Shown: positions 1-64,000 of the stretch, piece by piece
Layout: the number at the start of each line of letters is the position of its first letter
Position numbering within the stretch: the stretch's first letter is position 1
From: Aureimonas pseudogalii
Lineage (GTDB): Bacteria > Pseudomonadota > Alphaproteobacteria > Rhizobiales > Rhizobiaceae
Direction: 5' to 3'
Length of the DNA stretch: 64,000 nt
Assembly (NCBI RefSeq): GCF_014196835.1
Contig: NZ_JACIEK010000001.1
Span: 756,283 to 820,282, forward strand
The notes under the pieces: model-generated
Database searches by the model: none
Seen by the model: only the letters and a program-made list of their open reading frames with translations
Told to the model about the DNA's origin: nothing
Made by a program: the position numbers and the translations under genes

Positions 1-474
1 GCCGGTGCGCGTGACCGTGTAGGTCAGCGTATTGCCCGGACCCGCGTTGCCTTCGGCCACAGCCGCGGGCGAGACCGCGATCGAGTACTCCGGTGCCGTG
101 TCGTCGTTGGTGATCGTACCCGTCGCCGTCGCGCTGGCGCCGATCGTGCCACCGCCCTGAACGTTCGAGATCGTCGCGATCACCGTCTCGTCCAGCTCGA
201 CCACCGTGTCCGGTGTCGTGGTGACGGTCAACGTTGCCGTGCTCGCGCCGGCTGCGAAGTTGACCGTGCTGCCGCTGGCAACCGACGGCGCGTAGTCCGT
301 ACCGCTCGTCGCCGTGCCGGTATAAACCACGTCGACCGAGCCGGCCTGCGAGACGTCGCCGGTGCGCGTGACCGTGTAGGTCAGCGTATTGCCCGGACCC
401 GCGTTGCCTTCGGCCACAGCCGCGGGCGAGACCGCGATCGAGTACTCCGGTGCCGTGTCGTCGTTGGTGATCGT
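1..474. repeat. 117-bp perfect direct repeat in the Calx-beta gene
   Basis: Bases 1-117 and 358-474 are identical; the next base differs (A118 versus G475). The offset is 357 bp, exactly 119 codons, so loss or gain of a unit keeps the frame. Confidence 0.9.
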
Positions 475-804
475 GCCCGTCGCCGAGGCCGTACCGATCG
501 TGCCGGAATCTGACGGAGCCGAGATCGTTGCGATCACCGTCTCGTCCGCCTCGGCCACCGTGTCCGGCGTCGTAGTCACGGTGAACGTCGCGGTGGTCGC
601 GCCGGCTGCGAAGTCGACCGTGCCGCCGTTAGCAACCGTCGAAACGTAATCGGTGCCGAAAATTGCAAGGCCGCTGAAATCAACCTGCACGGTCGCAGCG
701 CTTGTCGAGTCGTCACGCGTGATCGTGTAGACCAGATCGAAACCAGGTGCGATGTTACCCTCGGCAACGGCGGCTGGGTTCACGCTAATGCTATACTGCG
801 GCAC
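1..804 (-). CDS. Calx-beta repeat protein, N-terminal part (runs off the left edge)
   Basis: Open for 268 codons from a GTG at 802-804 to the left edge, so the 3' end lies outside the window. The GTG is chosen because an AGGAG stands 6-7 bases upstream and an in-frame TAG lies a few codons further up. The protein is made of Calx-beta-type modules of about 119 residues, each with an AVAEGN strand, a T-x-TPDTV-E-DETV segment and a GTITNDDTAPEYSI linker. Such domains bind Ca2+ and are common in surface or secreted adhesins. No signal peptide is visible; type I secretion or phage assembly would both fit. Two modules are nearly identical in DNA. It has the same orientation as the phage late genes but is separated from them by 362 bp, so phage or host ownership is open. 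Confidence 0.75.
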   Translation of the reverse strand, partial: MPQYSISVNPAAVAEGNIAPGFDLVYTITRDDSTSAATVQVDFSGLAIFGTDYVSTVANGGTVDFAAGATTATFTVTTTPDTVAEADETVIATISAPSDSGTIGTASATGTITNDDTAPEYSIAVSPAAVAEGNAGPGNTLTYTVTRTGDVSQAGSVDVVYTGTATSGTDYAPSVASGSTVNFAAGASTATLTVTTTPDTVVELDETVIATISNVQGGGTIGASATATGTITNDDTAPEYSIAVSPAAVAEGNAGPGNTLTYTVTRTG

Positions 805-1166
805 GGTGGCTCCTCTCGGGACAACTTCTGTCTAACAGAGGTTGTAGTTTCCCGGCGTTTTTCCGGCAACTGATAGAATCGTATCGTGCGTTTTGCATCG
901 ACACTACACCAGAGAAATGATTGCAAGTCCTTGCTTTTCAGAGGGTTGCCGACTTCACGTGTGTGCAGCGAGCCACACAACGTAAGACTCCTTTAGCATC
1001 TCATGATTGTGAATTGACAGGAGGAGGCGCATTTCAATCGGTCCGGCTAGAAACAATCCTAATTCCGGCAGCGGGCCAAGTCGCGATCACGGTAGCCTTG
1101 CCTTCGGCACTAACAGCAAGCCTGTAAGGCGTCGAGCGAAGTGGCCATCACGAGGCTCTCGTCAAG
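805..1166. other. Non-coding gap between the Calx-beta gene and the phage late operon
   Basis: This 362-bp stretch is visibly more AT-rich than its surroundings and has no supportable gene. It should hold the promoter of the Calx-beta gene, but no convincing -35/-10 pair was found. No long match to the tRNA-fMet gene at the other end of the prophage is visible, so it cannot be called the left attachment site. A 5-bp hairpin (ACGAG/CTCGT) just downstream of the gene ending at 1167 lacks a U-tract. Confidence 0.5.
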
Positions 1167-1433
1167 TCAGTCGCGATCGACTTCGAGCGCGAGAGTGAAG
1201 GGCTCGGCCGAAACGGGCGTCACCGCGCCGCGCGTCAGCAGGAGGACGTCGGCGCCGCGCACCGGCTCGACCGGCGCCACCGGCGGCGGCTGTGTCCCAT
1301 CGAGATAGATGCGCGCCAGACCGAGGTCGTAGCGAGCCTCCTCCAGCGTCAGCATGACCTTGCCGTCCGCGGGCACAGGCGCACCAGCCACAAACAGGAT
1401 GCCGGGCACGACGACGTAGCGCTGCTTGGCCAT
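1167..1433 (-). CDS. Phage late-operon protein of unknown function (88 aa)
   Basis: Last gene of the leftward late operon, directly after the gpD-like gene. The start at 1433 (MAKQRYVVV) is preferred over an upstream one at 1463 because AAGGA lies about 8 bases before it. The protein begins with a short hydrophobic strand and has a proline-rich middle (PPPVAPVEPVRGAD). No family is recognised. By position it could be a tail or terminal structural accessory protein, but nothing in the sequence shows this. Confidence 0.6.
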   Translation of the reverse strand: MAKQRYVVVPGILFVAGAPVPADGKVMLTLEEARYDLGLARIYLDGTQPPPVAPVEPVRGADVLLLTRGAVTPVSAEPFTLALEVDRD

Positions 1434-1468
1434 CAAGATCGTCCTTTGGGTCAGATGTTTCAAAAAGG

Positions 1469-2539
1469 TCAGGTTGCGCGCGGCGTCGGGATCGGGACGT
1501 TCGCGGGCGTGGACTGCGTCGGTGTCCGGCTGTCCTTCCCGGCTTCGCCCTGCGGCTGCTTGATCTCGATGCTCGTCGTCGCGCCGCCGCCGCGATCGGC
1601 TTTGTGGGTCACGCCGACGATCCGGTAGGAGCCGTCGATACCGGCGCGGGCGCCGGTCAGGTTCAGTGTGCCTTCGGCCTGGGCGGCGGGTTCGAGATCC
1701 ATCTCGATCGTCCCGGTGGCGCGCTCGCGCTCAGCATCGGACCGGCGCCCCTGCCCGATCGCGTCGGCCTCGTCGCCATCGGCGGCGGTGAAGCGGCGCA
1801 CGTTCACCGCCTCCGTATCGTCGGCACCGATCTCGACATCCTTCTCTTCGAAGGTCGCTTTCTTTCGATCGAAGTAGCGGACGCGAGCAGCCTTGAACGC
1901 GCGCCGCCCCTGCGCTGGATCGATGTGCGCGGTGATGACGTTGCCGGGGATCTTCGCTTCCACGGTCGGCATCGCCCCGCCGGCAGCCGAGGCGCCCTGT
2001 CCGCGCTTGGCGAACACGGCGCGTGATCCTCGCACCTTGAACGTCGCGCCGTGGTCGGCCGCCAGCCGGCGCGCCCAGCCGAGGAAGGACGCCCCCTGCG
2101 GCGACCAGTAGGGCCGCTTCAGCTGGCCGAGCTCGCGGTCGACAGTGATCCCCTCGAGACCCGCCACCTTCGCACCCTTCTGCAGCGCCTCGTCAAGCGT
2201 GGCGTCGTCGAGATGCCAGGTCTGGCCTTCCTTCGCGCGACCGCGGGTGTCGAGACCCTTGGCGCTGACGGACAGGATCCGGCCGCCACCGCGTGTCAGG
2301 GCCCACGGTGTGCCGTCAACGACGCCTTCGAAGATGCGCACGCCGTCGAGCTCGATGGCGACATTCGCCCCGCCCTTCGGCAGGAGAAGCTGACCCACGG
2401 CGTCGTCGAAGGTCAGCGACGCCGCATCGGATGCCATTCCATCCTTATCGGAGACGCTGATCGCGATGAGATAGGGGCGCATGCCCGCGCTCATGTCCCG
2501 GCCGTCGACCGTGACACGCCAGGAGACCTTCCAGGGCAT
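1469..2539 (-). CDS. Phage late control / baseplate hub protein D
   Basis: 356 aa, matching the P2 gpD family (phage late control gene D, structurally related to the T4 gp27 hub). Recognisable parts are the N-terminal beta domain, the central segment with YWSPQGASFLGWARRLA and the late part IDGSYRIVGVTHKADR that ends the second barrel. In P2-like virions gpD sits at the centre of the baseplate and connects tube and spike. It follows X (2545) with a 5-base gap, the P2 order U-X-D. The C-terminal 25 residues are Ser/Thr/Pro-rich and probably unstructured. Confidence 0.9.
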   Translation of the reverse strand: MPWKVSWRVTVDGRDMSAGMRPYLIAISVSDKDGMASDAASLTFDDAVGQLLLPKGGANVAIELDGVRIFEGVVDGTPWALTRGGGRILSVSAKGLDTRGRAKEGQTWHLDDATLDEALQKGAKVAGLEGITVDRELGQLKRPYWSPQGASFLGWARRLAADHGATFKVRGSRAVFAKRGQGASAAGGAMPTVEAKIPGNVITAHIDPAQGRRAFKAARVRYFDRKKATFEEKDVEIGADDTEAVNVRRFTAADGDEADAIGQGRRSDAERERATGTIEMDLEPAAQAEGTLNLTGARAGIDGSYRIVGVTHKADRGGGATTSIEIKQPQGEAGKDSRTPTQSTPANVPIPTPRAT

Positions 2540-2544
2540 GGGCG

Positions 2545-2766
2545 CTATCCGAAGAGAGAGACGACGCGGCGCGATGGCGCCGCTGCCGGCGGATCGGGCA
2601 ACACGATCGTGCGGCCGACGGGAAGCACGGGGCCGGCATCGGCCAGCCCCGGGTTGAGATCGAGCGTCGCCACCAACAGCTCGCGCGCCGTCGCCGGCCC
2701 GAACTCGGCCGCGAGCACCGCGTCGAGCAGGATCGGCTCGCCGCGCACGGTCAGGGTCTTCGGCAT
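2545..2766 (-). CDS. Phage tail protein X (LysM-like)
   Basis: 73 aa beginning MPKTLTVRGEPILLDAV. The ATG at 2764-2766 is one base after the stop of the gpU-like gene, so translational coupling is likely. The sequence has the short LysM-like fold pattern of the P2 gpX family: GEPILLDAVLAAEFG, then LVATLDLNPGLAD and LPVGRTIVLPD. A longer reading from 2826 would overlap U and is not needed. It is thought to act in tail completion. Confidence 0.88.
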   Translation of the reverse strand: MPKTLTVRGEPILLDAVLAAEFGPATARELLVATLDLNPGLADAGPVLPVGRTIVLPDPPAAAPSRRVVSLFG

Positions 2767-2767
2767 G

Positions 2768-3205
2768 TCAGGCCCCCATCGCGCCGAACAGCGACAGAAG
2801 CGTGCCCAGCAGGTTCCGGCTGGCACCTTCCGGCCCGACGCGAACGAGATCGATCGTATGCTCGACGGTGAACCCGACGCCGTCCCGCTCCAGATCTTTG
2901 TGCGCCTCCTGGATGCGCGTGATGGCGAACCATCCCAGCATCCGGCCGTCGCCGCGCATCACCGGCAGCTGCTCGCCGGCGCGGCGGAAGCTGTGAAGCG
3001 CCTCCAGTTCGGTCAGTCCGCCGATCTTGCGCGGCAGCAGCTGCCCCGAGATCGTCAGTTCGTCGTCCCCTTCACCCATAAACTCGCGGTTCGGCAGGGC
3101 GCCGAGGACCGGCTTCACCGCGAAGTCGGCACTGGCGGTCCGGTCGATCGTGTCGGCACCGAAGGGAAACGTATCGAGCTGGACGGCTCCGATCTGGATC
3201 AGCAT
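2768..3205 (-). CDS. Phage tail protein U
   Basis: 145 aa, P2 gpU family. Diagnostic segments are the LIQIGAVQLDTFPF start, the NREFMGEGDDELTISGQLLPRKIGG core (residues 39-63) and GWFAITRIQEAHKDL. The protein takes part in tail termination or completion in P2-like phages. Its ATG overlaps the tape-measure stop as TGATG, and its stop is one base before X, so T-U-X-D are translated as a tight block. Confidence 0.93.
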   Translation of the reverse strand: MLIQIGAVQLDTFPFGADTIDRTASADFAVKPVLGALPNREFMGEGDDELTISGQLLPRKIGGLTELEALHSFRRAGEQLPVMRGDGRMLGWFAITRIQEAHKDLERDGVGFTVEHTIDLVRVGPEGASRNLLGTLLSLFGAMGA

Positions 3206-5256
3206 CAGTTTTCGATGTCCTCGTGCAGTCCGGAATAGTCGGCGCGGCCGACACGGCCGCCGCGCGCACCTTGCGCGTTCAGAGCGTCCAGCTCGGAGCG
3301 CGCCGTCCGCACCTTCGAGATGAAGGTGTCGAGTGATGCGCTGTTGATCTGCGGGGTGGCCGTCACGCTGAAGGCCTCGATGATGCGCGCAGCCAACTCC
3401 TTCGCCTTGAGCGCAGCAGCCTCCCCTTCGCGCGTCACCGGTCCGACTATGTCGGGGCGAGGCGTCGGAAGGGCGACCGCACCCGTCGATCGGCCCAACG
3501 GACCGTCGAAAACGGGAGCCGGAACAGCTGCTGGCATAGGCGGAGCGAACGGACGAACGGCTCGCTCGATACGTCCGCCGCGTTCCGCCGGCGGCGTCAC
3601 GGCGCCAAGCTCGCCGTTGGCGGCGGCATGGATGCGAGCCTGAACGGCGTCGATACGGTTCGAACTGCCCATCCGGCCGCGACGATCGATAACCTCCCGG
3701 TCCCGATTCTGCTGCCGTTCGCGCTCGATTTCGGCACGGCGCTCGTCCGTCATCGGCGTGATGCCGGCGGCACGAAGGCGCTCGTCGGTCATCGGCTTCT
3801 TCATGTAGCCAATGGGATCGCGGGCAAACTCTGTGACGTCGGCAAGTTCCCGGCTGACATAGCGCGTTGTGGCGGCGATGCCGTCGATGACCTTCGCCAA
3901 GTCGCGAAAGAACTCGCCGAGCGTCGAGCCGCTGGTGTCCATTCCGAGCGTCGTGCGCAGCTGCTCGCCAAGATCGCCGACCGCGAGTTTCGCGGCGTCG
4001 ACCTGCGACCAGTCGATCTGCATTTCCAACTGGGTCATGCCATCACGGATCTGCCCGATCAGATCTCGCGCACCCTGCAGTCCTGCCTTCAGCACCGGCA
4101 TGCCGGCGGTGCCGACATCGATCGCGGCCGTCGCCAGATCATTCTTCAGAAGCTGCCATTGTGACCAGAAGTCGTCGAGCTTCAGCTTGTAGGACTTGTC
4201 CAGCGAGCCGAACCAGTCGGTCCCAGCCGCATAGGCGAGGTTGCGCTTCAGTTCGTCGGCGCCCTCGACCATCTGCGTCATGACGTCGAGATGGTCCTGA
4301 CCGAACAGCTCAACGATGACGCCGGTGCGGGCTTCCTTGTTCATGGCGCGCAGAGAATCCAGAACGCCAACGAACGCCTCGTCGGCCTTCCCGCTCGCCA
4401 ACTGCTTCTTGAACTTCTTGTCGTCCTTGATCAGCCGGTAGTAGGCCTCGCGGGCGTCGCCGGAGAGCGCGTCCGGCGCCATCAGACGCGTGAAGATCGC
4501 ATTCGTCGCCGTCGCGCCCTTGGCGGCGGAGACCTTGAGGTTCGCGAGCGCCGCGCCGAACGCGGCGGTCTCCTGCGCCGACAGGCCGAAGGTCTTCGCC
4601 ATCGCGCCAGCCTGGTCGATGTAGTCGACGATGCCACTTTCGTCCGCGATGCCGGAATCGGCCAGACCGTTGATCAGGTCGAAGTAGCGCTCCATCTCGG
4701 CGCGCGGCACCTTCAGCACGTTGGTGAAACCCGCCGAAGCGTTGGCGACGTCGGTCGCACTCATCTCGAAGGCGTCCGCCGCCTTCGCCGAGAGCGAAGC
4801 GAACGCCCGCAACTCGTCCAGCGGAATGCCGGCGGCGGCGCCGCGCTCGTAGGCCGCAGCGATCTCCTCGATGGGAACGGCCAGTTCGCCCGACGTCGCG
4901 AGCGCCTTGATCTCCTCGCCGAGCTTCGCCGTCTGCACCGCGGTTGCACCCGCTTTCTTCTGGATGTTGGTCAGCGCCGTCTCGAAGTCGGCCGCGGTCG
5001 AAATGACCTGAGACGCGGAAACCGCGCCGGCGATCGGCGCCAGAACGCGCGATGCGCCGGCCAGCATCAGGCTCTGCGCCCGGCCCATCTCGCGCGCGCT
5101 GTCCGCCGTCATGCGCGACGATTGCGCCAACCCGTGCTGATCGCGCTTCAGCTTGTTCAGGGACCGCCCCACGCCGGCGGCCGGGCCGCTGACGCGGTCG
5201 GTCAGGCTGAGGACGAGTTCGGAAGAAAGTCGGGCCATGGCGAGCGTTGGATCCAT
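3205..5256 (-). CDS. Phage tail tape measure protein
   Basis: 683 aa, with the PhageMin_Tail (TP901/P2 gpT) core around residues 85-260, including FETALTNIQKKAG and ADVANASAGFTNVL. N-terminal residues resemble the usual LSSELVLSLTDRVSGPA opening. An alternative start at 5238 (MARLSSEL) removes six residues and may be the real one; neither has a strong ribosome site. A hydrophobic stretch at about 67-85 could help membrane passage. The C-terminal third is rich in Pro, Arg and Ala. Tape measures set tail length, so roughly 0.1 micrometre is expected from 683 residues (inference). Confidence 0.93.
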   Translation of the reverse strand: MDPTLAMARLSSELVLSLTDRVSGPAAGVGRSLNKLKRDQHGLAQSSRMTADSAREMGRAQSLMLAGASRVLAPIAGAVSASQVISTAADFETALTNIQKKAGATAVQTAKLGEEIKALATSGELAVPIEEIAAAYERGAAAGIPLDELRAFASLSAKAADAFEMSATDVANASAGFTNVLKVPRAEMERYFDLINGLADSGIADESGIVDYIDQAGAMAKTFGLSAQETAAFGAALANLKVSAAKGATATNAIFTRLMAPDALSGDAREAYYRLIKDDKKFKKQLASGKADEAFVGVLDSLRAMNKEARTGVIVELFGQDHLDVMTQMVEGADELKRNLAYAAGTDWFGSLDKSYKLKLDDFWSQWQLLKNDLATAAIDVGTAGMPVLKAGLQGARDLIGQIRDGMTQLEMQIDWSQVDAAKLAVGDLGEQLRTTLGMDTSGSTLGEFFRDLAKVIDGIAATTRYVSRELADVTEFARDPIGYMKKPMTDERLRAAGITPMTDERRAEIERERQQNRDREVIDRRGRMGSSNRIDAVQARIHAAANGELGAVTPPAERGGRIERAVRPFAPPMPAAVPAPVFDGPLGRSTGAVALPTPRPDIVGPVTREGEAAALKAKELAARIIEAFSVTATPQINSASLDTFISKVRTARSELDALNAQGARGGRVGRADYSGLHEDIEN

Positions 5257-5289
5257 TCATGGTCAGCGCGGAGGCGAAGGGCCGGTGCG

Positions 5290-5754
5290 CTATCCGCGCT
5301 GCAAGTCCGGGGCGAGATGGCGGGCGAACAGCGTGACGGTCTCGACATCCGGCCAGCGCATGGCGCGAAGGACCATGACGGGCAGCCCGCACATGCGGGC
5401 GAACATCTCCAGCTCGGAGATGCGCCCGGCCGTGAGCGCCTCGACATCGGCGAAGGTCGGCGGGACCATCGAGACAGAGCGGACCTTGATCCCCTCGATG
5501 TCGAACGGGAACCTGAGCCGCACGGTCGTCCGAACTGCCCGACCGCGATACGTCACGACGGGCTCGGGCGGGATGGGCTCCACCGGTGCCAGCGGATCAG
5601 CCGATTCGGTCTCCAACCCGCCGCTCGGCTCGATGACGACAGATCCGTCGTTCGCGAACGTCGCCAAAACCGAAGCGTCCCGATCGGCAGACGCCCGCAG
5701 GCGGGCGCGCTGCTCTTCGCTGTCCTCGGGGTCCGAAAGCGCGGCGAGGTCCAT
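5290..5754 (-). CDS. Phage tail assembly protein (gpE / Mu gp41-like)
   Basis: 154 aa, placed exactly where tail assembly chaperones lie, between tube and tape measure. The start at 5754 overlaps the tube stop as TGATG. The conserved half is C-terminal: VRLRFPFDIEGIKVRSVSMVPPTFADVEAL, then ISELEMFARMCGLP, like the Mu gp41 / phage_TAC_7 group. The N-terminal 60 residues are acidic and Pro-rich. No slippery heptamer was seen near the end, so the programmed frameshift of P2 E/E' is not supported here. Confidence 0.82.
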   Translation of the reverse strand: MDLAALSDPEDSEEQRARLRASADRDASVLATFANDGSVVIEPSGGLETESADPLAPVEPIPPEPVVTYRGRAVRTTVRLRFPFDIEGIKVRSVSMVPPTFADVEALTAGRISELEMFARMCGLPVMVLRAMRWPDVETVTLFARHLAPDLQRG

Positions 5755-6272
5755 CAGGCGCCCAGCGCCTCGCGAACGTCGGCGAAGAGGTCGACGCCCA
5801 TCAACCGCGCGACCCGCTCCTTCGCGTCGAAGTAGATCCACTCCTCGTCGCCGAGGCGGAACTCGAAGTGGGTCACCTCGGCGAACATGTGATTGCAGCC
5901 GGCGAACTCGGCCGGGTCGCTCTCGTCGGGCTCCCACTGCTTGATGGCGCCCTCGATGATGCCCCGCGCCGGCACCGCGACGCCGGTATCCTTGTTCCGG
6001 TACGCCGAGGCGAACGTCCAGGCGTCGCGCACGCCCATGCCGCGGAACACGTCGCGATCGAGCCCCTTCGACGTGAAGGCCGGCTCCAGCGCCTCGATGC
6101 GGCGCTGGAGATAATTTACGGCCATGATGCCGCCGCCGGGATTGTGCTCGGCCTCGACGAACGTGATCGTCGGAATCGTCAGCGTCGAGATCGTGTTGGC
6201 GCGCGAGGTGCCGACCTGCGTCGCGCGGCGGACGTCGACCGCCTCGAGGAGGAGAAGGGGCTGCTGGGCCAT
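5754..6272 (-). CDS. Phage major tail tube protein (FII)
   Basis: 172 aa, P2 FII family. It forms the inner tube of the contractile tail. Recognisable parts are the N-terminal VGTSRANTISTLTIPTITF strands, the GGGIMAVNYLQRRIEALEPAF segment expected in the family, and the RGIIEGAIKQWEPDE loop. It follows the sheath gene by about 68 bp and overlaps the assembly protein gene by one base. Confidence 0.93.
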   Translation of the reverse strand: MAQQPLLLLEAVDVRRATQVGTSRANTISTLTIPTITFVEAEHNPGGGIMAVNYLQRRIEALEPAFTSKGLDRDVFRGMGVRDAWTFASAYRNKDTGVAVPARGIIEGAIKQWEPDESDPAEFAGCNHMFAEVTHFEFRLGDEEWIYFDAKERVARLMGVDLFADVREALGA

Positions 6273-6340
6273 GGAATGCTCCGAAGGGACGCGGCGAACG
6301 GGGCGCTGCGATCAGGACGAGGAAGGGTGACGCGCCGCCG

Positions 6341-7567
6341 TCAGGCGACGGTGCCGAGGCGCGCGACGATTTCGGAGATCAGGCCTTCGACCGCGGGGCG
6401 GTAGCGGTGGATCGCGACGTCGGCGCGCTTGAACGAAGGCGCCGGCTCGATGCCGAGATCGAGCTTCAGGCGCCCAAGACGAATGTTCTCGGGCGAGTTC
6501 TGGTCGGGGATGAAGACCTTGCGATTGTAGCCGAGGATGTCGTCGGCCGCCTTGTGGTCCCGAAGCTTGAACAGCAGCGAGTTGACGTAGGCCTCGACCA
6601 TGTCGACCGTGATCTTGCGGCCGAGAAACTCGCGGGTGATCTGGATCACCTCGACCGTAATCAGGTCGGCACCGCGCACCTGATGGATCTGCTTCCAGAG
6701 TTCGCCCGTGTCGGTGTTGTCGGTGCCGATGAAGGTGAAGCCGCCGCTCGCCGCGGCACCGTCGACGTTGACCTGCCCCGGCACGACGATCGACACCTCG
6801 GCGTCCAGCATCTGCTGGCCTTCGGTCGAGCCGTCGAGGAGCGAGAACGGGATCCGACGGCTGAGACCGGCGAGCCCGTAGATCGCCCGGTTCGCGATCG
6901 GATCGAAGGGGCGACCGCCGTTCTCGTTGTCGACGCGGGCGAAGAGGCCGAGAATGCGCGGGCCCATCGGGCGCGTCACGAGCGTCTCGCCCTCGTAGAC
7001 GCGCGCCGCCACGCCCACCGGCATGAGGCGCTGCGAGCTCATGGTCTCTCGCGCGTCGATCGCATTGGCGGACGACGTGTCGTCCACATCGACCACCGCG
7101 ATCGCCAGCAGCTTTTCGAGTGCCTCCGGCAGAGCGGCCACCACGGGGTTCACCGTGTCGGCATCCGCGCGCCAGGCGGTTCGCCCGCACCAGACGAGGC
7201 GGGGCGTTGCGTCGACAAGCGCGGGCACCGATCCCGCCCGCTGCAGCGCGGCCACGATGTTCGCGCAGGTCGCCGCGACGTTCGCTCCTTCCGCGATGCG
7301 GGACACGATGACGTCGGCGCCGACGTTCAGACCGGTCAGCTGCGAATTGATCCCGGCGACGGCATCGCGCAGCGGCCCGGTACCGAGCTTGGCTACTTTC
7401 GTCTCGTCCGAGGACGAAAACCGAACCTCTTGGCCGATCGGAAACACGGTGGCGTCCGCGTCAGCCGAGGCCTCGATCAGCCACATCTTCGAGAAGTCCG
7501 CCCCCGTCACCGGCACCGGCTCGGAGTTCGGGCGCGAGAAGGTCATACCGAAATTCGGTGCGGTCAT
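6341..7567 (-). CDS. Phage tail sheath protein (FI)
   Basis: 408 aa, P2 FI-type sheath that contracts to drive the tube into the cell. Visible features are the ALQRAGSVPALVDATPRLVW region, the NENGGRPFDPIANRAIYG insertion loop and the C-terminal VAYVNSLLF/ILGYNRKVFIPDQNSPENI/GRLKLDLGIEPAPSF segment typical of the sheath core. An AAGGGA lies about 7 bases before the ATG at 7567. An intrinsic terminator stands only 20 bases upstream, so expression needs read-through or antitermination. Confidence 0.94.
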   Translation of the reverse strand: MTAPNFGMTFSRPNSEPVPVTGADFSKMWLIEASADADATVFPIGQEVRFSSSDETKVAKLGTGPLRDAVAGINSQLTGLNVGADVIVSRIAEGANVAATCANIVAALQRAGSVPALVDATPRLVWCGRTAWRADADTVNPVVAALPEALEKLLAIAVVDVDDTSSANAIDARETMSSQRLMPVGVAARVYEGETLVTRPMGPRILGLFARVDNENGGRPFDPIANRAIYGLAGLSRRIPFSLLDGSTEGQQMLDAEVSIVVPGQVNVDGAAASGGFTFIGTDNTDTGELWKQIHQVRGADLITVEVIQITREFLGRKITVDMVEAYVNSLLFKLRDHKAADDILGYNRKVFIPDQNSPENIRLGRLKLDLGIEPAPSFKRADVAIHRYRPAVEGLISEIVARLGTVA

Positions 7568-7585
7568 GGGTCATCCCTTCGGGGC

Positions 7586-7614
7586 AAAGAAAAAGGCCCG
7601 GTGGGTGCCGGGCC
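7586..7614 (-). terminator. Intrinsic terminator between the moron and the sheath gene
   Basis: On the minus strand a 7-bp GGCCCGG/CCGGGCC stem (7595-7601 with 7608-7614) and 6-base loop is followed by UUUUUCUUU. It ends the moron transcript and sits inside the late operon, 20 bases before the sheath start codon. Confidence 0.88.
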
Positions 7615-7643
7615 TCGTTGTCATGTTTCTGGGTAGAGAAGCG

Positions 7644-8129
7644 TCAGTCTGTGCAGGCTTCCAAGAACTGTGAAGCGGCCTTGCTCGACCCTTTGACGCC
7701 CGGGTTGAGCGAAGCTTTGATGTCGACGATGGGTATCTGCAAACCGAACAGCGCCGCCTTGTTCGCTTGACCGATGGCCTTCACGAGAGAGCGGATCTGC
7801 TCCTGGTCTTCGTTCTTGAAGCCCACGTATTCGTCATTGTGCGCGTATGAGGCAGCGGTGAACCGAAGCGCCTCCCCACCGTCGATCTTGACGACCAGAA
7901 TGCCGGGAACCCCAGGGCTCTTGTCCTCGGATTTGCTGAGAACGGCAAATTCGAGTTCGTGGTCGCCGTCGCATTCGATGTAGACGCTGTCACCGCTCGG
8001 AGTAAAACCGAGCATCGTCGCGCTTTTCTTGTCGCTGAACACGTCGTCCTCGACCTTCGTGATCCAGCCTTGGGCAGCCTGTGCCGTCGATAGACCAGTT
8101 AGCAGTATCAGTGTCGTCAGCCGCAGCAT
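7644..8129 (-). CDS. Secreted moron-like protein of unknown function
   Basis: 161 aa from the ATG at 8129, preceded by GGGGG at a good distance; a GTG at 8141 adds four residues but has no ribosome site. Residues 1-18 form a clear signal peptide (MLRLTTLILLTGLSTAQA, AQA before the cut), so the product is periplasmic or outer-membrane. The mature part shows alternating beta-like strands (SVYIECDGDHELEFAVLS, GILVVKIDGGEALRF) and two cysteines. It interrupts the fibre-to-sheath order, has its own upstream gap and its own terminator: the signature of a moron expressed from the lysogen. Superinfection exclusion is possible but unproven. Confidence 0.75.
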   Translation of the reverse strand: MLRLTTLILLTGLSTAQAAQGWITKVEDDVFSDKKSATMLGFTPSGDSVYIECDGDHELEFAVLSKSEDKSPGVPGILVVKIDGGEALRFTAASYAHNDEYVGFKNEDQEQIRSLVKAIGQANKAALFGLQIPIVDIKASLNPGVKGSSKAASQFLEACTD

Positions 8130-8141
8130 CTTTGCCCCCAC

Positions 8142-8223
8142 CGTGATCGCCGAAGCTTACGGGCTCAGCGGGAAGAAACAACCGGTAGATGTGTGGCCTC
8201 TCCCGATTCCCACATGCGTCGTG
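8142..8223 (-). promoter_or_regulatory. Possible moron promoter
   Basis: On the minus strand TTGTTT and TAAGCT are 16 bases apart shortly before the moron start. The match is modest; support comes from the isolated position and downstream terminator. Confidence 0.3.
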
Positions 8224-8463
8224 TCAGCGGCGCCGACGGTGAAGCCAAGCGCGCAGGTAGAAGGGCCCGCCGAGGACGAGCACGGCGGCGAGCACGGCCA
8301 GCGCGGTAACGCCGTCGCCGGTGGTGGTGGCGAAGCACGCCGCGAGGTCGAGGTCGGCGGCGATCTTTGGCGCGCCGGTCTCGTAGGCGAGATCGTGGGC
8401 CCGGCAGCACGGCGCGATGTCCACGCCGCCCCAGGTCTCGGGGAAGCCCGTGCACCAGTCCAT
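8224..8463 (-). CDS. Small phospholipase A2-like membrane protein
   Basis: 79 aa from the ATG at 8463, four bases after the stop of the collagen-like gene. Residues 3-31 contain a Cys, a WGG loop and then CCRAHDLAY, which resembles the secreted phospholipase A2 signature (Gly-rich Ca loop, then CC-x-x-HD-x-x-Y with the catalytic His-Asp pair). The C-terminal half is one hydrophobic membrane helix (about 50-70) ending in RAWLHRRRR, giving a cytoplasmic positive tail. It could attack host membrane lipid during entry or lysis. The domain is much shorter than known PLA2 enzymes, so the function is inference. Confidence 0.6.
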   Translation of the reverse strand: MDWCTGFPETWGGVDIAPCCRAHDLAYETGAPKIAADLDLAACFATTTGDGVTALAVLAAVLVLGGPFYLRAWLHRRRR

Positions 8464-8467
8464 GGCG

Positions 8468-9079
8468 TCAGCCGCCGACGCGGGCGATGCGGCAAGGGAT
8501 GGCGTAGGTCGACGCCAAGGCGAGGGCCGGTGTCGAGACCCCGACCGAGATCGTGTCCTTCCCCATCGCGATCGCGTCGTGGACGGCATAGAGCGGGCCC
8601 GGGACGGCCGTCGCGAAGGCCAGCAGGTTCTGCCCGACTGCGATGCCCCACGCGGAGGGCGTCGTCACGGTGACGCGGCGAATGCCGGAGCCGATCGCGA
8701 GCGGGATGGTCTCGCCGACGATGAGGGCGCCCAGCGTCACCGCGGCGGGTGTGCCATCCTTCCCGGCGGCGCCGTCTTTGCCGGGGGCACCTTGCGGTCC
8801 GGCTCCTCCGTCTTTGCCCGCGGCCCCATCCTTCCCCGCAGTGCCGTCCCGACCGGGCAATCCCTGCCCGCCGTCCTTGCCCGGCAGACCGTCGCGGCCG
8901 GGCGAGCCATCCCGTCCGGGCGGCCCCTCGATGGCGGCGACGCTGGAGAGCACCGCCGCCTTCAGGATCGCCCAGGTGACGCGCGCCGCCTTCCGGCGCG
9001 TGTGGATCTCGCGGTTGCGGAAGACGAGCAGCACGTCGTCGTCCCGCAGGTCGGACAGCATTTCCGGCAGGTCAATCAC
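8468..9079 (-). CDS. Phage collagen-like repeat protein
   Basis: 203 aa. Residues 52-111 are 20 uninterrupted Gly-X-Y triplets, many GKD and GRD, starting GPPGRDGSPGRD. Lysine-Gly-Asp patterns stabilise bacterial collagen trimers. The N-terminal 50 residues are charged then hydrophobic (AVLSSVAA); the C-terminal 90 residues are beta-rich and may be a trimerisation or binding head. It lies in the tail-fibre block, so a trimeric side fibre or tip extension is likely. Its start overlaps the end of the preceding gene at 9072. Confidence 0.8.
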   Translation of the reverse strand: MIDLPEMLSDLRDDDVLLVFRNREIHTRRKAARVTWAILKAAVLSSVAAIEGPPGRDGSPGRDGLPGKDGGQGLPGRDGTAGKDGAAGKDGGAGPQGAPGKDGAAGKDGTPAAVTLGALIVGETIPLAIGSGIRRVTVTTPSAWGIAVGQNLLAFATAVPGPLYAVHDAIAMGKDTISVGVSTPALALASTYAIPCRIARVGG

Positions 9080-9653
9080 CGAACCCTCCCTCGGGAATGT
9101 CGGGCACGCCCTCGGACGGATGCGCCAGCAGGAAGGCTCGCACCGGCTGCGGAATGTTCATCTGGTCGAAGCCCGCGATGAGATCGGGGAATTCGGGGTC
9201 GAGCCCGCGCTCCAGCGTCAGCACCTTCATCCAGAGCGGCGGGCTCTGCGCGAGGAAGGTGGCGAGGTCTTCCCAGATGCCCATCTTCTCCGCGCGCTGC
9301 CGGAACAGCGCGGCCGGGATGAAATGGGCGTACGGGTCGGGCATTGGCACCGGCGGCAACGCCGCGATCTCGTCGGGAGTCAGGTCGCGGATGCGCGCCG
9401 TCGCGGTGATGGTCTTCCTTGCGCCATCGGCGACAATGTCGAACCCGTCGCCAACCGTCTGCAAGCGCCCGTCAATTGGTAGATAGACGATCGCCGCCGG
9501 CCAGTAGCCGACGCCATCGAACTCAGCGGGAACCGGGTCGAGCGCGGCGGGAAGGTCGGCGAGCGTAGCGTTGTCGAGCCCGACGAGCGCGGCGGGCAGT
9601 GCTTCAGGCTGCAGAGCCACGAGCGTCGAAAGAGTGATGCGCGAGTAGAACAT
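9072..9653 (-). CDS. Phage tail-fibre-region protein of unknown function (193 aa)
   Basis: 193 aa with no recognised family. It has a beta-rich middle (GYWPAAIVYLPIDGRLQTVGDGFDI at its core) and a C-terminal helical part with LRDL-type acidic/aromatic segments such as EKMGIWEDLATFLAQSPPLWMKV. It follows the glycine-rich gene and overlaps the collagen-like gene. Position and modular shape suggest a fibre assembly factor or fibre subunit, but the sequence does not prove it. Confidence 0.65.
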   Translation of the reverse strand: MFYSRITLSTLVALQPEALPAALVGLDNATLADLPAALDPVPAEFDGVGYWPAAIVYLPIDGRLQTVGDGFDIVADGARKTITATARIRDLTPDEIAALPPVPMPDPYAHFIPAALFRQRAEKMGIWEDLATFLAQSPPLWMKVLTLERGLDPEFPDLIAGFDQMNIPQPVRAFLLAHPSEGVPDIPEGGFGD

Positions 9654-9662
9654 GATGGTTCC

Positions 9663-10580
9663 TCAAGTGAACAGGAAACGGACTTCGCCACGCGCTCCGA
9701 AACCAGAACTGGATGCGCCGGGATAACCGGACCCGGTCGCGGCACCACCACCTCCGCCACCGGGTGCGCCGCCACCTCCGCCACCCGGGCCTGACCCTCC
9801 GCCGGTCCCTCCACCGCTACCTGCCGAAGGCGCTGCGCCAGGGAAAACGTAGGGGTCTATCACTCCCTGTGCTCCCCCATCGCCACCTCGGCCGCCTGCC
9901 CCCGATGAGGCTTGCGTTGGCAACGTGCCGTTTGAGCCGGCCGTAATGGCACCACCTCCACCACCGCCACCTCCTCGGTTGTAGTTGGTATACTCGAAAC
10001 CGCCCCCAGTCCCGCCAAGCTTTCCGGTTGCGGAATTCCCTCCTCGGGTGGCTGAATCGTTGCCGTTGGTAGATCCAGCCCCTCCACCGCCGCCAAACGG
10101 TCCGCCCGCTCCTCCTCCTCCACCGCCGGACCCAGATTGTCCTCCCGTCGCACCCCCATTACCCGACCCGCCGGGAATGGCTGGGTTGCCATTTTGGCCG
10201 CCGAGAGCGCCTTGCCCCCCGAGGTGGGTCGGAACCGCACTCGTACACAAGATTTTGTCGCCCATTGAAGCGGATGAGTGAGCGAGATTGCTTAGGCCGA
10301 CTATGACGGTAATGGAGCCACTTGTAACCGGGATGTCTTCTGCCAACGAATAGTCACCGCCTTTTCCTCCACGGCAACTAGACGGAGTGCCAACACTACC
10401 TAAAAGACCGTCTTCTCCAGCTTGAACACACTCGATCTTCTTGATTTTTGTTGCACCCAATGGAATGTTGAAGGTGGTGCTACTTGTCACAATAACGGTG
10501 ATCGGTTTAAAGACTGGCGCTGCCCCATTCGACCCCCGAGGACTGGCGCCTTGATCGTAGGTCGGCGCTGCTCCGAACAT
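9663..10580 (-). CDS. Glycine-rich tail tip / adhesin-like protein
   Basis: 305 aa. The N-terminal about 90 residues form a beta domain (FKPITVIVTSSTTFNIPLGATKI); from about 120 on, the chain is packed with poly-Gly runs (GGGGGGAGG, GGGGGGGG) separated by variable loops, ending with a short GARGEVRFLF strand. This layout resembles the poly-glycine sandwich of T-even gp38-type receptor-binding adhesins and eukaryotic glycine-rich domains. The first third has clearly lower GC than neighbours, pointing to recent exchange. Likely receptor recognition; moderately sure. Confidence 0.72.
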   Translation of the reverse strand: MFGAAPTYDQGASPRGSNGAAPVFKPITVIVTSSTTFNIPLGATKIKKIECVQAGEDGLLGSVGTPSSCRGGKGGDYSLAEDIPVTSGSITVIVGLSNLAHSSASMGDKILCTSAVPTHLGGQGALGGQNGNPAIPGGSGNGGATGGQSGSGGGGGGAGGPFGGGGGAGSTNGNDSATRGGNSATGKLGGTGGGFEYTNYNRGGGGGGGGAITAGSNGTLPTQASSGAGGRGGDGGAQGVIDPYVFPGAAPSAGSGGGTGGGSGPGGGGGGAPGGGGGGAATGSGYPGASSSGFGARGEVRFLFT

Positions 10581-11002
10581 TACGGAACCCCCGCCACAAA
10601 ACCTTCGGCCTCGACGGTGAAGGCAATGCCCGCCGCCAGAGCCACGCCAATGCCGACATAGAGCCGCTCATTCGGAGCGAGACCGAGCGGCTGCGCGAAG
10701 TTGATGCCGAAGTCCGTCACCGGGACGGCGGTGGTCTGCGACATCGTGTAGGCCGGCATTAGGACCGACCCGCACAGGATCAACGTCGTGCCCCCATCCG
10801 TCGATCGATAGAGCTGCAACTGCGTGGCCGTGACAGTGGCGCGCGGTACTGCCGTGATGCGACGGACGAGGTCGCCATCCGCGCCCGCCGTGTGGATCAG
10901 GACGGCGTTTGCAGCATCGTTGTAGGTCGTCTTGGCCGCCGTGCAGATGGCGGTGCTGGTCCGCTTGTTCTGCGTGTAGATCGCAAGGTTGCTCTTCGCC
11001 AT
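10580..11002 (-). CDS. Phage structural protein of unknown function (140 aa)
   Basis: 140 aa beginning MAKSNLAIYTQNKRTSTAIC. The sequence reads as an all-beta virion protein: TYNDAANAVLIHTAGADGDLVRR followed by strands with QLYRSTDGGTTLILCGS and LGLAPNERLYVGIGVALAAG. No family name can be assigned. It overlaps the adhesin-like gene by one base, so the two are probably made together; a fibre base or connector is plausible. Confidence 0.65.
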   Translation of the reverse strand: MAKSNLAIYTQNKRTSTAICTAAKTTYNDAANAVLIHTAGADGDLVRRITAVPRATVTATQLQLYRSTDGGTTLILCGSVLMPAYTMSQTTAVPVTDFGINFAQPLGLAPNERLYVGIGVALAAGIAFTVEAEGFVAGVP

Positions 11003-11003
11003 G

Positions 11004-11519
11004 TCAGCGGGTTCCCGTCAGTGCGAGTGCTTGGCTCAAGAGGAGGGCGCGGGTGTCGATCGCTGCGATGGCGTTGTCGACGCGCCCAGTGAGCGTGTTG
11101 GCGAGGGTCGTGAAGTCGGCGGCGTTCGCCTTCAGTCCGAGCGCTACGATGATCTTCGCGAAGGCGACCTGAGCGTTCGCGGCGTCGAGCCCATCGATCG
11201 CCGCAATGCGCACGCCGGTTGCGGCGATACCGCTCGCCTGGATCGCTGCGACCTCGGCGATGATCGCATCGGCCGCTACCTTGATGGCAGCGAGATTGTC
11301 GCGCTGCGCCTCGACCTCGTCGGTGATGTTCGCCGAGACGATCGCCAGCGCCTGCGTCGTGATGGCGTCGATGGCGGACTGGTAGTCCGCCTCGGTGAGC
11401 TCGAGCGCGACGAGGCGGGCGTGAATGCTGGACAGGAACGCCTCGAAGAACTCCCGCGTGGCGGGCTGCTTCAGGGCGACGGCATAGCCGTTAGCGCGGC
11501 TCGGCAGTGTCGACGACAT
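11004..11519 (-). CDS. Phage alpha-helical protein of unknown function (171 aa)
   Basis: 171 aa from MSSTLPSRANGY at 11519 (a start at 11537 is possible). Almost entirely helical and rich in Ala, Ile, Asp and Glu, with amphipathic heptad-like stretches across residues 30-165, so a coiled-coil shaft or chaperone is likely. It overlaps the end of the previous small gene by 29 bases and is one base from the next. No family recognised. Confidence 0.65.
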   Translation of the reverse strand: MSSTLPSRANGYAVALKQPATREFFEAFLSSIHARLVALELTEADYQSAIDAITTQALAIVSANITDEVEAQRDNLAAIKVAADAIIAEVAAIQASGIAATGVRIAAIDGLDAANAQVAFAKIIVALGLKANAADFTTLANTLTGRVDNAIAAIDTRALLLSQALALTGTR

Positions 11520-11673
11520 CCGCACCCTCCTGCGCAACGATCGCGTTCAGCGCCCGCCCCGTCATCTGGTGGACCGGCAGGGCTGTGAGCGGTGCGCCCC
11601 GATAGGTGACGGGGCGCATGAGCTTCACGCGAAAGATGGTTTCTTCGTCGTAGGCGTTGGCGGTCTTTGCCAT
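11491..11673 (-). CDS. Small phage protein (60 aa)
   Basis: 60 aa beginning MAKTANAYDEETIFRVKLMR. It lies 12 bases after the large fibre gene. The fragment FRVKLMRPVTYRGAPLTALP is beta-like and similar small proteins often sit beside fibre genes, but no family can be named. The ending overlaps the next gene. Confidence 0.55.
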   Translation of the reverse strand: MAKTANAYDEETIFRVKLMRPVTYRGAPLTALPVHQMTGRALNAIVAQEGADVVDTAEPR

Positions 11674-11685
11674 GGGAAACGGTCC

Positions 11686-14028
11686 TTAGAGCGCGAAGCC
11701 CGCGATGTTCTGGATGAAGAAGATGTCGGTGATCGACGTCGTGTTGCCGCCCGGCGCCAGCCGAACGAACCGCGTTCCTGCCGGCACTGTGTAGGTCGAT
11801 AGCACGGCCACGTGCTCCGGTCGGTCGAGCACCGTCACCGTCGAGACGTCTGGCGCGATAAGCGTCGTGCCGATGGCGTTCGCCGCGGCCCCGGCCATGA
11901 TGCGCGGGTTGAAGTTGTGGATGTCGTCGTTGAAGTCGTCGAGATAGGTCAGGGTCTGGAACGTCGTGGTGGTCAGCCCGAGGTTCAGCACCTTCGTGAT
12001 CGCCTGCAGCACGTTGCCGACGCGGGCCGTCAGGACCGTCGCCTTGTCGGTCAGCTCGATCATCGGCCCGAGATCCTGCGTCGCGAGCATCGTGCAGCGC
12101 AGCTCCACCAGCGCCGGTAGCCCGGACAACGGGTTCGGATCCTTCGGCTCGAGCTTCACCCAGTCCGAATCCACCCCGTTCCCGTAGAAGGGCCGGATCT
12201 CCCATTCGAGCTTCGTGCCGCCCGGTACCCAGTTCGGATAGAACAGCCGGAACTCGGTCATGCCGCCGTCGAGCGTGATCGGCTTGAAGGCCACCACCGT
12301 GCGCGCATGGCGGAAGCGCGCCGCGTTGACCCGAAAGTTGAAGTCGAAGTCCTGGTCGCCCTGCGCCCAGGCCCCGTCCGTCAGCCGGAAGGACGTGCCG
12401 CCGGTGAACCGGTTCGCGGTCGAGCCCTGAAGCTGGTGGTTGCCCGTGGTGACGGTGAACCACGCGTAGCGCCGACCCGGCGTCAGGAACGTCATGGGGA
12501 TGGCGAACTTCTTCCAGCCCGTCCCGCCGGCGGCGAGTTCGGTCGGGGTCTTCTCGGCCCAGGCCAGCACCCGCTCGACCACCGGCGCGCCGGTCGGATC
12601 GGTCTCGCAGAGCGCAAGCTTCACCCCGCCTTCCGTCCCGATCTTCGTGAACTGGATCTCGACCGAGGTCGCGATCATCGGGTTGGCGACGAGGAAGGTC
12701 TGGCCGTAGACCGAGCCGTTGAAGCCGAAGGTCTCGGTGATGTAGTCCCAGTAGGTCTCGGTCCAAGAATGGTGCTGGATCTGCTGGACGGCGAAGACCT
12801 GGTGCCCGGGAACGTAGCCGTCCGGCGTGTAGCCGTTGTCGACCACGAGACCGACCGTCTGGTAGGCCGCGCCGTTGGCGTTGAAGGACGACCCGGCATG
12901 GGCCGCCTGCCCCACCGCCGACCACTCGGCGGCGTTCTCGCAGACGTTGATCGTCGGGCCGTAGGAGACGCTCGACATGGCCACGGTGCGCTGGATCGCG
13001 GTCACGACCGAGTGCACCACCGAGGAGATGTCGCGCGTTCCACCCGAGCCGGTGTTCTCGATGCGCAGGATCTCGTCCCACGCCGGCATCATCCGCCGAC
13101 CGCGGAAGTTGATCAGCGGATTGTCCTCGCCGACGACCTCCATGCGCTCGATCTTGACGTTCGAGTAGGGGAACTGGACCCCCTCGCGAACGCGGAACTG
13201 CGCGGTGTAGCCGGCGACCTGCCCGAAATCCCACTGATCCGGCACGAGGCCGGGATCGTAGAAGTCGGAGCGCGCGCCCTCGGGCACGTCGCCCTTGATG
13301 CGCAGCGCGGCGATGTCGCGGCGCATCTGGCGGATGATCTCGGGCCGCGGGACGGGAAGGCCGTTCAACTTGGCGGCGAGCGCCGCGAGATCGGTCTCCA
13401 GCGCGGAGGTGCGCCGGAACAGCGCCGACAGGTTCACCTCGATCGCGGTGACACGGCCCTCGACCTCGTAGAGCGATTTGACCCGCCACCCCTCGCCTGT
13501 GACGATCTCCTGCACGCCCGACGACTTCAGCCGTACGAAGGCGATGCAGCAGTCCGTCTCCGCGACCACCGGCTTCTGCGCCGGCGCTGGCGTGGCAAGC
13601 CCCTGCTGCACCACGATGCCGAGGCGTCGCGCCTCGACCTTCGGCACCGAGCGCACCACCGGCGTCGACACCTCGGGATCGGTGGACGTCTCGAACGCGC
13701 GATTCTCGGCCAGCGTCTCGACCGAGCCCCGCAGGATCAGCGCGACCCAGCGCTCGTCCGACGCCACGGTGGGCAGTTGCGTCAGGAGGTTCACGTCGAC
13801 CGACGCGTCGAGCTCATAGACGACCCGGCCTTCGAAGTAGCGCCCGGCCGAGACGCGCACTTCCTGGCTGTTCGCCGTGGCCGAGACCGTCATCGCCGCC
13901 CAGTGTGCGGGATAGGCGATCGCGTCGTCGATCAGGCTGTCGACGGCATCGGTCGGGAACAGCGCGGCATCGTCGAAATCGCCCGGCTCGGCGATCTCGG
14001 CCTCGTTGAACAGGACGCGCTTGCTCAT
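11686..14028 (-). CDS. Large phage tail fibre-type protein
   Basis: 780 aa, the largest product of the late block after gpI, in the place of P2 gpH. N-terminal residues 1-220 look like the virion attachment part (beta strands, then a predicted coiled coil around VTAIEVNLSALFRRTSALETDLAALAA). The middle has jelly-roll-like segments with many aromatic residues (TGWKKFAIPMTFLTPGRRYAWF), as in carbohydrate-binding modules. The end contains TTSITDIFFIQNIAG. No enzymatic motif is visible. It overlaps nothing and starts one base after gpI. Host recognition or baseplate periphery is likely. Confidence 0.78.
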   Translation of the reverse strand: MSKRVLFNEAEIAEPGDFDDAALFPTDAVDSLIDDAIAYPAHWAAMTVSATANSQEVRVSAGRYFEGRVVYELDASVDVNLLTQLPTVASDERWVALILRGSVETLAENRAFETSTDPEVSTPVVRSVPKVEARRLGIVVQQGLATPAPAQKPVVAETDCCIAFVRLKSSGVQEIVTGEGWRVKSLYEVEGRVTAIEVNLSALFRRTSALETDLAALAAKLNGLPVPRPEIIRQMRRDIAALRIKGDVPEGARSDFYDPGLVPDQWDFGQVAGYTAQFRVREGVQFPYSNVKIERMEVVGEDNPLINFRGRRMMPAWDEILRIENTGSGGTRDISSVVHSVVTAIQRTVAMSSVSYGPTINVCENAAEWSAVGQAAHAGSSFNANGAAYQTVGLVVDNGYTPDGYVPGHQVFAVQQIQHHSWTETYWDYITETFGFNGSVYGQTFLVANPMIATSVEIQFTKIGTEGGVKLALCETDPTGAPVVERVLAWAEKTPTELAAGGTGWKKFAIPMTFLTPGRRYAWFTVTTGNHQLQGSTANRFTGGTSFRLTDGAWAQGDQDFDFNFRVNAARFRHARTVVAFKPITLDGGMTEFRLFYPNWVPGGTKLEWEIRPFYGNGVDSDWVKLEPKDPNPLSGLPALVELRCTMLATQDLGPMIELTDKATVLTARVGNVLQAITKVLNLGLTTTTFQTLTYLDDFNDDIHNFNPRIMAGAAANAIGTTLIAPDVSTVTVLDRPEHVAVLSTYTVPAGTRFVRLAPGGNTTSITDIFFIQNIAGFAL

Positions 14029-14664
14029 TCAGAGCCTCTTTCGATGGAGGTAGCCGCCGAGCAGGAAGGTGCCGTCGAGCGGGAAGCCGTCGTCGATCGT
14101 GACGGGGCGGCGGTGTCCGTAGTTCACGGAGATCAGGGTTTCCGGCGCCTTCGCGACGACGATGGCGCGCTCGACGCGGCGAAGCGGGGTCTGATCCAGG
14201 GTTCGCAGGCCGGCCCGCGCGATCGCGGATCGGCCGATGATCATCGCGTTGGCCGGGCGCCGGAGTGGCACGCGGACCAGAAGGTGCGCCGTGAACGGCT
14301 GGTGCCCGATGGGCTGGAGGCCGAGCGCCGAGCGCCCGATCACGAAGCGACGCGGGTAGGACACCCGCTCGATCACCTCGGCATCGACGTAGGGCAGGAA
14401 CACCGCGATCGCCGCGCGCGTGCCCTTCAACGCCGCCAGGTGCAGCGCCTCGTCCACCATCCGCCGCTTGCGCGCTTCCGACCAGTCGTCGAACCAGAGA
14501 TCGACGCTCTCGTGGGCCGCGAGGAACGGCAAATACTCGACACGCGTCCGGCTCGGGTCGAGCAGCTCGACGAGCGGCACGGGCAGCGTGTCGGACAGGG
14601 CCTTCGCCAGTGCGCGCTCAAACGGTCCTGCCTCGCGGTAGAGGATGTCGCGTGCGTTCGTCAC
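14029..14664 (-). CDS. Phage tail/baseplate protein I
   Basis: 211 aa, P2 gpI family. The hallmark is the N-terminal half: FERALAKALSDTLPVPLVELLDPSRTRVEYLPFLAAHESVDLWFDDWSEARKR (seen in pieces at residues 16-67), then a second domain with VIERVSYPRRFVIGRSALGL. It uses a GTG start at 14662-14664 overlapping the J stop as GTGA. gpI joins J at the baseplate rim. Confidence 0.9.
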   Translation of the reverse strand: MTNARDILYREAGPFERALAKALSDTLPVPLVELLDPSRTRVEYLPFLAAHESVDLWFDDWSEARKRRMVDEALHLAALKGTRAAIAVFLPYVDAEVIERVSYPRRFVIGRSALGLQPIGHQPFTAHLLVRVPLRRPANAMIIGRSAIARAGLRTLDQTPLRRVERAIVVAKAPETLISVNYGHRRPVTIDDGFPLDGTFLLGGYLHRKRL

Positions 14665-15578
14665 GGCCGCACCACAACGGTCACCGTCAGGCTCGTCATG
14701 ACCGGCACCGTGTAAGGGTCGGGCGCGATCGAGACCGGCGCGAGGTCGCGCACCTTGATGACGTTCGGCCCGTAGGCGACACCGGGCAGGAACCCGGCAG
14801 GGATCTCCGCCTTGATCAGCGTGCGCGCCGCAGTCGCGCCCGTGACCCGCTCAATGACGTCCGCCTCGACGAGGGCCGCGTCGGGGCCGTTCGGGATCTC
14901 CACCAGCAGCCTTGCGGCATACTCGGCACGCCGGGCCACGATCACCGAAACGCTGACCGCCTCCGGCTGCACGTCGGCGGCGAGGCATGCGGCGGACACC
15001 GCGCGGCGCTCTTCCGAGGTGGGCAGACGCCCGCCGGGCCCAATGATCACCACGTCGGTGTCGCCGCGCCGACCATGCACCGCACGACCGTTCACGCGCG
15101 CGTCGCCCATCTGCGGCCACGCCGTGAACGCGGCGAAGAGGTAGGCGCCCTCCGAGCCCGCCGAGGGCCGATCGAAGGACAGCAGGTAGCGGCGTAGCAG
15201 CGCGTCGTCGCCCTCCATCACCGCCGGCGCGTTCACTGTCGCCGGCAGCAGCACGAGGCGCTGGACGTTCTGACGCGCGACGAGCGCGTCGAGGTTGGTG
15301 CCCTTGGCCGTCGTCGCGAACAGGGCGCGCAGCGCGTCGTTCACCCGCTGGCGGTCACCGACCCGCAGATAGGTCGAGGCGCGACCGACAACCGCCACCG
15401 GGTTCGCCTCGAGCTCGCCGATCGTGAAGGCCGGCAGCGTCGCGTCGCGGGCCCGCTCCTCGTCCCATGCGGCAAGGAAGCGGGCGATGAAGGCGGCGCG
15501 CAGCTGCGCCGGCGTGAAGGTCTCGATCGCGCCCGGCAGCGGCACGCGGGTGAGATCGATCGTGGTCGGCGTGCTCAT
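14661..15578 (-). CDS. Phage baseplate assembly protein J
   Basis: 305 aa, baseplate J family (P2 gpJ / Mu gp47). Recognisable parts are the FLAAWDEERARDATLPAF type N-terminal region, the ALFATTAKGTNLDALVARQNV segment, LLRRYLLSFDRPSAGSEGAY and VVIIGPGGRLPTSEERRAV. It forms the wedge of the baseplate. Start overlaps the W stop (4 bp) and stop overlaps the I start, the usual W-J-I block. Confidence 0.94.
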   Translation of the reverse strand: MSTPTTIDLTRVPLPGAIETFTPAQLRAAFIARFLAAWDEERARDATLPAFTIGELEANPVAVVGRASTYLRVGDRQRVNDALRALFATTAKGTNLDALVARQNVQRLVLLPATVNAPAVMEGDDALLRRYLLSFDRPSAGSEGAYLFAAFTAWPQMGDARVNGRAVHGRRGDTDVVIIGPGGRLPTSEERRAVSAACLAADVQPEAVSVSVIVARRAEYAARLLVEIPNGPDAALVEADVIERVTGATAARTLIKAEIPAGFLPGVAYGPNVIKVRDLAPVSIAPDPYTVPVMTSLTVTVVVRP

Positions 15579-15964
15579 GTCGTGATCCGCGGTGTGCGGC
15601 CGAACCAGAGGCCGAGGGTCTGGACGCTCTCGACCGTGTCGTCGCCGAGATGGGCGTTCGGGCGGAAGTCCACTTCGATCGCGAACGCCGCCTGGCCTTG
15701 GCGAATGGCATCGACGGTACCGCCGGGGATGATGCGCCGAACTCGGAAGCGAGGCTCCCAGAGGTCGATCGCCGCCGCCATCAGCAGCATGAAGGTGGCG
15801 AACAGGCGCGGCGTCAGCTTGCGGCCGAGCAGTTCGAGGAGACCGGCGCCGAACTCGCGCAGCAGCACATGCTCCCCGACCTGCGAGAAGAACAGGATCT
15901 TGACCGACTGCACAGCGCTCTCGTAGTTGGAGATCCTCGCGCCGGTGCGTCGGTCGAAATCCAT
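15575..15964 (-). CDS. Phage baseplate wedge protein W (gp25-like)
   Basis: 129 aa, gpW/gp25 family, lysozyme-like wedge component without lysozyme activity. The core SVKILFFSQVGEHVLLREFGAGLLELL (residues 20-46, in pieces) and the EPRFRVRRI segment are typical of the family (E-R-R/G-x-G patterns). It is 14 bases downstream of the spike gene and overlaps J. Confidence 0.93.
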   Translation of the reverse strand: MDFDRRTGARISNYESAVQSVKILFFSQVGEHVLLREFGAGLLELLGRKLTPRLFATFMLLMAAAIDLWEPRFRVRRIIPGGTVDAIRQGQAAFAIEVDFRPNAHLGDDTVESVQTLGLWFGRTPRITT

Positions 15965-15978
15965 GACGCCTCCTCGGG

Positions 15979-16551
15979 CTATGCGGGTGGATCGGTCAGC
16001 GCGCCGCCGCGGGCGACGCCGCCGTGACGATGCGACGAGCCGATGTTCTTCTCGTCGTGGGTGATCGCGCCGCCGGTCGTCGCGACGCCGTCGCCGGAGA
16101 CCGTGTGGCCGACACCGCCGACCCGGGTCGTGACGCCGTCACTGGAGATCGTGTGGGTGAGCCCCCCAGCCGAGATGGTCAGCTTGCCGCCGGCCACCTC
16201 GATCCGCACGCCGGCGTCTTCGAAGACGTTCGCGTCCATGTTCTCGTTCGGGCTCTTGTGCCCATCCGAATAGCCGCCGCGTAGCAGGAAGCCCTGCTGC
16301 GGGTCGCCGGTCGGGCTCATCAGCCCGACGATCTGCCCGACCTTCAGCGGCACGCTCGTCTTGCCGGTCTCCGGATGCGGCAGCCACGGCGACAGGTAGG
16401 GGTTTCCCTCGCCATCCTTGCCGAGCTGCAGCCGGTAGCCCTTCGCCTTGTCGACCTTGGACACGGTGCCGGGGCGAAGCAGGTTCGAGACGATGGTGCG
16501 AAGCGACTCGATCTCGGCGCGCAGTTCGGCGAGATCGTGGTCGTAGCTCAC
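15979..16551 (-). CDS. Phage baseplate spike protein V
   Basis: 190 aa, P2 gpV family. An N-terminal helix precedes the OB-fold (GTVSKVDKAKGYRLQLG to PLKVGQIVGLMSPTG). The C-terminal beta-helix spike has the repeated pattern GGKLTISAGGLTHTISSDG and ends with an apex SSHRHGG, in which the HxH motif binds an iron ion in gpV. The gene uses a GTG start at 16549-16551 overlapping the previous stop. It forms the membrane-piercing tip. Confidence 0.93.
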   Translation of the reverse strand: MSYDHDLAELRAEIESLRTIVSNLLRPGTVSKVDKAKGYRLQLGKDGEGNPYLSPWLPHPETGKTSVPLKVGQIVGLMSPTGDPQQGFLLRGGYSDGHKSPNENMDANVFEDAGVRIEVAGGKLTISAGGLTHTISSDGVTTRVGGVGHTVSGDGVATTGGAITHDEKNIGSSHRHGGVARGGALTDPPA

Positions 16552-17342
16552 GGTGCGACCTGCCGCACGTCATGCTCCACGGCCGTCAGAGCCGGTGTCG
16601 AACGGTCCTCATCCTGTTCGACCGGACCGAGGCCAATGGCGAGAAGCGCCGCGCGCGTCATGCCGTATCGGCGCTGGTGCGCCTTCCAGTCGAGATCGAC
16701 GTCGCCGCCGACCACCTGCCGTAGCTTGGCGGCGAAGACACGGTTGTCGGGATCTTCGCTGGCGGCGAGCGCCGTGAGAAACTGACCGATCGGCGCCGCC
16801 GGGTCGATCGGTTCCCCGCGGGCCGGATCGTTCACGAGATCGACCCAAATCCGAGCCTGATGCCCTGCCAGGCGTTGCCCGTCGGTTGAGGTGCGCTTGG
16901 AACCGACCTCGATCTTGATGATGCGGTTCGCCAATCCGCGCCAGATCTCGCCCCAGGGATTGTCGGGGTCCATCAGTGCGTCGCAGACTTGCCGATGCAG
17001 CAGGCCCAACGTGAACTCGAACCCGCGGTCGGATGCGGGGACGCCGATCGCAAGGACCGATTCCCCGAGATCGTTCGTCTGCGTCATCGCCACCGAGATC
17101 CCGGCCTCGATGACGAGAACGCACACGCCGTTCTCGAGCAAGCCGCGACCCGAGATAGACTCGGCGACGCCCTCGTCCGTGAAGACGGAGACGAAGGGCT
17201 TGTCCTCTTCGGTCCGCAGCTCGCCGTTGGCCTGGATGTCGAGGGCGCCGTTCGGACTGTCGAGAACGTTCGTCCCAACGTCCGTCCGCCCCTTGATGGC
17301 CTCGACGGCGGCGATGCGCAGGGCGATGCGAGCAATGCTCAT
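16548..17342 (-). CDS. Phage tail completion / terminator-position protein (264 aa)
   Basis: 264 aa with no confidently recognised family. It lies between the head-tail joining gene and baseplate V, where P2-type phages carry tail completion genes R and S. It begins MSIARIALRIAAVEAIKGRT with a helix, has a beta region (GVCVLVIEAGISVAM, GFEFTLGLLHRQV) and a C-terminal helical part. The first 130 residues resemble tail-terminator folds in pattern only. Assigned by position. Confidence 0.6.
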   Translation of the reverse strand: MSIARIALRIAAVEAIKGRTDVGTNVLDSPNGALDIQANGELRTEEDKPFVSVFTDEGVAESISGRGLLENGVCVLVIEAGISVAMTQTNDLGESVLAIGVPASDRGFEFTLGLLHRQVCDALMDPDNPWGEIWRGLANRIIKIEVGSKRTSTDGQRLAGHQARIWVDLVNDPARGEPIDPAAPIGQFLTALAASEDPDNRVFAAKLRQVVGGDVDLDWKAHQRRYGMTRAALLAIGLGPVEQDEDRSTPALTAVEHDVRQVAP

Positions 17343-17352
17343 GTGGCCTCCA

Positions 17353-17736
17353 TCAGACTTCGCCGAGGATCAGAACGAGGCGGGTGTCGCCGCGATCATC
17401 GATGCGCAGGATCTCGAACCAGGGCTTGCCCCGCCGGCTGACGGCGCGGATACGATCGCCGAGCCGCACGCCGGTGGCCGGGTACGCCGCGAGATCGATG
17501 TGCAGTTCGGCCTTCCCCGACGCGATCCGCGTCCGCCAGTCCTGCGCCGTCCCGCCGGTGAGGTTCCCCTCCTCGCCCCCGCCGGTGCGCAGCACCGCCA
17601 TGATGCTGGAAGGAGGCTTCGCCGGATCCGCACGCCCCTTGGTGAGAAAGGCGATCTCGACCGGCTCGGCGAACGCGCGGTCGACGGCCGCACTGACCTC
17701 GGCACGGACATCGCCGTGGGCCCCGCGGATAGGCAT
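17353..17736 (-). CDS. Probable head-tail joining protein (FII-like position)
   Basis: 127 aa, beta-rich. It stands two genes after the major capsid gene, where lambda-type heads encode FII. The segments VEIAFLTKGRADPAKPP and GVRLGDRIRAVSRRGKPWFEILRIDDRG fit a small barrel that closes the connector. Similarity to lambda FII is by order and size (117 aa in lambda), not a clear motif. Confidence 0.6.
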   Translation of the reverse strand: MPIRGAHGDVRAEVSAAVDRAFAEPVEIAFLTKGRADPAKPPSSIMAVLRTGGGEEGNLTGGTAQDWRTRIASGKAELHIDLAAYPATGVRLGDRIRAVSRRGKPWFEILRIDDRGDTRLVLILGEV

Positions 17737-17742
17737 GGCGGG

Positions 17743-17988
17743 TCAGCCTTCGGGCTGCAGCGCCGCGAGGATCTCGGCCTTGGTCGCCGACGGGCTCACC
17801 TCGACGCCGCGCTTCGTCGCCGTCGCGAGCAGCTGATCCTTCGACATCTCGGCAAGGGTCAGCACGCGCTTCGGCTTGCCGCTCTCGTCGACGTTCACGA
17901 TCGTATGGGTGCCGGCGCTGACGGCGTCCTGCGCCGGCCCAAAGCGCATCGTCTCGATCTTGCCCGACTCGTTGTTTCTGACCTGCAT
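17743..17988 (-). CDS. FI-like DNA packaging protein with HeH/LEM domain
   Basis: 81 aa. Residues 44-81 form an HeH/SAP-like helix-extension-helix module (LAEMSKDQLLATATKRGVE, then SATKAEILAAL), found in phage packaging accessory proteins and in Rho N-termini. It sits between capsid and FII-like genes, the place of lambda gpFI, which helps terminase reach the prohead. The N-terminal half is beta-like. Confidence 0.7.
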   Translation of the reverse strand: MQVRNNESGKIETMRFGPAQDAVSAGTHTIVNVDESGKPKRVLTLAEMSKDQLLATATKRGVEVSPSATKAEILAALQPEG

Positions 17989-17998
17989 CGAACGATCC

Positions 17999-19036
17999 TC
18001 AGTTGCTGGAGGTGAGGCGGACGAGAAGCCCGGGACGCTTCACGAGGGGCAGCGGGTTCGACTGCGAGTGCAGCTTCACGTACCGCTGGAACTCCGGATC
18101 GACCGCCTGGCGGACGTAGATCTGCTCGCCGAACGTGTTGACCGTGTCCATGAAGTCCGCCGGCGCCCAGTACGTCGTGAACGTGTCGGTCGTGCCAATC
18201 GGGAAGGCGATGGCCTCGCCGGCGGGAACGAAGCGGCGGTTCGCGTAGGTGCCGTCTTCCTGCAGGTACTGCGCCGAGCCCCGGTATTCCTCGATCGTCA
18301 GACCGTGGAAGGGGAACCCGCGACGCACGTCCTGGCGCAGCGGATTGTTCTGCCCGTCGTAGTACTTGTAGATCTCCTCGACGCTCTTGTGGCCGATGAA
18401 CTTCTCGAACCACTCCGGCGACGCCAGCACGTGAATGCCGGTCATCACCTCGCCCATGAGGTTGTCTTCCATGTAGGCGACCACCGAGCGGGCCTTCGCC
18501 TTGACGTTCGTCGCTTCCGTGCCGAGCGTGAAGTCGACGGACTTCTGCGTCACGCCGAAGGCGGTGAACAGGTTCAGCAGCGACGAGCCGTCACTGTCGA
18601 GGATCTCGCCGCGCAGCGCCCCCATCCGCATGTGCTCGATCGTGATGGCGTGCTTGCGCCGCATCACCGCTTCCTTGCGGGTCACGACCGACATGACGGC
18701 CTCGAGGACCTGGTCGGCAGCGGTGCGGGCGATGATGTTCTGGACGTCGTCCGCCCGCACGAAGTCGTCGTGAGGGATGTGGAAGGCGCCGAACTGACGA
18801 ACGCCGCGCTTCTCGGGCATGCCGAGCGAGGACGGCGCGCCGCGCTCGCGTGTCGGCAGGAGGTTCAGCGTGCCGTTCGAGAACTGCACGGCGACGCTGG
18901 TCGTGGCGATCGGCTCATCGACGAACAGTCCGAGCTCGCGGATCCTGCCGTAATCGTTCGGGACGATGTTAATGGCCTGCGTCAGCGACGTCGACGAGAA
19001 CACCGAGTTGCCGAAGATGTCGAGAATGGGGTTCAT
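17999..19036 (-). CDS. Major capsid protein (lambda gpE family)
   Basis: 345 aa, lambda gpE family (341 aa in lambda). Key regions include the N-terminal FSSTSLTQAINIVPNDYGRI, the ARTAADQVLEAVMSVVTRKEAV helix, the FTLGTEATNVKAKARS segment and the C-terminal AVDPEFQRYVKLHSQSNPLPLVKRP. It forms the HK97-fold shell. It follows the decoration protein gene by three bases. Confidence 0.95.
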   Translation of the reverse strand: MNPILDIFGNSVFSSTSLTQAINIVPNDYGRIRELGLFVDEPIATTSVAVQFSNGTLNLLPTRERGAPSSLGMPEKRGVRQFGAFHIPHDDFVRADDVQNIIARTAADQVLEAVMSVVTRKEAVMRRKHAITIEHMRMGALRGEILDSDGSSLLNLFTAFGVTQKSVDFTLGTEATNVKAKARSVVAYMEDNLMGEVMTGIHVLASPEWFEKFIGHKSVEEIYKYYDGQNNPLRQDVRRGFPFHGLTIEEYRGSAQYLQEDGTYANRRFVPAGEAIAFPIGTTDTFTTYWAPADFMDTVNTFGEQIYVRQAVDPEFQRYVKLHSQSNPLPLVKRPGLLVRLTSSN

Positions 19037-19039
19037 CGA

Positions 19040-19435
19040 TCAGGCTCCTTCGCGCGCAAGGATCGGCGGGTTGAGCGCACGAAGCGCGTTCTGGACGGCG
19101 AGCCGTTCGGCGGGCGTGTCGACGTCGGCGCCGTAGAGCAGCCCCTGCATGACCACGATGGCCTCGCGGGCGACGATCACGGCGGGGGCGTCCGCACCGG
19201 TCGCGTCGACCGTGTTGAGGAGGATGCCCTTGGCGACCTGGCTGCCGTCGGTGGCGGCGACGGTCACCGGCTTGAACTTGCCGGTGGCGGTGACCTGCCC
19301 GAGGACGGTTCCGGTCTGCACCTTGCCGGCGCCGGAAGCGACGATCACCTCCTCGTAGGAGAAGCCGCTGACGTGGCTGACGGCCTTCAGCCAGTCGCTG
19401 GGGTACCGGCCTTCGAGAATGACGGGGTTGGGCAT
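19040..19435 (-). CDS. Head decoration protein D
   Basis: 131 aa, lambda gpD (HDPD) family, a trimeric cement protein on the capsid. Typical features are EVIVASGAGKVQTGTVLGQVTATG, then KFKPVTVAATDGSQVAKGILL and PAVIVAREAIVVMQGLLYG. Its ATG overlaps the protease/scaffold stop. Confidence 0.95.
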   Translation of the reverse strand: MPNPVILEGRYPSDWLKAVSHVSGFSYEEVIVASGAGKVQTGTVLGQVTATGKFKPVTVAATDGSQVAKGILLNTVDATGADAPAVIVAREAIVVMQGLLYGADVDTPAERLAVQNALRALNPPILAREGA

Positions 19436-19824
19436 CAGACGGGCTCCTTGCCGAGCTGCTTGCGCATGGTGGCGACGAGCGACGGTGCGCCATTGCCGGG
19501 GGTGAAGCGGGCGGTGGGCTGACCGCTGAGACCGTCACCGTTGAGCCGGCGGTTCTGATGCTCGGTGGCGTCGTTGGCGGGCGTGTCGCCGGCAGCGGTC
19601 GTCTTGCCCGACACCGCCAGCGTCGCCTTGGCCTCGTCCACCGTCTTGCCGGTGGCGTACAAGTGCTCGGCGAGCGGCTCACGGCCCGCGGTCTCCGGCA
19701 GCGCCATGATCGCAGCGCGCCGTTCGCGATCGGCGGTCACCGCGGCGGTTGCAGACGTGCTCATCGTCGCCTTCAGGGTCTCGAGTTCGGCGGACAATGC
19801 GTCCGCCCGTTCCTTCTCCGTCAT
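19435..19824 (-). CDS. Nested scaffold protein (internal start in the protease gene)
   Basis: 129 aa in the same frame as the protease, beginning MTEKERADALSAELETL. GAAGGAG stands six bases before this ATG, stronger than most start sites here. Lambda uses the same device for Nu3 within C. The product is helical and coiled-coil-like with a positively charged C-terminus (MRKQLGKEPV), as expected for binding capsid subunits. Confidence 0.7.
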   Translation of the reverse strand: MTEKERADALSAELETLKATMSTSATAAVTADRERRAAIMALPETAGREPLAEHLYATGKTVDEAKATLAVSGKTTAAGDTPANDATEHQNRRLNGDGLSGQPTARFTPGNGAPSLVATMRKQLGKEPV

Positions 19825-20499
19825 GGAGGTCTCCTTCGTTGGGCTGGGGCCGGTGGCCTGCGGGGCGGGGCGCGTTTCGGCGTCGGGGAGACGCCAGTCC
19901 TTCTTCTTCGCCATGGCGACGAGCCGGCGCGGCGCATTGGCGAAGACGCGGTAGTCGAAGGCGGCCACCGGCTCGGCCTTGCGTTCGGTGGTCTCGTCGG
20001 CGAAGCCGGCGGCCACGGCCTGCTCCGGCGTGAACCAGGTCTCGGCCTTCATGATCTCGCGGCATTCGTCGACCGACTTGCCCGACTTGTCCGCGTAGAC
20101 GCGGGCGTAGGCCGTGGCGAGCGCCTCGAGACCGGCGATCGTCTTCGTGTGCTCGTCCGACGTCCCGAACGTGAAGCCGCTGGGATCGTGGATCATCATC
20201 ACGGCGCCGGCGGACATGGTGACGGTTGCACCCGCCATCGCGATCAGCGACGCCGCCGACATGGCGACACCCTCGACCACGACATCGGTGACGCCGCGGC
20301 GTGCGGAGAGCACGGCATGGATCGCCGCGCCCTCGTAGGCGATCCCGCCGGGTGAGTTGACGTGAACGGTCAGGTCCGAGCCCGGGTCGATCTGCGACAG
20401 CGCGGACACCACGTCGGCGGAGGTGAAGCCGTCTTCGTAGTAGTACTCGCCGACATAGCCGGACAGCCGAAGCACGCCGTCTTCCAGAATGGCTGCCAT
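19435..20499 (-). CDS. ClpP-type prohead maturation protease with C-terminal scaffold
   Basis: 354 aa. Residues 1-170 are a ClpP/S49-like fold: HVNSPGG oxyanion loop (46-52), nucleophile Ser81 in GVAMSAASL, and His104 in MMIHDPSG. Residues 200-354 are charged, Ala-rich and helical, like lambda Nu3 scaffold. It is the gpC equivalent: it processes portal and scaffold during head maturation. An in-frame ATG at 19824 has its own strong ribosome site and probably makes the scaffold alone. Confidence 0.93.
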   Translation of the reverse strand: MAAILEDGVLRLSGYVGEYYYEDGFTSADVVSALSQIDPGSDLTVHVNSPGGIAYEGAAIHAVLSARRGVTDVVVEGVAMSAASLIAMAGATVTMSAGAVMMIHDPSGFTFGTSDEHTKTIAGLEALATAYARVYADKSGKSVDECREIMKAETWFTPEQAVAAGFADETTERKAEPVAAFDYRVFANAPRRLVAMAKKKDWRLPDAETRPAPQATGPSPTKETSMTEKERADALSAELETLKATMSTSATAAVTADRERRAAIMALPETAGREPLAEHLYATGKTVDEAKATLAVSGKTTAAGDTPANDATEHQNRRLNGDGLSGQPTARFTPGNGAPSLVATMRKQLGKEPV

Positions 20500-20506
20500 G
20501 GGAACC

Positions 20507-20752
20507 TCAGTAGGGACGCGTCATCCGCCCGCTCATCGCGAAGCGGGTTCGGGCCGGTTTCTCGCCGCGCGAGATCGCGCATTGGCGAAGGGCTTCGTTC
20601 AGAGCCTTGGTCACCTCACCGAGCGATGCGCCCGCGAACCGGGTCATGTCCGACCCGAACCGCGCTTCGGTAATCATCTCGCCCGACAGGAGAGCCATCT
20701 CGACCTGCCGAAGCTTGGCGGCGCGCTCGCACCAGTCGATCATCTCAGCCAT
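20507..20752 (-). CDS. Head-tail joining protein gpW-like
   Basis: 81 aa from the ATG at 20752, which overlaps the portal stop as TGATG. It resembles lambda gpW (68 aa): two helices with a short hairpin, here CERAAKLRQVEMALLSGEMITEARFGSDMTRFAG in pieces over residues 8-41, then GEVTKALNEALRQ. It seals the head after packaging. It lies after the portal rather than before it as in lambda. Confidence 0.85.
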   Translation of the reverse strand: MAEMIDWCERAAKLRQVEMALLSGEMITEARFGSDMTRFAGASLGEVTKALNEALRQCAISRGEKPARTRFAMSGRMTRPY

Positions 20753-22374
20753 CACGTGCTCTTCTTCACTCGAACGGGCTCGATGTCCGGCTGAGGCGCG
20801 TTCGCGCCGGCGCCGCCCATCGTCCGCCCGAAGGGGTGCGGGATCTTCCGCCGGTCGAGGACCGTGATCTCGCGCTCGATCTGCGCGGCCGTCTCTTCCC
20901 AGTCGCGGCCGAGAAGCCCGGCCTCGTCGGACAGCGACGACAAGCCGAGCTCGAGACGGGTCTGGGCGGCGCGGGCGCTCTTCTGATCGTCCGCCGTCGG
21001 CTGTGCCGGGCCCTGCCATTCCGCCCAGACCACCTTCTGCCGGTGCGTCTTGAAGGCCTGATATCCGCCCTTCAATGGGATCCGACCTTCGGCGATGCTC
21101 TCCTCAAGCCAAGCCTCGTAGATCGCCTGCGCGAAGGGCGCCGCGATCCGCTCCCGGCGACGCGTGACGATGGGCCAGATCGAGGAGATGCCCATCCGGA
21201 CCGACGAATACGTGGCGTCCGAATAGTCGAGGGCGAAGCTCTCGAAGGTGATGCCGATCCGGCGTGCCATCTCGCGCTGCAGGTTCTGCGAGAACGGCAG
21301 GTACTGCGACCCCGGCGTTGCCGCCGTGTGCATCTTGAACTCTTCGCCCGGGCCAAGGTGATTGACCTGCGCCGGATTCGACATGGACAAGCCCTTGTCC
21401 TTCAACGCTCCGATCCGCATCCCCCAGACGTCGATCAGATCCTGCGCCGTTTCCTTCGCGCCGTCGTAGCCGGACAGATCGTCGCCCAGCGTCTGGATGG
21501 CCTGGAACGCGATCTCGCTTGGCTCCGGGCTCTTGATCGTCGCCGCGAAGATCGTCTGTAGCAGCGCGGTCGCCAACGTCGCGTCGGCCAGCTGGTCGGA
21601 CTGCGCGACCACCTTCAGGATGGGCGCGAAGACCGAGATGCCGCGAGGGCTCCCCGGGTTGTCGCCGCGGTCCATGACGTGGATCACGTCGCGCGCGGCG
21701 ATGACGGCATCGACGTCGAGCCCGCCTTCCCGGCGCCGGAAACGGTACTGCTGGGGTCGCCCACGAGCGTCGTGGTAGATCCCCTGATCCAGCCCCTCGT
21801 ACTCGCGGGTGGTTCGCGGCAGCCGATGGGGCGCCACGAGAGAAACCTTGGTTCCCGTCTGGATGCCGTAGGCACGGCGACCCAAAGGGGTCAGGAAGTC
21901 GAGAACACCGAACGCCTCGCCGTAGACGAGGTGGTAGCGAACCACGGCGTCGAGCATCTCGGGCACGGTCGACTTGCCCGCGAGATCGCATTCCGCCGGG
22001 GTCCACGCCCACCGGCGCCATTCCGCTTCGACGAGGCGGCACCATGCGGACCGCTCTTCCTCGCTGTAGCGCAGGCCCGTGAGATCGGGACGGGCGTTCA
22101 GCTTCAGCTCGGTCCCGATCGTGTCGGACACCACCTGATCGGCAGCTCCCGCGAGCCAGCCGGAGTTGTGCACGAAGTCCAGCGCCAGGGCGGAGGCGCG
22201 CTCGGCCGCCTCCCAGACGTCGATGCGAGCGTCGCGAGTGACCGCCTGACGCATCGCCAGGATGCGAGAGGGGTCGTTTCGCAGATATTTCGCCGTGGGC
22301 CGCGCCGCCGGAACAGGAGCTGCCATCGTGGCGGTGCCCGCCTTGACGCGCATCCTTGGCTTCACGTCGCTCAT
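20752..22374 (-). CDS. Phage portal protein (lambda gpB family)
   Basis: 540 aa (lambda gpB 533). The family signature is seen in RYLRNDPSRILAMRQAVTRDA, TIGTELKLNARPD, VHVMDRGDNPGSPRGISVFAP-like core (written IHVMDRGDNPGSPRGIS here), LPFSQNLQREMARRIG and YSDATYSSVRMG. It makes the dodecameric packaging channel. It follows the large terminase by nine bases. Confidence 0.96.
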   Translation of the reverse strand: MSDVKPRMRVKAGTATMAAPVPAARPTAKYLRNDPSRILAMRQAVTRDARIDVWEAAERASALALDFVHNSGWLAGAADQVVSDTIGTELKLNARPDLTGLRYSEEERSAWCRLVEAEWRRWAWTPAECDLAGKSTVPEMLDAVVRYHLVYGEAFGVLDFLTPLGRRAYGIQTGTKVSLVAPHRLPRTTREYEGLDQGIYHDARGRPQQYRFRRREGGLDVDAVIAARDVIHVMDRGDNPGSPRGISVFAPILKVVAQSDQLADATLATALLQTIFAATIKSPEPSEIAFQAIQTLGDDLSGYDGAKETAQDLIDVWGMRIGALKDKGLSMSNPAQVNHLGPGEEFKMHTAATPGSQYLPFSQNLQREMARRIGITFESFALDYSDATYSSVRMGISSIWPIVTRRRERIAAPFAQAIYEAWLEESIAEGRIPLKGGYQAFKTHRQKVVWAEWQGPAQPTADDQKSARAAQTRLELGLSSLSDEAGLLGRDWEETAAQIEREITVLDRRKIPHPFGRTMGGAGANAPQPDIEPVRVKKST

Positions 22375-22382
22375 ATCAGGCC

Positions 22383-24359
22383 TCAGCTATAGCCCCTCCA
22401 GCGCGGTCGCGAGGGCGGGGTCAGTTTGGCGACCGGCTGTGCTGCGGTCTGAAGGTCGGTGACGGGCGTCTCCTGCGGCACCGCGGCGGGCGGCAGGGCG
22501 AACAACCCGTCCTCGAAGTCGAACTGCTGGTCTTTCGCCGGCGTGTCGCGCTCGGCCTCGAGGCGATCCCAAATCGCGTCGGGCATGCCGCGAATGCCGT
22601 AATGGATGGCCGCGGCCTCGGCCTGCAGATGCGCGTCGAGCATCTCGTTCGGCACCGTGGGCTCCTTCACCCACTCGTAGACCGTGAACCCCAGCTTGTT
22701 TTGCTTTGCCCGCCGGCTCTCCGACGTGAGCTGGCGATAAAACTCGTCCTCCATCCCGGTCGGAAGCCCTACGAAACCGCGGGCCAGCGGGTCGTCGCGG
22801 ACGATGTTGCGATAGAGCCCCATCTTCAGGACCGAGGTCGCGAAATTGTAGAATCGCTTGGAGTAGCGCAGCGTCTTGCCCGTGCGGCTCTTCTCCTTCT
22901 TCACCATGGCGATCAGCGGGGCCGTCTCCGACCCGACGCCGCGCACCATGATGACCTGGCTCGATGGCTTGCCCTTCACCCAGGACCAGACGTCCTCGGT
23001 GTAGGCGTTGCCGTCGATCGCCACGCGATCCGGCTTGATCTTGTTGCCCGCCGCGTTCCCCCACCGCTGCTCGATCAGCGCGTTCAGGCGCGTCTGGCAG
23101 CGCTCCTCCGAAATGTGCCCCTGGATGACGCCGGCATCGACGATCCAGCGCCTGTAATCACGGCCCCAGACCACCGCCTGCCATTCGACGCGGTCGCCCT
23201 GGCAGTCGATGCCCATCGTCAGGAGCAGCCCGCCGGCGGGGATCGAACCCCGCTGGTAGAACGACACCGCACCGCGATCCCGCAACGTCTCCCAAGGCGG
23301 GGCCTCGCCGAGCGTCTTGTAGGCGCGGCCGACCGTGTCGTTGAAGAAGACCTGCTCCTTCGACGGCACGCCCTTGGCCGCGAGATACTCCCGCGCGATC
23401 TGCTCGAACGGTTGCAGGTGCGAGTAGGCCGACCAGAGATCGAACGATCGATGGTAGCGTCGGGCACCGGGGTTGTTCGCCCGCCACTCGCCGCGCGGCA
23501 GGATCGCGCCGCGATGATGCTCGTGGATCTCGCAGCCGCATTCGACGCAGGTGAAGTGCGCCACTTCCGGCTGCGCCTCGTCGAGCACCGCCAGCATGTT
23601 CTCCCACTCGAGCGCCTGCATGTGCTCGCAGTGAGGGCACGGAATGTAGAACTCCTCTTGGCTGCCGTCGTCGAAGCTCGCCGAGATGCGGCAGCCCGGG
23701 TCGATCAGCGGCGTCGAGATCTTGAAGATCTTGGCGTCCGAGCGACCGCGGGACCGGCTGTTCGCCTGCGTCTCCGGGTCGCCCGCCAGGTTCATCTCCC
23801 ACTTCGACAGATCGTCCTGGACCTGCCGCTTCATCGTCACCTGGGACAGCGACGCCGGCGAGTTCGCGCCGGAGATCAGGATCGACCCACGTCCGTCGGC
23901 GCGCTCCTTGTAGAGCACCGAGTCCGACCCGTCGCGCGAGCGCATCGGGAACATCGCGGCCAGCGACGCCGTGCCTCTCAGCATCGGCGCCAGCTTCATT
24001 CTCGACCAGCGCACGGCGTTGTCGGCGGTCGGATGCACGAACATGAAGCTGCCCGGATCCATGTCCACCGAGCCGCCTGTAAAGACGTTCGCCAGCACCG
24101 TGCCGCCGATCTGCGCCGACTTGCGGAGCGTCACGATCCGGCACGGATCGTCCGGCGACAGCGCCCGCAGGATCTCGCTGAAATACGGGAACAGGGTCGG
24201 GTTGTAGGGCCCGTGGAACTTGGACTCCTGCTCGCTGAAGACGATGTTGTCGATCGCCCAAGCGAGATAATCGACCGGCGGCGGCGGGCTCCAGATCTCG
24301 GCGAGCACCTCTTCGGCGACCCGCTGGGCGTTGGCGGTCTGCACCACGAGCTGCGTCAT
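22383..24359 (-). CDS. Terminase large subunit (lambda gpA family)
   Basis: 658 aa (lambda gpA 641). The ATPase has a Walker-A-like KSAQIGGT at 80-87. A zinc-ribbon-like pair of CPHC and CVEC lies near residues 230-265. The nuclease begins with TMGIDCQGDRVEWQAVVWG and continues to DRVAIDGNAYTEDVW. It packages DNA from cos and cuts it. Start overlaps the small subunit stop by 4 bp. Confidence 0.96.
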   Translation of the reverse strand: MTQLVVQTANAQRVAEEVLAEIWSPPPPVDYLAWAIDNIVFSEQESKFHGPYNPTLFPYFSEILRALSPDDPCRIVTLRKSAQIGGTVLANVFTGGSVDMDPGSFMFVHPTADNAVRWSRMKLAPMLRGTASLAAMFPMRSRDGSDSVLYKERADGRGSILISGANSPASLSQVTMKRQVQDDLSKWEMNLAGDPETQANSRSRGRSDAKIFKISTPLIDPGCRISASFDDGSQEEFYIPCPHCEHMQALEWENMLAVLDEAQPEVAHFTCVECGCEIHEHHRGAILPRGEWRANNPGARRYHRSFDLWSAYSHLQPFEQIAREYLAAKGVPSKEQVFFNDTVGRAYKTLGEAPPWETLRDRGAVSFYQRGSIPAGGLLLTMGIDCQGDRVEWQAVVWGRDYRRWIVDAGVIQGHISEERCQTRLNALIEQRWGNAAGNKIKPDRVAIDGNAYTEDVWSWVKGKPSSQVIMVRGVGSETAPLIAMVKKEKSRTGKTLRYSKRFYNFATSVLKMGLYRNIVRDDPLARGFVGLPTGMEDEFYRQLTSESRRAKQNKLGFTVYEWVKEPTVPNEMLDAHLQAEAAAIHYGIRGMPDAIWDRLEAERDTPAKDQQFDFEDGLFALPPAAVPQETPVTDLQTAAQPVAKLTPPSRPRWRGYS

Positions 24360-24991
24360 GCCGCGGCGTCCTCGTTCGTCGTGACGATCGTCTCCATCGT
24401 CTCCGGCATTCCGGCAGCGTCGCGCCGGTGTCGCTTCGAGATGTCCTCGCGGGCCGCCCGGAAGCGAAGCCGCAGCGTGTGCTCGACGTCGCGCGCCGGT
24501 ACGCCGAACTGGCCGGCGACGTCGGCGGCCATCTCCGCAAGCGACCCTTCGAACGCCTGCAACATGGAGGCCGCGAGACGGCCCATGGCCTGGCGCATCT
24601 CGTCGGTCTCGGTGAAGCGGCCCTTCCGGGCCTCTTCCTCTTCGGCCGACTTCCGGTTCGCGAACTGCGAGGCTCGCAGCTTCTCCCGCTTGATCTGCTC
24701 CTCGATCGAGTCGGGTCGGGGCGCAGCCGGTGCCGCAGGCTCGGGCGGAGGCGCCTCACCCAGCCGCGTCATCAGCCCGTTGCCGAAGGCCTGGCCGATG
24801 TCGCGTTTGGCGTTGATCTGCCGCTTGGCGATATCGACCCGGATCCGCGCCAGCCGGCCTTCGCCGACCAGCGCCTCCGGCCCGATCTTGCCCTCAGAGA
24901 TCATCTGCGAGATGCGCGCGGCGCTCACGCCGATCAGCGCGGCGAAGGCACCCTTCGGCATGACCGCGTCGGGCGACATGGTCTCCGACAT
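24356..24991 (-). CDS. Terminase small subunit (Nu1-like)
   Basis: 211 aa. Residues 10-60 carry a winged-helix DNA-binding start (MPKGAFAALIGVSAARISQMIS, then IDVAKRQINAKRDIG), like lambda Nu1. Residues 70-130 are Pro/Ala-rich and then charged and helical (SIEEQIKREKLRASQFANRKSAEEEEARKG in pieces). It selects phage DNA at cos. The likely target region lies just upstream of this gene. Confidence 0.88.
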   Translation of the reverse strand: MSETMSPDAVMPKGAFAALIGVSAARISQMISEGKIGPEALVGEGRLARIRVDIAKRQINAKRDIGQAFGNGLMTRLGEAPPPEPAAPAAPRPDSIEEQIKREKLRASQFANRKSAEEEEARKGRFTETDEMRQAMGRLAASMLQAFEGSLAEMAADVAGQFGVPARDVEHTLRLRFRAAREDISKRHRRDAAGMPETMETIVTTNEDAAA

Positions 24992-25255
24992 GGACCGATC
25001 CCGTGATTGTTCACAAAAACAGCGACTTAAATCGCCGTAAGCCGTCCTAAAGGTTGCTCTTTAGGCTTCCGAAACGCCGTTAGACTGGCGAGAACCCGGG
25101 CGTTTCCCGCCCGCGGGCGCTGCGGGGACCTTGGTACGGTCCCTGACCGGGGGGGGGTGTCACATATGGGTCACACCATCGATGCGGTGTCACCGAAATG
25201 TCACGCCTGCCGAGGTGGTCTGGGTCGAGGGCGACCGGGCGCCCGGCCGTCGAGG
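24992..25255. other. Candidate cos region upstream of the terminase genes
   Basis: A 264-bp gap right before the small terminase gene, the place of lambda cosN-cosB. It holds a run of nine G (25149-25157), four GTCAC copies at 25159, 25170, 25189 and 25200 (spacing 11, 19, 11), an inverted repeat CCTAAAG/CTTTAGG near 25048-25068, and GCGACTTAAATCGC near 25022. The late promoter may also be here. No cutting site can be proven by eye. Confidence 0.5.
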
Positions 25256-25837
25256 TCAGGTCACCACGCCCTTCGTGATGCGGCCGATCTCGTGGGCGAT
25301 GCGCCTGGGTAGGACGTTCGCGACCGCGCCGGTAAAGGCGTCGGCGGTTGCCCCCTTCACCATCTCGGCAGGAATCACCACGCCGCTCTTCGAACGCTCA
25401 ATGGGCAGGCGTGAGCCGCTGGAACGGTAGAACGCGTGCCCACCGGCAATGAGTTTGGTTCGACCTTCCGGCCAGGCGCCGCCGCTCAGAAAGGTCTGCG
25501 CGAACACGGCGCGCTGGCCGAAGGGCTTGGCCGAGACACCCGCATCGGTCTCGCGCGGCTCAAAATACTTCAGACTGACGTCGCCGCCGCTCGACTCGAT
25601 CCGATACTCCAGACGTTCCCAGCCCGATCGGCGCACCCTGACGGCGCGAACAATGATGCTTTTCCGCAGGCCCGTCTGTTTTGCCAGCGCGGTGTTGACC
25701 TTGCCCTTGGCAGAGTCGCCCGTGCGGTTGATCGCACGGTTCAGCACCTTCCGGCTTTCATCGTTGCCGAGCGCCCGGATCGCCTCCGAGAACCGCTCCA
25801 AGCCGCGGATGGAGCCCCATCGAAGTTCGATGAACAT
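25256..25837 (-). CDS. Phage minor tail protein Z (GPZ)-like protein
   Basis: 193 aa from the ATG at 25837, chosen because GGAGGAG lies three bases upstream; an upstream start at 25864 adds nine residues. It matches the GPZ family (prophage minor tail protein Z): LNRAINRTGDSAKGKVNTALAKQTGLRKSII in pieces, LSGGAWPEGRTKLIAGGHAFYR, and ADAFTGAVANVLPRRIAHEIGRI. gpZ completes tails in lambda. Here it lies upstream of terminase, apart from other tail genes. Confidence 0.8.
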   Translation of the reverse strand: MFIELRWGSIRGLERFSEAIRALGNDESRKVLNRAINRTGDSAKGKVNTALAKQTGLRKSIIVRAVRVRRSGWERLEYRIESSGGDVSLKYFEPRETDAGVSAKPFGQRAVFAQTFLSGGAWPEGRTKLIAGGHAFYRSSGSRLPIERSKSGVVIPAEMVKGATADAFTGAVANVLPRRIAHEIGRITKGVVT

Positions 25838-25940
25838 CCGCTCCTCCAAAGCTGCAGCCATCACAGCTGCGGGATCATGGCAGCCTCCCGAGCGAATGGT
25901 GATGAGCGCTCAAGGGAACGCTTGCCCTAACCCCAGATAC

Positions 25941-25964
25941 GAAAAAGGCCCGCTTGCGCGAGCC
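25941..25964 (-). terminator. Intrinsic terminator after the NusG-like gene
   Basis: A 7-bp minus-strand stem (25947-25953 with 25958-25964, including one G-U pair) with GCAA loop is followed by UUUUUC. It separates the early operon from gpZ, cos and terminase. On the plus strand one pair is a C-A mismatch, so it works leftward. Confidence 0.85.
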
Positions 25965-26068
25965 CATAATTCCCTATCCTCGAAGATCGCCTCTCGCGTC
26001 TTCCGGGTGCGCCCTGCTGTCCACCCCTTGGGGTTCAGCTAGGATCGACGCATCGACCGTGATCCTTG

Positions 26069-26713
26069 TTAAGCGAACAGCTTTAGGTTTGCAACATCGA
26101 TTTTAATCGGATGAAGCGCACCGCAGATATTCGGAATGACCTTGGCTGAGTGCTTGCCGAAGTAGTCATCGAAAACGAAGGTCACGCCGCGAAGCGGACC
26201 ATCCTTCACCGTGACCGTGTCGCCGGGCTGAAAGCGTACGCCCTCCTCTTCCAGTGTGCCAACCACACCCGCCGCTTCGATCGCACGGAAGGCATCGACA
26301 ATCCCGGCGGCGATCGGCACGTAGCGCGAGCGCTCCGGTGCCGACAGGTCGTCCATCCGACGGCCGAGCACCGAGTGGACGCCGTCCACCTGCCGCAGAT
26401 CGTAGAACGACGGCGAGTCCACCGACAGGCCAGCGAACAGGTAACCCGTCAGCAGCGGGAAGCTGACAGCTGTCTTTGTGCGCTTGTGGCGACGCCACAT
26501 GTGCTTCACCCCGCGTGGCAGGTGCGCCTGGAAGCCGCGTGCCAACAAGCCTGCGGTCACCCGCTCCTCACAACGCGGGTTCGTCTTCACCACGAACCAT
26601 ACCGTCTCGCCGCCTTGCTCGACGAGGCGCGGCTTCGCATAAGGCGCGACCCATGTCTCGCCGCGCTCTAGCCAAGCCGCCTGCTCCGCCAGCGTCGGAA
26701 ACGAAGCCTTCAT
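26069..26713 (-). CDS. NusG/RfaH-like transcription elongation or antitermination factor
   Basis: 214 aa from ATG 26713; a start at 26782 would add 23 residues that lie in the repeat block. Residues 38-115 are a NusG N-terminal domain: WFVVKTNPRCEERV, then HLPRGVKHMWRRHKRTKT and PLLTGYLF (86-93). Residues 161-193 are a KOW motif (FQPGDTVTVKDGPLRGVTFVF). Such paralogs bind RNA polymerase and suppress termination at specific operons. It is the last gene of the early operon, right before a terminator and the late genes, the same place as lambda Q. Antitermination of the late operon is the natural reading but is inference. Confidence 0.87.
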   Translation of the reverse strand: MKASFPTLAEQAAWLERGETWVAPYAKPRLVEQGGETVWFVVKTNPRCEERVTAGLLARGFQAHLPRGVKHMWRRHKRTKTAVSFPLLTGYLFAGLSVDSPSFYDLRQVDGVHSVLGRRMDDLSAPERSRYVPIAAGIVDAFRAIEAAGVVGTLEEEGVRFQPGDTVTVKDGPLRGVTFVFDDYFGKHSAKVIPNICGALHPIKIDVANLKLFA

Positions 26714-26734
26714 ACCGAATTTCGCCTTTTCCTG

Positions 26735-27035
26735 AATGATTTCAATGGTTTCGGACGCTAGAGAGGCAACCGCTTTGGTCATTTTGCTTGCGTCCCTCTT
26801 AAAACGATCAATGATTTCAGTAAGTTCGGACGCTAGAGAGGCTAGGGAAGCAAGGTTTCCGCATACACATGGCGAGATCAGAGCAAGAGGCTTCGCCTCG
26901 CTGTTGATCCCACGCGCACACGTGATGCGGAAACCTTGCGTCCCCAGCCTCCCTAGCGTCCGAAGCCGTTGTTTCCGTTCGCCCTTTTGCGAGGGACGCA
27001 AGCGTTTCGCGATGGGGCTTGCGTCCCTAGCGTCC
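26735..27035. repeat. Iteron-like block with large inverted repeats; candidate phage origin
   Basis: Eight exact copies of CTWGCGTCC lie here in both orientations: 26753 (-), 26787 (+), 26828 (-), 26935 (+), 26953 (+), 26994 (-), 27018 (+), 27027 (+). There is a 33-bp direct repeat (26735-26767 and 26810-26842, 29 of 33 identical), a 37-bp inverted repeat (26828-26864 and 26925-26961, 34 of 37, 60-bp spacer), and a perfect 12-bp inverted repeat (26992-27003 and 27017-27028). The block begins 25 bp after the helicase stop. Origin iterons for the phage helicase are the best guess; a structured RNA target for the NusG-like factor is the alternative. Confidence 0.75.
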
Positions 27036-27059
27036 CCAAATCGGACCAAAGCGATCGCG

Positions 27060-28868
27060 TCAGTCACGGGGCGAGAACCCCCGGTCGTCGGGCGTGCCGG
27101 TGGTTGGACCGCCGCGGAAGCGTTCCTTGATCTGGATGCCACGGTAGACCGTTGCCCCACCCGTCTTCGATTTCGAGAACTGCGTCATGCGCCCGTCAGG
27201 CGCCTTGAAGGTGCGCCGCGTGAGCTCCGGCAGTCGCCGGTTGAACGTCGCTTGATGCAGCGGGTAGAGCCCTTCCTGCCGGCAGAAGATGACGTAGGCG
27301 TCGTGCAGCGCTCCCGGACCCTCGTGATGCGCCGGCTCGCCGGTCACCTCGCAGGCTCCCCGAATGTACGCGCCCATCGAGTCGCTTTCCTCGCGGTGCT
27401 CCTGCACGGCCGCCCGCACGCTGTCCGGCGGTTCGAGCCCGCCCAAGGTCAGGAACTCCAGCGCCCCGGCGATCATCCAGGCGAGCACGCCGTCGCGCTC
27501 GAGCAGCAGCTTGCGAGTGAGGTGCTTGTCGCGATCCGCCTCCGGGATCTGCACCGGCCATTCCACGAAGTGGAGCCGGCGCCAGATGCCGTCGTCGTCG
27601 TTTTTGATCCGCGGCTTGTGATTGCCGATGATGACGAACTTCGCCTGGACACGGATCTCGACGAACTCCTCGCGCATCTTGCGCACCGGCAGCCGGTCGC
27701 CGCCCGTCAGCGTCTTGATCAGTCCCTCCTTCACCGAAACCCCTTCGTCGCCCTCGCTGGCGATACAGAGGTTGGCGCCATTGAGCCGCACGAGGTCGGG
27801 AGTGGCCGAGGCTCCGTCGCGCTTGGCGTCACCCGTGAACGTGTCGATCGACAGGGTGACCGCGAGGTCCGAGAGGATGGCCGAGATCAGGTCGGCATAG
27901 GTCGATTTGCCGTTCGCGCCGATGCCGTACCAGAAGCCGATCATCTGCTCGGACGTCAGCTTCGTCAGGCAGTAGCCGGCATGACGCTGCAGGTAGGATC
28001 GTTGCTGGATCGCGGGTTGCACGGTCTGCATGAAGGTGTGGAACGTCGGCGCCATACGCTTCGAACCGGCGGCGAAGAAGTCGAGATCGTAAAGCCGGTC
28101 ACCGGGCTCCAGCGGAACACCGTCGGGCCCGCAAGCCGTCGCCTCGCAGAGCTTGGTGATCCAGTCCTCGCGCCGATGCGGGTCGAGCCGCGCCCGCCAG
28201 ACGAAGCGCGGCTCTTCCGGGTCGCTTTCCTCGTCCTCGATGCGCACGAAGCGCAGCGTTCCGTTCCGGCAGTTCAGAGCCAGCGGGTCGGCGTTCATGT
28301 CGTCGAGCCGACGCTTGAGGTGTGGAGACGCCTCGCCGAGCATGTTGTCCATCTTCGCTGAACCAGCGGTGGAGCGCGCATGCGAAGCGCGCCGATCACG
28401 GCGCTTGTCGAGGCGCTCGGTCAGCCGGTCGCGTTCGCGGATTGCGGCCTTCGCCGCAGCGATGCGGCCAGCATCCTCACTCTTCGTCGCATCGGCGAGC
28501 CCCGCTTCGGCCTCGTCTCCGGCCTCGACGATCAGCGCCTCGGCATCCGTCAGCCGGATCTCCTGGCATTCGAAGACGATCGCCTCGGCGGTGCGCTGCG
28601 CCAGCGGGCGGATCACCGAGCCGTCGTCGTCCTCACGCCAGCGCAGGCCGTCATAGCCGTGCCAGCCGATCTTCGCGATGTGCAGGACGTCCGGTCCGAA
28701 ACGGTGAATGAAGCGTCGCCCGTTGCCGATATCGGTCTCTGGCTCGCTGGCGCAGATCGCCAGCAGCGAGACCGTCTCGTTCAGCTTATCCTGCATGCGA
28801 TCCCCCGGCGTCGCGCCGTCGTCGGTTGGTCTGGAAGGGGCACCGGGGCCCATGCTGGAGGCGGTCAT
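27060..28868 (-). CDS. P4-type phage replicative helicase (D5/SF3)
   Basis: 602 aa from the ATG at 28868 overlapping the methyltransferase stop as ATGA. The C-terminal half is the phage/plasmid primase P4-family helicase: D5_N region around 270-310, Walker A GIGANGKST at 315-323, an acidic Walker B segment LCIASEGDEG, and sensor-1 IGNHKPRI. The N-terminal part has a charged coiled coil (AAAKAAIRERDRLTERLDK). The primase domain is separate (gene at 29452). It should open the origin and unwind phage DNA. The ending QIKERFRGGPTTG is unstructured. Confidence 0.92.
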   Translation of the reverse strand: MTASSMGPGAPSRPTDDGATPGDRMQDKLNETVSLLAICASEPETDIGNGRRFIHRFGPDVLHIAKIGWHGYDGLRWREDDDGSVIRPLAQRTAEAIVFECQEIRLTDAEALIVEAGDEAEAGLADATKSEDAGRIAAAKAAIRERDRLTERLDKRRDRRASHARSTAGSAKMDNMLGEASPHLKRRLDDMNADPLALNCRNGTLRFVRIEDEESDPEEPRFVWRARLDPHRREDWITKLCEATACGPDGVPLEPGDRLYDLDFFAAGSKRMAPTFHTFMQTVQPAIQQRSYLQRHAGYCLTKLTSEQMIGFWYGIGANGKSTYADLISAILSDLAVTLSIDTFTGDAKRDGASATPDLVRLNGANLCIASEGDEGVSVKEGLIKTLTGGDRLPVRKMREEFVEIRVQAKFVIIGNHKPRIKNDDDGIWRRLHFVEWPVQIPEADRDKHLTRKLLLERDGVLAWMIAGALEFLTLGGLEPPDSVRAAVQEHREESDSMGAYIRGACEVTGEPAHHEGPGALHDAYVIFCRQEGLYPLHQATFNRRLPELTRRTFKAPDGRMTQFSKSKTGGATVYRGIQIKERFRGGPTTGTPDDRGFSPRD

Positions 28869-29455
28869 GCCGCCGCCACGGCCGGAAACTTCTCGGCCTC
28901 GTTCCCGAAGCCGTCCCATCCGGGTCGGCGCTGGCGGGAGAAGATGTCGGCACGTCGCCCGACGGGCACGAGCGTCTCGATCAGCTGGAAGAACTCTTCG
29001 GGCTTGCGGCTATGCTCGCGTGCCAGCCCGTCGATCGCCGCGTCGCTGAGCGTCTCGATCAGGTTCGGCACCTTGCCCCGGGCAAAGCTGCCGCCCTTCA
29101 GCCGACCGATCAGGAACGGCTCGCAGACCGAGCGCAGCACGAAGCCCGTGCCCCAGCGCAGCTTGCCGTTGACCGTCCGCTTCGCCCAGACGCCGCCCGT
29201 CACCGGTGGCACGCCCCAGCCGCGCATGATCGTCGCCTGCGCCTCGATCAGCGGCCAGGTGCCCCACATGATCAGCATGCCGCCGGGCGCCAGAAGATCG
29301 CCGACCGGCATCGCGGCGATGTCGGCCATCGACATGGTCACGTACTGCGCCTCGGGACTCTTCTCGAGGCCTTTGTCGGAATACGCCTTCCACGGCCACG
29401 GCGGGTCGATCACCACGACATCGTAGGAGAACAGGGGAAGACCGAAGTCGATCAT
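28865..29455 (-). CDS. MT-A70 family adenine-N6 methyltransferase
   Basis: 196 aa. The catalytic DPPW is in VVVIDPPWPW (residues 13-22); the S-adenosylmethionine pocket follows with YVTMSMADIAAMPV and GGMLIMWGTWP, and the C-terminal SRKPEEFFQLIE is typical of MT-A70 enzymes. It probably methylates adenine in phage DNA, either as anti-restriction or to mark replication. It sits between primase and helicase with 4-bp overlaps on both sides. Confidence 0.93.
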   Translation of the reverse strand: MIDFGLPLFSYDVVVIDPPWPWKAYSDKGLEKSPEAQYVTMSMADIAAMPVGDLLAPGGMLIMWGTWPLIEAQATIMRGWGVPPVTGGVWAKRTVNGKLRWGTGFVLRSVCEPFLIGRLKGGSFARGKVPNLIETLSDAAIDGLAREHSRKPEEFFQLIETLVPVGRRADIFSRQRRPGWDGFGNEAEKFPAVAAA

Positions 29456-30708
29456 GCCGTCTCCAGTTCGCGGCTTGGCTTGTATTCGCCCCAGTCGGAG
29501 CCGGCGGGGGCGAACATCGAGAGGACGGTGCGGCCGTCGCGGGCGTGCCGGGCAACGCCGCGGCGCAGTGCGGCGCGGGTCATCACGACCTCGCTGTCGC
29601 CATCGCCGAGCAGCACGAGCTCGACGATATGGTCGGGCACCGGCAGACAGATCGCGTCGAGGTCCGGCTCGAAACCGGGCACCATCAGCGGACGCGTCGC
29701 GCCGCCCTTGATCGTCCGCCGCAGCGTCGGGTGCCGGATGCGGCTGGTGACGAGCGCCTTGCCGCAGAGGTTTCCGAGATCGCCGGCGGCGCAGTAGAAT
29801 GTGTCGGCCCGGTGCCCGTCGAAGGCAGCGAAGCCCAGCGCGGTCTCGATCCCCTCGCCCGCCACCATCCGCGTCGACGTGCCCAGGCGACCGATCACCG
29901 GGATCAGACCGCCGGCCTTCGAGCCCTGCATCTTTTTCGTTGCCAGCGACTCGCCGGTCTCGGGATCGCGCAAGGCGGGCCGGAACTTGGGCGCGGCGTC
30001 GAGATCAATCCAGGTGCGGTGCAGACCGATCATCCGCCATTGCCCGTCCTCGGGCCGCACGAACGGTGCGACCATCGCAGGGCCGGTGTGGATCAAACGC
30101 GAAGGGCCCCGCTCGAGCTTATGGAAGAACCCGAGGCGCGGATGGGTACGCAGGTAGGAGTTCTCAACGGCCGTAATGTCGAGGCCGCGCGCCGAGAGAT
30201 ACCGACGGGCGTCGTCGTGCTGCTCGTCGCGCAGGCCGAAACTGTCGGCGAAGGTCTCGCGGCACCGCGCCATCTCCCTCGCCCGATATTCGTTCTCGCC
30301 GGCCTCACGCTTCGCGTCGGCGGCGGCCGCCACCCGGCGCTGCTCGGCGATGCGGGCCTCGGCGGCGCGCAGGCGCTCCCGGCGCTCGCGGTCGTCGCCG
30401 TCGGCGCGGTCGGGCCGTTCCTGTCCGATCAAGATCTCGCAGGCGTCAAGGAAGTCCTGCCCCGTCAGATGCTGCGCAAGAGCGATCGCGTCACCGCCGC
30501 CGAAGCCGCGGCAGTTGAAGACGCCCTTGGCCGGCGCAATCGAGAACCGATCCTTGCCACCGCAGGCCGGGCACGGCCCAACATACTCGCCGCCGGTCCG
30601 GCGCAAGCGCGACAGGCTGTAGCCGCAGCGCTCGAACGCCTGCTCGACGCGCACGGCTTTGGCCTCCGCGACGAACGCGTCCATTTCGGGCGAGCGGTCG
30701 CGAGTCAT
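29452..30708 (-). CDS. Phage primase with zinc finger and Toprim domain
   Basis: 418 aa. Residues 41-72 form a CHC2/P4-type zinc finger (CPACGGKDRFSI, then FNCRGFGGGD). A charged linker follows, then a Toprim-type catalytic part with GEGIETALGFAA at about 285 and LGDGDSEVVM near 365. It makes RNA primers for phage replication and works with the neighbouring helicase. Start and stop overlap neighbours by 4 bp. Confidence 0.92.
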   Translation of the reverse strand: MTRDRSPEMDAFVAEAKAVRVEQAFERCGYSLSRLRRTGGEYVGPCPACGGKDRFSIAPAKGVFNCRGFGGGDAIALAQHLTGQDFLDACEILIGQERPDRADGDDRERRERLRAAEARIAEQRRVAAAADAKREAGENEYRAREMARCRETFADSFGLRDEQHDDARRYLSARGLDITAVENSYLRTHPRLGFFHKLERGPSRLIHTGPAMVAPFVRPEDGQWRMIGLHRTWIDLDAAPKFRPALRDPETGESLATKKMQGSKAGGLIPVIGRLGTSTRMVAGEGIETALGFAAFDGHRADTFYCAAGDLGNLCGKALVTSRIRHPTLRRTIKGGATRPLMVPGFEPDLDAICLPVPDHIVELVLLGDGDSEVVMTRAALRRGVARHARDGRTVLSMFAPAGSDWGEYKPSRELETA

Positions 30709-30896
30709 CGACGCCCCGCCGCCGAGCCGACCAGACCCTGAAGCGGCGTCGGCTTGGAGTTCAGGTCCAGCTTCAGGATCTCAGACAGCGCGTCCTCGCA
30801 GGCCGCGTCGTGGGAATGCCGCTCCAACGCAGCGCGCGCGATGCGCAGCGCCTTCTGCAAAGCGATGATGCGAGCCTTGTCGGACTTCGTGCTCAA
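30705..30896 (-). CDS. Small early phage protein (63 aa)
   Basis: 63 aa from a TTG start at 30896, preceded by GGAGAG at six bases and overlapping the CII-like stop. The stretch IALQKALRIARAALERHSHD is an amphipathic helix. No family recognised. Coupling to the primase suggests an early or replication role. Confidence 0.6.
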   Translation of the reverse strand: MSTKSDKARIIALQKALRIARAALERHSHDAACEDALSEILKLDLNSKPTPLQGLVGSAAGRR

Positions 30897-31336
30897 AGCC
30901 CGCTCTCCACGGCTTCGAGGATCTCGGAAAAGACGGCGATCGCGTCGCGGATCTCGCGAGCGGTACGCTGGCGATCGGCCGAGCAGAAGCGGCCGTCGGC
31001 GAAGGCCTCGGCGAGCGCGGTGATGGCTTCGGCGCTTTCCTTCGCCAACGGAGCTACGTCGGCGAGGCCAACGGCGCGGCGCAGGCGATCCGGGTCGGCG
31101 TTATGTCGTTCGACGCCCCAGGCAGAGACGACCGGTCGCTGCGCATGACGCTCAAGAGCGATCACGTCGTCGAGCGGCATGTACCGGTCGGGTACGTTTG
31201 GATTCGCGTAAGAGCGGATCAGGGAGGCGCTCTTGCCGTCGAGCAGGATCTTGCAGGCCTCGGAGCCACCGCAGGCGTCAATCAGCGCATGCGTGGTCGA
31301 TTTGATCGCGAGGAGGTCGGGGGGAAGCTTGCTCAT
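30893..31336 (-). CDS. Phage regulatory CII-like protein
   Basis: 147 aa from the ATG at 31336 (four-base overlap with the Cro-like stop). It matches the Phage_CII family: THALIDACGGSEACKILLDG, then SLIRSYANPNVPDRYMPLDDVIALER, with the NPNVPDRYMP signature at about residues 44-53. Such proteins are DNA-binding regulators of lysogeny or early transcription. The C-terminal part is helical (oligomerisation likely). Confidence 0.85.
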   Translation of the reverse strand: MSKLPPDLLAIKSTTHALIDACGGSEACKILLDGKSASLIRSYANPNVPDRYMPLDDVIALERHAQRPVVSAWGVERHNADPDRLRRAVGLADVAPLAKESAEAITALAEAFADGRFCSADRQRTAREIRDAIAVFSEILEAVESGL

Positions 31337-31620
31337 CGCGCGCCGCCGTGTGCCGCATGTGCTGCAACCGGCACAGGACATTCCGTCGCACCTGCGCCAT
31401 TCTCCATGTCATTGCTGAAGCCCCAAAGCTTCGGCGGCGCGGATAGCTCACATTCGGAAAGTACCGCAACGTGCGTGAAATAGAACCGCGACGGAATTCG
31501 TTCGCGGATACGCCAGTTACCAACGGTCTGCATGCTCACGCCGAACAGCTTTGCCGCCTGCGCGAGCCCGCCAAGACGGGAGATAAGGTCCGAAACGGTG
31601 AGGACGGGTTCTTGAGCCAT
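31333..31620 (-). CDS. Cro-like helix-turn-helix regulator
   Basis: 95 aa from the ATG at 31620, first gene of the early operon. Residues 8-38 are a helix-turn-helix: LISRLGGLAQAAKLFGVSMQTVGNWRIRERIP in pieces, similar to YdaS/Cro-type regulators. The C-terminal part is Cys/His-rich and disordered. The promoter places the transcription start at or next to this ATG, so the message is probably leaderless. It should oppose the divergent repressor. Confidence 0.83.
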   Translation of the reverse strand: MAQEPVLTVSDLISRLGGLAQAAKLFGVSMQTVGNWRIRERIPSRFYFTHVAVLSECELSAPPKLWGFSNDMENGAGATECPVPVAAHAAHGGAR

Positions 31621-31625
31621 AGCCT

Positions 31626-31654
31626 GATATACACGCAGCGTGTGCACTCGGCAA
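31626..31654 (-). promoter_or_regulatory. Early leftward promoter (PR-like)
   Basis: TTGCCG (31649-31654) and TATATC (31626-31631) on the minus strand, 17-bp spacer. The start would fall 5-6 bases on, at the A of the Cro-like ATG. An operator lies inside the spacer. Confidence 0.72.
31630..31644. promoter_or_regulatory. Operator O1
   Basis: TACACGCAGCGTGTG, a 7-1-7 palindrome with one mismatched pair, inside the early promoter spacer. Confidence 0.75.
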
Positions 31655-31673
31655 CGGATAAGACGTTGGTGGA

Positions 31674-31688
31674 TTCACGCGGCGTGTA
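31674..31688. promoter_or_regulatory. Operator O2
   Basis: TTCACGCGGCGTGTA, same 7-1-7 design, 44 bp from O1 (centre to centre) and overlapping the perfect palindrome GCGTGTACACGC. It lies 17 bases before the repressor ATG. Confidence 0.75.
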
Positions 31689-31704
31689 CACGCATCATGG
31701 GCGA

Positions 31705-32001
31705 ATGAAGCGGACCCATGACACTGACATTCGAGCCATCGGCCAGCGACTGATCCAGACGCGGGCCGCGCTTGGCATGTCACAAGCCGATTTCGCCCGT
31801 TTTCTCGACTTCTCGACGGCTGCCCTATCGAATTACGAGACTGGCCTGCGCAGACCCAACCTCGATCAGGCATTCGTCATTGTCAGACGGACAGGCGTGA
31901 CCCTCGACTGGATCTACTTCGGTGATCGATCAGGCTTGCCTCTTAGGCTCGCCGAAAAGATACCGAACGAAGCTGATGAGTTTGCAGAGCGGACAGGCTA
32001 A
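31705..32001 (+). CDS. CI-like repressor (XRE family)
   Basis: 98 aa from the ATG at 31705. Residues 9-65 are an XRE-type helix-turn-helix: AIGQRLIQTRAALGMSQADFARFL, FSTAALSNYETGLRRP. There is no C-terminal LexA-like protease domain, so the repressor is short and induction would need another route than RecA-driven self-cleavage. It faces the Cro-like gene across two operators and likely also binds two more at 32.34-32.38 kb. Weak ribosome site. Confidence 0.85.
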   Translation: MKRTHDTDIRAIGQRLIQTRAALGMSQADFARFLDFSTAALSNYETGLRRPNLDQAFVIVRRTGVTLDWIYFGDRSGLPLRLAEKIPNEADEFAERTG

Positions 32002-32252
32002 GACGCTTCACCGTTTTCGAAGTTCGATACCAAGCGAAGAGCACGGCTCTCCCAGCGACCAACGTCGTCGCCAATGAAGCGCGATACCAATTCGCGGGCG
32101 TGCGCCAAAATTTTCAATGCCTCCTCTTCGCTTTCAGGCAGTTGCGCAACGATCTGCACGGCTTGCCGACGAAGCCAACGATCATGCTCCTTGCTCGCCT
32201 CGGTTCGCTTGCCATCACGCATCCGACCACCCGATGTTCTCATTTCGTTCAC
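31998..32252 (-). CDS. Small protein convergent with the repressor gene (84 aa)
   Basis: 84 aa (start uncertain: GTG 32252 or ATG 32243). Helical and charged: EASKEHDRWLRRQAVQIVAQLPE, then EALKILAHARELVSRFIG. It overlaps the end of the repressor gene by four bases on the other strand. No family recognised. The codon pattern is consistent with a real gene, but ribosome site evidence is poor. Confidence 0.5.
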   Translation of the reverse strand: MNEMRTSGGRMRDGKRTEASKEHDRWLRRQAVQIVAQLPESEEEALKILAHARELVSRFIGDDVGRWESRALRLVSNFENGEAS

Positions 32253-32311
32253 TCAGAGATAGAGGATCAAAAACCTAAAGACGAGTCGGTTTTTTCAGAA
32301 TTAAATCCTAG

Positions 32312-32320
32312 TGTGGATAA
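32312..32320 (-). promoter_or_regulatory. Perfect DnaA-box match
   Basis: TTATCCACA on the minus strand, between the small gene and the rightward promoter. It is isolated, so its meaning is uncertain. Confidence 0.4.
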
Positions 32321-32338
32321 CCCGCTAAGAGTGCTGGG

Positions 32339-32353
32339 TTCACGCAGCGTGAA
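32339..32353. promoter_or_regulatory. Operator O3
   Basis: TTCACGCAGCGTGAA, perfect 7-1-7 palindrome just upstream of the rightward promoter. Centre is 31 bp from O4, three helical turns. Confidence 0.78.
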
Positions 32354-32360
32354 TATCGTC

Positions 32361-32388
32361 TTGCAGATGATCACGCTGCGTGTATATT
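32361..32388 (+). promoter_or_regulatory. Rightward operon promoter
   Basis: TTGCAG (32361-32366), 16-bp spacer, TATATT (32383-32388). O4 fills the spacer, so repressor binding would block it. Confidence 0.72.
32370..32384. promoter_or_regulatory. Operator O4
   Basis: ATCACGCTGCGTGTA, same half-site CACGC and spacing as O1-O3, inside the rightward promoter. Confidence 0.75.
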
Positions 32389-32419
32389 CGCTCCCATCCC
32401 CACCGGATCGGAGCTTCCC

Positions 32420-32977
32420 ATGCCTCCCCTCACCCCCGATTCGCCCGGCGGCAACGCGGGCGCACCGCTCCCCGACCGCCTGGCCCCGCAAACGGCCGGT
32501 GACCTCTCCACGTCGCCCGCCCGCCTCGTCATGGACAGACCTCCCTCGGCGACCGGCGCAGCGACGCTCTATTCCGATTACCTCGCCTTCTGCGAGGGCG
32601 AGGGAATCACCCCCATCTCCCTTGCCGATTGGCCGGTCACCGTCGCAGCGGCGGCGACGGAGCGAGCACCCCTGCCCGGCGGGCTCCTCCATACGTTCGC
32701 CGGCGAGCACCGGATCCCCGTCCGCAAGCTGGACCAGAACTTCGCAGAGCTAGAGCCCCTCCCCTCGTTCTCCGAACGCCACCTCGAACACGGCCGATCC
32801 ATATTCGGCACCGTCCCGCTCTCCCCCGAAATGGAGGAGCGCATGCGCGAGGAGGAGCGCAACGCCGGCGCACCGCTCGCCGCCGCAGCGATCATCATCC
32901 TCATGACCTGCGTCGGCTTCGCGTCGGGCGTCATCGCCGGCCCCGCCGTGCGCCAGCTGCTCGCGATGGTGCTCTGA
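32420..32977 (+). CDS. Phage membrane-anchored protein of unknown function (185 aa)
   Basis: 185 aa, first gene of the rightward operon, with GGAG six bases before the ATG. The N-terminus is Pro/Gly-rich and disordered; residues about 40-145 form a soluble part with YSDYLAFCEGEGITPISLADW and LPLSPEMEERMREEERN-like segments; residues 153-180 form one membrane helix (AAAAIIILMTCVGFASGVIAG). No family recognised. Tail-anchored topology suggests a membrane-localised early function. Confidence 0.7.
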   Translation: MPPLTPDSPGGNAGAPLPDRLAPQTAGDLSTSPARLVMDRPPSATGAATLYSDYLAFCEGEGITPISLADWPVTVAAAATERAPLPGGLLHTFAGEHRIPVRKLDQNFAELEPLPSFSERHLEHGRSIFGTVPLSPEMEERMREEERNAGAPLAAAAIIILMTCVGFASGVIAGPAVRQLLAMVL

Positions 32978-33105
32978 TGCGCGCCTACTTCGCTGCCTTC
33001 GCCGAGCTCGCCGCCATCGCCCTCTTCATCGCCGGCATGGGCGCCGCCGGCCTCGCCATCGCCAGCAACGACCGCACGCCGGTCGCCTTCGCCGAGGTGC
33101 AGTGA
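32977..33105 (+). CDS. Small membrane protein (42 aa)
   Basis: 42 aa, MRAYFAAFAELAAIALF onward, one hydrophobic helix covering residues 4-29. The ATG overlaps the preceding stop and its stop overlaps the next ATG (TGATG at both ends), which supports a real translated gene. Function unknown. Confidence 0.62.
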   Translation: MRAYFAAFAELAAIALFIAGMGAAGLAIASNDRTPVAFAEVQ

Positions 33106-33506
33106 TGGCCTTCATCAACGCCGCACCCACGAAGGGTCGCGTCACCCTCACTATCAGCGAGCGCTGCCCCATTGAGGGCCGCATCGAACCGCGCGCCTCC
33201 ATCGAGATGCCGATCGACGCTGCAGAACTGTTCATCGTCGAACTGCAACTCGCGACTGGGAACGCTCGACGCCAGCATCGCGAACTGACGATCGCTCGGC
33301 GCGTCGAAGTGGAGCGGGAGCTCGAAGCCGCACGCTTGTACGTCAACCAGCTCGAGACACAGCTGACTGACAGCGCCGTGTCGGTCGAAGCGCCGTCACA
33401 CACGACGGGCCGCGATGCCACGCCTTCGATGGCACCACCCAGCCCACCCGCGAACCGGAACACGACTGCGAAGCCGTCGCCGCCGCCTTTCTCGCGCCGC
33501 TTCTGA
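33105..33506 (+). CDS. Phage protein of unknown function (133 aa)
   Basis: 133 aa. N-terminal beta segment with VTLTISERCPIEGRIEPRASIEMPI, then a coiled-coil helix (RVEVERELEAARLYVNQLETQL) and a Ser/Pro-rich tail ending PPPFSRRF. Start overlaps the small membrane protein gene. No family recognised. Confidence 0.65.
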   Translation: MAFINAAPTKGRVTLTISERCPIEGRIEPRASIEMPIDAAELFIVELQLATGNARRQHRELTIARRVEVERELEAARLYVNQLETQLTDSAVSVEAPSHTTGRDATPSMAPPSPPANRNTTAKPSPPPFSRRF

Positions 33507-33533
33507 CGCGCCGCGCCCCTTAAGGAGAACCGC

Positions 33534-33827
33534 ATGTCCCTAGCCGCTGAGATCGTCGCCCGCGCACAGGCGCGCGCCGAAAGCTTCAAAGCCGAACAGG
33601 CCCACCTGGCGCTCCGGCTGCGCACCAACCTCGCGCCCACCAAGCCCGTCACCACGCCCGACGCGGTCGCTCGCCGACTGGCGCGCGACATGGTCAACCT
33701 CGTCGCCCTGAAAGAGAGCGTCGACCACGACGACCTCGCCGCCCTCGGCTGGTCCGCCGCTGCCATCCGCGAGCACGGCGAAGCCGCCCGCGCCATCGCC
33801 TTCGCTGAACGGGAGCGCGAGGTCTGA
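33534..33827 (+). CDS. Phage protein of unknown function (97 aa)
   Basis: 97 aa with AAGGAG six bases before the ATG. Entirely helical and charged: EIVARAQARAESFKAEQAHLAL, then DLAALGWSAAAIREHGEAA, which looks like a small DNA-binding or HTH-like tail. Stop overlaps the next ATG. No family recognised. Confidence 0.67.
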   Translation: MSLAAEIVARAQARAESFKAEQAHLALRLRTNLAPTKPVTTPDAVARRLARDMVNLVALKESVDHDDLAALGWSAAAIREHGEAARAIAFAEREREV

Positions 33828-34168
33828 TGGTCCGCGTTACCTTCGAACTTTTGCCCGGCGGCGATGCAAGCCGGGCCCGAACGATTGGCATCATGGAGGT
33901 GGCGAACATCGCCACTCGCCTCGACGGAACGGCCTACTACGTCGTGGCCCTGAAGAAGACGCCGCCGTTCAAGGGGGCGCTCGACTTGGCCTGGAATAAG
34001 GGCCGCGTCTCGGCAGACGACCGCATCATCAATCAGGTGATCGCGGGCGACGATGAGCAGCTGGTGACAGCCCTTGTCGAGGGCCATCACCGCACGCAGC
34101 GCGGCGTCTACGACCTCCTCTATCGCGCACTCGTCGCCTGCGGTCTTCATACGAGGAACGCAGCGTGA
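33827..34168 (+). CDS. Phage protein of unknown function (113 aa)
   Basis: 113 aa. N-terminal beta hairpins (VRVTFELLPGGDASRARTIG, IMEVANIATRLDGTAYYVV) followed by a helical part with LVTALVEGHHRTQRGVYDLL. Overlaps genes on both sides by one and four bases. Similar small proteins occur in alphaproteobacterial prophages, but no function can be given. Confidence 0.65.
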   Translation: MVRVTFELLPGGDASRARTIGIMEVANIATRLDGTAYYVVALKKTPPFKGALDLAWNKGRVSADDRIINQVIAGDDEQLVTALVEGHHRTQRGVYDLLYRALVACGLHTRNAA

Positions 34169-34833
34169 GCGCCTGGATGCAGACCGCCACGGGCCGCGAC
34201 TTCGTCCTGCGCACGCCGCACGTCGAGCCGGGCCACCTCTTCACCGAGATCGCACCGGCCCTCGCGCGCATCCCGCGCTTTAACGGCCACACGGTCGAGG
34301 CCTACTCGGTCGCGCAGCATTCCGTGCTCTGCGCCGAGGCGGCCGAGGACGAGACGGGCGACTTGGAACTCGCCGCCTACTGCCTCCTGCACGACGCGCA
34401 CGAGGCCTATGTCGGCGACATCACCCGGCCGGTGATCGCCGCCCTCGCCGAACAGCTCGCCGATGGTGTCGATCCGACGACTGCCCGTCTCGTTGGCCAG
34501 TCCCGCGCGCAGCACTTCCACAACTCGCTGCACCGCGTGAAGGCCGGGATCGACACCGAGATCGCCTACGCCGCCGGCTTGGACATCGACGGCCTGATGC
34601 GGCACCGCGCCACCGTCATGGCGATCGACCTTCGCGCCCTCCGCACCGAGCGCGACGACCTGATGCTCGACGGCTCGCGCCGCTGGGAAGGCGGCGTCGA
34701 GGGCGCCGTGCGCCTTCCCGTCCGCACCGGGCGCATTCGCCCGCTCTCCGAGACGCAAGCCCTCGCCGCCTTCGCCGAAGCGCTCCAGCGCCTCTGCCCC
34801 TCCACCGCCGCCGCCAACCCTGCGCGCTGGTAG
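34165..34833 (+). CDS. HD-domain nucleotidase/phosphohydrolase (YfbR-like)
   Basis: 222 aa from a GTG start overlapping the previous stop. HD metal ligands are visible: His52 in SVAQHSVLCAEA, His76-Asp77 in LLHDAHEAYVGDITRP. The family includes 5'-deoxynucleotidases and phage dNTP hydrolases, which shift nucleotide pools during replication. The likely substrate is a deoxynucleotide; which one cannot be told. The C-terminal segment is helical and Pro-rich. Confidence 0.85.
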   Translation: MSAWMQTATGRDFVLRTPHVEPGHLFTEIAPALARIPRFNGHTVEAYSVAQHSVLCAEAAEDETGDLELAAYCLLHDAHEAYVGDITRPVIAALAEQLADGVDPTTARLVGQSRAQHFHNSLHRVKAGIDTEIAYAAGLDIDGLMRHRATVMAIDLRALRTERDDLMLDGSRRWEGGVEGAVRLPVRTGRIRPLSETQALAAFAEALQRLCPSTAAANPARW

Positions 34834-34861
34834 CCCGCCGCTTTTCTCAGGAGTCGCCCGC

Positions 34862-35206
34862 GTGAAGAAGATCCGCGATGCCACCGTCGTTCTTGGCATG
34901 CTGGAGGACGGCCAGTTCGCCTCCGACCTGTCGGAGTCGATCCGCGCCACGCTCGACGCGCTGAACGAGCGCGCGGGCACCAAGGGCAAGGCCAAGGGCT
35001 CGATCGCCGTGAAGCTAGACCTCGTCGTCTCCAACGGCATGGTCACGATCGACTGCACCCTCGACGCCAAGACGCCGAAGCCCGAGCGCGGATCGACCGT
35101 GCTCTTCGTCACCGACGACGGCAGCCTGTCCACCGAGCACCCCAAGCAGATGACGATGTTCCCGCGCGACGCCGATGAACGGCGCCGCGTCGGCGACGAC
35201 GACTGA
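34862..35206 (+). CDS. Phage protein of unknown function (114 aa)
   Basis: 114 aa from a GTG at 34862, with a ribosome site CAGGAG nine bases upstream. A helix (GMLEDGQFASDLSESIRATLDAL) precedes two beta strands (GSIAVKLDLVVSNGMVTIDCTL). It lies directly before the DUF2303 gene; the two are often neighbours in prophages. No function known. Confidence 0.7.
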   Translation: MKKIRDATVVLGMLEDGQFASDLSESIRATLDALNERAGTKGKAKGSIAVKLDLVVSNGMVTIDCTLDAKTPKPERGSTVLFVTDDGSLSTEHPKQMTMFPRDADERRRVGDDD

Positions 35207-35233
35207 CCCTTCCCCCACCGAAAGGAGGCCGTC

Positions 35234-36253
35234 ATGGCCGAGACCACGCAGACCACCGCCGCCACGTTGACGGCGGCCCCGATCACCGATCTCAGGATCG
35301 ACGGCAGCGCCGTCGACATGCTCGCCGCGCTCGGCTCCAAGGCGACCGGCGTCGAGATCACGATCGTCGACTACGACACCGGCATCCCCGGCCTGCCCGA
35401 CCAGTTCCCGGTCGGCGTCGTCCACGGCGACGAGCCCCGGCTCGTCAGCGTCAAGGCGTTCGCCGACGAGTGGCGCACCCATCCGCCCTTCCGCATCGGC
35501 CAGGCGCGTGCGCTGACGCTCGAGAGCTTCATCGCCTTGGTGAACCGCCAGAAGGAGGCCGACAGCGCCATCTTCTGCGACAGCGACTGGCGCAAGCCCG
35601 CGATGACGGCAGTGATCGACTACCACGCCAGCGACGACGATCGCGACGCCACCGAGATCGGCGCCGGCAAGCACCGCGTCCACTACGCCTTCCCGCTCTC
35701 GGAGGAGTGGAAGGGCTGGATCAAGGGCGACGGCGTGCCGATGTCGCAGCAGGACTTCGCCGAGATGATCGAGGACCGGATCGGCGACCTCGTGGCGCCC
35801 GAGGACGCCTGGGCGGCGCGCGCCGAGCGCGACTTCCAGACCCGCATCGCCAACCCCGCGCAGATGCTGACGCTCTCGCGGGGGCTGGAGGTGAACGTCG
35901 AGGCGCGGGTGAAGGAGAGCAAGGTTCTCCAGTCCGGCGAGGGCTCGCTGGTCTTCGAGGAGACGCACAAGGATTCGTCGGGCGCGGCGATCAAGGTGCC
36001 CGGCCTCTTCATGCTGCGCATCGCGCCCTTTTTCATGGGCGACCCCGTCGAGATCCCGGTGCGGCTGCGCTACCGCGTCCGCGCCGGCGCGATCATCTGG
36101 ATCTACCAGATCTACCGGCCCGACCAGTCGATCACCGAGGCGGTGCGCGCCGCGATGCAGGACGTGCGCGCCAAGACCGAGCTTCCGGTCTTCGAGGGCG
36201 CGCCGGAAATGCTGGCCGACGGCAAGCCCGTCACCGGCTTCACGGGAGCCTGA
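35234..36253 (+). CDS. DUF2303 / YfdQ family phage protein
   Basis: 339 aa with AAAGGAGG eight bases before the ATG. The family is named after YfdQ of an E. coli cryptic prophage; its function is unknown. Typical segments are TLESFIALVNRQKEADSAIFCD, MTAVIDYHASDDD, HRVHYAFPLSEEWKGW and VPGLFMLRIAPFFMGDPVEIPVRLRYRV (given in pieces). It stands five bases before the sliding clamp gene. Confidence 0.9.
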   Translation: MAETTQTTAATLTAAPITDLRIDGSAVDMLAALGSKATGVEITIVDYDTGIPGLPDQFPVGVVHGDEPRLVSVKAFADEWRTHPPFRIGQARALTLESFIALVNRQKEADSAIFCDSDWRKPAMTAVIDYHASDDDRDATEIGAGKHRVHYAFPLSEEWKGWIKGDGVPMSQQDFAEMIEDRIGDLVAPEDAWAARAERDFQTRIANPAQMLTLSRGLEVNVEARVKESKVLQSGEGSLVFEETHKDSSGAAIKVPGLFMLRIAPFFMGDPVEIPVRLRYRVRAGAIIWIYQIYRPDQSITEAVRAAMQDVRAKTELPVFEGAPEMLADGKPVTGFTGA

Positions 36254-36258
36254 CGCCG

Positions 36259-37380
36259 ATGGCCGTCGACTTCACCGTCCCCCACGACACCTTCCGCAAG
36301 CTGGTCTCGCGTACGCTGAAGGTGGTCGAGCGGCGGAACACGATCCCGATCCTCGCCAACGTGCTGGTGGCGGTGGAGGACGACGGCCGCCTCTCGGTCG
36401 AGGGCACCGACCTCGACCTCTCGATCCGCGCCACGGCGCCGGCCCACACCGCCACCGTGCGCAAGGCCGGCGCCACCACCGTGCCCGCGGCGCTGCTCTC
36501 CTCCATCCTCGCCAAGGTGAAGGGCGAGGTGCGCTTCCACTCCGACGAGCGCCACGCCGCGCTCACCTGCGGGCGCGCCGAGTTCCGGCTGAACGAACTG
36601 CCGGTGGCCGACTTCCCCGAGTTCGCCAGCGAAGAGATGCCACACGGCTTCACGCTGGGGCCGGCGCACCTGAAGCGCATCGTCGCCGACGTCGCCTTCG
36701 CGATCTCGACCGAGGAGACGCGCTACTATCTCAACGGCATCCTGCTGGAGCGAGGTCCGGAGGGCGAACTCGTCGCCGTCGCCACCGACGGGCACCGGCT
36801 GTCCAAGCTCGTGCAGCGCCTCGCCGAGCCCGTGGCCGAGATGCCGCGCATCATCGTGCCCCGCAAGACCGTCGGGCTCTTCGGCGACATCGCCGAGGCC
36901 TGCGACGGCGACGAGGCCGTCGAGGTGCGCTTCTCCGAGGGACGGCTGGAGTTCGAGGCGCCCGGCCTGCGGCTGCGCTCGAAGCTGATCGACGGCACCT
37001 TCCCCGACTACAACCGCGTCATCCCCTCCGGCAACGAGCACCTCGCTCGTTTCGAGCCGACCGCGCTCGCCGCGGCGGTGGATCGGGTCGCCACCGTCTC
37101 GAGCGAGCGCGGTCGCGCCGTGAAGTTCGCCTTCGACGACGGCGTGCTGCGGCTCACCGTGCTCTCGCCCGACGCCGGCTCCGGCGAGGACGAGATCGCC
37201 GTCGAGAACGGCCCGGCCGAGATGGAGATCGGCTTCAACGCCAAATACGTCCTCGACGCACTCGCGACCTTCGCCGTGCCCGTGTTGCAGCTCGCGCTCC
37301 ACGACCCCGGCAGCCCCGCGCTCTTCCAGATCCCCGACGACCCGAGCCGCCTCGTGGTCCTCATGCCGATGAGGGTTTGA
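36259..37380 (+). CDS. dnaN: Phage-encoded DNA polymerase III sliding clamp (beta)
   Basis: 373 aa, the full length of bacterial DnaN. All three clamp domains are present: VVERRNTIPILANVLV early, YYLNGILLERGPEGELVAVATDGHRL in domain 2, and the C-terminal DDPSRLVVLMPMR. The protein tethers a replicative polymerase and other clamp-binding proteins to DNA. A phage copy could recruit host polymerase III to phage forks. It lies in the repressor-controlled rightward operon, between DUF2303 and unknown genes, with no sign of decay. Confidence 0.96.
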   Translation: MAVDFTVPHDTFRKLVSRTLKVVERRNTIPILANVLVAVEDDGRLSVEGTDLDLSIRATAPAHTATVRKAGATTVPAALLSSILAKVKGEVRFHSDERHAALTCGRAEFRLNELPVADFPEFASEEMPHGFTLGPAHLKRIVADVAFAISTEETRYYLNGILLERGPEGELVAVATDGHRLSKLVQRLAEPVAEMPRIIVPRKTVGLFGDIAEACDGDEAVEVRFSEGRLEFEAPGLRLRSKLIDGTFPDYNRVIPSGNEHLARFEPTALAAAVDRVATVSSERGRAVKFAFDDGVLRLTVLSPDAGSGEDEIAVENGPAEMEIGFNAKYVLDALATFAVPVLQLALHDPGSPALFQIPDDPSRLVVLMPMRV

Positions 37381-37383
37381 CCG

Positions 37384-37872
37384 ATGGCCCGCCACCTCAC
37401 CGACCGCCAGCGCGTCGAGCAGCTGCTCTTCATCGACCAGCTCGCCCATGTGGTGCGCGAGGGCGCGGCGGACGTGCGCGAGCCCGAGACGGCGGGTACG
37501 CTGCAGGCGCTCTGCCGCGCGCGGGCCGAGACCGAGGCCGGGCTCACCGGCTCGGAGCGCGACAAGATGGGCCGCCGGCTGCGGCGGGTGGATGCGGAGG
37601 CCTTCGCACCGCTGCGCCGCGAGGGCAGCGACGTGGCCGCCTTCGGGCTCGTGATCTTCTGCCTGCTGCGCGATCTCGCCGAGACCGGCTACCTCGCGCC
37701 CGTCCCCGGCAGCCAGCTGGCGCAGGCGCTGGCGCGCATCCTACCGGCGCTGCAGGCCACGGCCGATCGACCCGGCACGATGGACCAGGCTGAGGTCGAC
37801 GCGAAATGGGCGCTGCGCGCGCTGGAGGCCGCTGGCTACCTCGCCGGCTGGCGCACCGGGGCCGAGGGCTGA
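37384..37872 (+). CDS. Phage protein of unknown function (162 aa)
   Basis: 162 aa, helical, three bases after the clamp stop. Segments VEQLLFIDQLAHVVREGAADV and LIFCLLRDLAETGYLAP (read GLVIFCLLRDLAETGY) suggest a compact helical bundle. No family recognised. Close spacing suggests co-expression with the clamp. Confidence 0.62.
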   Translation: MARHLTDRQRVEQLLFIDQLAHVVREGAADVREPETAGTLQALCRARAETEAGLTGSERDKMGRRLRRVDAEAFAPLRREGSDVAAFGLVIFCLLRDLAETGYLAPVPGSQLAQALARILPALQATADRPGTMDQAEVDAKWALRALEAAGYLAGWRTGAEG

Positions 37873-37874
37873 CG

Positions 37875-38150
37875 ATGCGCGCGGCCCGGCAGATCCCCCT
37901 CTTCGATCTCGGCGACCCAGACATCACGCCGGCGATGCTCAAGCATCTTCGCCTGCTCGAGGTCGCCCGCCCCGCCGGCATTCCGCGCCACGGTGTCGGC
38001 TACGCCGACTTCGCCGGGCGCCGCATCGCCCGCATCGACGCCATCCGCCTCTCGAACCGCGACCTCGCCCGCCTCGATTGGCGCGGCCGCACCCCTCGCC
38101 TGAAGATCACCCGCCAGGGCCTCAAGGTCCTCGCCGCCTTGGAGCACTGA
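37875..38150 (+). CDS. Phage protein of unknown function (91 aa)
   Basis: 91 aa from the ATG at 37875, two bases after the previous stop. It begins MRAARQIPLFDLGDPDITPA; a winged-helix-like C-terminal part is possible (IDAIRLSNRDLARLDW, then PRLKITRQGLKVLAALE). The QIPLFDLG segment resembles a clamp-binding motif (Q-x-x-[LM]-x-[LF]); this is inference but fits the adjacent clamp gene. Confidence 0.6.
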   Translation: MRAARQIPLFDLGDPDITPAMLKHLRLLEVARPAGIPRHGVGYADFAGRRIARIDAIRLSNRDLARLDWRGRTPRLKITRQGLKVLAALEH

Positions 38151-38152
38151 CG

Positions 38153-38536
38153 ATGGACCGCCGTCCCGACGAGACCACCGACGACTACCACGCACGGCTT
38201 TGCGAGGCCGCCGGCAATCCCGGCGTCCTGACGTTCGTGCCGACGATGATCGTCCTGCACGTGACGACGGTCGAGTTCAACGATCGCGGCAAGCGGAACT
38301 GGATGCTGTTCGAGGTGGCCGCCACCGACATGAAGACCGTCGTGGATCGGCTGAACAACGGCGACCTGGTCTTCGGCTACGCGCTCCGTGTGAAGCGCGA
38401 CTTCGACGACCCGAGTGTGCGCATCGTGACCAACGTCGAGGAGACGACGCTTCATCGCGACGAGGTCCATCGGATCCAGACCCCGCTCTTCCGGATAGTC
38501 CGGTACGAAGACGAGCCTGAAGGTGCAGTGGCATGA
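38153..38536 (+). CDS. Phage protein of unknown function (127 aa)
   Basis: 127 aa from the ATG at 38153. The core looks like an alpha/beta fold: VPTMIVLHVTTVEFNDRG, RNWMLFEVAATDMKTVVDRL, VRIVTNVEETTLHRDEV. No family recognised. Stop overlaps the next start by 4 bp. Confidence 0.6.
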   Translation: MDRRPDETTDDYHARLCEAAGNPGVLTFVPTMIVLHVTTVEFNDRGKRNWMLFEVAATDMKTVVDRLNNGDLVFGYALRVKRDFDDPSVRIVTNVEETTLHRDEVHRIQTPLFRIVRYEDEPEGAVA

Positions 38537-39561
38537 ACGACCGTATTACATCGTCTGCTGAGGCCGAGGTGGCGCTCGCCGTCGGAGATCGCGTCGAAAA
38601 GTTCACCGGCGACTATCAGCTGTCCGGCGAAGTCCGCTGCAGCTTCACCACGCGCGCCGGAAAGGTGCGGCTCGTCGTCGAGCATGACCCCGGCTTTCTG
38701 CACATCTATGGACCGCAGAACCTGCGCCTCCTCACCGCCGCCCCGAAAGCCACAGAGACGCAGGGGCTGCGGGAGGCGGCGCAGGCTGTCATCGCGGCGG
38801 CGGGGACGACGTACCGCAAGCGCAACGGTCAGATCGGAACGCTGGAAGGCGACGACGGCGAGATGATGGTGCTCGTTCCATCGGACGAGTTCGAGCACCT
38901 CCGCGCCACCCTCGCCACCACACCCCAGCCTCTGCCGGAGACGCCGGGGCTGCGGGAGGCGTTGGTGTCTTCTAAGCGCATCCTTCGGGAATGGTTCGGT
39001 GGTGAACGATATGCTCGCGACTACGAATATCTTGATGCCAATTTCGGCAAACAGGCGCGGCAGGTTGCTGATTGGGTGAACCGCGCCGCCCTATCCGTCA
39101 CATCCCAGCCGCTCGCCGTCCCTGACGATGGTGCGGGACGGGATGAGGTGGTGGCGTGGACGTACGCTCATGAGCAGGGAGCGAAGGTCGTCACGCTTTA
39201 CCGTCGAGATAAGGGCGCCTTTGCGGATTGGATGGAAACGCCCCTCGTCCCCGCATCCGCTCTATCCGCTGAGCGCGCCGCCCACGAGCAGACGCGGCAG
39301 GAGTTGGAAACCTACCGCACCGCCCTCATCCCAAGCGGGGAAACGAAAGGACTTCTGATGGGAGAGTTCTGGGAGGAGATCGAAGTTCCGAACCCGGACT
39401 ACGAAGGCGAGAGCGACGACCCCGTCGAGGAACACGAACCCGAACTCGTTGCACAACGCGTCCCCGTTCAGTGGACCACGATCAAGGCAATCATGCAGAG
39501 CATTCGGCAATACGCTGAGCGCGCCGTCGCCGCATCCTCTTGGGAGGATACCCCGCGATGA
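38533..39561 (+). CDS. Phage protein of unknown function (342 aa)
   Basis: 342 aa. Residues 15-75 form a small beta barrel (VGDRVEKFTGDYQLSGEVRC, TTRAGKVRLVVEHDPGFLHIY) of a type seen in many phage-encoded proteins. The rest has two LREA-type helices (GLREAAQAVIAAAG, GLREALVSSKRILREWFGG), suggesting a repeated module with about 75-residue spacing, and an acidic C-terminus. GC is a little lower than neighbours. No function can be assigned. Confidence 0.65.
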   Translation: MNDRITSSAEAEVALAVGDRVEKFTGDYQLSGEVRCSFTTRAGKVRLVVEHDPGFLHIYGPQNLRLLTAAPKATETQGLREAAQAVIAAAGTTYRKRNGQIGTLEGDDGEMMVLVPSDEFEHLRATLATTPQPLPETPGLREALVSSKRILREWFGGERYARDYEYLDANFGKQARQVADWVNRAALSVTSQPLAVPDDGAGRDEVVAWTYAHEQGAKVVTLYRRDKGAFADWMETPLVPASALSAERAAHEQTRQELETYRTALIPSGETKGLLMGEFWEEIEVPNPDYEGESDDPVEEHEPELVAQRVPVQWTTIKAIMQSIRQYAERAVAASSWEDTPR

Positions 39562-39691
39562 TTAAGCCGGCACAAAGTGCAAGCGTCTCGCAGAAACCTG
39601 ACCCTGCCATCCTCGAACTCGCGCGGGCCCTTGCTCGAATGATGGCGCGAGCGGATCATGCACGCGAAGACGGCGACACCCAGAGAGCATC

Positions 39692-39695
<4 letters not shown>
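39558..39695 (+). CDS. Small protein coupled to the recombinase (45 aa)
   Basis: 45 aa, MIKPAQSASVSQKPDPAILE followed by an amphipathic ARALARMMARADHARED helix. Start overlaps the previous stop and its stop overlaps the recombinase ATG (ATGA). Small ORFs of this kind commonly stand directly before large serine recombinases in alphaproteobacteria; a role as recombination directionality factor is possible but unproven. Confidence 0.6.
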
Positions 39696-41320
<1,625 letters not shown>

Positions 41321-42034
41321 CCATGTCCGAGGCGTCTCCGCCGCCGGTGAGGTCTATGTATGCGACAGCTGGATGAATGAAAAGCGGAAACTTCGATCTG
41401 AGGGAAAAAAGGTTGCCCGCTCTCGCAAGCGACGCTGCGAGCCCTTCATCGAACGGCAGGAGCCTACGCTCGTGCGCGCAGGATGCAAGCCCCCGCGAAT
41501 GCAAGCGTTTCTTCCGTCAGCAGGGTCCCGCCTGTCCTCCCGAGAGCATGGCGACGGGCGACGCGTGCGGGCTTGGGTGGCGAGTGAGATCAAAACCCGC
41601 CGCCGGCCTCGCACAGCCGGCCGTCATTCGCAGCGCGCTCCGCTGCCGGCGCGAATCGGCGAAATCCTCCATCTCGCACAGGAGACGGATCTCAAGGTCG
41701 CTCGGCCTCGGCATGAGGCTCGGACAGCACCGCGCCCGGTCCACCGTCTCGCCGAGATCCTGGACCTATCGGACTGCGATATCCGCAGCGAGATCCTTCG
41801 GCCGGGCGAAGGGGATGCGGACGCGTCGCACGAGGCAGGCTTGGGCCTCTCGCCCATCTTCAGGAGGCCCGCCGCCGCCAGCTCGTCGTCGAAGCGCCCG
41901 TCCCTCGACGACGTCGGCAGCGGGTTTCATCCCCACCTCCCTCTCGGCCGTCGCCCTTCAGCCCTCGAGCCGCGTCGGCTCGCTGCTCGTTCTTCGCTAC
42001 CGGCAAGAAGCGCCCGACCGCCCGGGCCGGTCTC
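41321..42034. other. Intergenic stretch without a supportable gene
   Basis: 714 bp between tRNA-fMet and the acyl-CoA ligase gene. Open frames occur on both strands but are Arg/Pro/Ser-rich shadows with no recognisable domain or good start. It should contain the tRNA promoter at its left side. Confidence 0.5.
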
Positions 42035-43702
42035 TCAGTCCCGCAAGGCTCGGCGCAGCACCTTGCCGACGCCGGACTTCGGAAGCTCGGGGCGAAACTC
42101 GACGTCGCGCGGGCGTTTGTAGCCGGTGAGGTTGGCGCGGCAGTGGGCCATCACCGTCTCGGCGGTGACCGACGGGTCGCTCGCCACGACGAAGAGCTTC
42201 ACCGCCTCGCCCGAGCCCTCGTCGGGAACGCCGATCGCGGCGGCCTCCACGATGCCGGGCATGCGCGTCATCACGTCCTCGATCTCGTTGGGATAGACGT
42301 TGAAGCCGGAGACGTTGATCATGTCCTTCTTGCGGTCGACGATGCGCACCGCGCCGGCGGTGTCCATCACGCCGATGTCGCCGGTCTTGAAGGCGCCGTC
42401 GGCGGTGAAGGCGGCGCGCGTCTCGTCCGGCCGGTTCCAGTAGCCGGCCATCACCTGCGGCCCGGCGATGACGATCTCGCCGCGTTCGCCCATCGGTACC
42501 TCGCGCTCGTCGTCGTCGAGGATACGGATGTCGGTCGAGGGCAGCGGATAGCCGATGGTGCCGGTATAGGCGTCGGACGAGGTGATGTTGCAGCTGGCCG
42601 ACGGCGAGGTCTCCGACAGACCGTAGCCCTCGCAGATCGCGCGGCCGGTGACGGAGCGCCAGAGATCGGCGGTGGCCTTTTGCACGGCCATGCCGCCGGC
42701 GACGGAGAGACGCATGCGGCTCCAGTCGATCGCGGCCGCACCGGGATGGCGGGCGATGGCGCCGAACAGCGTGTTGACGGCCGGGAAGAGATGGAAGCGA
42801 TCGGCCTTCAGCGCCTTCAGGACGGCAGGAATGTCGCGCGGGTTGGGGATCAGGAGGTTGCAGCCGCCACCGCGCAGCGACAGCAGCATGTTCACCGTGA
42901 AGCCGAAGATATGGTAGATCGGCAGTGCGCAGACCGTGACGACCTGCTCTCCGGCGGGAATGGCCGCCACGGCCGGCGCGTTCCAGAGTTCGGACTGGAT
43001 GACGTTGGCGACGATGTTGCGGTGGGTCAGCGTCGCGCCCTTTGCGACGCCCGTGGTGCCGCCGGTGTATTGAAGCACCGCCGGGTCTTCCGCCCGCCGC
43101 GTGGCGGGAACGAAGCGGGCGGCCGCGCCGCGCCGCATCGCCTCGCGCCAGGACACGGCGCCGGGCAGCACATAGGCCGGCACCGCCTTGCGGATGCGCT
43201 TCAGCACGAAATTGACGAGGGCCCCCTTCGGAAAGGGCAGCATGTCGCCGACTTGCGTGACCACCACGTGCTCGACGGGCACCCGCGCCCGGCAGGCCTC
43301 GAGCGTGTGGGCCATGTTGGCGAGCACGACGAGGGCGCGGGCGCCGGAATCCATAAGCTGATGCTCGAGTTCGCGCGGCGTGTAGAGCGGGTTGGTGTTC
43401 ACCACCACCATGCCGGCGCGCACCACGCCCGCCACCGCCACCGGATACTGGAAGACGTTCGGCATCATCAGCGCCACGCGGTCGCCGGGTTGCAGCCCGA
43501 GCGACTGGAGATAGGCGGCGAAGCGTGCCGAGGCGGCGTCGAGCGCCTGGTATGTCAACGCCTGGCCCATGAAGCGGAAGGCGGGTCGCTCGGCATAGGC
43601 GGCGAAGGAGGCGGTGAGGAGATCGCCGACCGTCTCGAAGGGAAGCGGGCCGAGTTCGGGCGGCATGCCTTCGGGATAATGTGCCAGCCAGGGCCGTTGC
43701 AT
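42035..43702 (-). CDS. fadD: Long-chain fatty acid-CoA ligase
   Basis: 555 aa from the ATG at 43702, preceded by GGAGG eight bases upstream; a start at 43732 is less likely. AMP-binding motifs: YTGGTTGVAKGATLTHRN (ATP loop), YGLSETSP, and FKTGDIG with the later INVSGFNVYPNEIEDVM and C-terminal PKSGVGKVLRRALRD with the catalytic lysine. It makes acyl-AMP then acyl-CoA for beta-oxidation. Function as long-chain enzyme follows the family; chain length is not proven. Confidence 0.9.
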   Translation of the reverse strand: MQRPWLAHYPEGMPPELGPLPFETVGDLLTASFAAYAERPAFRFMGQALTYQALDAASARFAAYLQSLGLQPGDRVALMMPNVFQYPVAVAGVVRAGMVVVNTNPLYTPRELEHQLMDSGARALVVLANMAHTLEACRARVPVEHVVVTQVGDMLPFPKGALVNFVLKRIRKAVPAYVLPGAVSWREAMRRGAAARFVPATRRAEDPAVLQYTGGTTGVAKGATLTHRNIVANVIQSELWNAPAVAAIPAGEQVVTVCALPIYHIFGFTVNMLLSLRGGGCNLLIPNPRDIPAVLKALKADRFHLFPAVNTLFGAIARHPGAAAIDWSRMRLSVAGGMAVQKATADLWRSVTGRAICEGYGLSETSPSASCNITSSDAYTGTIGYPLPSTDIRILDDDEREVPMGERGEIVIAGPQVMAGYWNRPDETRAAFTADGAFKTGDIGVMDTAGAVRIVDRKKDMINVSGFNVYPNEIEDVMTRMPGIVEAAAIGVPDEGSGEAVKLFVVASDPSVTAETVMAHCRANLTGYKRPRDVEFRPELPKSGVGKVLRRALRD

Positions 43703-43902
43703 CACGTCGTCCTCCCACGTCGTTCCTTGCACTGAGACCTAGCGCAAAGCGGCCGGGAACGGAACCGCTTCCTCTTACGTCAACGTCAGTCAACGGTCGT
43801 TCGACCGCCAGCCTCTCGCGACTGGTCAAGCCGCGCCGAACGGCGCAGAACGCGACATCGACCGATCGTCGGGCTCACCGCCCCCAGCGAAGGACTGCCG
43901 CC

Positions 43903-45096
43903 ATGTCGTCGAACCACATCGGAAGCCGCATCGAGGAGACGGCCTCGCGCATCGAGCCCGAGCTCGTAGCGATCCGGCGCGACCTGCACGCCCATCCCGA
44001 GCTCGCCTTCGAGGAAGTGCGAACCGCCGCCATCGTCGCCGAGCGCCTGGCGAGCCTCGGCATCGCGCACCGCACCGGCGTCGGGCGCACCGGCGTCCTC
44101 GGCACGATCGACACCGGGCGCCCCGGCCCGACGCTGCTGCTGCGCGCCGACATGGACGCGCTGCCGATCCATGAGCAGACCGGGCTGGACTTCGCCTCCA
44201 CCGTGCCGGGCAAGATGCACGCCTGCGGCCACGATCTCCACACCGCGACGCTGCTCGGCGTCGCCGAGGTGCTGGCCGGCATCCAGCCGATGCTTTCGGG
44301 GCGCATTCAGCTGATGTTCCAGCCGGCCGAAGAGGTGTCGGACAGCGGCGCGGCGGCGATGATGCGGGACGGAGCGCTGGAGGGCGTCGACATGGCGCTG
44401 GGGTTCCACAACTATCCCGGCGAGCCCGTGGGCACCTTCTCCTTCGTGCCGGGCGTCGCCGGCGGATCGTCCGACGAGTTCACGATCACCGTCACCGGGC
44501 GCTCCGGCCATGCGGCGCGCCCGCATCTGACGAGCGACCCGATCGTGGCGGCGGCGACGCTGATCCTGCAGCTGCAGACGATCGTCTCGCGCGAGATGAA
44601 TCCGATGCGCCCGATCGTCCTGACGATCGGCGTGATTCAGGGCGGCCTCGCGCCCAACATCATTCCCGACGCGGTGCGGATCGTCGGCACCGTGCGCACC
44701 CATCACGAGGAGGACCGCGTGGCGATGGAGGCGGCGATCGCCCGCCATTGCGCGGGCGTCTCGGCCTCGTTGCGCGTCGAGTGCGCGCTGGCGATGGAGC
44801 GCGGCACGCCGCCCCTGGTGAGCGATGCCGGCGTGATGGCCAAGACGATGAAAGCGATCCGCGAGCACTACGGCGACGAGGTGGTGCTCGAGGCCGCGCC
44901 CTCGCTCGGCGCCGAGGATTTCGCGCTCATCGGCGAGCGCGTGCCGACCTTCCAGCTCGGCGTCGGCTCCGGCATGCCCGGCCGCCACGACGAGTTGCAC
45001 AATAGCGACTACCAGCCGGACGAGCGCTCGATCCGCAACGGCGTGGTGGCGCTGTCGCTCGCGGCGGTGGAACTCCTCACCGCCCCCGTCGGCTGA
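43903..45096 (+). CDS. M20D amidohydrolase (hippurate/N-acyl amino acid hydrolase type)
   Basis: 397 aa, with AAGGA before the ATG at 43903. Metal-dependent peptidase M20D motifs: RRDLHAHPELAFEE, LLRADMDALPI, KMHACGHDLHTATLLG (metal ligands Cys, His, Asp) and MFQPAEE. Dimerisation domain around 185-295. Such enzymes cleave N-acyl or amidated amino acids and indole-3-acetyl conjugates. The exact substrate is unknown. Confidence 0.9.
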   Translation: MSSNHIGSRIEETASRIEPELVAIRRDLHAHPELAFEEVRTAAIVAERLASLGIAHRTGVGRTGVLGTIDTGRPGPTLLLRADMDALPIHEQTGLDFASTVPGKMHACGHDLHTATLLGVAEVLAGIQPMLSGRIQLMFQPAEEVSDSGAAAMMRDGALEGVDMALGFHNYPGEPVGTFSFVPGVAGGSSDEFTITVTGRSGHAARPHLTSDPIVAAATLILQLQTIVSREMNPMRPIVLTIGVIQGGLAPNIIPDAVRIVGTVRTHHEEDRVAMEAAIARHCAGVSASLRVECALAMERGTPPLVSDAGVMAKTMKAIREHYGDEVVLEAAPSLGAEDFALIGERVPTFQLGVGSGMPGRHDELHNSDYQPDERSIRNGVVALSLAAVELLTAPVG

Positions 45097-45112
45097 AACC
45101 GATTCGCCGCGA

Positions 45113-46393
45113 TCAAGCCGGTTGCAGCCGCCCCGCGCGCCGATCGTGAGCGGGGTCGATGAGCAGCGCCAGGGCGGCGGCGAGGATCGCCGTCAGCCCG
45201 GCGACGGTGAAGGCGAGGCCGTAGGTGCCCTGCAGTTCGCGCATGAAGCCGCCGAAATAGGCGGCGGTCGCCGCGCCCACCTGATGGCCGGCGACGATCC
45301 AGCCGAAGACGAGCGGCCCCTTGGCGTCGCCGAACGCCTCGTTGGCGAGGCGCAGCGTCGGCGGCACGGTGGCGATCCAGTCGAGCCCGTAGAGCACGGC
45401 GAAGATCGTCAGCGCGCCCACCGAGAAGCCGGAATAGGGCAGGTAGACGAGCGACAGACCGCGGATGCCGTAATAGACGGCGAGCAGCTTGCGCGGATCG
45501 TAGCGGTCGGTCAGCCAGCCCGAACTCGTGGTGCCGATGAGGTCGAAGATGCCCATCAGCGCCAGGAAGCCTGCCGCCTGCACCTCGGGAATGCCCATGT
45601 CGCCGCAAAAGGCGATGAGATGGGTGCCGACCAGCCCGTTGGTGGTGAAGCCGCAGACGAAGAAGGTGGCGAAGAGGAACCAGAAGACCCGCGTGCGCGC
45701 GGCCTCGCGAAGGGTGCGCAGCGTCGCGGTGAAGAAGTTGCCGACCGGCGCGGCCGCGGCCGGCTCGTCTTCCGTCGCACCGTACCGGCGCTGGCCGATG
45801 TCGGCGGGACGCTCGGGCACCAGCCAGAAGACGAGCGGCAGCAGGCAGAGACAGGCGATCGACACGGTGATCGCGATCGGCCGCCAGCCGCCCGACTGCG
45901 CCAGAAAGGCGAGAAACGGCAGGAAGACGAGCATGCCCGACGCGCCGCTCGCCGCCATCAGCCCCATCATCAGCCCGCGGTTGGTCTTGAACCAGCGGTT
46001 GATCACGGTGGCGCCGAGGACGTTGGCGACGGCGCCGCTGCCAAGGCCCGTCATCACGCCCCAGGTCGCCACGAGATGCCAGGGCTCGCGCATGAACAGG
46101 CTGAGCGCGGTGGCTGACGCCATCAGCGAGATCGCGAGCATCAGCACGCGGCGCAGGCCGAAGCGCTCCATCAGCGCCGCCGCGAAGGGCCCGGCCAGCC
46201 CGTAGAGGAAGATGCCGATCGCCGCGGCCAGCGAGACGGTGTCGCGCCGCCAGCCGAAGCTCTCCTCCAGCGGCAGCATCATCACCGAGGGCGCCGAGCG
46301 CAAGCCCGCCGAGACGAGCAGGGCCACGAAGACGACGCCCGCCACGACGAAGGCGTAGCGCGGCCCTAAGGGGCGGGACGAGGAACGGGTCAT
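45113..46393 (-). CDS. MFS transporter
   Basis: 426 aa from the ATG at 46393, twelve hydrophobic segments with a central cytoplasmic loop (ERPADIGQRRYGATEDEPAAA). The first cytoplasmic loop has FGLRRVLML, and the 7-8 loop GWLTDRYDPRKLL, both forms of the MFS signature. The family resembles monocarboxylate/oxalate-type exchangers. It converges with the amidohydrolase gene 16 bp apart. Substrate unknown. Confidence 0.88.
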   Translation of the reverse strand: MTRSSSRPLGPRYAFVVAGVVFVALLVSAGLRSAPSVMMLPLEESFGWRRDTVSLAAAIGIFLYGLAGPFAAALMERFGLRRVLMLAISLMASATALSLFMREPWHLVATWGVMTGLGSGAVANVLGATVINRWFKTNRGLMMGLMAASGASGMLVFLPFLAFLAQSGGWRPIAITVSIACLCLLPLVFWLVPERPADIGQRRYGATEDEPAAAAPVGNFFTATLRTLREAARTRVFWFLFATFFVCGFTTNGLVGTHLIAFCGDMGIPEVQAAGFLALMGIFDLIGTTSSGWLTDRYDPRKLLAVYYGIRGLSLVYLPYSGFSVGALTIFAVLYGLDWIATVPPTLRLANEAFGDAKGPLVFGWIVAGHQVGAATAAYFGGFMRELQGTYGLAFTVAGLTAILAAALALLIDPAHDRRAGRLQPA

Positions 46394-46652
46394 GGCGGGA
46401 CTCCGGCGACGGGCTTCTCGCCTTTGCGTCGGTCCGGCCGTCGGCATTGTCAAGGGAGCGTGACACCGGACACGGCCGTATTCGGCGTCGTCGGACAGCG
46501 AAGGGTGAGACGAACGCGCGAGGAAAGCCACTCCGTCGCGGGCTGCGCAAGCGCGTCGGGTCTCGAACCCCATCCCCGGCCTTGGCCTGGGCTGGGCTGG
46601 GCTGGGAACGTCCCGGCCGGTCGCCCGCTTGTTCCATGGAAGGGAGACGACG

Positions 46653-46898
46653 ATGCACACCCACCCCGACGACCCCGCCACCCCTCGAATCAGCGGATCG
46701 GCAGACCATCCGCCGGGCGCGGAGGCGCCGACGGCACCGGCGCTCGGTCCTGCGTCGCCTGCGCTCCGGCCGTCCGCGACCATGCCCTTGGCGGGACCGG
46801 CGTCCTCGACCGGAGCGCATGCCCCGGTGCGCCCCACCGTTCCGCAGGAAGACCTCGAAGAGGTGCCCGACGCGATCTCGCCGTTCGGTCCGTCCTGA
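46653..46898 (+). CDS. Small proline/alanine-rich protein (81 aa)
   Basis: 81 aa from MHTHPDDPATPRISG, with AGGGAG six bases before the ATG, the main reason for calling it. The middle is low-complexity (Pro, Ala, Ser); the end PQEDLEEVPDAISPFGPS is acidic. No family recognised; expression is uncertain. Confidence 0.45.
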   Translation: MHTHPDDPATPRISGSADHPPGAEAPTAPALGPASPALRPSATMPLAGPASSTGAHAPVRPTVPQEDLEEVPDAISPFGPS

Positions 46899-47016
46899 TC
46901 GGCCGGGTCGCCATCGAAACGCACGAGCCGTCCGCCCCTTCGGAGCCAACGGCGCCGCGCTGCGTTAGGCGTTCCACAGCGCGGCGGTTCGTCGCCGCGC
47001 AGGAACGGAGAGATCC

Positions 47017-47421
47017 ATGCAGATTCCCAAGGGTGCGACGATCGCGGTGGTCGATGGCCAGAAGCTCAGCCTCTTCCGCAATGGCGGCGAGGGCGACCAT
47101 CCCAAGCTGACGGCCCTCGACACCGGGCCGGTCGACACCGACAACAAGAGCGGCGGCGTCGGCCATTCCAGCAGCAGCGCCAATCCCGACGACAACACGC
47201 AGGACGAGGACGGCTTCGTCGCCGGCGTCGTCGATATCCTGAACAAGCAGGCGGTGTCGGGCTCGCTGACCAAGCTCGTGGTCATCGCCGCGCCCCGCGC
47301 GCTCGGCGAGATGCGCAAGCACTACCACGCCAAGCTGAAGGACGCGCTCGTCGGCGAGATCGCCAAGGATCTGACCGGCCAGACCAGCGCCGAGATCGAG
47401 AAGGCCCTCGCGGCCGCCTAA
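47017..47421 (+). CDS. Host-attachment-type protein (baeRF-like)
   Basis: 134 aa. It matches the family of proteins described as required for attachment to host cells, a release-factor-eRF1-like domain: ATIAVVDGQKLSLFRNGG, HSSSSANPDDNTQDEDGFVAGVVDILNK in pieces, LVVIAAPRALGEMRKHYHAKL. Members occur widely in alphaproteobacteria; true function is unclear, possibly ribosome- or RNA-linked. Confidence 0.85.
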   Translation: MQIPKGATIAVVDGQKLSLFRNGGEGDHPKLTALDTGPVDTDNKSGGVGHSSSSANPDDNTQDEDGFVAGVVDILNKQAVSGSLTKLVVIAAPRALGEMRKHYHAKLKDALVGEIAKDLTGQTSAEIEKALAAA

Positions 47422-47987
47422 GGCGCACTTGGCGCCTGGTCATGAGACCAGGCCCCGTCGCCGCGTCGCGGATGGCTTGCCACGTGACGAACGACAAGCC
47501 CGATCTGCCCTTTCGGGCGGGTCGGGCTCGATCGGTGGACCGACGGACACCGATGCATGGAGGATGAAGCTGGAAGAAGTGGATCGGGGGCGACGCTGAG
47601 CGATCGCGTCGTTCGCGCTGCCGGCCCGCGATTGCGCCGACCCGTTGTTCCTGTGACTCCCGACCGACGAGCGGCTCCGCAACCTCCCCGGCTTACGCTC
47701 GACGATCGATCAAAACGGACCCGTGCGGGTAGGACCCAGGCGCGTCGGCGGGTCGTTCGTGATCTGCTGGGGGAGCCCGGCCTCGGTTGCCGATGGGACG
47801 CACGCGCTCCAACGGGAGTCGACACACTCGGCTCGCTCGGTGGCGGCGCCGTTGCCAATCCCCATTCCCAAACGATCATTCCGAAAGGGTCGCCACTCGA
47901 CGTCTCGACAGCAGGGCATCGTCTCAGCATAAACAGCCCCTCGGCATACGCCTAAAGACATCAGCTCTACAAAATCAAAAGGGAACC
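47422..47987. other. Intergenic stretch without a supportable gene
   Basis: 566 bp between the host-attachment gene and tRNA-Glu. The open frames are Arg/Ser/Pro-rich and have no recognised domain. The right side becomes AT-richer before the tRNA. Confidence 0.5.
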
Positions 47988-48062
47988 TGGTACGCCCAAG
48001 GGGAATCGAACCCCTGTTTGCGCCGTGAGAGGGCGCCGTCCTAACCGCTAGACGATGGGCGC
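47988..48062 (-). tRNA. tRNA-Glu (CTC)
   Basis: 75 nt with encoded CCA. GCGCCCA pairs with UGGGCGU, the T loop is GTTCGATTC and the anticodon loop is CCCTCTCAC (CTC). Reads GAG codons. Confidence 0.96.
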
Positions 48063-48128
48063 GTGCCAGTGGTTGCTCCTATAGCCAGCCGGCTCGGGGA
48101 TGGCAAGCCTGTTTTTGTCGTCCCGGAG

Positions 48129-48539
48129 TCAATTCGCGGGAACAGGCGCGGACGACGGCACCCCGCCCTCGACGCGGATCGGATGGCGCGACACGACCTC
48201 GCCGTTGCGCAGGTCGACCACCACGAGTTCCTCGCCGCCGCCCGACAAGGCGATGCGTAGCAGCGCGTGCGAGGCGTCGAGCGCGGTCTCGCTGATGCTC
48301 GCGCCCTCCGGCAGCGTGATCGGGGCGAGCGTGCCCACCGCGATCTCGCGAGAGCCCCCGGCCGCGGCGCTCGCCGCCTCGGGCGCGCGGTCCGAGCTTC
48401 GATAGACAACGGCGCTGAGAACCGCGATAAGTCCGACGAAGAGCACCGCGATCGACAGGGCGAGCAGGCGCACCATCTTGCGGCGGACCTTCTCGAAGGC
48501 TGGGTCGATCGGCGTCGGGCTGTCGTCGGGCTCGCTCAT
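48129..48539 (-). CDS. Single-pass membrane protein of unknown function
   Basis: 136 aa, start at 48539. One membrane helix at residues 24-46 (KMVRLLALSIAVLFVGLIAV) with a periplasmic part ending in a beta-rich region (ASHALLRIALSGGGEELVVV). It is divergent from the RluD-type gene with 19 bp between starts. Conserved beside rluD in related bacteria as far as known, but function is unknown. Confidence 0.8.
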   Translation of the reverse strand: MSEPDDSPTPIDPAFEKVRRKMVRLLALSIAVLFVGLIAVLSAVVYRSSDRAPEAASAAAGGSREIAVGTLAPITLPEGASISETALDASHALLRIALSGGGEELVVVDLRNGEVVSRHPIRVEGGVPSSAPVPAN

Positions 48540-48558
48540 CGCAATCGGATTTCCATCG

Positions 48559-49632
48559 ATGGAGGACGTCATTTCGGCCGTTGGTACAGGGGGAGCGGAA
48601 GCTGGCGCAAGACGCTTCCTCGTGGAAGCCGCGCAGGCGGGCCAGCGGCTCGACCAGTTCCTGGCGCAGGCGCTGGCGGGCGAGTTGTCGCGCTCGCGCG
48701 TGCAGGCGCTGATCGAGGCCGGCGAGGTGAGCGTGGACGACGCGCCCGTCGTCGCCCCCAAGCGCAAGGTCGCGGCCGGCGAGAGCGTGGCCTTCACCGT
48801 GCCGGAGGCCGAGGCGCCCGAGCCGATCGCCGAGGACATCCCGCTCGACGTGCTCTACGAGGACGCCCATCTCGTCGTCATCGACAAGCCGGCCGGGCTC
48901 GTGGTCCATCCCGGCCCCGGCAACTGGACGGGCACGCTCGTCAATGCCCTCCTCTTCCATTGCGGCGACACGCTGTCGGGCATCGGCGGGGTGAAGCGGC
49001 CGGGCATCGTCCACCGTCTCGACAAGGAGACGAGCGGGGTGATGGTCGTCGCCAAGACCGATCTCGCCCACCGCTCGCTCGCCGACCAATTCGCCGCGCA
49101 TGGCCGCGACGGGCGCATGGAGCGCGCCTATCAGGCGGTCGTCTGGGGCGTGCCCTCGCGGCCGGTCGGACGCATCGAGGCCGCGCTCGGGCGCTCCAAT
49201 TCAGACCGGATGAAGCGCACCGTGGTGAACGAGGAGCGCGCCGACGCCAAGCATGCCGTGACGCATTTCCAGGTGCTGGAGCGCTTCGGGGGCGCGGCCG
49301 AGCACGCCGCGCTCGTCGTCTGCGTGCTCGAGACCGGGCGCACCCACCAGATCCGCGTGCACATGGCCCATATCGGCCACCCGCTCGTTGGCGACGACGC
49401 CTACGGCGCGCATTTCCGCTCGAAGGCGCGCAAGCTCGGGCAGGACGTCGCCGGCATCATCGAGAACTTTCCCCGTCAGGCACTGCATGCCTTCCGGCTC
49501 GGCTTCGAGCATCCCGCCACCGGCGAGCCGATGGAGTTCGAGACCGAGCTTCCCGTCGACATCGCGGAACTCCTCGACGGCTTCCGCCATTGTGCCGAAG
49601 AACCGCGCGGCTCGGCGTACAAGAGCCGCTGA
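48559..49632 (+). CDS. rluD: Pseudouridine synthase, RluD family
   Basis: 357 aa from MEDVISAVGTG. S4 RNA-binding domain at about 27-75 (QRLDQFLAQALAGELSRSRV), then the RluA-type catalytic domain with HRLDKETSGVMV, catalytic Asp155. It modifies uridines in 23S rRNA (helix 69 in RluD). Assignment to RluD over RluC rests on the S4 domain, length and the rpoH neighbour. Next gene is rpoH, a usual pair in this class. Confidence 0.92.
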   Translation: MEDVISAVGTGGAEAGARRFLVEAAQAGQRLDQFLAQALAGELSRSRVQALIEAGEVSVDDAPVVAPKRKVAAGESVAFTVPEAEAPEPIAEDIPLDVLYEDAHLVVIDKPAGLVVHPGPGNWTGTLVNALLFHCGDTLSGIGGVKRPGIVHRLDKETSGVMVVAKTDLAHRSLADQFAAHGRDGRMERAYQAVVWGVPSRPVGRIEAALGRSNSDRMKRTVVNEERADAKHAVTHFQVLERFGGAAEHAALVVCVLETGRTHQIRVHMAHIGHPLVGDDAYGAHFRSKARKLGQDVAGIIENFPRQALHAFRLGFEHPATGEPMEFETELPVDIAELLDGFRHCAEEPRGSAYKSR

Positions 49633-49708
49633 CGGAGCTTCTTCCCCTCGGCCCGAGAGATCGGCCCGAAAGGTGAACGGATTGTCATGCCGTTCGCCAT
49701 CCGGAAGC

Positions 49709-49737
49709 CGTGAAACGCGATCATCGAGTTCCCATAT
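49709..49737 (+). promoter_or_regulatory. Possible heat-shock (sigma-32) promoter of rpoH
   Basis: CGTGAA (49709-49714) and CCCATAT (49731-49737) with a 16-bp spacer resemble the sigma-32 consensus, which would allow autoregulation. Only moderately similar. Confidence 0.35.
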
Positions 49738-49824
49738 GTGATCCGGGCGTGGTGGGTCGGTTTGACCCCATGCCTTCGATCGGCTCGAACGCGAGCGGTC
49801 GTCGCAAGAGAAGGAGGGTATCCC

Positions 49825-50736
49825 ATGGCACGAGCCAATCTTCCGAGCATCGCTTCGGGTGAAGGCGGCCTCAGCCGCTACCTCGAGGAGATCCGCCGGT
49901 TTCCGATGCTGGAGCCGCAGGAAGAATACATGCTGGCCAAGCGATACGCCGAGCACGACGATCGCGACGCCGCGCACCGCCTCGTCACCAGCCATCTGCG
50001 TCTCGTCGCCAAGATCGCCATGGGCTATCGCGGCTACGGCCTGCCGATCGGCGAGGTCGTGTCGGAGGGCAATGTCGGTCTGATGCAGGCGGTGAAGCGC
50101 TTCGACCCCGAGCGGGGCTTCCGCCTCGCGACCTATGCCATGTGGTGGATCAAGGCCTCGATCCAGGAGTATATCCTGCGCTCGTGGAGCCTCGTGAAGA
50201 TGGGCACCACGGCCAACCAGAAGCGGCTGTTCTTCAATCTGCGCAAGATGAAGAGCCGCATCCAGGCGCTGGACGAAGGGGATCTGCGCCCCGATCAGGT
50301 CGACCAGATCGCCACGCAGCTCGGCGTCTCCGCCGAGGAGGTGGTGTCGATGAATCGCCGCCTCTCGGGCGACGCCTCGCTCAACGCGCCGATCCGCGCC
50401 ACCGAAGGCGAGTCCGGCGAATGGCAGGACTGGCTGGTCGATCAGTCCGAGAACCAGGAGGATTCCCTCGTCGAGCAGGACGAGTTGAACCAGCGCCGCG
50501 GCATGCTGCATCAGGCGATGGACGTGCTCAACGACCGCGAGCGCCGGATCTTCGAGGCCCGGCGCCTGACCGAAGACCCGCTGACGCTCGAGGCTCTGTC
50601 GGGCGAGTTCGACATCAGCCGCGAGCGCGTGCGCCAGATCGAGGTTCGCGCCTTCGAAAAGGTGCAGAAGGCCGTGAAGGACACGGCGGAGGCGGCCCGG
50701 CGCGCGCTGCGCGTGGTGGAAGACGCGCACGCCTGA
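49825..50736 (+). CDS. rpoH: RNA polymerase sigma-32 factor
   Basis: 303 aa from MARANLPSIASGEGGL, with AAGGAGG before the ATG. Regions 1.2-2.4 include LVAKIAMGYRGYGLPIGEVV and LATYAMWWIKASIQEYILRSWS, and the RpoH box QKRLFFNLRKMK, which separates sigma-32 from other sigma-70 factors. Region 4 HTH is DISRERVRQIEVRAFEKVQ. It directs heat-shock transcription. Confidence 0.97.
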   Translation: MARANLPSIASGEGGLSRYLEEIRRFPMLEPQEEYMLAKRYAEHDDRDAAHRLVTSHLRLVAKIAMGYRGYGLPIGEVVSEGNVGLMQAVKRFDPERGFRLATYAMWWIKASIQEYILRSWSLVKMGTTANQKRLFFNLRKMKSRIQALDEGDLRPDQVDQIATQLGVSAEEVVSMNRRLSGDASLNAPIRATEGESGEWQDWLVDQSENQEDSLVEQDELNQRRGMLHQAMDVLNDRERRIFEARRLTEDPLTLEALSGEFDISRERVRQIEVRAFEKVQKAVKDTAEAARRALRVVEDAHA

Positions 50737-50769
50737 CCCCCGCGCAGGGGTGAACAACGCGAAATGGCA

Positions 50770-50803
50770 GGGCTCCCGGATCGACGTCCGGGGGCCCCTT
50801 TCG
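50770..50803 (+). terminator. rpoH terminator
   Basis: 11-bp stem (50770-50780 with 50787-50797, one G-U pair) with 6-base loop, then CCUUUCG, 33 bases after the rpoH stop. Confidence 0.75.
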
Positions 50804-50945
50804 TATGAAGGGCCGTGAAGCCAGCGGCGTGCCGTCGCGGCCCGCGGGCGCCCTCGACATCGGCTGGCGTTCCCGCCATTTGAAGGTTCGGCGAGCCCTA
50901 CTCTCTCGCTAGCCTCGTCGCATTCGCCCACCGGAGACTGCCCGC

Positions 50946-52841
<1,896 letters not shown>

Positions 52842-52956
52842 GTACCGGCCGCCGAGGCGGATGCGCTTCAAGGCCGCGCGATGGTACGAACGCGACGAGA
52901 CCGGATCGATCCGCCAAACGCCGGGCCGCGCGATGGGCCCGGCGACGTCGCGACCG

Positions 52957-54822
52957 TCAGCTCTTGGCGGCCCAGGCGTCCAGCGCCTGCTTGAAGACCC
53001 GGTCGCCGGGAATGCCCTTCTCGATCGACATCAGCGCCCGCTGCCCGCTCGAATAGGCCAGGGGAACGTCGATCCACTGCTCGCGCCCGAGGAGCGCGAG
53101 ATTGCTGTCCACGGCCGCCTTCAGATCGTTGAGCGCGATCACGAAGAACCCGTCGGAGATCTTGCCGGCAACGCCGACCAGCGCCTCGCCCCGCGCCTGC
53201 TCGGTCGGCTTCAGCGCCAACCGCTGGACGTTCTCGATGGCGCCGCCGGGGAAGTCGGCGGGCGTCTCGAACAGGATCTCGATGACGTGGCTGGCCGGCA
53301 GCGTCGCGTCGGCGTTGCGCCGGATCGTCATGGTCATCTTCAGGTTGGCGTTCGGCACGTCCGCCACCGCGCGAATTGCGGGCTCGGGCGGCTGACCGTC
53401 GGCCGGCGGCTCGCTGACGACGCTCCACACCACGTTGCCGCTCTGCTGCGAGCCCTCGCGGTTCGTGGAGCGCTCCTCGTAGAAGACCGCCCGCTGCCCC
53501 ACGGGCACGGCAGCCGAGGCCGGCGGCGTGGACGGGGTGGCAGGCGTCGCGGCCGGCGCGGTCTCGGTGGCTGGCGGCGTGCCCGGGGCGGCGGTCGCCG
53601 CCGGCTCGGCCTCGGCCGGCGGATTGACCGAGGCGGTCGCGACGTCGGTGCCCTCCTCGAAGGCGTTCGCGCCGCCGGCGCCCGGCCCCGCGTCGATCTC
53701 CGTGCCGTCGGCGTTGAGGCGCTGCGTGAACTGGCGAGCGCGTAGGCCGGCCGGCGCGGCCGCGGCGGGCGGCGCCTGCTCGCTGGCCGTGCCGACGGGG
53801 GCCGCCGCCGTGGCGGGCGGCTCGCCGTTCGTCGCGGCCAGCGACTCACCCTCCTCGCCGGCGGTGCCGGGAGCCTGCGTCGCCGGATTGGTGGAGGCCA
53901 CCTGCGCTTCGCCCGTGAGGAGCGTGCGGATCTCGTCGCCGTAGAGCCAGCCGGCGGCGCCGAGACCGACGAGCGCAAGGACGGTCAGCCCGGCGGCGAT
54001 CGGCGGACGGCGGCGGCTGCCGGTGCGGCGTGTGGGGTAGCGCGGTCCCGACATGTCGGCCGCCGGGATCGACGGCCGGTCGGGCACCGCGGGGCGGGGA
54101 ACGGGGCGTTCGGGATCGCCATCCTTCGAAGACGAGCGCATCGCGACGAGACGACGCGAGGCCGTGTCGCCGGGCGTCGCGCCCTCGATCTCGGCAGGTC
54201 CGGTCTCGCCGACGCGGGGCTCGACGTCGTCAAACAGCGGCGGCCGGGGTTCGGTGCCGCCACTGCGCAGCGGCGGATCGCTGCGCAGTGCCTGCGCTCT
54301 CGATCCCACCGGCGGCTCTGCGGTCCGGCTGGTCTCGGACGCGGGATCGGCGGCGCCGGCGCGCGAGGCGACGGGCCATGCCGGCTGCGCCGGCGGACGG
54401 GTGGTGGGCGTTGCGCGAGGAAAAGCGGGGGGCGCCGGACGCGGCTCGACCCTCGCCGGTGCCTCGATGCGCTCCCCGGAGGCGGCGGTGGAGGCGACCG
54501 CGGGGGCCGGCTCGGGCGCGGGACGCTGCGGCGGTGGCGCGGGCGCCTCGACGCGCGCCGGCTCAGGCGGCGATGCCGGCTCCGGCGGCCGCTCGGACTC
54601 GGCCGCGGCAACGCTCTCGTAGTGCGCCTCCGTCTCGCGGATGGCGTCTTCCAGCACACGGTAGCGCGCTTCCACCACCGCTTCGTCGAGCGGCGGATTG
54701 GCGGCCTGGATCTGGCGGGTGATCGCCGCGCGCGCCTTCTCGTAGACCTTCGCCCGCAATTGCGGGGATGCGTTCGGCAGGCCGTCGATCGTCTTGCGGA
54801 GGACGGCGGTCAGATTCGCCAT
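52957..54822 (-). CDS. Proline/alanine-rich membrane protein of unknown function
   Basis: 621 aa from MANLTAVLRKTIDGLPNASP. N-terminal 70 residues are helical and conserved-looking (KVYEKARAAITRQIQAANPP, RVLEDAIRETEAHYE). Residues 75-250 are low-complexity Pro/Ala/Arg; one membrane helix lies near 277-300 (IAAGLTVLALVGLGAAGWLYG). The C-terminal 190 residues form a globular beta domain (RAVFYEERSTNREG, VSEPPADGQPPEPAI, MKMTMTIRRNADATLPASHVIEILFETP in pieces). It faces purA's neighbour in the same direction. No function known. Confidence 0.8.
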   Translation of the reverse strand: MANLTAVLRKTIDGLPNASPQLRAKVYEKARAAITRQIQAANPPLDEAVVEARYRVLEDAIRETEAHYESVAAAESERPPEPASPPEPARVEAPAPPPQRPAPEPAPAVASTAASGERIEAPARVEPRPAPPAFPRATPTTRPPAQPAWPVASRAGAADPASETSRTAEPPVGSRAQALRSDPPLRSGGTEPRPPLFDDVEPRVGETGPAEIEGATPGDTASRRLVAMRSSSKDGDPERPVPRPAVPDRPSIPAADMSGPRYPTRRTGSRRRPPIAAGLTVLALVGLGAAGWLYGDEIRTLLTGEAQVASTNPATQAPGTAGEEGESLAATNGEPPATAAAPVGTASEQAPPAAAAPAGLRARQFTQRLNADGTEIDAGPGAGGANAFEEGTDVATASVNPPAEAEPAATAAPGTPPATETAPAATPATPSTPPASAAVPVGQRAVFYEERSTNREGSQQSGNVVWSVVSEPPADGQPPEPAIRAVADVPNANLKMTMTIRRNADATLPASHVIEILFETPADFPGGAIENVQRLALKPTEQARGEALVGVAGKISDGFFVIALNDLKAAVDSNLALLGREQWIDVPLAYSSGQRALMSIEKGIPGDRVFKQALDAWAAKS

Positions 54823-55101
54823 GGATTGCAGCACTCACTCGAAAGGTCGGTCATGGCGATAAGTCGGTGATGGCTCGGCCGACCTGTCGCGTCGGTGCCG
54901 CCGTCCCCGGCACCCCGCCTCGCGCCTCGCTCGCCTGCCTCGCCCGGCGCGCCCGCGGCGCGAGCCCGCAGTCACGCCGCGCGCTGGGCCACCTCGCGGC
55001 GGACCTGCGGGGCGCCAAGCGCGCCGCAGGGATCAGAACGAGAGAGGCCCGACATGTCGCACGACACCCCGACCGCTCGGAAAGCTTGTATCAAGTTTTC
55101 C

Positions 55102-56394
<1,293 letters not shown>

Positions 56395-56598
56395 TCTGAC
56401 TCCTCGAAAGGGCGGAACGCCCTCGCTATGCGGGTGCTTCGGACATGCCGACGCCTTCGGCTGGCGCCGAATCCCGGTTCAAATCGGCCGGACTATAGTG
56501 AAAGCGCATCGGGGATGCGAGGGCGCGCACGTGCAATCCCGGCCTTTCGCGGCGGCAAGCGCATTGCGCTTCGCCCCGTCCGGCGCCTATGCAGCGCC

Positions 56599-57540
56599 AT
56601 GCTGCAGAAACTCCGTCATCCTTACGTCCTGCTCGGCCTGACGGCCCTCATCTGGGGCGCCAACTCCGTGGCGGGAAAGCTCGCGGTCGGCCACGTCTCG
56701 CCGATGATGCTGACGCTCCTGCGCTGGACGATCGCGGCGGTGCTGCTCGCGCCCTTCGCGATCCCGCACCTGCGGCGCGACTGGCCGCTGGTGCGCCCGC
56801 GCCTCGGCTACTTCCTCGTGCTCGGCCTCGTCGGCTTCACCGGCTTCAACTCGCTCTTCTACGTGGCGCTGAACTACACGAGCGCGATCCACTCCACGAT
56901 CGTGCAGTCCTCGATGCCGCTCGTGGTGTTCGCCGGCATGTTCCTCGTCTTCCGGGCCCGCGTCACGTGGATGCAGGTCGCAGGGTTCTCGCTGACGCTG
57001 CTCGGCGTGCTGCTCACGGCCGCGCATGGCGATCTCACGACGCTGGCCGGGCTCGATCTCAACCACGGCGACGCGCTGATGCTCGTCGCCGTTCTGTTCT
57101 TCGGCGCCTACACGATCATGCTGTCGCGCAAGCCCGCGATCCATTGGCTGAGCTCGATCTTCCTGATCTCGCTCACCGCCTTCGCGACCTCTCTACCGGT
57201 GGCGATCGGCGAATGGGCTTTGGGCGCGCAGCGCTGGCCGGACGCGCAGGGCTGGGCGGTGGTCGCGTTCAGCGTGCTCCTGCCCTCGATCCTGTCGCAG
57301 AGCCTCTACATCAAGGGCGTCGAGATGATCGGCGCCAACCGCGCCAACCTCTTCATCAATCTCGTGCCGATCTTCGGCACGATCCTCGCGGTGGCGGTGC
57401 TCGGCGAGCCGCTCTTCGCCTATCACGTGGTGGCCTTGGCGCTGGTGCTCGGCGGCATCACCCTGGCCGAACGCGGCAAGCGCAGCCTGCGAATGGCCGA
57501 CGCACCGGCGGCGCCACTGCCGACGCGGCCACGCGACTGA
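56599..57540 (+). CDS. DMT-family (EamA) transporter
   Basis: 313 aa, ten hydrophobic helices in two EamA repeats: LTALIWGANSVAGKLAVGHVSP begins the first (in pieces), FFGAYTIMLSRKP the second. Divergent from purA with about 200 bp between. Members export amino acids or other small metabolites; substrate unknown. An alternative ATG lies nine bases upstream in another frame. Confidence 0.88.
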   Translation: MLQKLRHPYVLLGLTALIWGANSVAGKLAVGHVSPMMLTLLRWTIAAVLLAPFAIPHLRRDWPLVRPRLGYFLVLGLVGFTGFNSLFYVALNYTSAIHSTIVQSSMPLVVFAGMFLVFRARVTWMQVAGFSLTLLGVLLTAAHGDLTTLAGLDLNHGDALMLVAVLFFGAYTIMLSRKPAIHWLSSIFLISLTAFATSLPVAIGEWALGAQRWPDAQGWAVVAFSVLLPSILSQSLYIKGVEMIGANRANLFINLVPIFGTILAVAVLGEPLFAYHVVALALVLGGITLAERGKRSLRMADAPAAPLPTRPRD

Positions 57541-57580
57541 CGTGCCGGGTCCGGTCATGCGCGAGGCCGCGGTGAAACGC

Positions 57581-57606
57581 GAAAGGGCGGCCCTCGCGGA
57601 CCGCCC
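57581..57606 (-). terminator. serA terminator
   Basis: 9-bp stem (57585-57593 with 57598-57606, one G-U) and GCGA tetraloop on the minus strand, followed by UUUCG, 25 bases after serA. Confidence 0.78.
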
Positions 57607-57630
57607 CCTCTCGAATACCCGTCGCCCGTC

Positions 57631-59223
57631 TCAGACCTCGAAGGTCAGAAGCTTGGCCTGGCCGATGGCGTTCAGCCCCTCGATCTGCCGGATGAAGGCG
57701 TCGTCCAGCGGCTGGTCGAGATAGAGCAGCGCGATGGCGCTGCCGCCCTGCTCGTCGCGGCCGAGATGGAAGTTGGCGATGTTGATGCCAGCCTTGCCGA
57801 AGGCCATGCCGAGCTCGCCGATGACGCCGGGCACGTCCTTGTTGGCGGTGTAGAGCATGTAGCGGCCGACGTCGGCCTCCATGTTGATGCCCTTGATCTG
57901 GATGAAGCGCGGCTTGCCGTCGGAGAAGCAGGTGCCCGCCACCGAGCGCGTCTGCTTCTTCGTGGTCACGGTCACCTTGAGATAGCCGTCGAAGACGCCC
58001 GACTTGTCGCGCCGCACCTCGGAGACGGCGATGCCGCGCTCCTTGGCCATCAGCGGCGCCGAGACCATGTTCACTGTCTGCACCTGCGCCTTCATCAGGC
58101 CGGCGAGCGCCGCCGAGACGAGGGCGCGGGTGTTCATACCGGCCGGCGCGCCATCGAAGAGGATCTCCACCGCGTCGATCGGGTCGTCCGTCAGCTGCCC
58201 GGCGAAGGAGCCGAGGATCTCGGCGAGCTTCACGTAGGGCGTCAGGAGCGGCGCCTCCTCGGCGGTGATCGAGGGCATGTTCAGAGCATTCGACACCGCG
58301 CCGTTGACGAGATAGTCGGCCATCTGCTCGGCCACCTGCAGCGCGACGTTCTCCTGCGCTTCCGTGGTGGAGGCGCCGAGATGCGGCGTGCAGACCACGT
58401 TCTCGAGATGGAAGAGCGGCGAATCGGTCGCCGGCTCCGTCTCGAACACGTCGATGCCCGCACCCGCCACGTGGCCCGACTTGATGGCCTCGGCGAGATC
58501 GGCCTCCACGATCAGCCCGCCGCGCGCGCAGTTGATGATGCGCACGCCCTTCTTCATCGTGGCGATGGCCTTGGCGTCGATGATGCCGCGCGTCTTGTCG
58601 GTCATCGGCGTGTGCAGCGTGATGAAGTCGGCGCGGCGGAAGAGCTCGTCGAGCTCGACCTTCTCGATGCCGAGCTGCGAGGCGCGCTCGGGCGAGAGGA
58701 ACGGGTCGAAGCCGATCACCTTCATCTTCAGGCCGACGCCGCGCGAGGCGACGATCGAGCCGATGTTGCCGCAGCCGATGACGCCGAGCACCTTGCCGGT
58801 GATCTCGACCCCCATGAAGCGGTTCTTCTCCCACTTGCCGGCCTGCGTCGAGGCATCGGCGGCGGGCAGCTGGCGCGCCACCGCGAACATCATGGCGATG
58901 GCGTGCTCGGCCGTGGTGATCGAGTTGCCGAAGGGCGTGTTCATCACGATGATGCCCTTCCGGCTGGCCGCCGGGATGTCGACATTGTCGACGCCGATGC
59001 CGGCGCGCCCGATCACCTTCAGCCTGGTGGCGGCGTCGATGATCTTCTCGGTGACCTTCGAGGCCGAGCGAATGGCGAGGCCGTCATACTGGCCGATGGC
59101 CTCGAGGAGCTTGTCCTTGTCCTTGCCGAGATCGGGCAGGTAGTCGACCTCGACGCCCCGGTCCTTGAAGATCTGGACGGCGGTGGGAGAGAGCTTGTCG
59201 GAAACGAGAACGCGGGGTGCCAT
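57631..59223 (-). CDS. serA: D-3-phosphoglycerate dehydrogenase
   Basis: 530 aa from MAPRVLVSDKLSP, AGGAGG seven bases upstream. NAD-binding GVIGCGNIGS at about 147-156, catalytic RGGLIVEADL, HLGASTTEAQ region, then the allosteric substrate-binding and C-terminal ACT domain (DVPGVIGELGMAFGKAGINIANF in pieces). First step of serine synthesis. The long form is typical of alphaproteobacteria. Confidence 0.97.
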   Translation of the reverse strand: MAPRVLVSDKLSPTAVQIFKDRGVEVDYLPDLGKDKDKLLEAIGQYDGLAIRSASKVTEKIIDAATRLKVIGRAGIGVDNVDIPAASRKGIIVMNTPFGNSITTAEHAIAMMFAVARQLPAADASTQAGKWEKNRFMGVEITGKVLGVIGCGNIGSIVASRGVGLKMKVIGFDPFLSPERASQLGIEKVELDELFRRADFITLHTPMTDKTRGIIDAKAIATMKKGVRIINCARGGLIVEADLAEAIKSGHVAGAGIDVFETEPATDSPLFHLENVVCTPHLGASTTEAQENVALQVAEQMADYLVNGAVSNALNMPSITAEEAPLLTPYVKLAEILGSFAGQLTDDPIDAVEILFDGAPAGMNTRALVSAALAGLMKAQVQTVNMVSAPLMAKERGIAVSEVRRDKSGVFDGYLKVTVTTKKQTRSVAGTCFSDGKPRFIQIKGINMEADVGRYMLYTANKDVPGVIGELGMAFGKAGINIANFHLGRDEQGGSAIALLYLDQPLDDAFIRQIEGLNAIGQAKLLTFEV

Positions 59224-59331
59224 GTCGGACCTCCTGAGGTGGCGGAGCACGAGGACTCCAAAAAAGGAAAGCGAACGGTCGGGATCGAGGACGAGCCGCG
59301 CGCGGCGGCCCGGTTCATCGGGGCATCGAAC

Positions 59332-59784
59332 TCAGCCGCCGAGCGACATCGGCTTCTGCCCGGGTCCGCGCAGCCCGAAGCGGGTGCGCACGAAGTCGAG
59401 CCAGAGGCCGTAGGGGCGGCCAAGAACGATCATCAGCGCGGCGAAGCTCGCGGAGCCCCGCAGCGCGGAGGGCAGGTCCGCTCCGCCGACGAGAAGGATG
59501 GCGAAGTAGATCGGCACCTGAAACAGAAGAAGCGCCAGACCGTCGGCGAGGAGCGATCCCCACCGCGTCGACGTTCGCACCCGCCCGAGGAACCAAGTCC
59601 GCCAAAGCCCGTAGGGCCGCGCCGTCAGCACCATGAGAACGGCGCCGATGGAACGCGACACGAGCACCTCGCTCCAGCCCATGCCAGCGACGAAGCGCTC
59701 GTTCAGCCCGCTCGTGACGGTGAAGAACGCGATGAGGGCGAGCGTGTCGGCAAGGAAGCTGCGGATCGCGGTCGAGAAGGCCAC
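59332..59784 (-). CDS. alaE: L-alanine exporter AlaE
   Basis: 150 aa, four membrane helices. AlaE-family signatures: FLADTLALIAFFTVTSGLNERF, RSIGAVLMVLTARPYGLWRTWF, LLADGLALLLFQVPIYFAILL, and VLGRPYGLWLDFVR (in pieces), matching the E. coli 149-residue exporter. It lies between serC (16 bp upstream) and serA (108 bp downstream), so it is probably co-transcribed with serine genes. Confidence 0.87.
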   Translation of the reverse strand: MAFSTAIRSFLADTLALIAFFTVTSGLNERFVAGMGWSEVLVSRSIGAVLMVLTARPYGLWRTWFLGRVRTSTRWGSLLADGLALLLFQVPIYFAILLVGGADLPSALRGSASFAALMIVLGRPYGLWLDFVRTRFGLRGPGQKPMSLGG

Positions 59785-59800
59785 GATCCCGCGGCCTCGC

Positions 59801-60979
59801 TCAGGCCGCCGCTTGCGCCAGCGTCGCCTTCTGCTGGGCGAAGGCGTAGGCGATCCACGGCATCAGGGCTTCCAGATCAGAGGCCTCCACCGTGGCGCCG
59901 GCCCAGATGCGAAGGCCCGGAGGCGCGTCGCGATAGGCCCCGACGTCGAGCGCGACGCCTTCCTTTTCGAGCATCGACGCGACGCCCTTGGCGAAGGCCT
60001 CCTGCGCGTCCTTCGGCAGTGCCACCACGCTCGCGTCCGTGAACTGCAGGCAGACCGAGGTGTTGGAGCGCGTCGCCTTGTCCACCGCGAGGAAGCCGAT
60101 CCAGTCGTTGGCCTCGACGAAGCGCTCGATCACCGCGAGATTGTCGTCGGCACGCTGCTTCAGCGCCGGCAGGCCGCCGATGCGCTGGCCCCAGGCGAGC
60201 GCGTCGAGATAGTCCTCGACGCAGAGCATGGAGGGCGTGTTGATCGTCTCGCCCTTGAAGATGCCCTCGATCAGCTTGCCGCCGGAGGTGAGGCGGAAGA
60301 TCTTCGGCAGCGGCCAAGCCGGCTTGTAGGTGAGGAGACGCTCGACGGCGCGCGGGCTGAGGATCAGCATGCCGTGCGCGGCCTCGCCGCCCATCACCTT
60401 CTGCCAGGAGAAGGTGACGACGTCGAGCTTGTCCCAGGGCAGATCCTGCGCGAAGGCGGCCGAGGTCGCGTCGCAGATCGTCAGGCCCTTGCGATCCGCC
60501 GGGATGGCGTCGCCGTTCGGCAGACGCACGCCCGAGGTCGTGCCGTTCCAGGTGAAGACGACGTCGTGGTCGAAGTCGAGCGTGGTGAAATCGACGATCT
60601 CGCCGTAGCCCGCCTCGAAGACGCGGGCGTCGGTCAGCCTCAGCTGCTTGACGGCGTCGGTGACCCAGCCCGAACCGAAGCTTTCCCAGGCGACCATGTC
60701 GACCGGGCGCTCGCCGAGCAGCGACCACATGGCCATCTCGACGGCGCCGGTGTCGGAGGCAGGAACGATGCCGACGCGATAGTCGGCGGGCACGCCGAGA
60801 ATGGCGGCGGTGTCGTCGATGGCCTTCTGGAGCTTGGTCTTGCCGATCTTGGCGCGGTGCGAGCGCCCGAGCGCCGCGTCTTCGAGCGCCTGGAGGCTCC
60901 AGCCCGGGCGCTTGGCGCAGGGGCCGGACGAGAATCGGGGATTGGCCGGACGCGTGGTCGGCTTGTCGGTATTCGCCAT
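59801..60979 (-). CDS. serC: Phosphoserine aminotransferase
   Basis: 392 aa. The PLP lysine is in [16 protein letters not shown]; other marks are [18 protein letters not shown]-type start ([12 protein letters not shown]), [20 protein letters not shown] and [15 protein letters not shown]. Converts 3-phosphohydroxypyruvate to phosphoserine. The serC leader RNA stands directly before the ATG. This is the alphaproteobacterial type, longer than E. coli SerC. Confidence 0.96.
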
Positions 60980-61021
60980 GGTCTATCCTCTCAGATAGTC
61001 GGCGCCTCGTTGGGGAGGCGT
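60980..61021 (-). ncRNA. serC leader RNA motif
   Basis: Two hairpins right before serC on the minus strand: CGCCUC/GAGGCG with CCCAAC loop (61003-61020) and CUAUC/GAUAG (60983-60998), the second covering the GAGAGG ribosome site. This is the layout of the Rfam serC motif of alphaproteobacteria. Its ligand or function is not established. Confidence 0.83.
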
Positions 61022-61124
61022 GTCCCGCCGCGGCCATTAGGCCCGCGCGGCGGCGGCGTCAAGCGACATTCCGATGACGGTGGGGCGCGGCACGGCAGCG
61101 TCGCCCTCCCGTCCTCCTCCGGTA

Positions 61125-61895
61125 TCATCCGAAGCGGTAGCGCAGTCCGATCTGGATCGAGTGGCGGTCGAAGCCGTCGTCGTGCCCGCTCGTCTCGAAG
61201 CCCGTCAAGCCCGGCGTCGGCACGGCGAAGGACGACGCCTCGCCGCCCTCGACGTCGAGATAGCGGTAGCCGAGATCGAGCGCCATCGCGGGCGTCACGT
61301 CGTAGGCGACGCCGGCGCTCAGCGCGTAGGCGAAGCGCCAGGACTGCTGCCCCGCGACCGGAGCCGCGCCGGCCCCGCCGAGGTCGAAGGCGCCGTCGCC
61401 ATAGGAAAGGTGGACCGCGCCGAGGCCGCCGCCGAGATAGGGCGTGAAGCCCGCGACGGTGCCGAGATCGGCATAGACATTGCCCATGAGCTCGACCGCC
61501 CTCACCTCGCCCGGCGCGCGCGACGCGCCGCAGAGCGCCGCCGAGAGGCAGAGGACCGGCACGGAGAAATCGACGTCGGGCTCGGAGTAGCGAACGGTCG
61601 CGTCGGCGCGCAGCCAGTCAACGGCCTGGAAGCCGAGCCCGAGACCGCCGGCGAGCCCCTCGTCGACATGGCCCATGCCGAGACCGGCGGGCACCGAACC
61701 CGCAGGGGTCGCAACGCTGCCGGAAAGGTCGAGATCGGAGCGAAGATCGTAGGCGAGATCGGCGCGAACGTAGAAGCGCGCGGGGGCCGCGCTCACCGAG
61801 ATCTCGGGCGCCGACTGGATGTCCGCGGCCGCGGCGAGGCTCGCCGTCGCGAGAAGCGAGAGGAGGGCGGCTGCGGGGCGAAGGATGCTGGGCAT
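61125..61895 (-). CDS. Outer membrane beta-barrel protein (RopB/Omp25-like)
   Basis: 256 aa from MPSILRPAAALL. Signal peptide about 1-22 (SLLATASLAAAA), then FYVRADLAYDL, which is the usual start of this porin-like family, and the end SIQIGLRYRFG with alternating strands and a near-C-terminal Phe. About eight strands are expected. Likely an outer membrane structural protein. Paralogous to the gene at 62129. Confidence 0.85.
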   Translation of the reverse strand: MPSILRPAAALLSLLATASLAAAADIQSAPEISVSAAPARFYVRADLAYDLRSDLDLSGSVATPAGSVPAGLGMGHVDEGLAGGLGLGFQAVDWLRADATVRYSEPDVDFSVPVLCLSAALCGASRAPGEVRAVELMGNVYADLGTVAGFTPYLGGGLGAVHLSYGDGAFDLGGAGAAPVAGQQSWRFAYALSAGVAYDVTPAMALDLGYRYLDVEGGEASSFAVPTPGLTGFETSGHDDGFDRHSIQIGLRYRFG

Positions 61896-62048
61896 GGGGC
61901 AGGCTTTCCGCGCGCAAGAAGACCGATGCCCGATGCGGGCGGCGTCGGACGCCACCTTGCATTGCCAAGTCTTAATCGCTCGTTAACCACGTTCGTTAAC
62001 CCGCGGGCCCGGTGGCGGCCCGCCATGCCCGCGTCAGCTTCGGCCCAT

Positions 62049-62080
62049 GAAAAAGGGCCGCCCCGCGGGACGACCCTTTT
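62049..62080 (-). terminator. Terminator after the upstream outer-membrane protein gene
   Basis: 8-bp stem (62055-62062 with 62069-62076, two G-U) on the minus strand, then UUUUU at 62050-62054. It lies 50 bases after the stop at 62129 and separates the two outer-membrane protein genes. Confidence 0.82.
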
Positions 62081-62128
62081 CAACGATGAAAAGGATGCGG
62101 CGCCAGGGCGCCGCTCCCGGTGTGGTTC

Positions 62129-62962
62129 TCAGAAGAACGAGTAGCGCAGACCGGCGCGGATCGTGTGGACGTCGAAGCCGTTGTCGCGAACCTGCGTGCC
62201 CTTGGCACCGAAGCTCTTGTCGGCGGCGTCGTACTCGAAGGCGTCGCCTTCCCAGATCTTGGTGAACTTGTAGCCGACGTCGAGCGCCAGGCTATGGGTC
62301 AGGTCGATGCTCGCGCCGGCCATGAGGGCGGTGGCCAGACGCCAGTCGTCGGTTCCCTCGCTGGTGGCCTTGAAGGGCGTGTAGCTCGGCTTGCAGCTCG
62401 GGCAGACTTCCTGCGTCGAGCGATCGTCGTACTGGACGTAGGCCGCGCCGATGCCGGCGCCGAGATAGGGCGTGACCGGTCCGAAGAAGGGCAGGTCGAC
62501 ATAGGCGTTGGCCATCGCCGTCCAGACGTCGGCCTTGGAGCCTTCGTCGTAGTAGCACTCGTCCTGATGACGCAGGCCGTGCGCGGCATCGATCTTGATC
62601 ATGTAGGGGCAAGCGGTCTTGCCGGACACGTCGGGGCGGAAGTAGTCGAGCGTCGCGTCGGCGCGGAACATGTCGGAGAAGCGATAGCCGACGCCGCCGC
62701 CGAAGCTGGCGGTCGAGTCGAGGCGCAGCTCGTCGTAGCGGTAGGTGTCGTCGATGCCTTCGACGCCGGGGAACTGGTTCCAGAAGTCCCAGTTGCCGTC
62801 GGTCTTCGACTTGAAGACGTAGCCGACGTCGGCACGGATGTACCAGCCGCTGAAGTCGGGGGCCGGCTCGACGACCGGGATGGGCTCCAGAATGTCCGCG
62901 GCCTGGGCAGCGAACGGCAGCAATGTCGCGGACGCCATGAGCGCGAGGACAAGCCGAACCAT
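62129..62962 (-). CDS. Outer membrane beta-barrel protein (RopB/Omp25-like)
   Basis: 277 aa from MVRLVLALMASATLL, GGAGA seven bases before the ATG. Signal peptide to about residue 22 (PFAAQAA), then GWYIRADVGYVFKSK, GGGVGYRFSDMFRADATLDYF, TPYLGAGIGAAYVQYDD, and the C-terminal IRAGLRYSFF with final Phe. Cysteine-rich loops (ACPYM, EVCPSCKPS) are unusual. Paralog of the protein at 61125. Confidence 0.9.
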   Translation of the reverse strand: MVRLVLALMASATLLPFAAQAADILEPIPVVEPAPDFSGWYIRADVGYVFKSKTDGNWDFWNQFPGVEGIDDTYRYDELRLDSTASFGGGVGYRFSDMFRADATLDYFRPDVSGKTACPYMIKIDAAHGLRHQDECYYDEGSKADVWTAMANAYVDLPFFGPVTPYLGAGIGAAYVQYDDRSTQEVCPSCKPSYTPFKATSEGTDDWRLATALMAGASIDLTHSLALDVGYKFTKIWEGDAFEYDAADKSFGAKGTQVRDNGFDVHTIRAGLRYSFF

Positions 62963-63080
62963 GGTCAAATCTCCAAAATTCGTGAGGGCGCGGCTTGGGG
63001 TTCCGCAACACTCCCGAATCTAAAGATTAATGATTAACGCTTCGTATAAAGGCCGACGCGCGCACGTCATAGGGCCGGGC

Positions 63081-64000
63081 TCAAGCCGCCTCGCGCCGCA
63101 GCGCGCCGATAATGTCGTCGACGACCTCGCCGACGAGCGCCAGGTCGTCGCCCTCCGCCATCACGCGGATCAGCGGCTCGGTGCCGGACGGACGGATCAC
63201 CAGGCGCCCCCCCTGCCCCAGCCGGTCGCGCCCGAGGCTGATCGCGTCCTTGACCCGCTCCTGCTCCAGCGGCTCGCCGCCCGAGAACCGGATGTTCTTC
63301 AGGACCTGCGGCACGGGCTCGAACTTGCGGCAGACCTCGGACACCGTGCCCCCGGCCTTGCGCACCACCGCGAGCACCTGCAGCGCCGAGACGAGACCGT
63401 CGCCGGTGGTGCCGAAATCCGACAGAACGATGTGGCCGGACTGCTCGCCGCCGACATTGTAGCCGTGCTGACGCATGTGCTCCACCACGTAGCGATCGCC
63501 GACCTTGGTGCGCGCGAGCTGGATCTGCCGCTCGTTCAGGAAGCGCTCCAGCCCGAGATTGGACATGATGGTCGCGACCACGCCGCCGGCCGCGAGACGC
63601 CCATCCTCGGCCCAGGCCTCGCCGATCACGGCCATGATCTGGTCGCCGTCCACCACCTCGCCGTTCTCGTCGACGATCAGCACCCGGTCGGCGTCGCCAT
63701 CGAGCGCGATGCCGATGTCGGCGCGCACCTCGCGCACCTTGGCGGTGAGCGCGGCGGGGCTGGTGGAGCCGCAGTTGAGGTTGATGTTGGTGCCGTCGGG
63801 ATCGACGCCGATCTTCACGACCTCGGCGCCGAGTTCCCAGAGAACGTCGGGCGCCACCTTGTAGGCGGCGCCGTTGGCGCAGTCGATCGCGACACGCACG
63901 CCCTCCAGCGACATCTCACGCGGCAGGGTGCGTTTGGCGAACTCGACGTAGCGGTCGCGCCCGCCGTCGTCGTAGCGCCGGGCCCGCCCGAGATGGGCGC
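63081..64000 (-). CDS. glmM: Phosphoglucosamine mutase, C-terminal part (runs off the right edge)
   Basis: 306 codons in the window; the start is beyond the right edge. Mg-binding loop [15 protein letters not shown], sugar-binding [11 protein letters not shown], and phosphate-binding [15 protein letters not shown] identify GlmM. It turns glucosamine-6-phosphate to glucosamine-1-phosphate for cell-wall synthesis. The active-site serine loop lies outside. Confidence 0.95.

Follow-up and report, generated by a model that had tools for sequence, protein, structure and literature searches.

Iterons beside the primase-helicase gene of an Aureimonas pseudogalii phage: a candidate replication origin with a conserved layout in related tailed phages

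Several mobile elements are described as keeping a replication origin next to the gene of their own helicase. The closest are the SaPI/PICI elements, whose origin, in the sections of PMC7581432 that treat it, lies directly 3' of rep and carries iterons that are recognised through the C-terminal domain of Rep. The corresponding sections of PMC6092414 describe this origin as two sets of iterons around an A+T-rich stretch. Rep is characterised in excerpts of both papers as a self-loading initiator helicase, and the helicase of SaPI5 as D5_N-type (PMC7581432, PMC6092414). The SCCmec helicase Cch2 is also of the D5_N type, and its C-terminal domain, taken alone, binds direct repeats that lie beyond the end of the gene, according to the part of PMC7581432 devoted to it. 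Excerpted text of PMC4234260 places the origin of the Sulfolobus plasmid pRN1 just 3' of the gene of an SF3 helicase with a C-terminal winged helix. A run-off replication origin of Bartonella is described beside a Twinkle-like helicase in the portion of PMC2697382 concerned, which makes it a parallel and not a homologue.

This analysis concerned a block of short repeats in a phage of Aureimonas pseudogalii. The block lies in the window, which is the whole stretch of DNA analysed, 64 kb long. A preliminary description had proposed that the block may be an origin beside a P4-type helicase, perhaps an origin of a new type. The origin part of that proposal is the best-supported reading: the cluster is conserved, and its version is associated with the helicase, notably with the C-terminal winged helix. 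A wholly new type it does not seem to be, since SaPI/PICI Rep helicases use a similar arrangement. We put the probability that the element at 26752-27036 is the phage's replication origin at roughly 0.8, judging from sequence comparison. The best reading is that it would be an origin of the SaPI/PICI kind, read by the C-terminal domain of the helicase, in complete tailed phages.

The genes run on the minus strand in the order primase, MT-A70 methylase, D5_N/DUF5906 helicase, element, NusG-like gene, tail/neck protein, TerS, TerL and portal, with terS about 1.8-2.0 kb beyond the element. The terminase, portal and tail-completion genes that follow the element mark a complete phage, not a satellite. 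The features next to the element are these:

29452..30708, minus strand, the helicase's strand: phage DNA primase (zinc ribbon, DUF7146, PHROG DNA primase)
27060..28919, minus strand: D5_N/DUF5906 (SF3) primase-helicase, the proposed initiator (Pfam D5_N 9.5e-16, DUF5906 2.9e-8; PHROG DNA primase match 1.3e-106)
26069..26713, minus strand: NusG-like protein (phrog_6386, Pfam NusG)

The start of the NusG-like gene is uncertain, and may be the ATG at 26713, with AGGAAAAGG upstream, or the ATG at 26782. With the NusG protein of the window as query, no relative was found in viral contigs and one record was found in phage records. Elsewhere in the window, at 35470-37380 on the plus strand, the C-terminal part of an ORF resembles a DNA polymerase sliding clamp by eye, so the phage may bring its own clamp; the phage AmM-1 annotates a processivity factor.

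The preliminary description had counted eight exact copies of CTWGCGTCC within 283 bp and a degenerate ninth near 26845. All eight copies in the 64-kb window indeed lie at 26753-27035 (1.35 expected; at most 4 in 100 shuffles), and the ninth was found at 26846-26854. A better description of the unit is a 9-bp iteron, GGGACGCWA, which occurs in tandem at an exact 9-bp spacing. Twelve such sites with at most two mismatches lie in 26752-27036. The remainder of the window averages 1.22 per 301 bp, with no more than six in any 301-bp stretch. Five of the twelve are perfect, and the remaining window has no perfect site. On the minus strand, which is the sense strand of the adjoining genes, the order is > > < > > > (82 bp) < < < > < <, so that the 12 iterons form a near-perfect dyad around an 82-bp spacer. 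The gap from triple to single is 30 bp on each side, and the gaps from single to pair are 17 and 18 bp. Position 5 of the iteron is G in three of the 12 sites and A in one, in place of C. From the helicase side to the late-gene side, the parts of the element are:

26752..27036, minus strand: the whole element, twelve 9-bp iterons in dyad, proposed replication origin (motif scan)
27019-27027 and 27028-27036, minus strand: outer iteron pair (> >) of the helicase-proximal half, 0 mismatches
26993..27001, plus strand: single inverted iteron (<) of the helicase-proximal half, 0 mismatches
26936..26962, minus strand: tandem iteron triple (> > >) at 9-bp spacing, with 0, 2 and 1 mismatches at 26936, 26945 and 26954
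26854..26935, no strand: the 82-bp spacer between the two iteron sets (motif scan)
26827..26853, plus strand: inverted iteron triple (< < <), with 1, 2 and 1 mismatches at 26827, 26836 and 26845
26788..26796, minus strand: single iteron (>) of the late-gene-proximal half, 0 mismatches
26774..26823, no strand: the 50-mer of lowest G+C in the region (36%, window 68%), a candidate unwinding element
26752..26769, plus strand: outer inverted iteron pair (< <), with 1 and 2 mismatches at 26752 and 26761

The element begins 24 bp past the stop of the helicase gene (stop at 27060). The longer repeats reported earlier are also there. The 33-bp direct repeat is found at 26735/26810, with an offset of 75 bp and 88% identity. 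The inverted repeat given as 37 bp has 40-nt arms that are 93% complementary (26825-26864 / 26925-26964, with the 60-bp spacer reported), and the perfect 12-bp inverted repeat sits within the inverted-repeat pair 26989-27003 / 27017-27031.

A search for the motif cluster among related prophages, suggested in the preliminary description, found it conserved in related phages, the layout recurring after the helicase gene in many phages of alphaproteobacteria. Viral contigs were scanned for a tandem pair of the nonamer, which gave 34 loci; in several of these the pair stands, as in the window, between that helicase and those late genes. A helicase profile search was then the source of two overlapping lists with some phages in both, one from the best 80 of 561 viral relatives and one of 79 genomic loci from the best 80 of 90. 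The loci with a plus-strand helicase that were examined numbered 163, near-duplicates included. At least three copies of GGGA[CG]GCWA within 500 bp were found in 65 of the 163, with the cluster at -10 to 293 bp after the helicase stop in 56 and at 420-2208 bp in nine. The base at position 5 is uniform among the counted copies in 51 of the 65 loci and mixed C/G in 14. The gene downstream of the element is phrog_9306-type in 57 of these loci, NusG in 5 and neither assignment in 3; phrog_9306 was matched directly in 10 scanned proteins, and the other members were assigned by BLAST clustering (two clusters).

Other versions of the iteron were sought as any 9-mer GGNNNNNWA with at least three copies of one version. 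This was found in 106 of 160 scorable loci, near-duplicates included, the scorable loci being the 163 minus three with less than 250 bp after the helicase stop; in 54 of the 160 no such 9-mer was present in three copies. The 106 loci have 17 versions: GGGACGC (32 loci), GGGAGGC (24), GGGACGA (9), GGGACGG (7), GGGAGGA (7), GGACAGA (6), GGACAGC (5) and ten rarer ones. Phage records with a similar layout are AmM-1, with GGGAGGCWA, and RcapNL, with GGGACGCAA; judged by eye, it is also present in RR1-A (GGACAGCWA) and in a Synechococcus/Nostoc phage (GGGAGGATA), and RcCronus is a weaker candidate. No published description of the element was found in the open-access library searched.

Helicases at least 90% identical were thinned, which reduced the 106 loci to a non-redundant set of 71. 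Two iteron sets around a spacer of about 90 bp (median) were found in 68 of the 71, and a > ... < centre could be set under a stricter rule in 67. Of these 67 loci, 62 have a tandem run of at least two iterons next to the spacer on its left side, and 61 have one on its right. The commonest set size is six per side (21/67 and 31/67), where about one chance site per side is expected. The spacers have 52% G+C vs 62% for whole loci, and 81% of the 68 spacers contain an alternating purine-pyrimidine tract of at least 10, vs 5% of control stretches. In 90% of the 68 loci the 50-mer of lowest G+C is found downstream, on the late-gene side, over 40 bp from the spacer centre (median 94 bp). No mark of the element is visible in the G+C skew of AmM-1, RcCronus or RcapNL.

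Some loci deserve a separate word. In the prophage locus L211 (5305-9063), about 1.6 kb with other ORFs separates the helicase from the element, which adjoins a phrog_9306-cluster gene. A Rhizobiales-type helicase or similar module with element-like repeats was seen in L143, a record titled Bacillus subtilis SK6B4 with an unrelated host name, and in OP858991, PP438413 and PP395636, which have cyanobacterial hosts; these four are possibly contamination or wrong host labels. Direct-only nonamer arrays occur in L005 (7591-8211), L021 (387-638), L030 (3338-3472) and L034 (6320-6517), mostly at multiples of 9 bp. Long ORFs overlap them, and they may be coding repeats that have nothing to do with the element; a direct-repeat array as such was rejected as the feature. 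POI1126 was considered as a plasmid-prophage relative of AmM-1 and dropped, the part of its description consulted relating it to podoviruses.

If TerS, the antiterminator or some other late protein were the reader of the iterons, the iteron version would be expected to go with that protein. The researchers asked in how many of the non-redundant loci a protein's closest relative has the same iteron version. The helicase's nearest neighbour shares it in 27 of 71 loci, where 11.4 are expected. The tail/neck protein reaches 11 of 57 (9.1 expected; helicase on those loci 26) and TerL 9 of 38 (6.8 expected; helicase 18). The three TerS families reach 3 of 20 (2.0 expected; helicase 5), 7 of 16 (5.1 expected; helicase 10) and 4 of 11 (3.0 expected; helicase no better, 4). 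By this measure the iteron version goes with the helicase and hardly with the tail, TerL or TerS proteins. On one and the same 56 loci, phrog_9306 scores 21 and the helicase 19, with 9.2 expected. Because the helicase and phrog_9306 genes both flank the element, linkage must be told apart from function, and the tracking of the iteron by phrog_9306 is what physical linkage by itself would give.

A part-by-part comparison was limited to the 39 loci carrying all genes. For iteron positions 3-5, the wing of the helicase (0.68) does as well as the larger helicase parts (0.56-0.67), followed by primase and phrog_9306 (0.54 each) and tail (0.38), with a baseline of 0.33. For the full 5-base core, the N-terminal part of the helicase is best (0.49), followed by the C-terminal domain (0.41), the wing (0.39), phrog_9306 (0.36-0.38), primase (0.33) and tail (0.18), with a baseline of 0.16. 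Two comparisons bear on linkage. The window's nearest relative, L046, whose helicase is about 75% identical, has a phrog_9306-cluster gene where the window has NusG (phrog_6386), and both have GGGACGC despite the different downstream genes. The helicases of L105 and L168 share 97% identity across their N-terminal and SF3 parts but 55% in the C-terminal domain, and no other pair among the 546 at 70% or more falls off as far; their iterons are GGACAGMWA and GGAGCGCWA respectively; the L168 element was read by eye at +1.73 kb, and the program picked the same. The NusG swap, the cluster of wing columns described below and the L105/L168 pair in part separate linkage from function. The covariation of helicase and iteron is of moderate strength; linkage confounds part of it, and there are exceptions.

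A side observation is that the NusG-like antiterminator (phrog_6386) and the phrog_9306 protein alternate 3' of the element (window 26069-26713, L046, L127, L048, L081, L128), so phrog_9306 may be a functional substitute for the antiterminator. The AlphaFold model of phrog_9306 gave no convincing PDB match.

The columns of the helicase which are most closely associated with the iteron lie near its C-terminus:

27129..27317, minus strand: helicase aa 535-597, predicted winged helix (AlphaFold2, pLDDT block means 90-95)
27144..27179, minus strand: helicase aa 581-592, wing hairpin (column scan and AlphaFold2)

When alignment columns were scanned with a correction for overall identity, the top four helicase columns were those of window aa 583, 585, 588 and 589, and in the AlphaFold2 model the iteron-associated residues lie within or close to the hairpin that joins strands aa 582-586 and 589-593. 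Scans of phrog_9306 and of the tail protein gave no cluster comparable to that of the helicase wing. The label-permutation threshold was also passed by a helicase column at about aa 259, outside the wing, and one phrog_9306 column lies just above its own threshold. When labels were simulated on the tree of the helicases, P was 0.016 for the smoothed wing peak, corrected for the search over all columns, and 0.062 for the best single column. A Foldseek search with the C-terminal domain returned nothing at E 0.001 or better. Its best match was the DNA-binding domain of RFX in complex with its DNA site (E 3.1e-3, probability 1.00, target TM 0.60), followed by many ASFV primase-helicase chains. RFX reads its own site mainly via the wing, which would fit the wing-associated columns found here.

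The wing columns come from a scan of these same data. Within wing classes named post hoc, RxRS wings pair with ACA iterons in 11 of 11 rows, as against 0 of 94 other rows, and a hairpin serine goes with G at iteron position 5 in 27 of 33 cases vs 1 of 48 with C, near-duplicates included. On supported branches RxRS/ACA gives three independent pairs, all three agreeing. Position 5 C/G against the wing serine gives seven independent pairs, of which about four agree and three are without wing change (median p = 0.125); most pairings hold no opposing pair. In both classes the pairs are too few for significance. L198, which has no wing match, was excluded from the wing prediction, the wing-class pair counts and the tree-simulated null. 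As a nearest-neighbour predictor the wing 10-mer fails among distant helicases (<60% identity), with 0.34 vs 0.43 for the rest of the protein and a baseline of 0.24. The wing-iteron rule is local. L051/L126 depart from it, as do the remote L175-L177 and nine loci that combine RxRS wings with GGTGC-type repeats; by eye, it holds in loci beyond the set, among them L047, L053, L056, L095, L145 and L148. A helicase subgroup was also noticed (L063-L067, L090, L146, L149, L166) that has RxRS-type wings plus one extra residue and repeated 8-mers, e.g. ATCGGCAC, GATGGTGC and GGTGCCGA, about 0.5-2 kb past the helicase.

The most serious rival to the origin reading is that the element controls the late operon: it would serve the NusG-like or phrog_9306 gene as operator, promoter or antitermination leader, either by binding that gene's product or as an RNA. 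It is unlikely, in our judgement. The element does sit at the early/late boundary and stays beside the downstream gene, directly upstream of it, even where genes are inserted after the helicase; yet that gene changes between the window and L046 while the iterons stay constant. A NusG-like antiterminator is encoded right beside the element, but NusG is there in just 5 of the 65 element loci and phrog_9306-type genes in 57, which argues against an antitermination leader. The tracking of the iteron by phrog_9306 about as well as by the helicase (21 vs 19) would suit control of that gene, but one phrog_9306 column is barely over the permutation threshold, with no helicase-like cluster. An RNA element or translated leader, named as the alternative in the preliminary description from the in-frame position of the 33-bp repeat, seems the weaker reading. 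What puts the repeat in frame is an overlap between the outermost iteron pair and the initial codons of the next gene, which is NusG-like in the window (where the pair at 26752..26769 overlaps its possible leader codons) and of the phrog_9306 cluster in L046. Direct copies of the iteron tend to covary all together, which RNA pairing does not need, and an Rfam scan found no family at gathering score and two sub-threshold matches, with MIR9772 overlapping the inverted repeat.

Less probable still is a packaging site (cos or pac) with the iterons as TerS binding sites. The element lies about 1.8-2.0 kb before terS, and this reading keeps a small share because the RcapNL record has 26-nt 3' cohesive ends annotated next to the iterons in its own copy of the element; however, RcapNL is listed as circularly permuted in the part of PMC8601537 concerned, and the same part gives the RcCronus ends as a 13-base 5' overhang. 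The RcCronus record starts 47 bp before terS, with its candidate element about 1.3 kb from the record end, and the iteron version is near chance with respect to the relatedness of TerS (three families of 11-20 loci each, an indirect comparison) and hardly goes with that of TerL. A mobile or selfish palindromic repeat of REP/MITE type, there by chance, could explain a long inverted repeat with repeated units, but its probability is close to nil: comparable positions are occupied in many phages, and the window cluster is the sole one in the 5.0-Mb genome, where GGACGCWAG is rarer than its reversed control (56 vs 123). A host or mobile repeat was rejected on these grounds.

If the element is the origin, replication may proceed as follows. 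Helicase subunits would bind the iterons through their C-terminal domain. With about six sites, each half could accommodate a single hexamer, and the two helicase rings would face each other. Melting would take place either in the spacer or in the A+T-rich stretch towards the late genes, primers would come from the adjacent primase, and replication would leave the element, probably in both directions. More tentatively, and at somewhat less than even odds, there may be one origin architecture across a temperate phage family, with an address in at least 17 versions that is read by an RFX-like winged helix through its wing instead of the customary recognition helix, and with winged helix and origin forming an exchangeable cassette, as L105/L168 would suggest. 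Such a cassette could let co-resident phages escape each other's initiator and, if true, would mean replication incompatibility groups with a readable protein-DNA code. The element marks candidate origins in dozens of phages. Since the relatives have the same layout and different site sequences, recognition is open to study across the family, and they would offer a natural series of initiator-iteron pairs for studying how SF3 helicases read origins.

The resemblance of the helicase to known initiators was seen in a profile comparison. The window helicase matches PDB 7ola, which we take to be SaPI5 Rep, at 2.4e-9 over profile positions 265-561, from the helicase core to the start of the C-terminal domain. 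ASFV C962R has the better score (4.2e-11), though along a shorter stretch. By itself, the C-terminal domain gives 7ola at only 0.057, in a match that does not reach the wing. This match, together with the parallel of a Rep whose iterons lie 3' of its own gene, points to the origin reading. P4 alpha differs from the window phage in having primase and helicase in one protein, and its structure was absent among the 50 fold matches listed, of 447. pRN1 is alike in the position of its origin 3' of the gene of an SF3 winged-helix helicase, as described in the excerpts of PMC4234260, and unlike in that it has a large stem-loop and no iterons. The putative origin of SCCmec Cch2 has three 5-nt iterons, with no two-set dyad described in the relevant part of PMC7581432.

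The likeness to SaPI/PICI elements, so far as the cited portions describe them, is that the element lies directly 3' of the helicase gene, that it has two sets of short iterons, and that the helicase is D5_N-type. It differs from them in having the primase in a separate gene, tandem 9-bp units with dyad-symmetric singles, many iteron versions, and a spacer that is just mildly A+T-rich and has an alternating purine-pyrimidine tract. The kind of origin, as read here, is thus already known; what would be new is its presence in complete tailed phages, the at least 17 iteron versions and the apparent reading by the wing. That complete phages of alphaproteobacteria have a similar layout would suggest kinship or convergence between PICI-type replicons and those of phages. 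The element would resemble a PICI origin in its working, yet its carrier is a complete tailed phage and no PICI.
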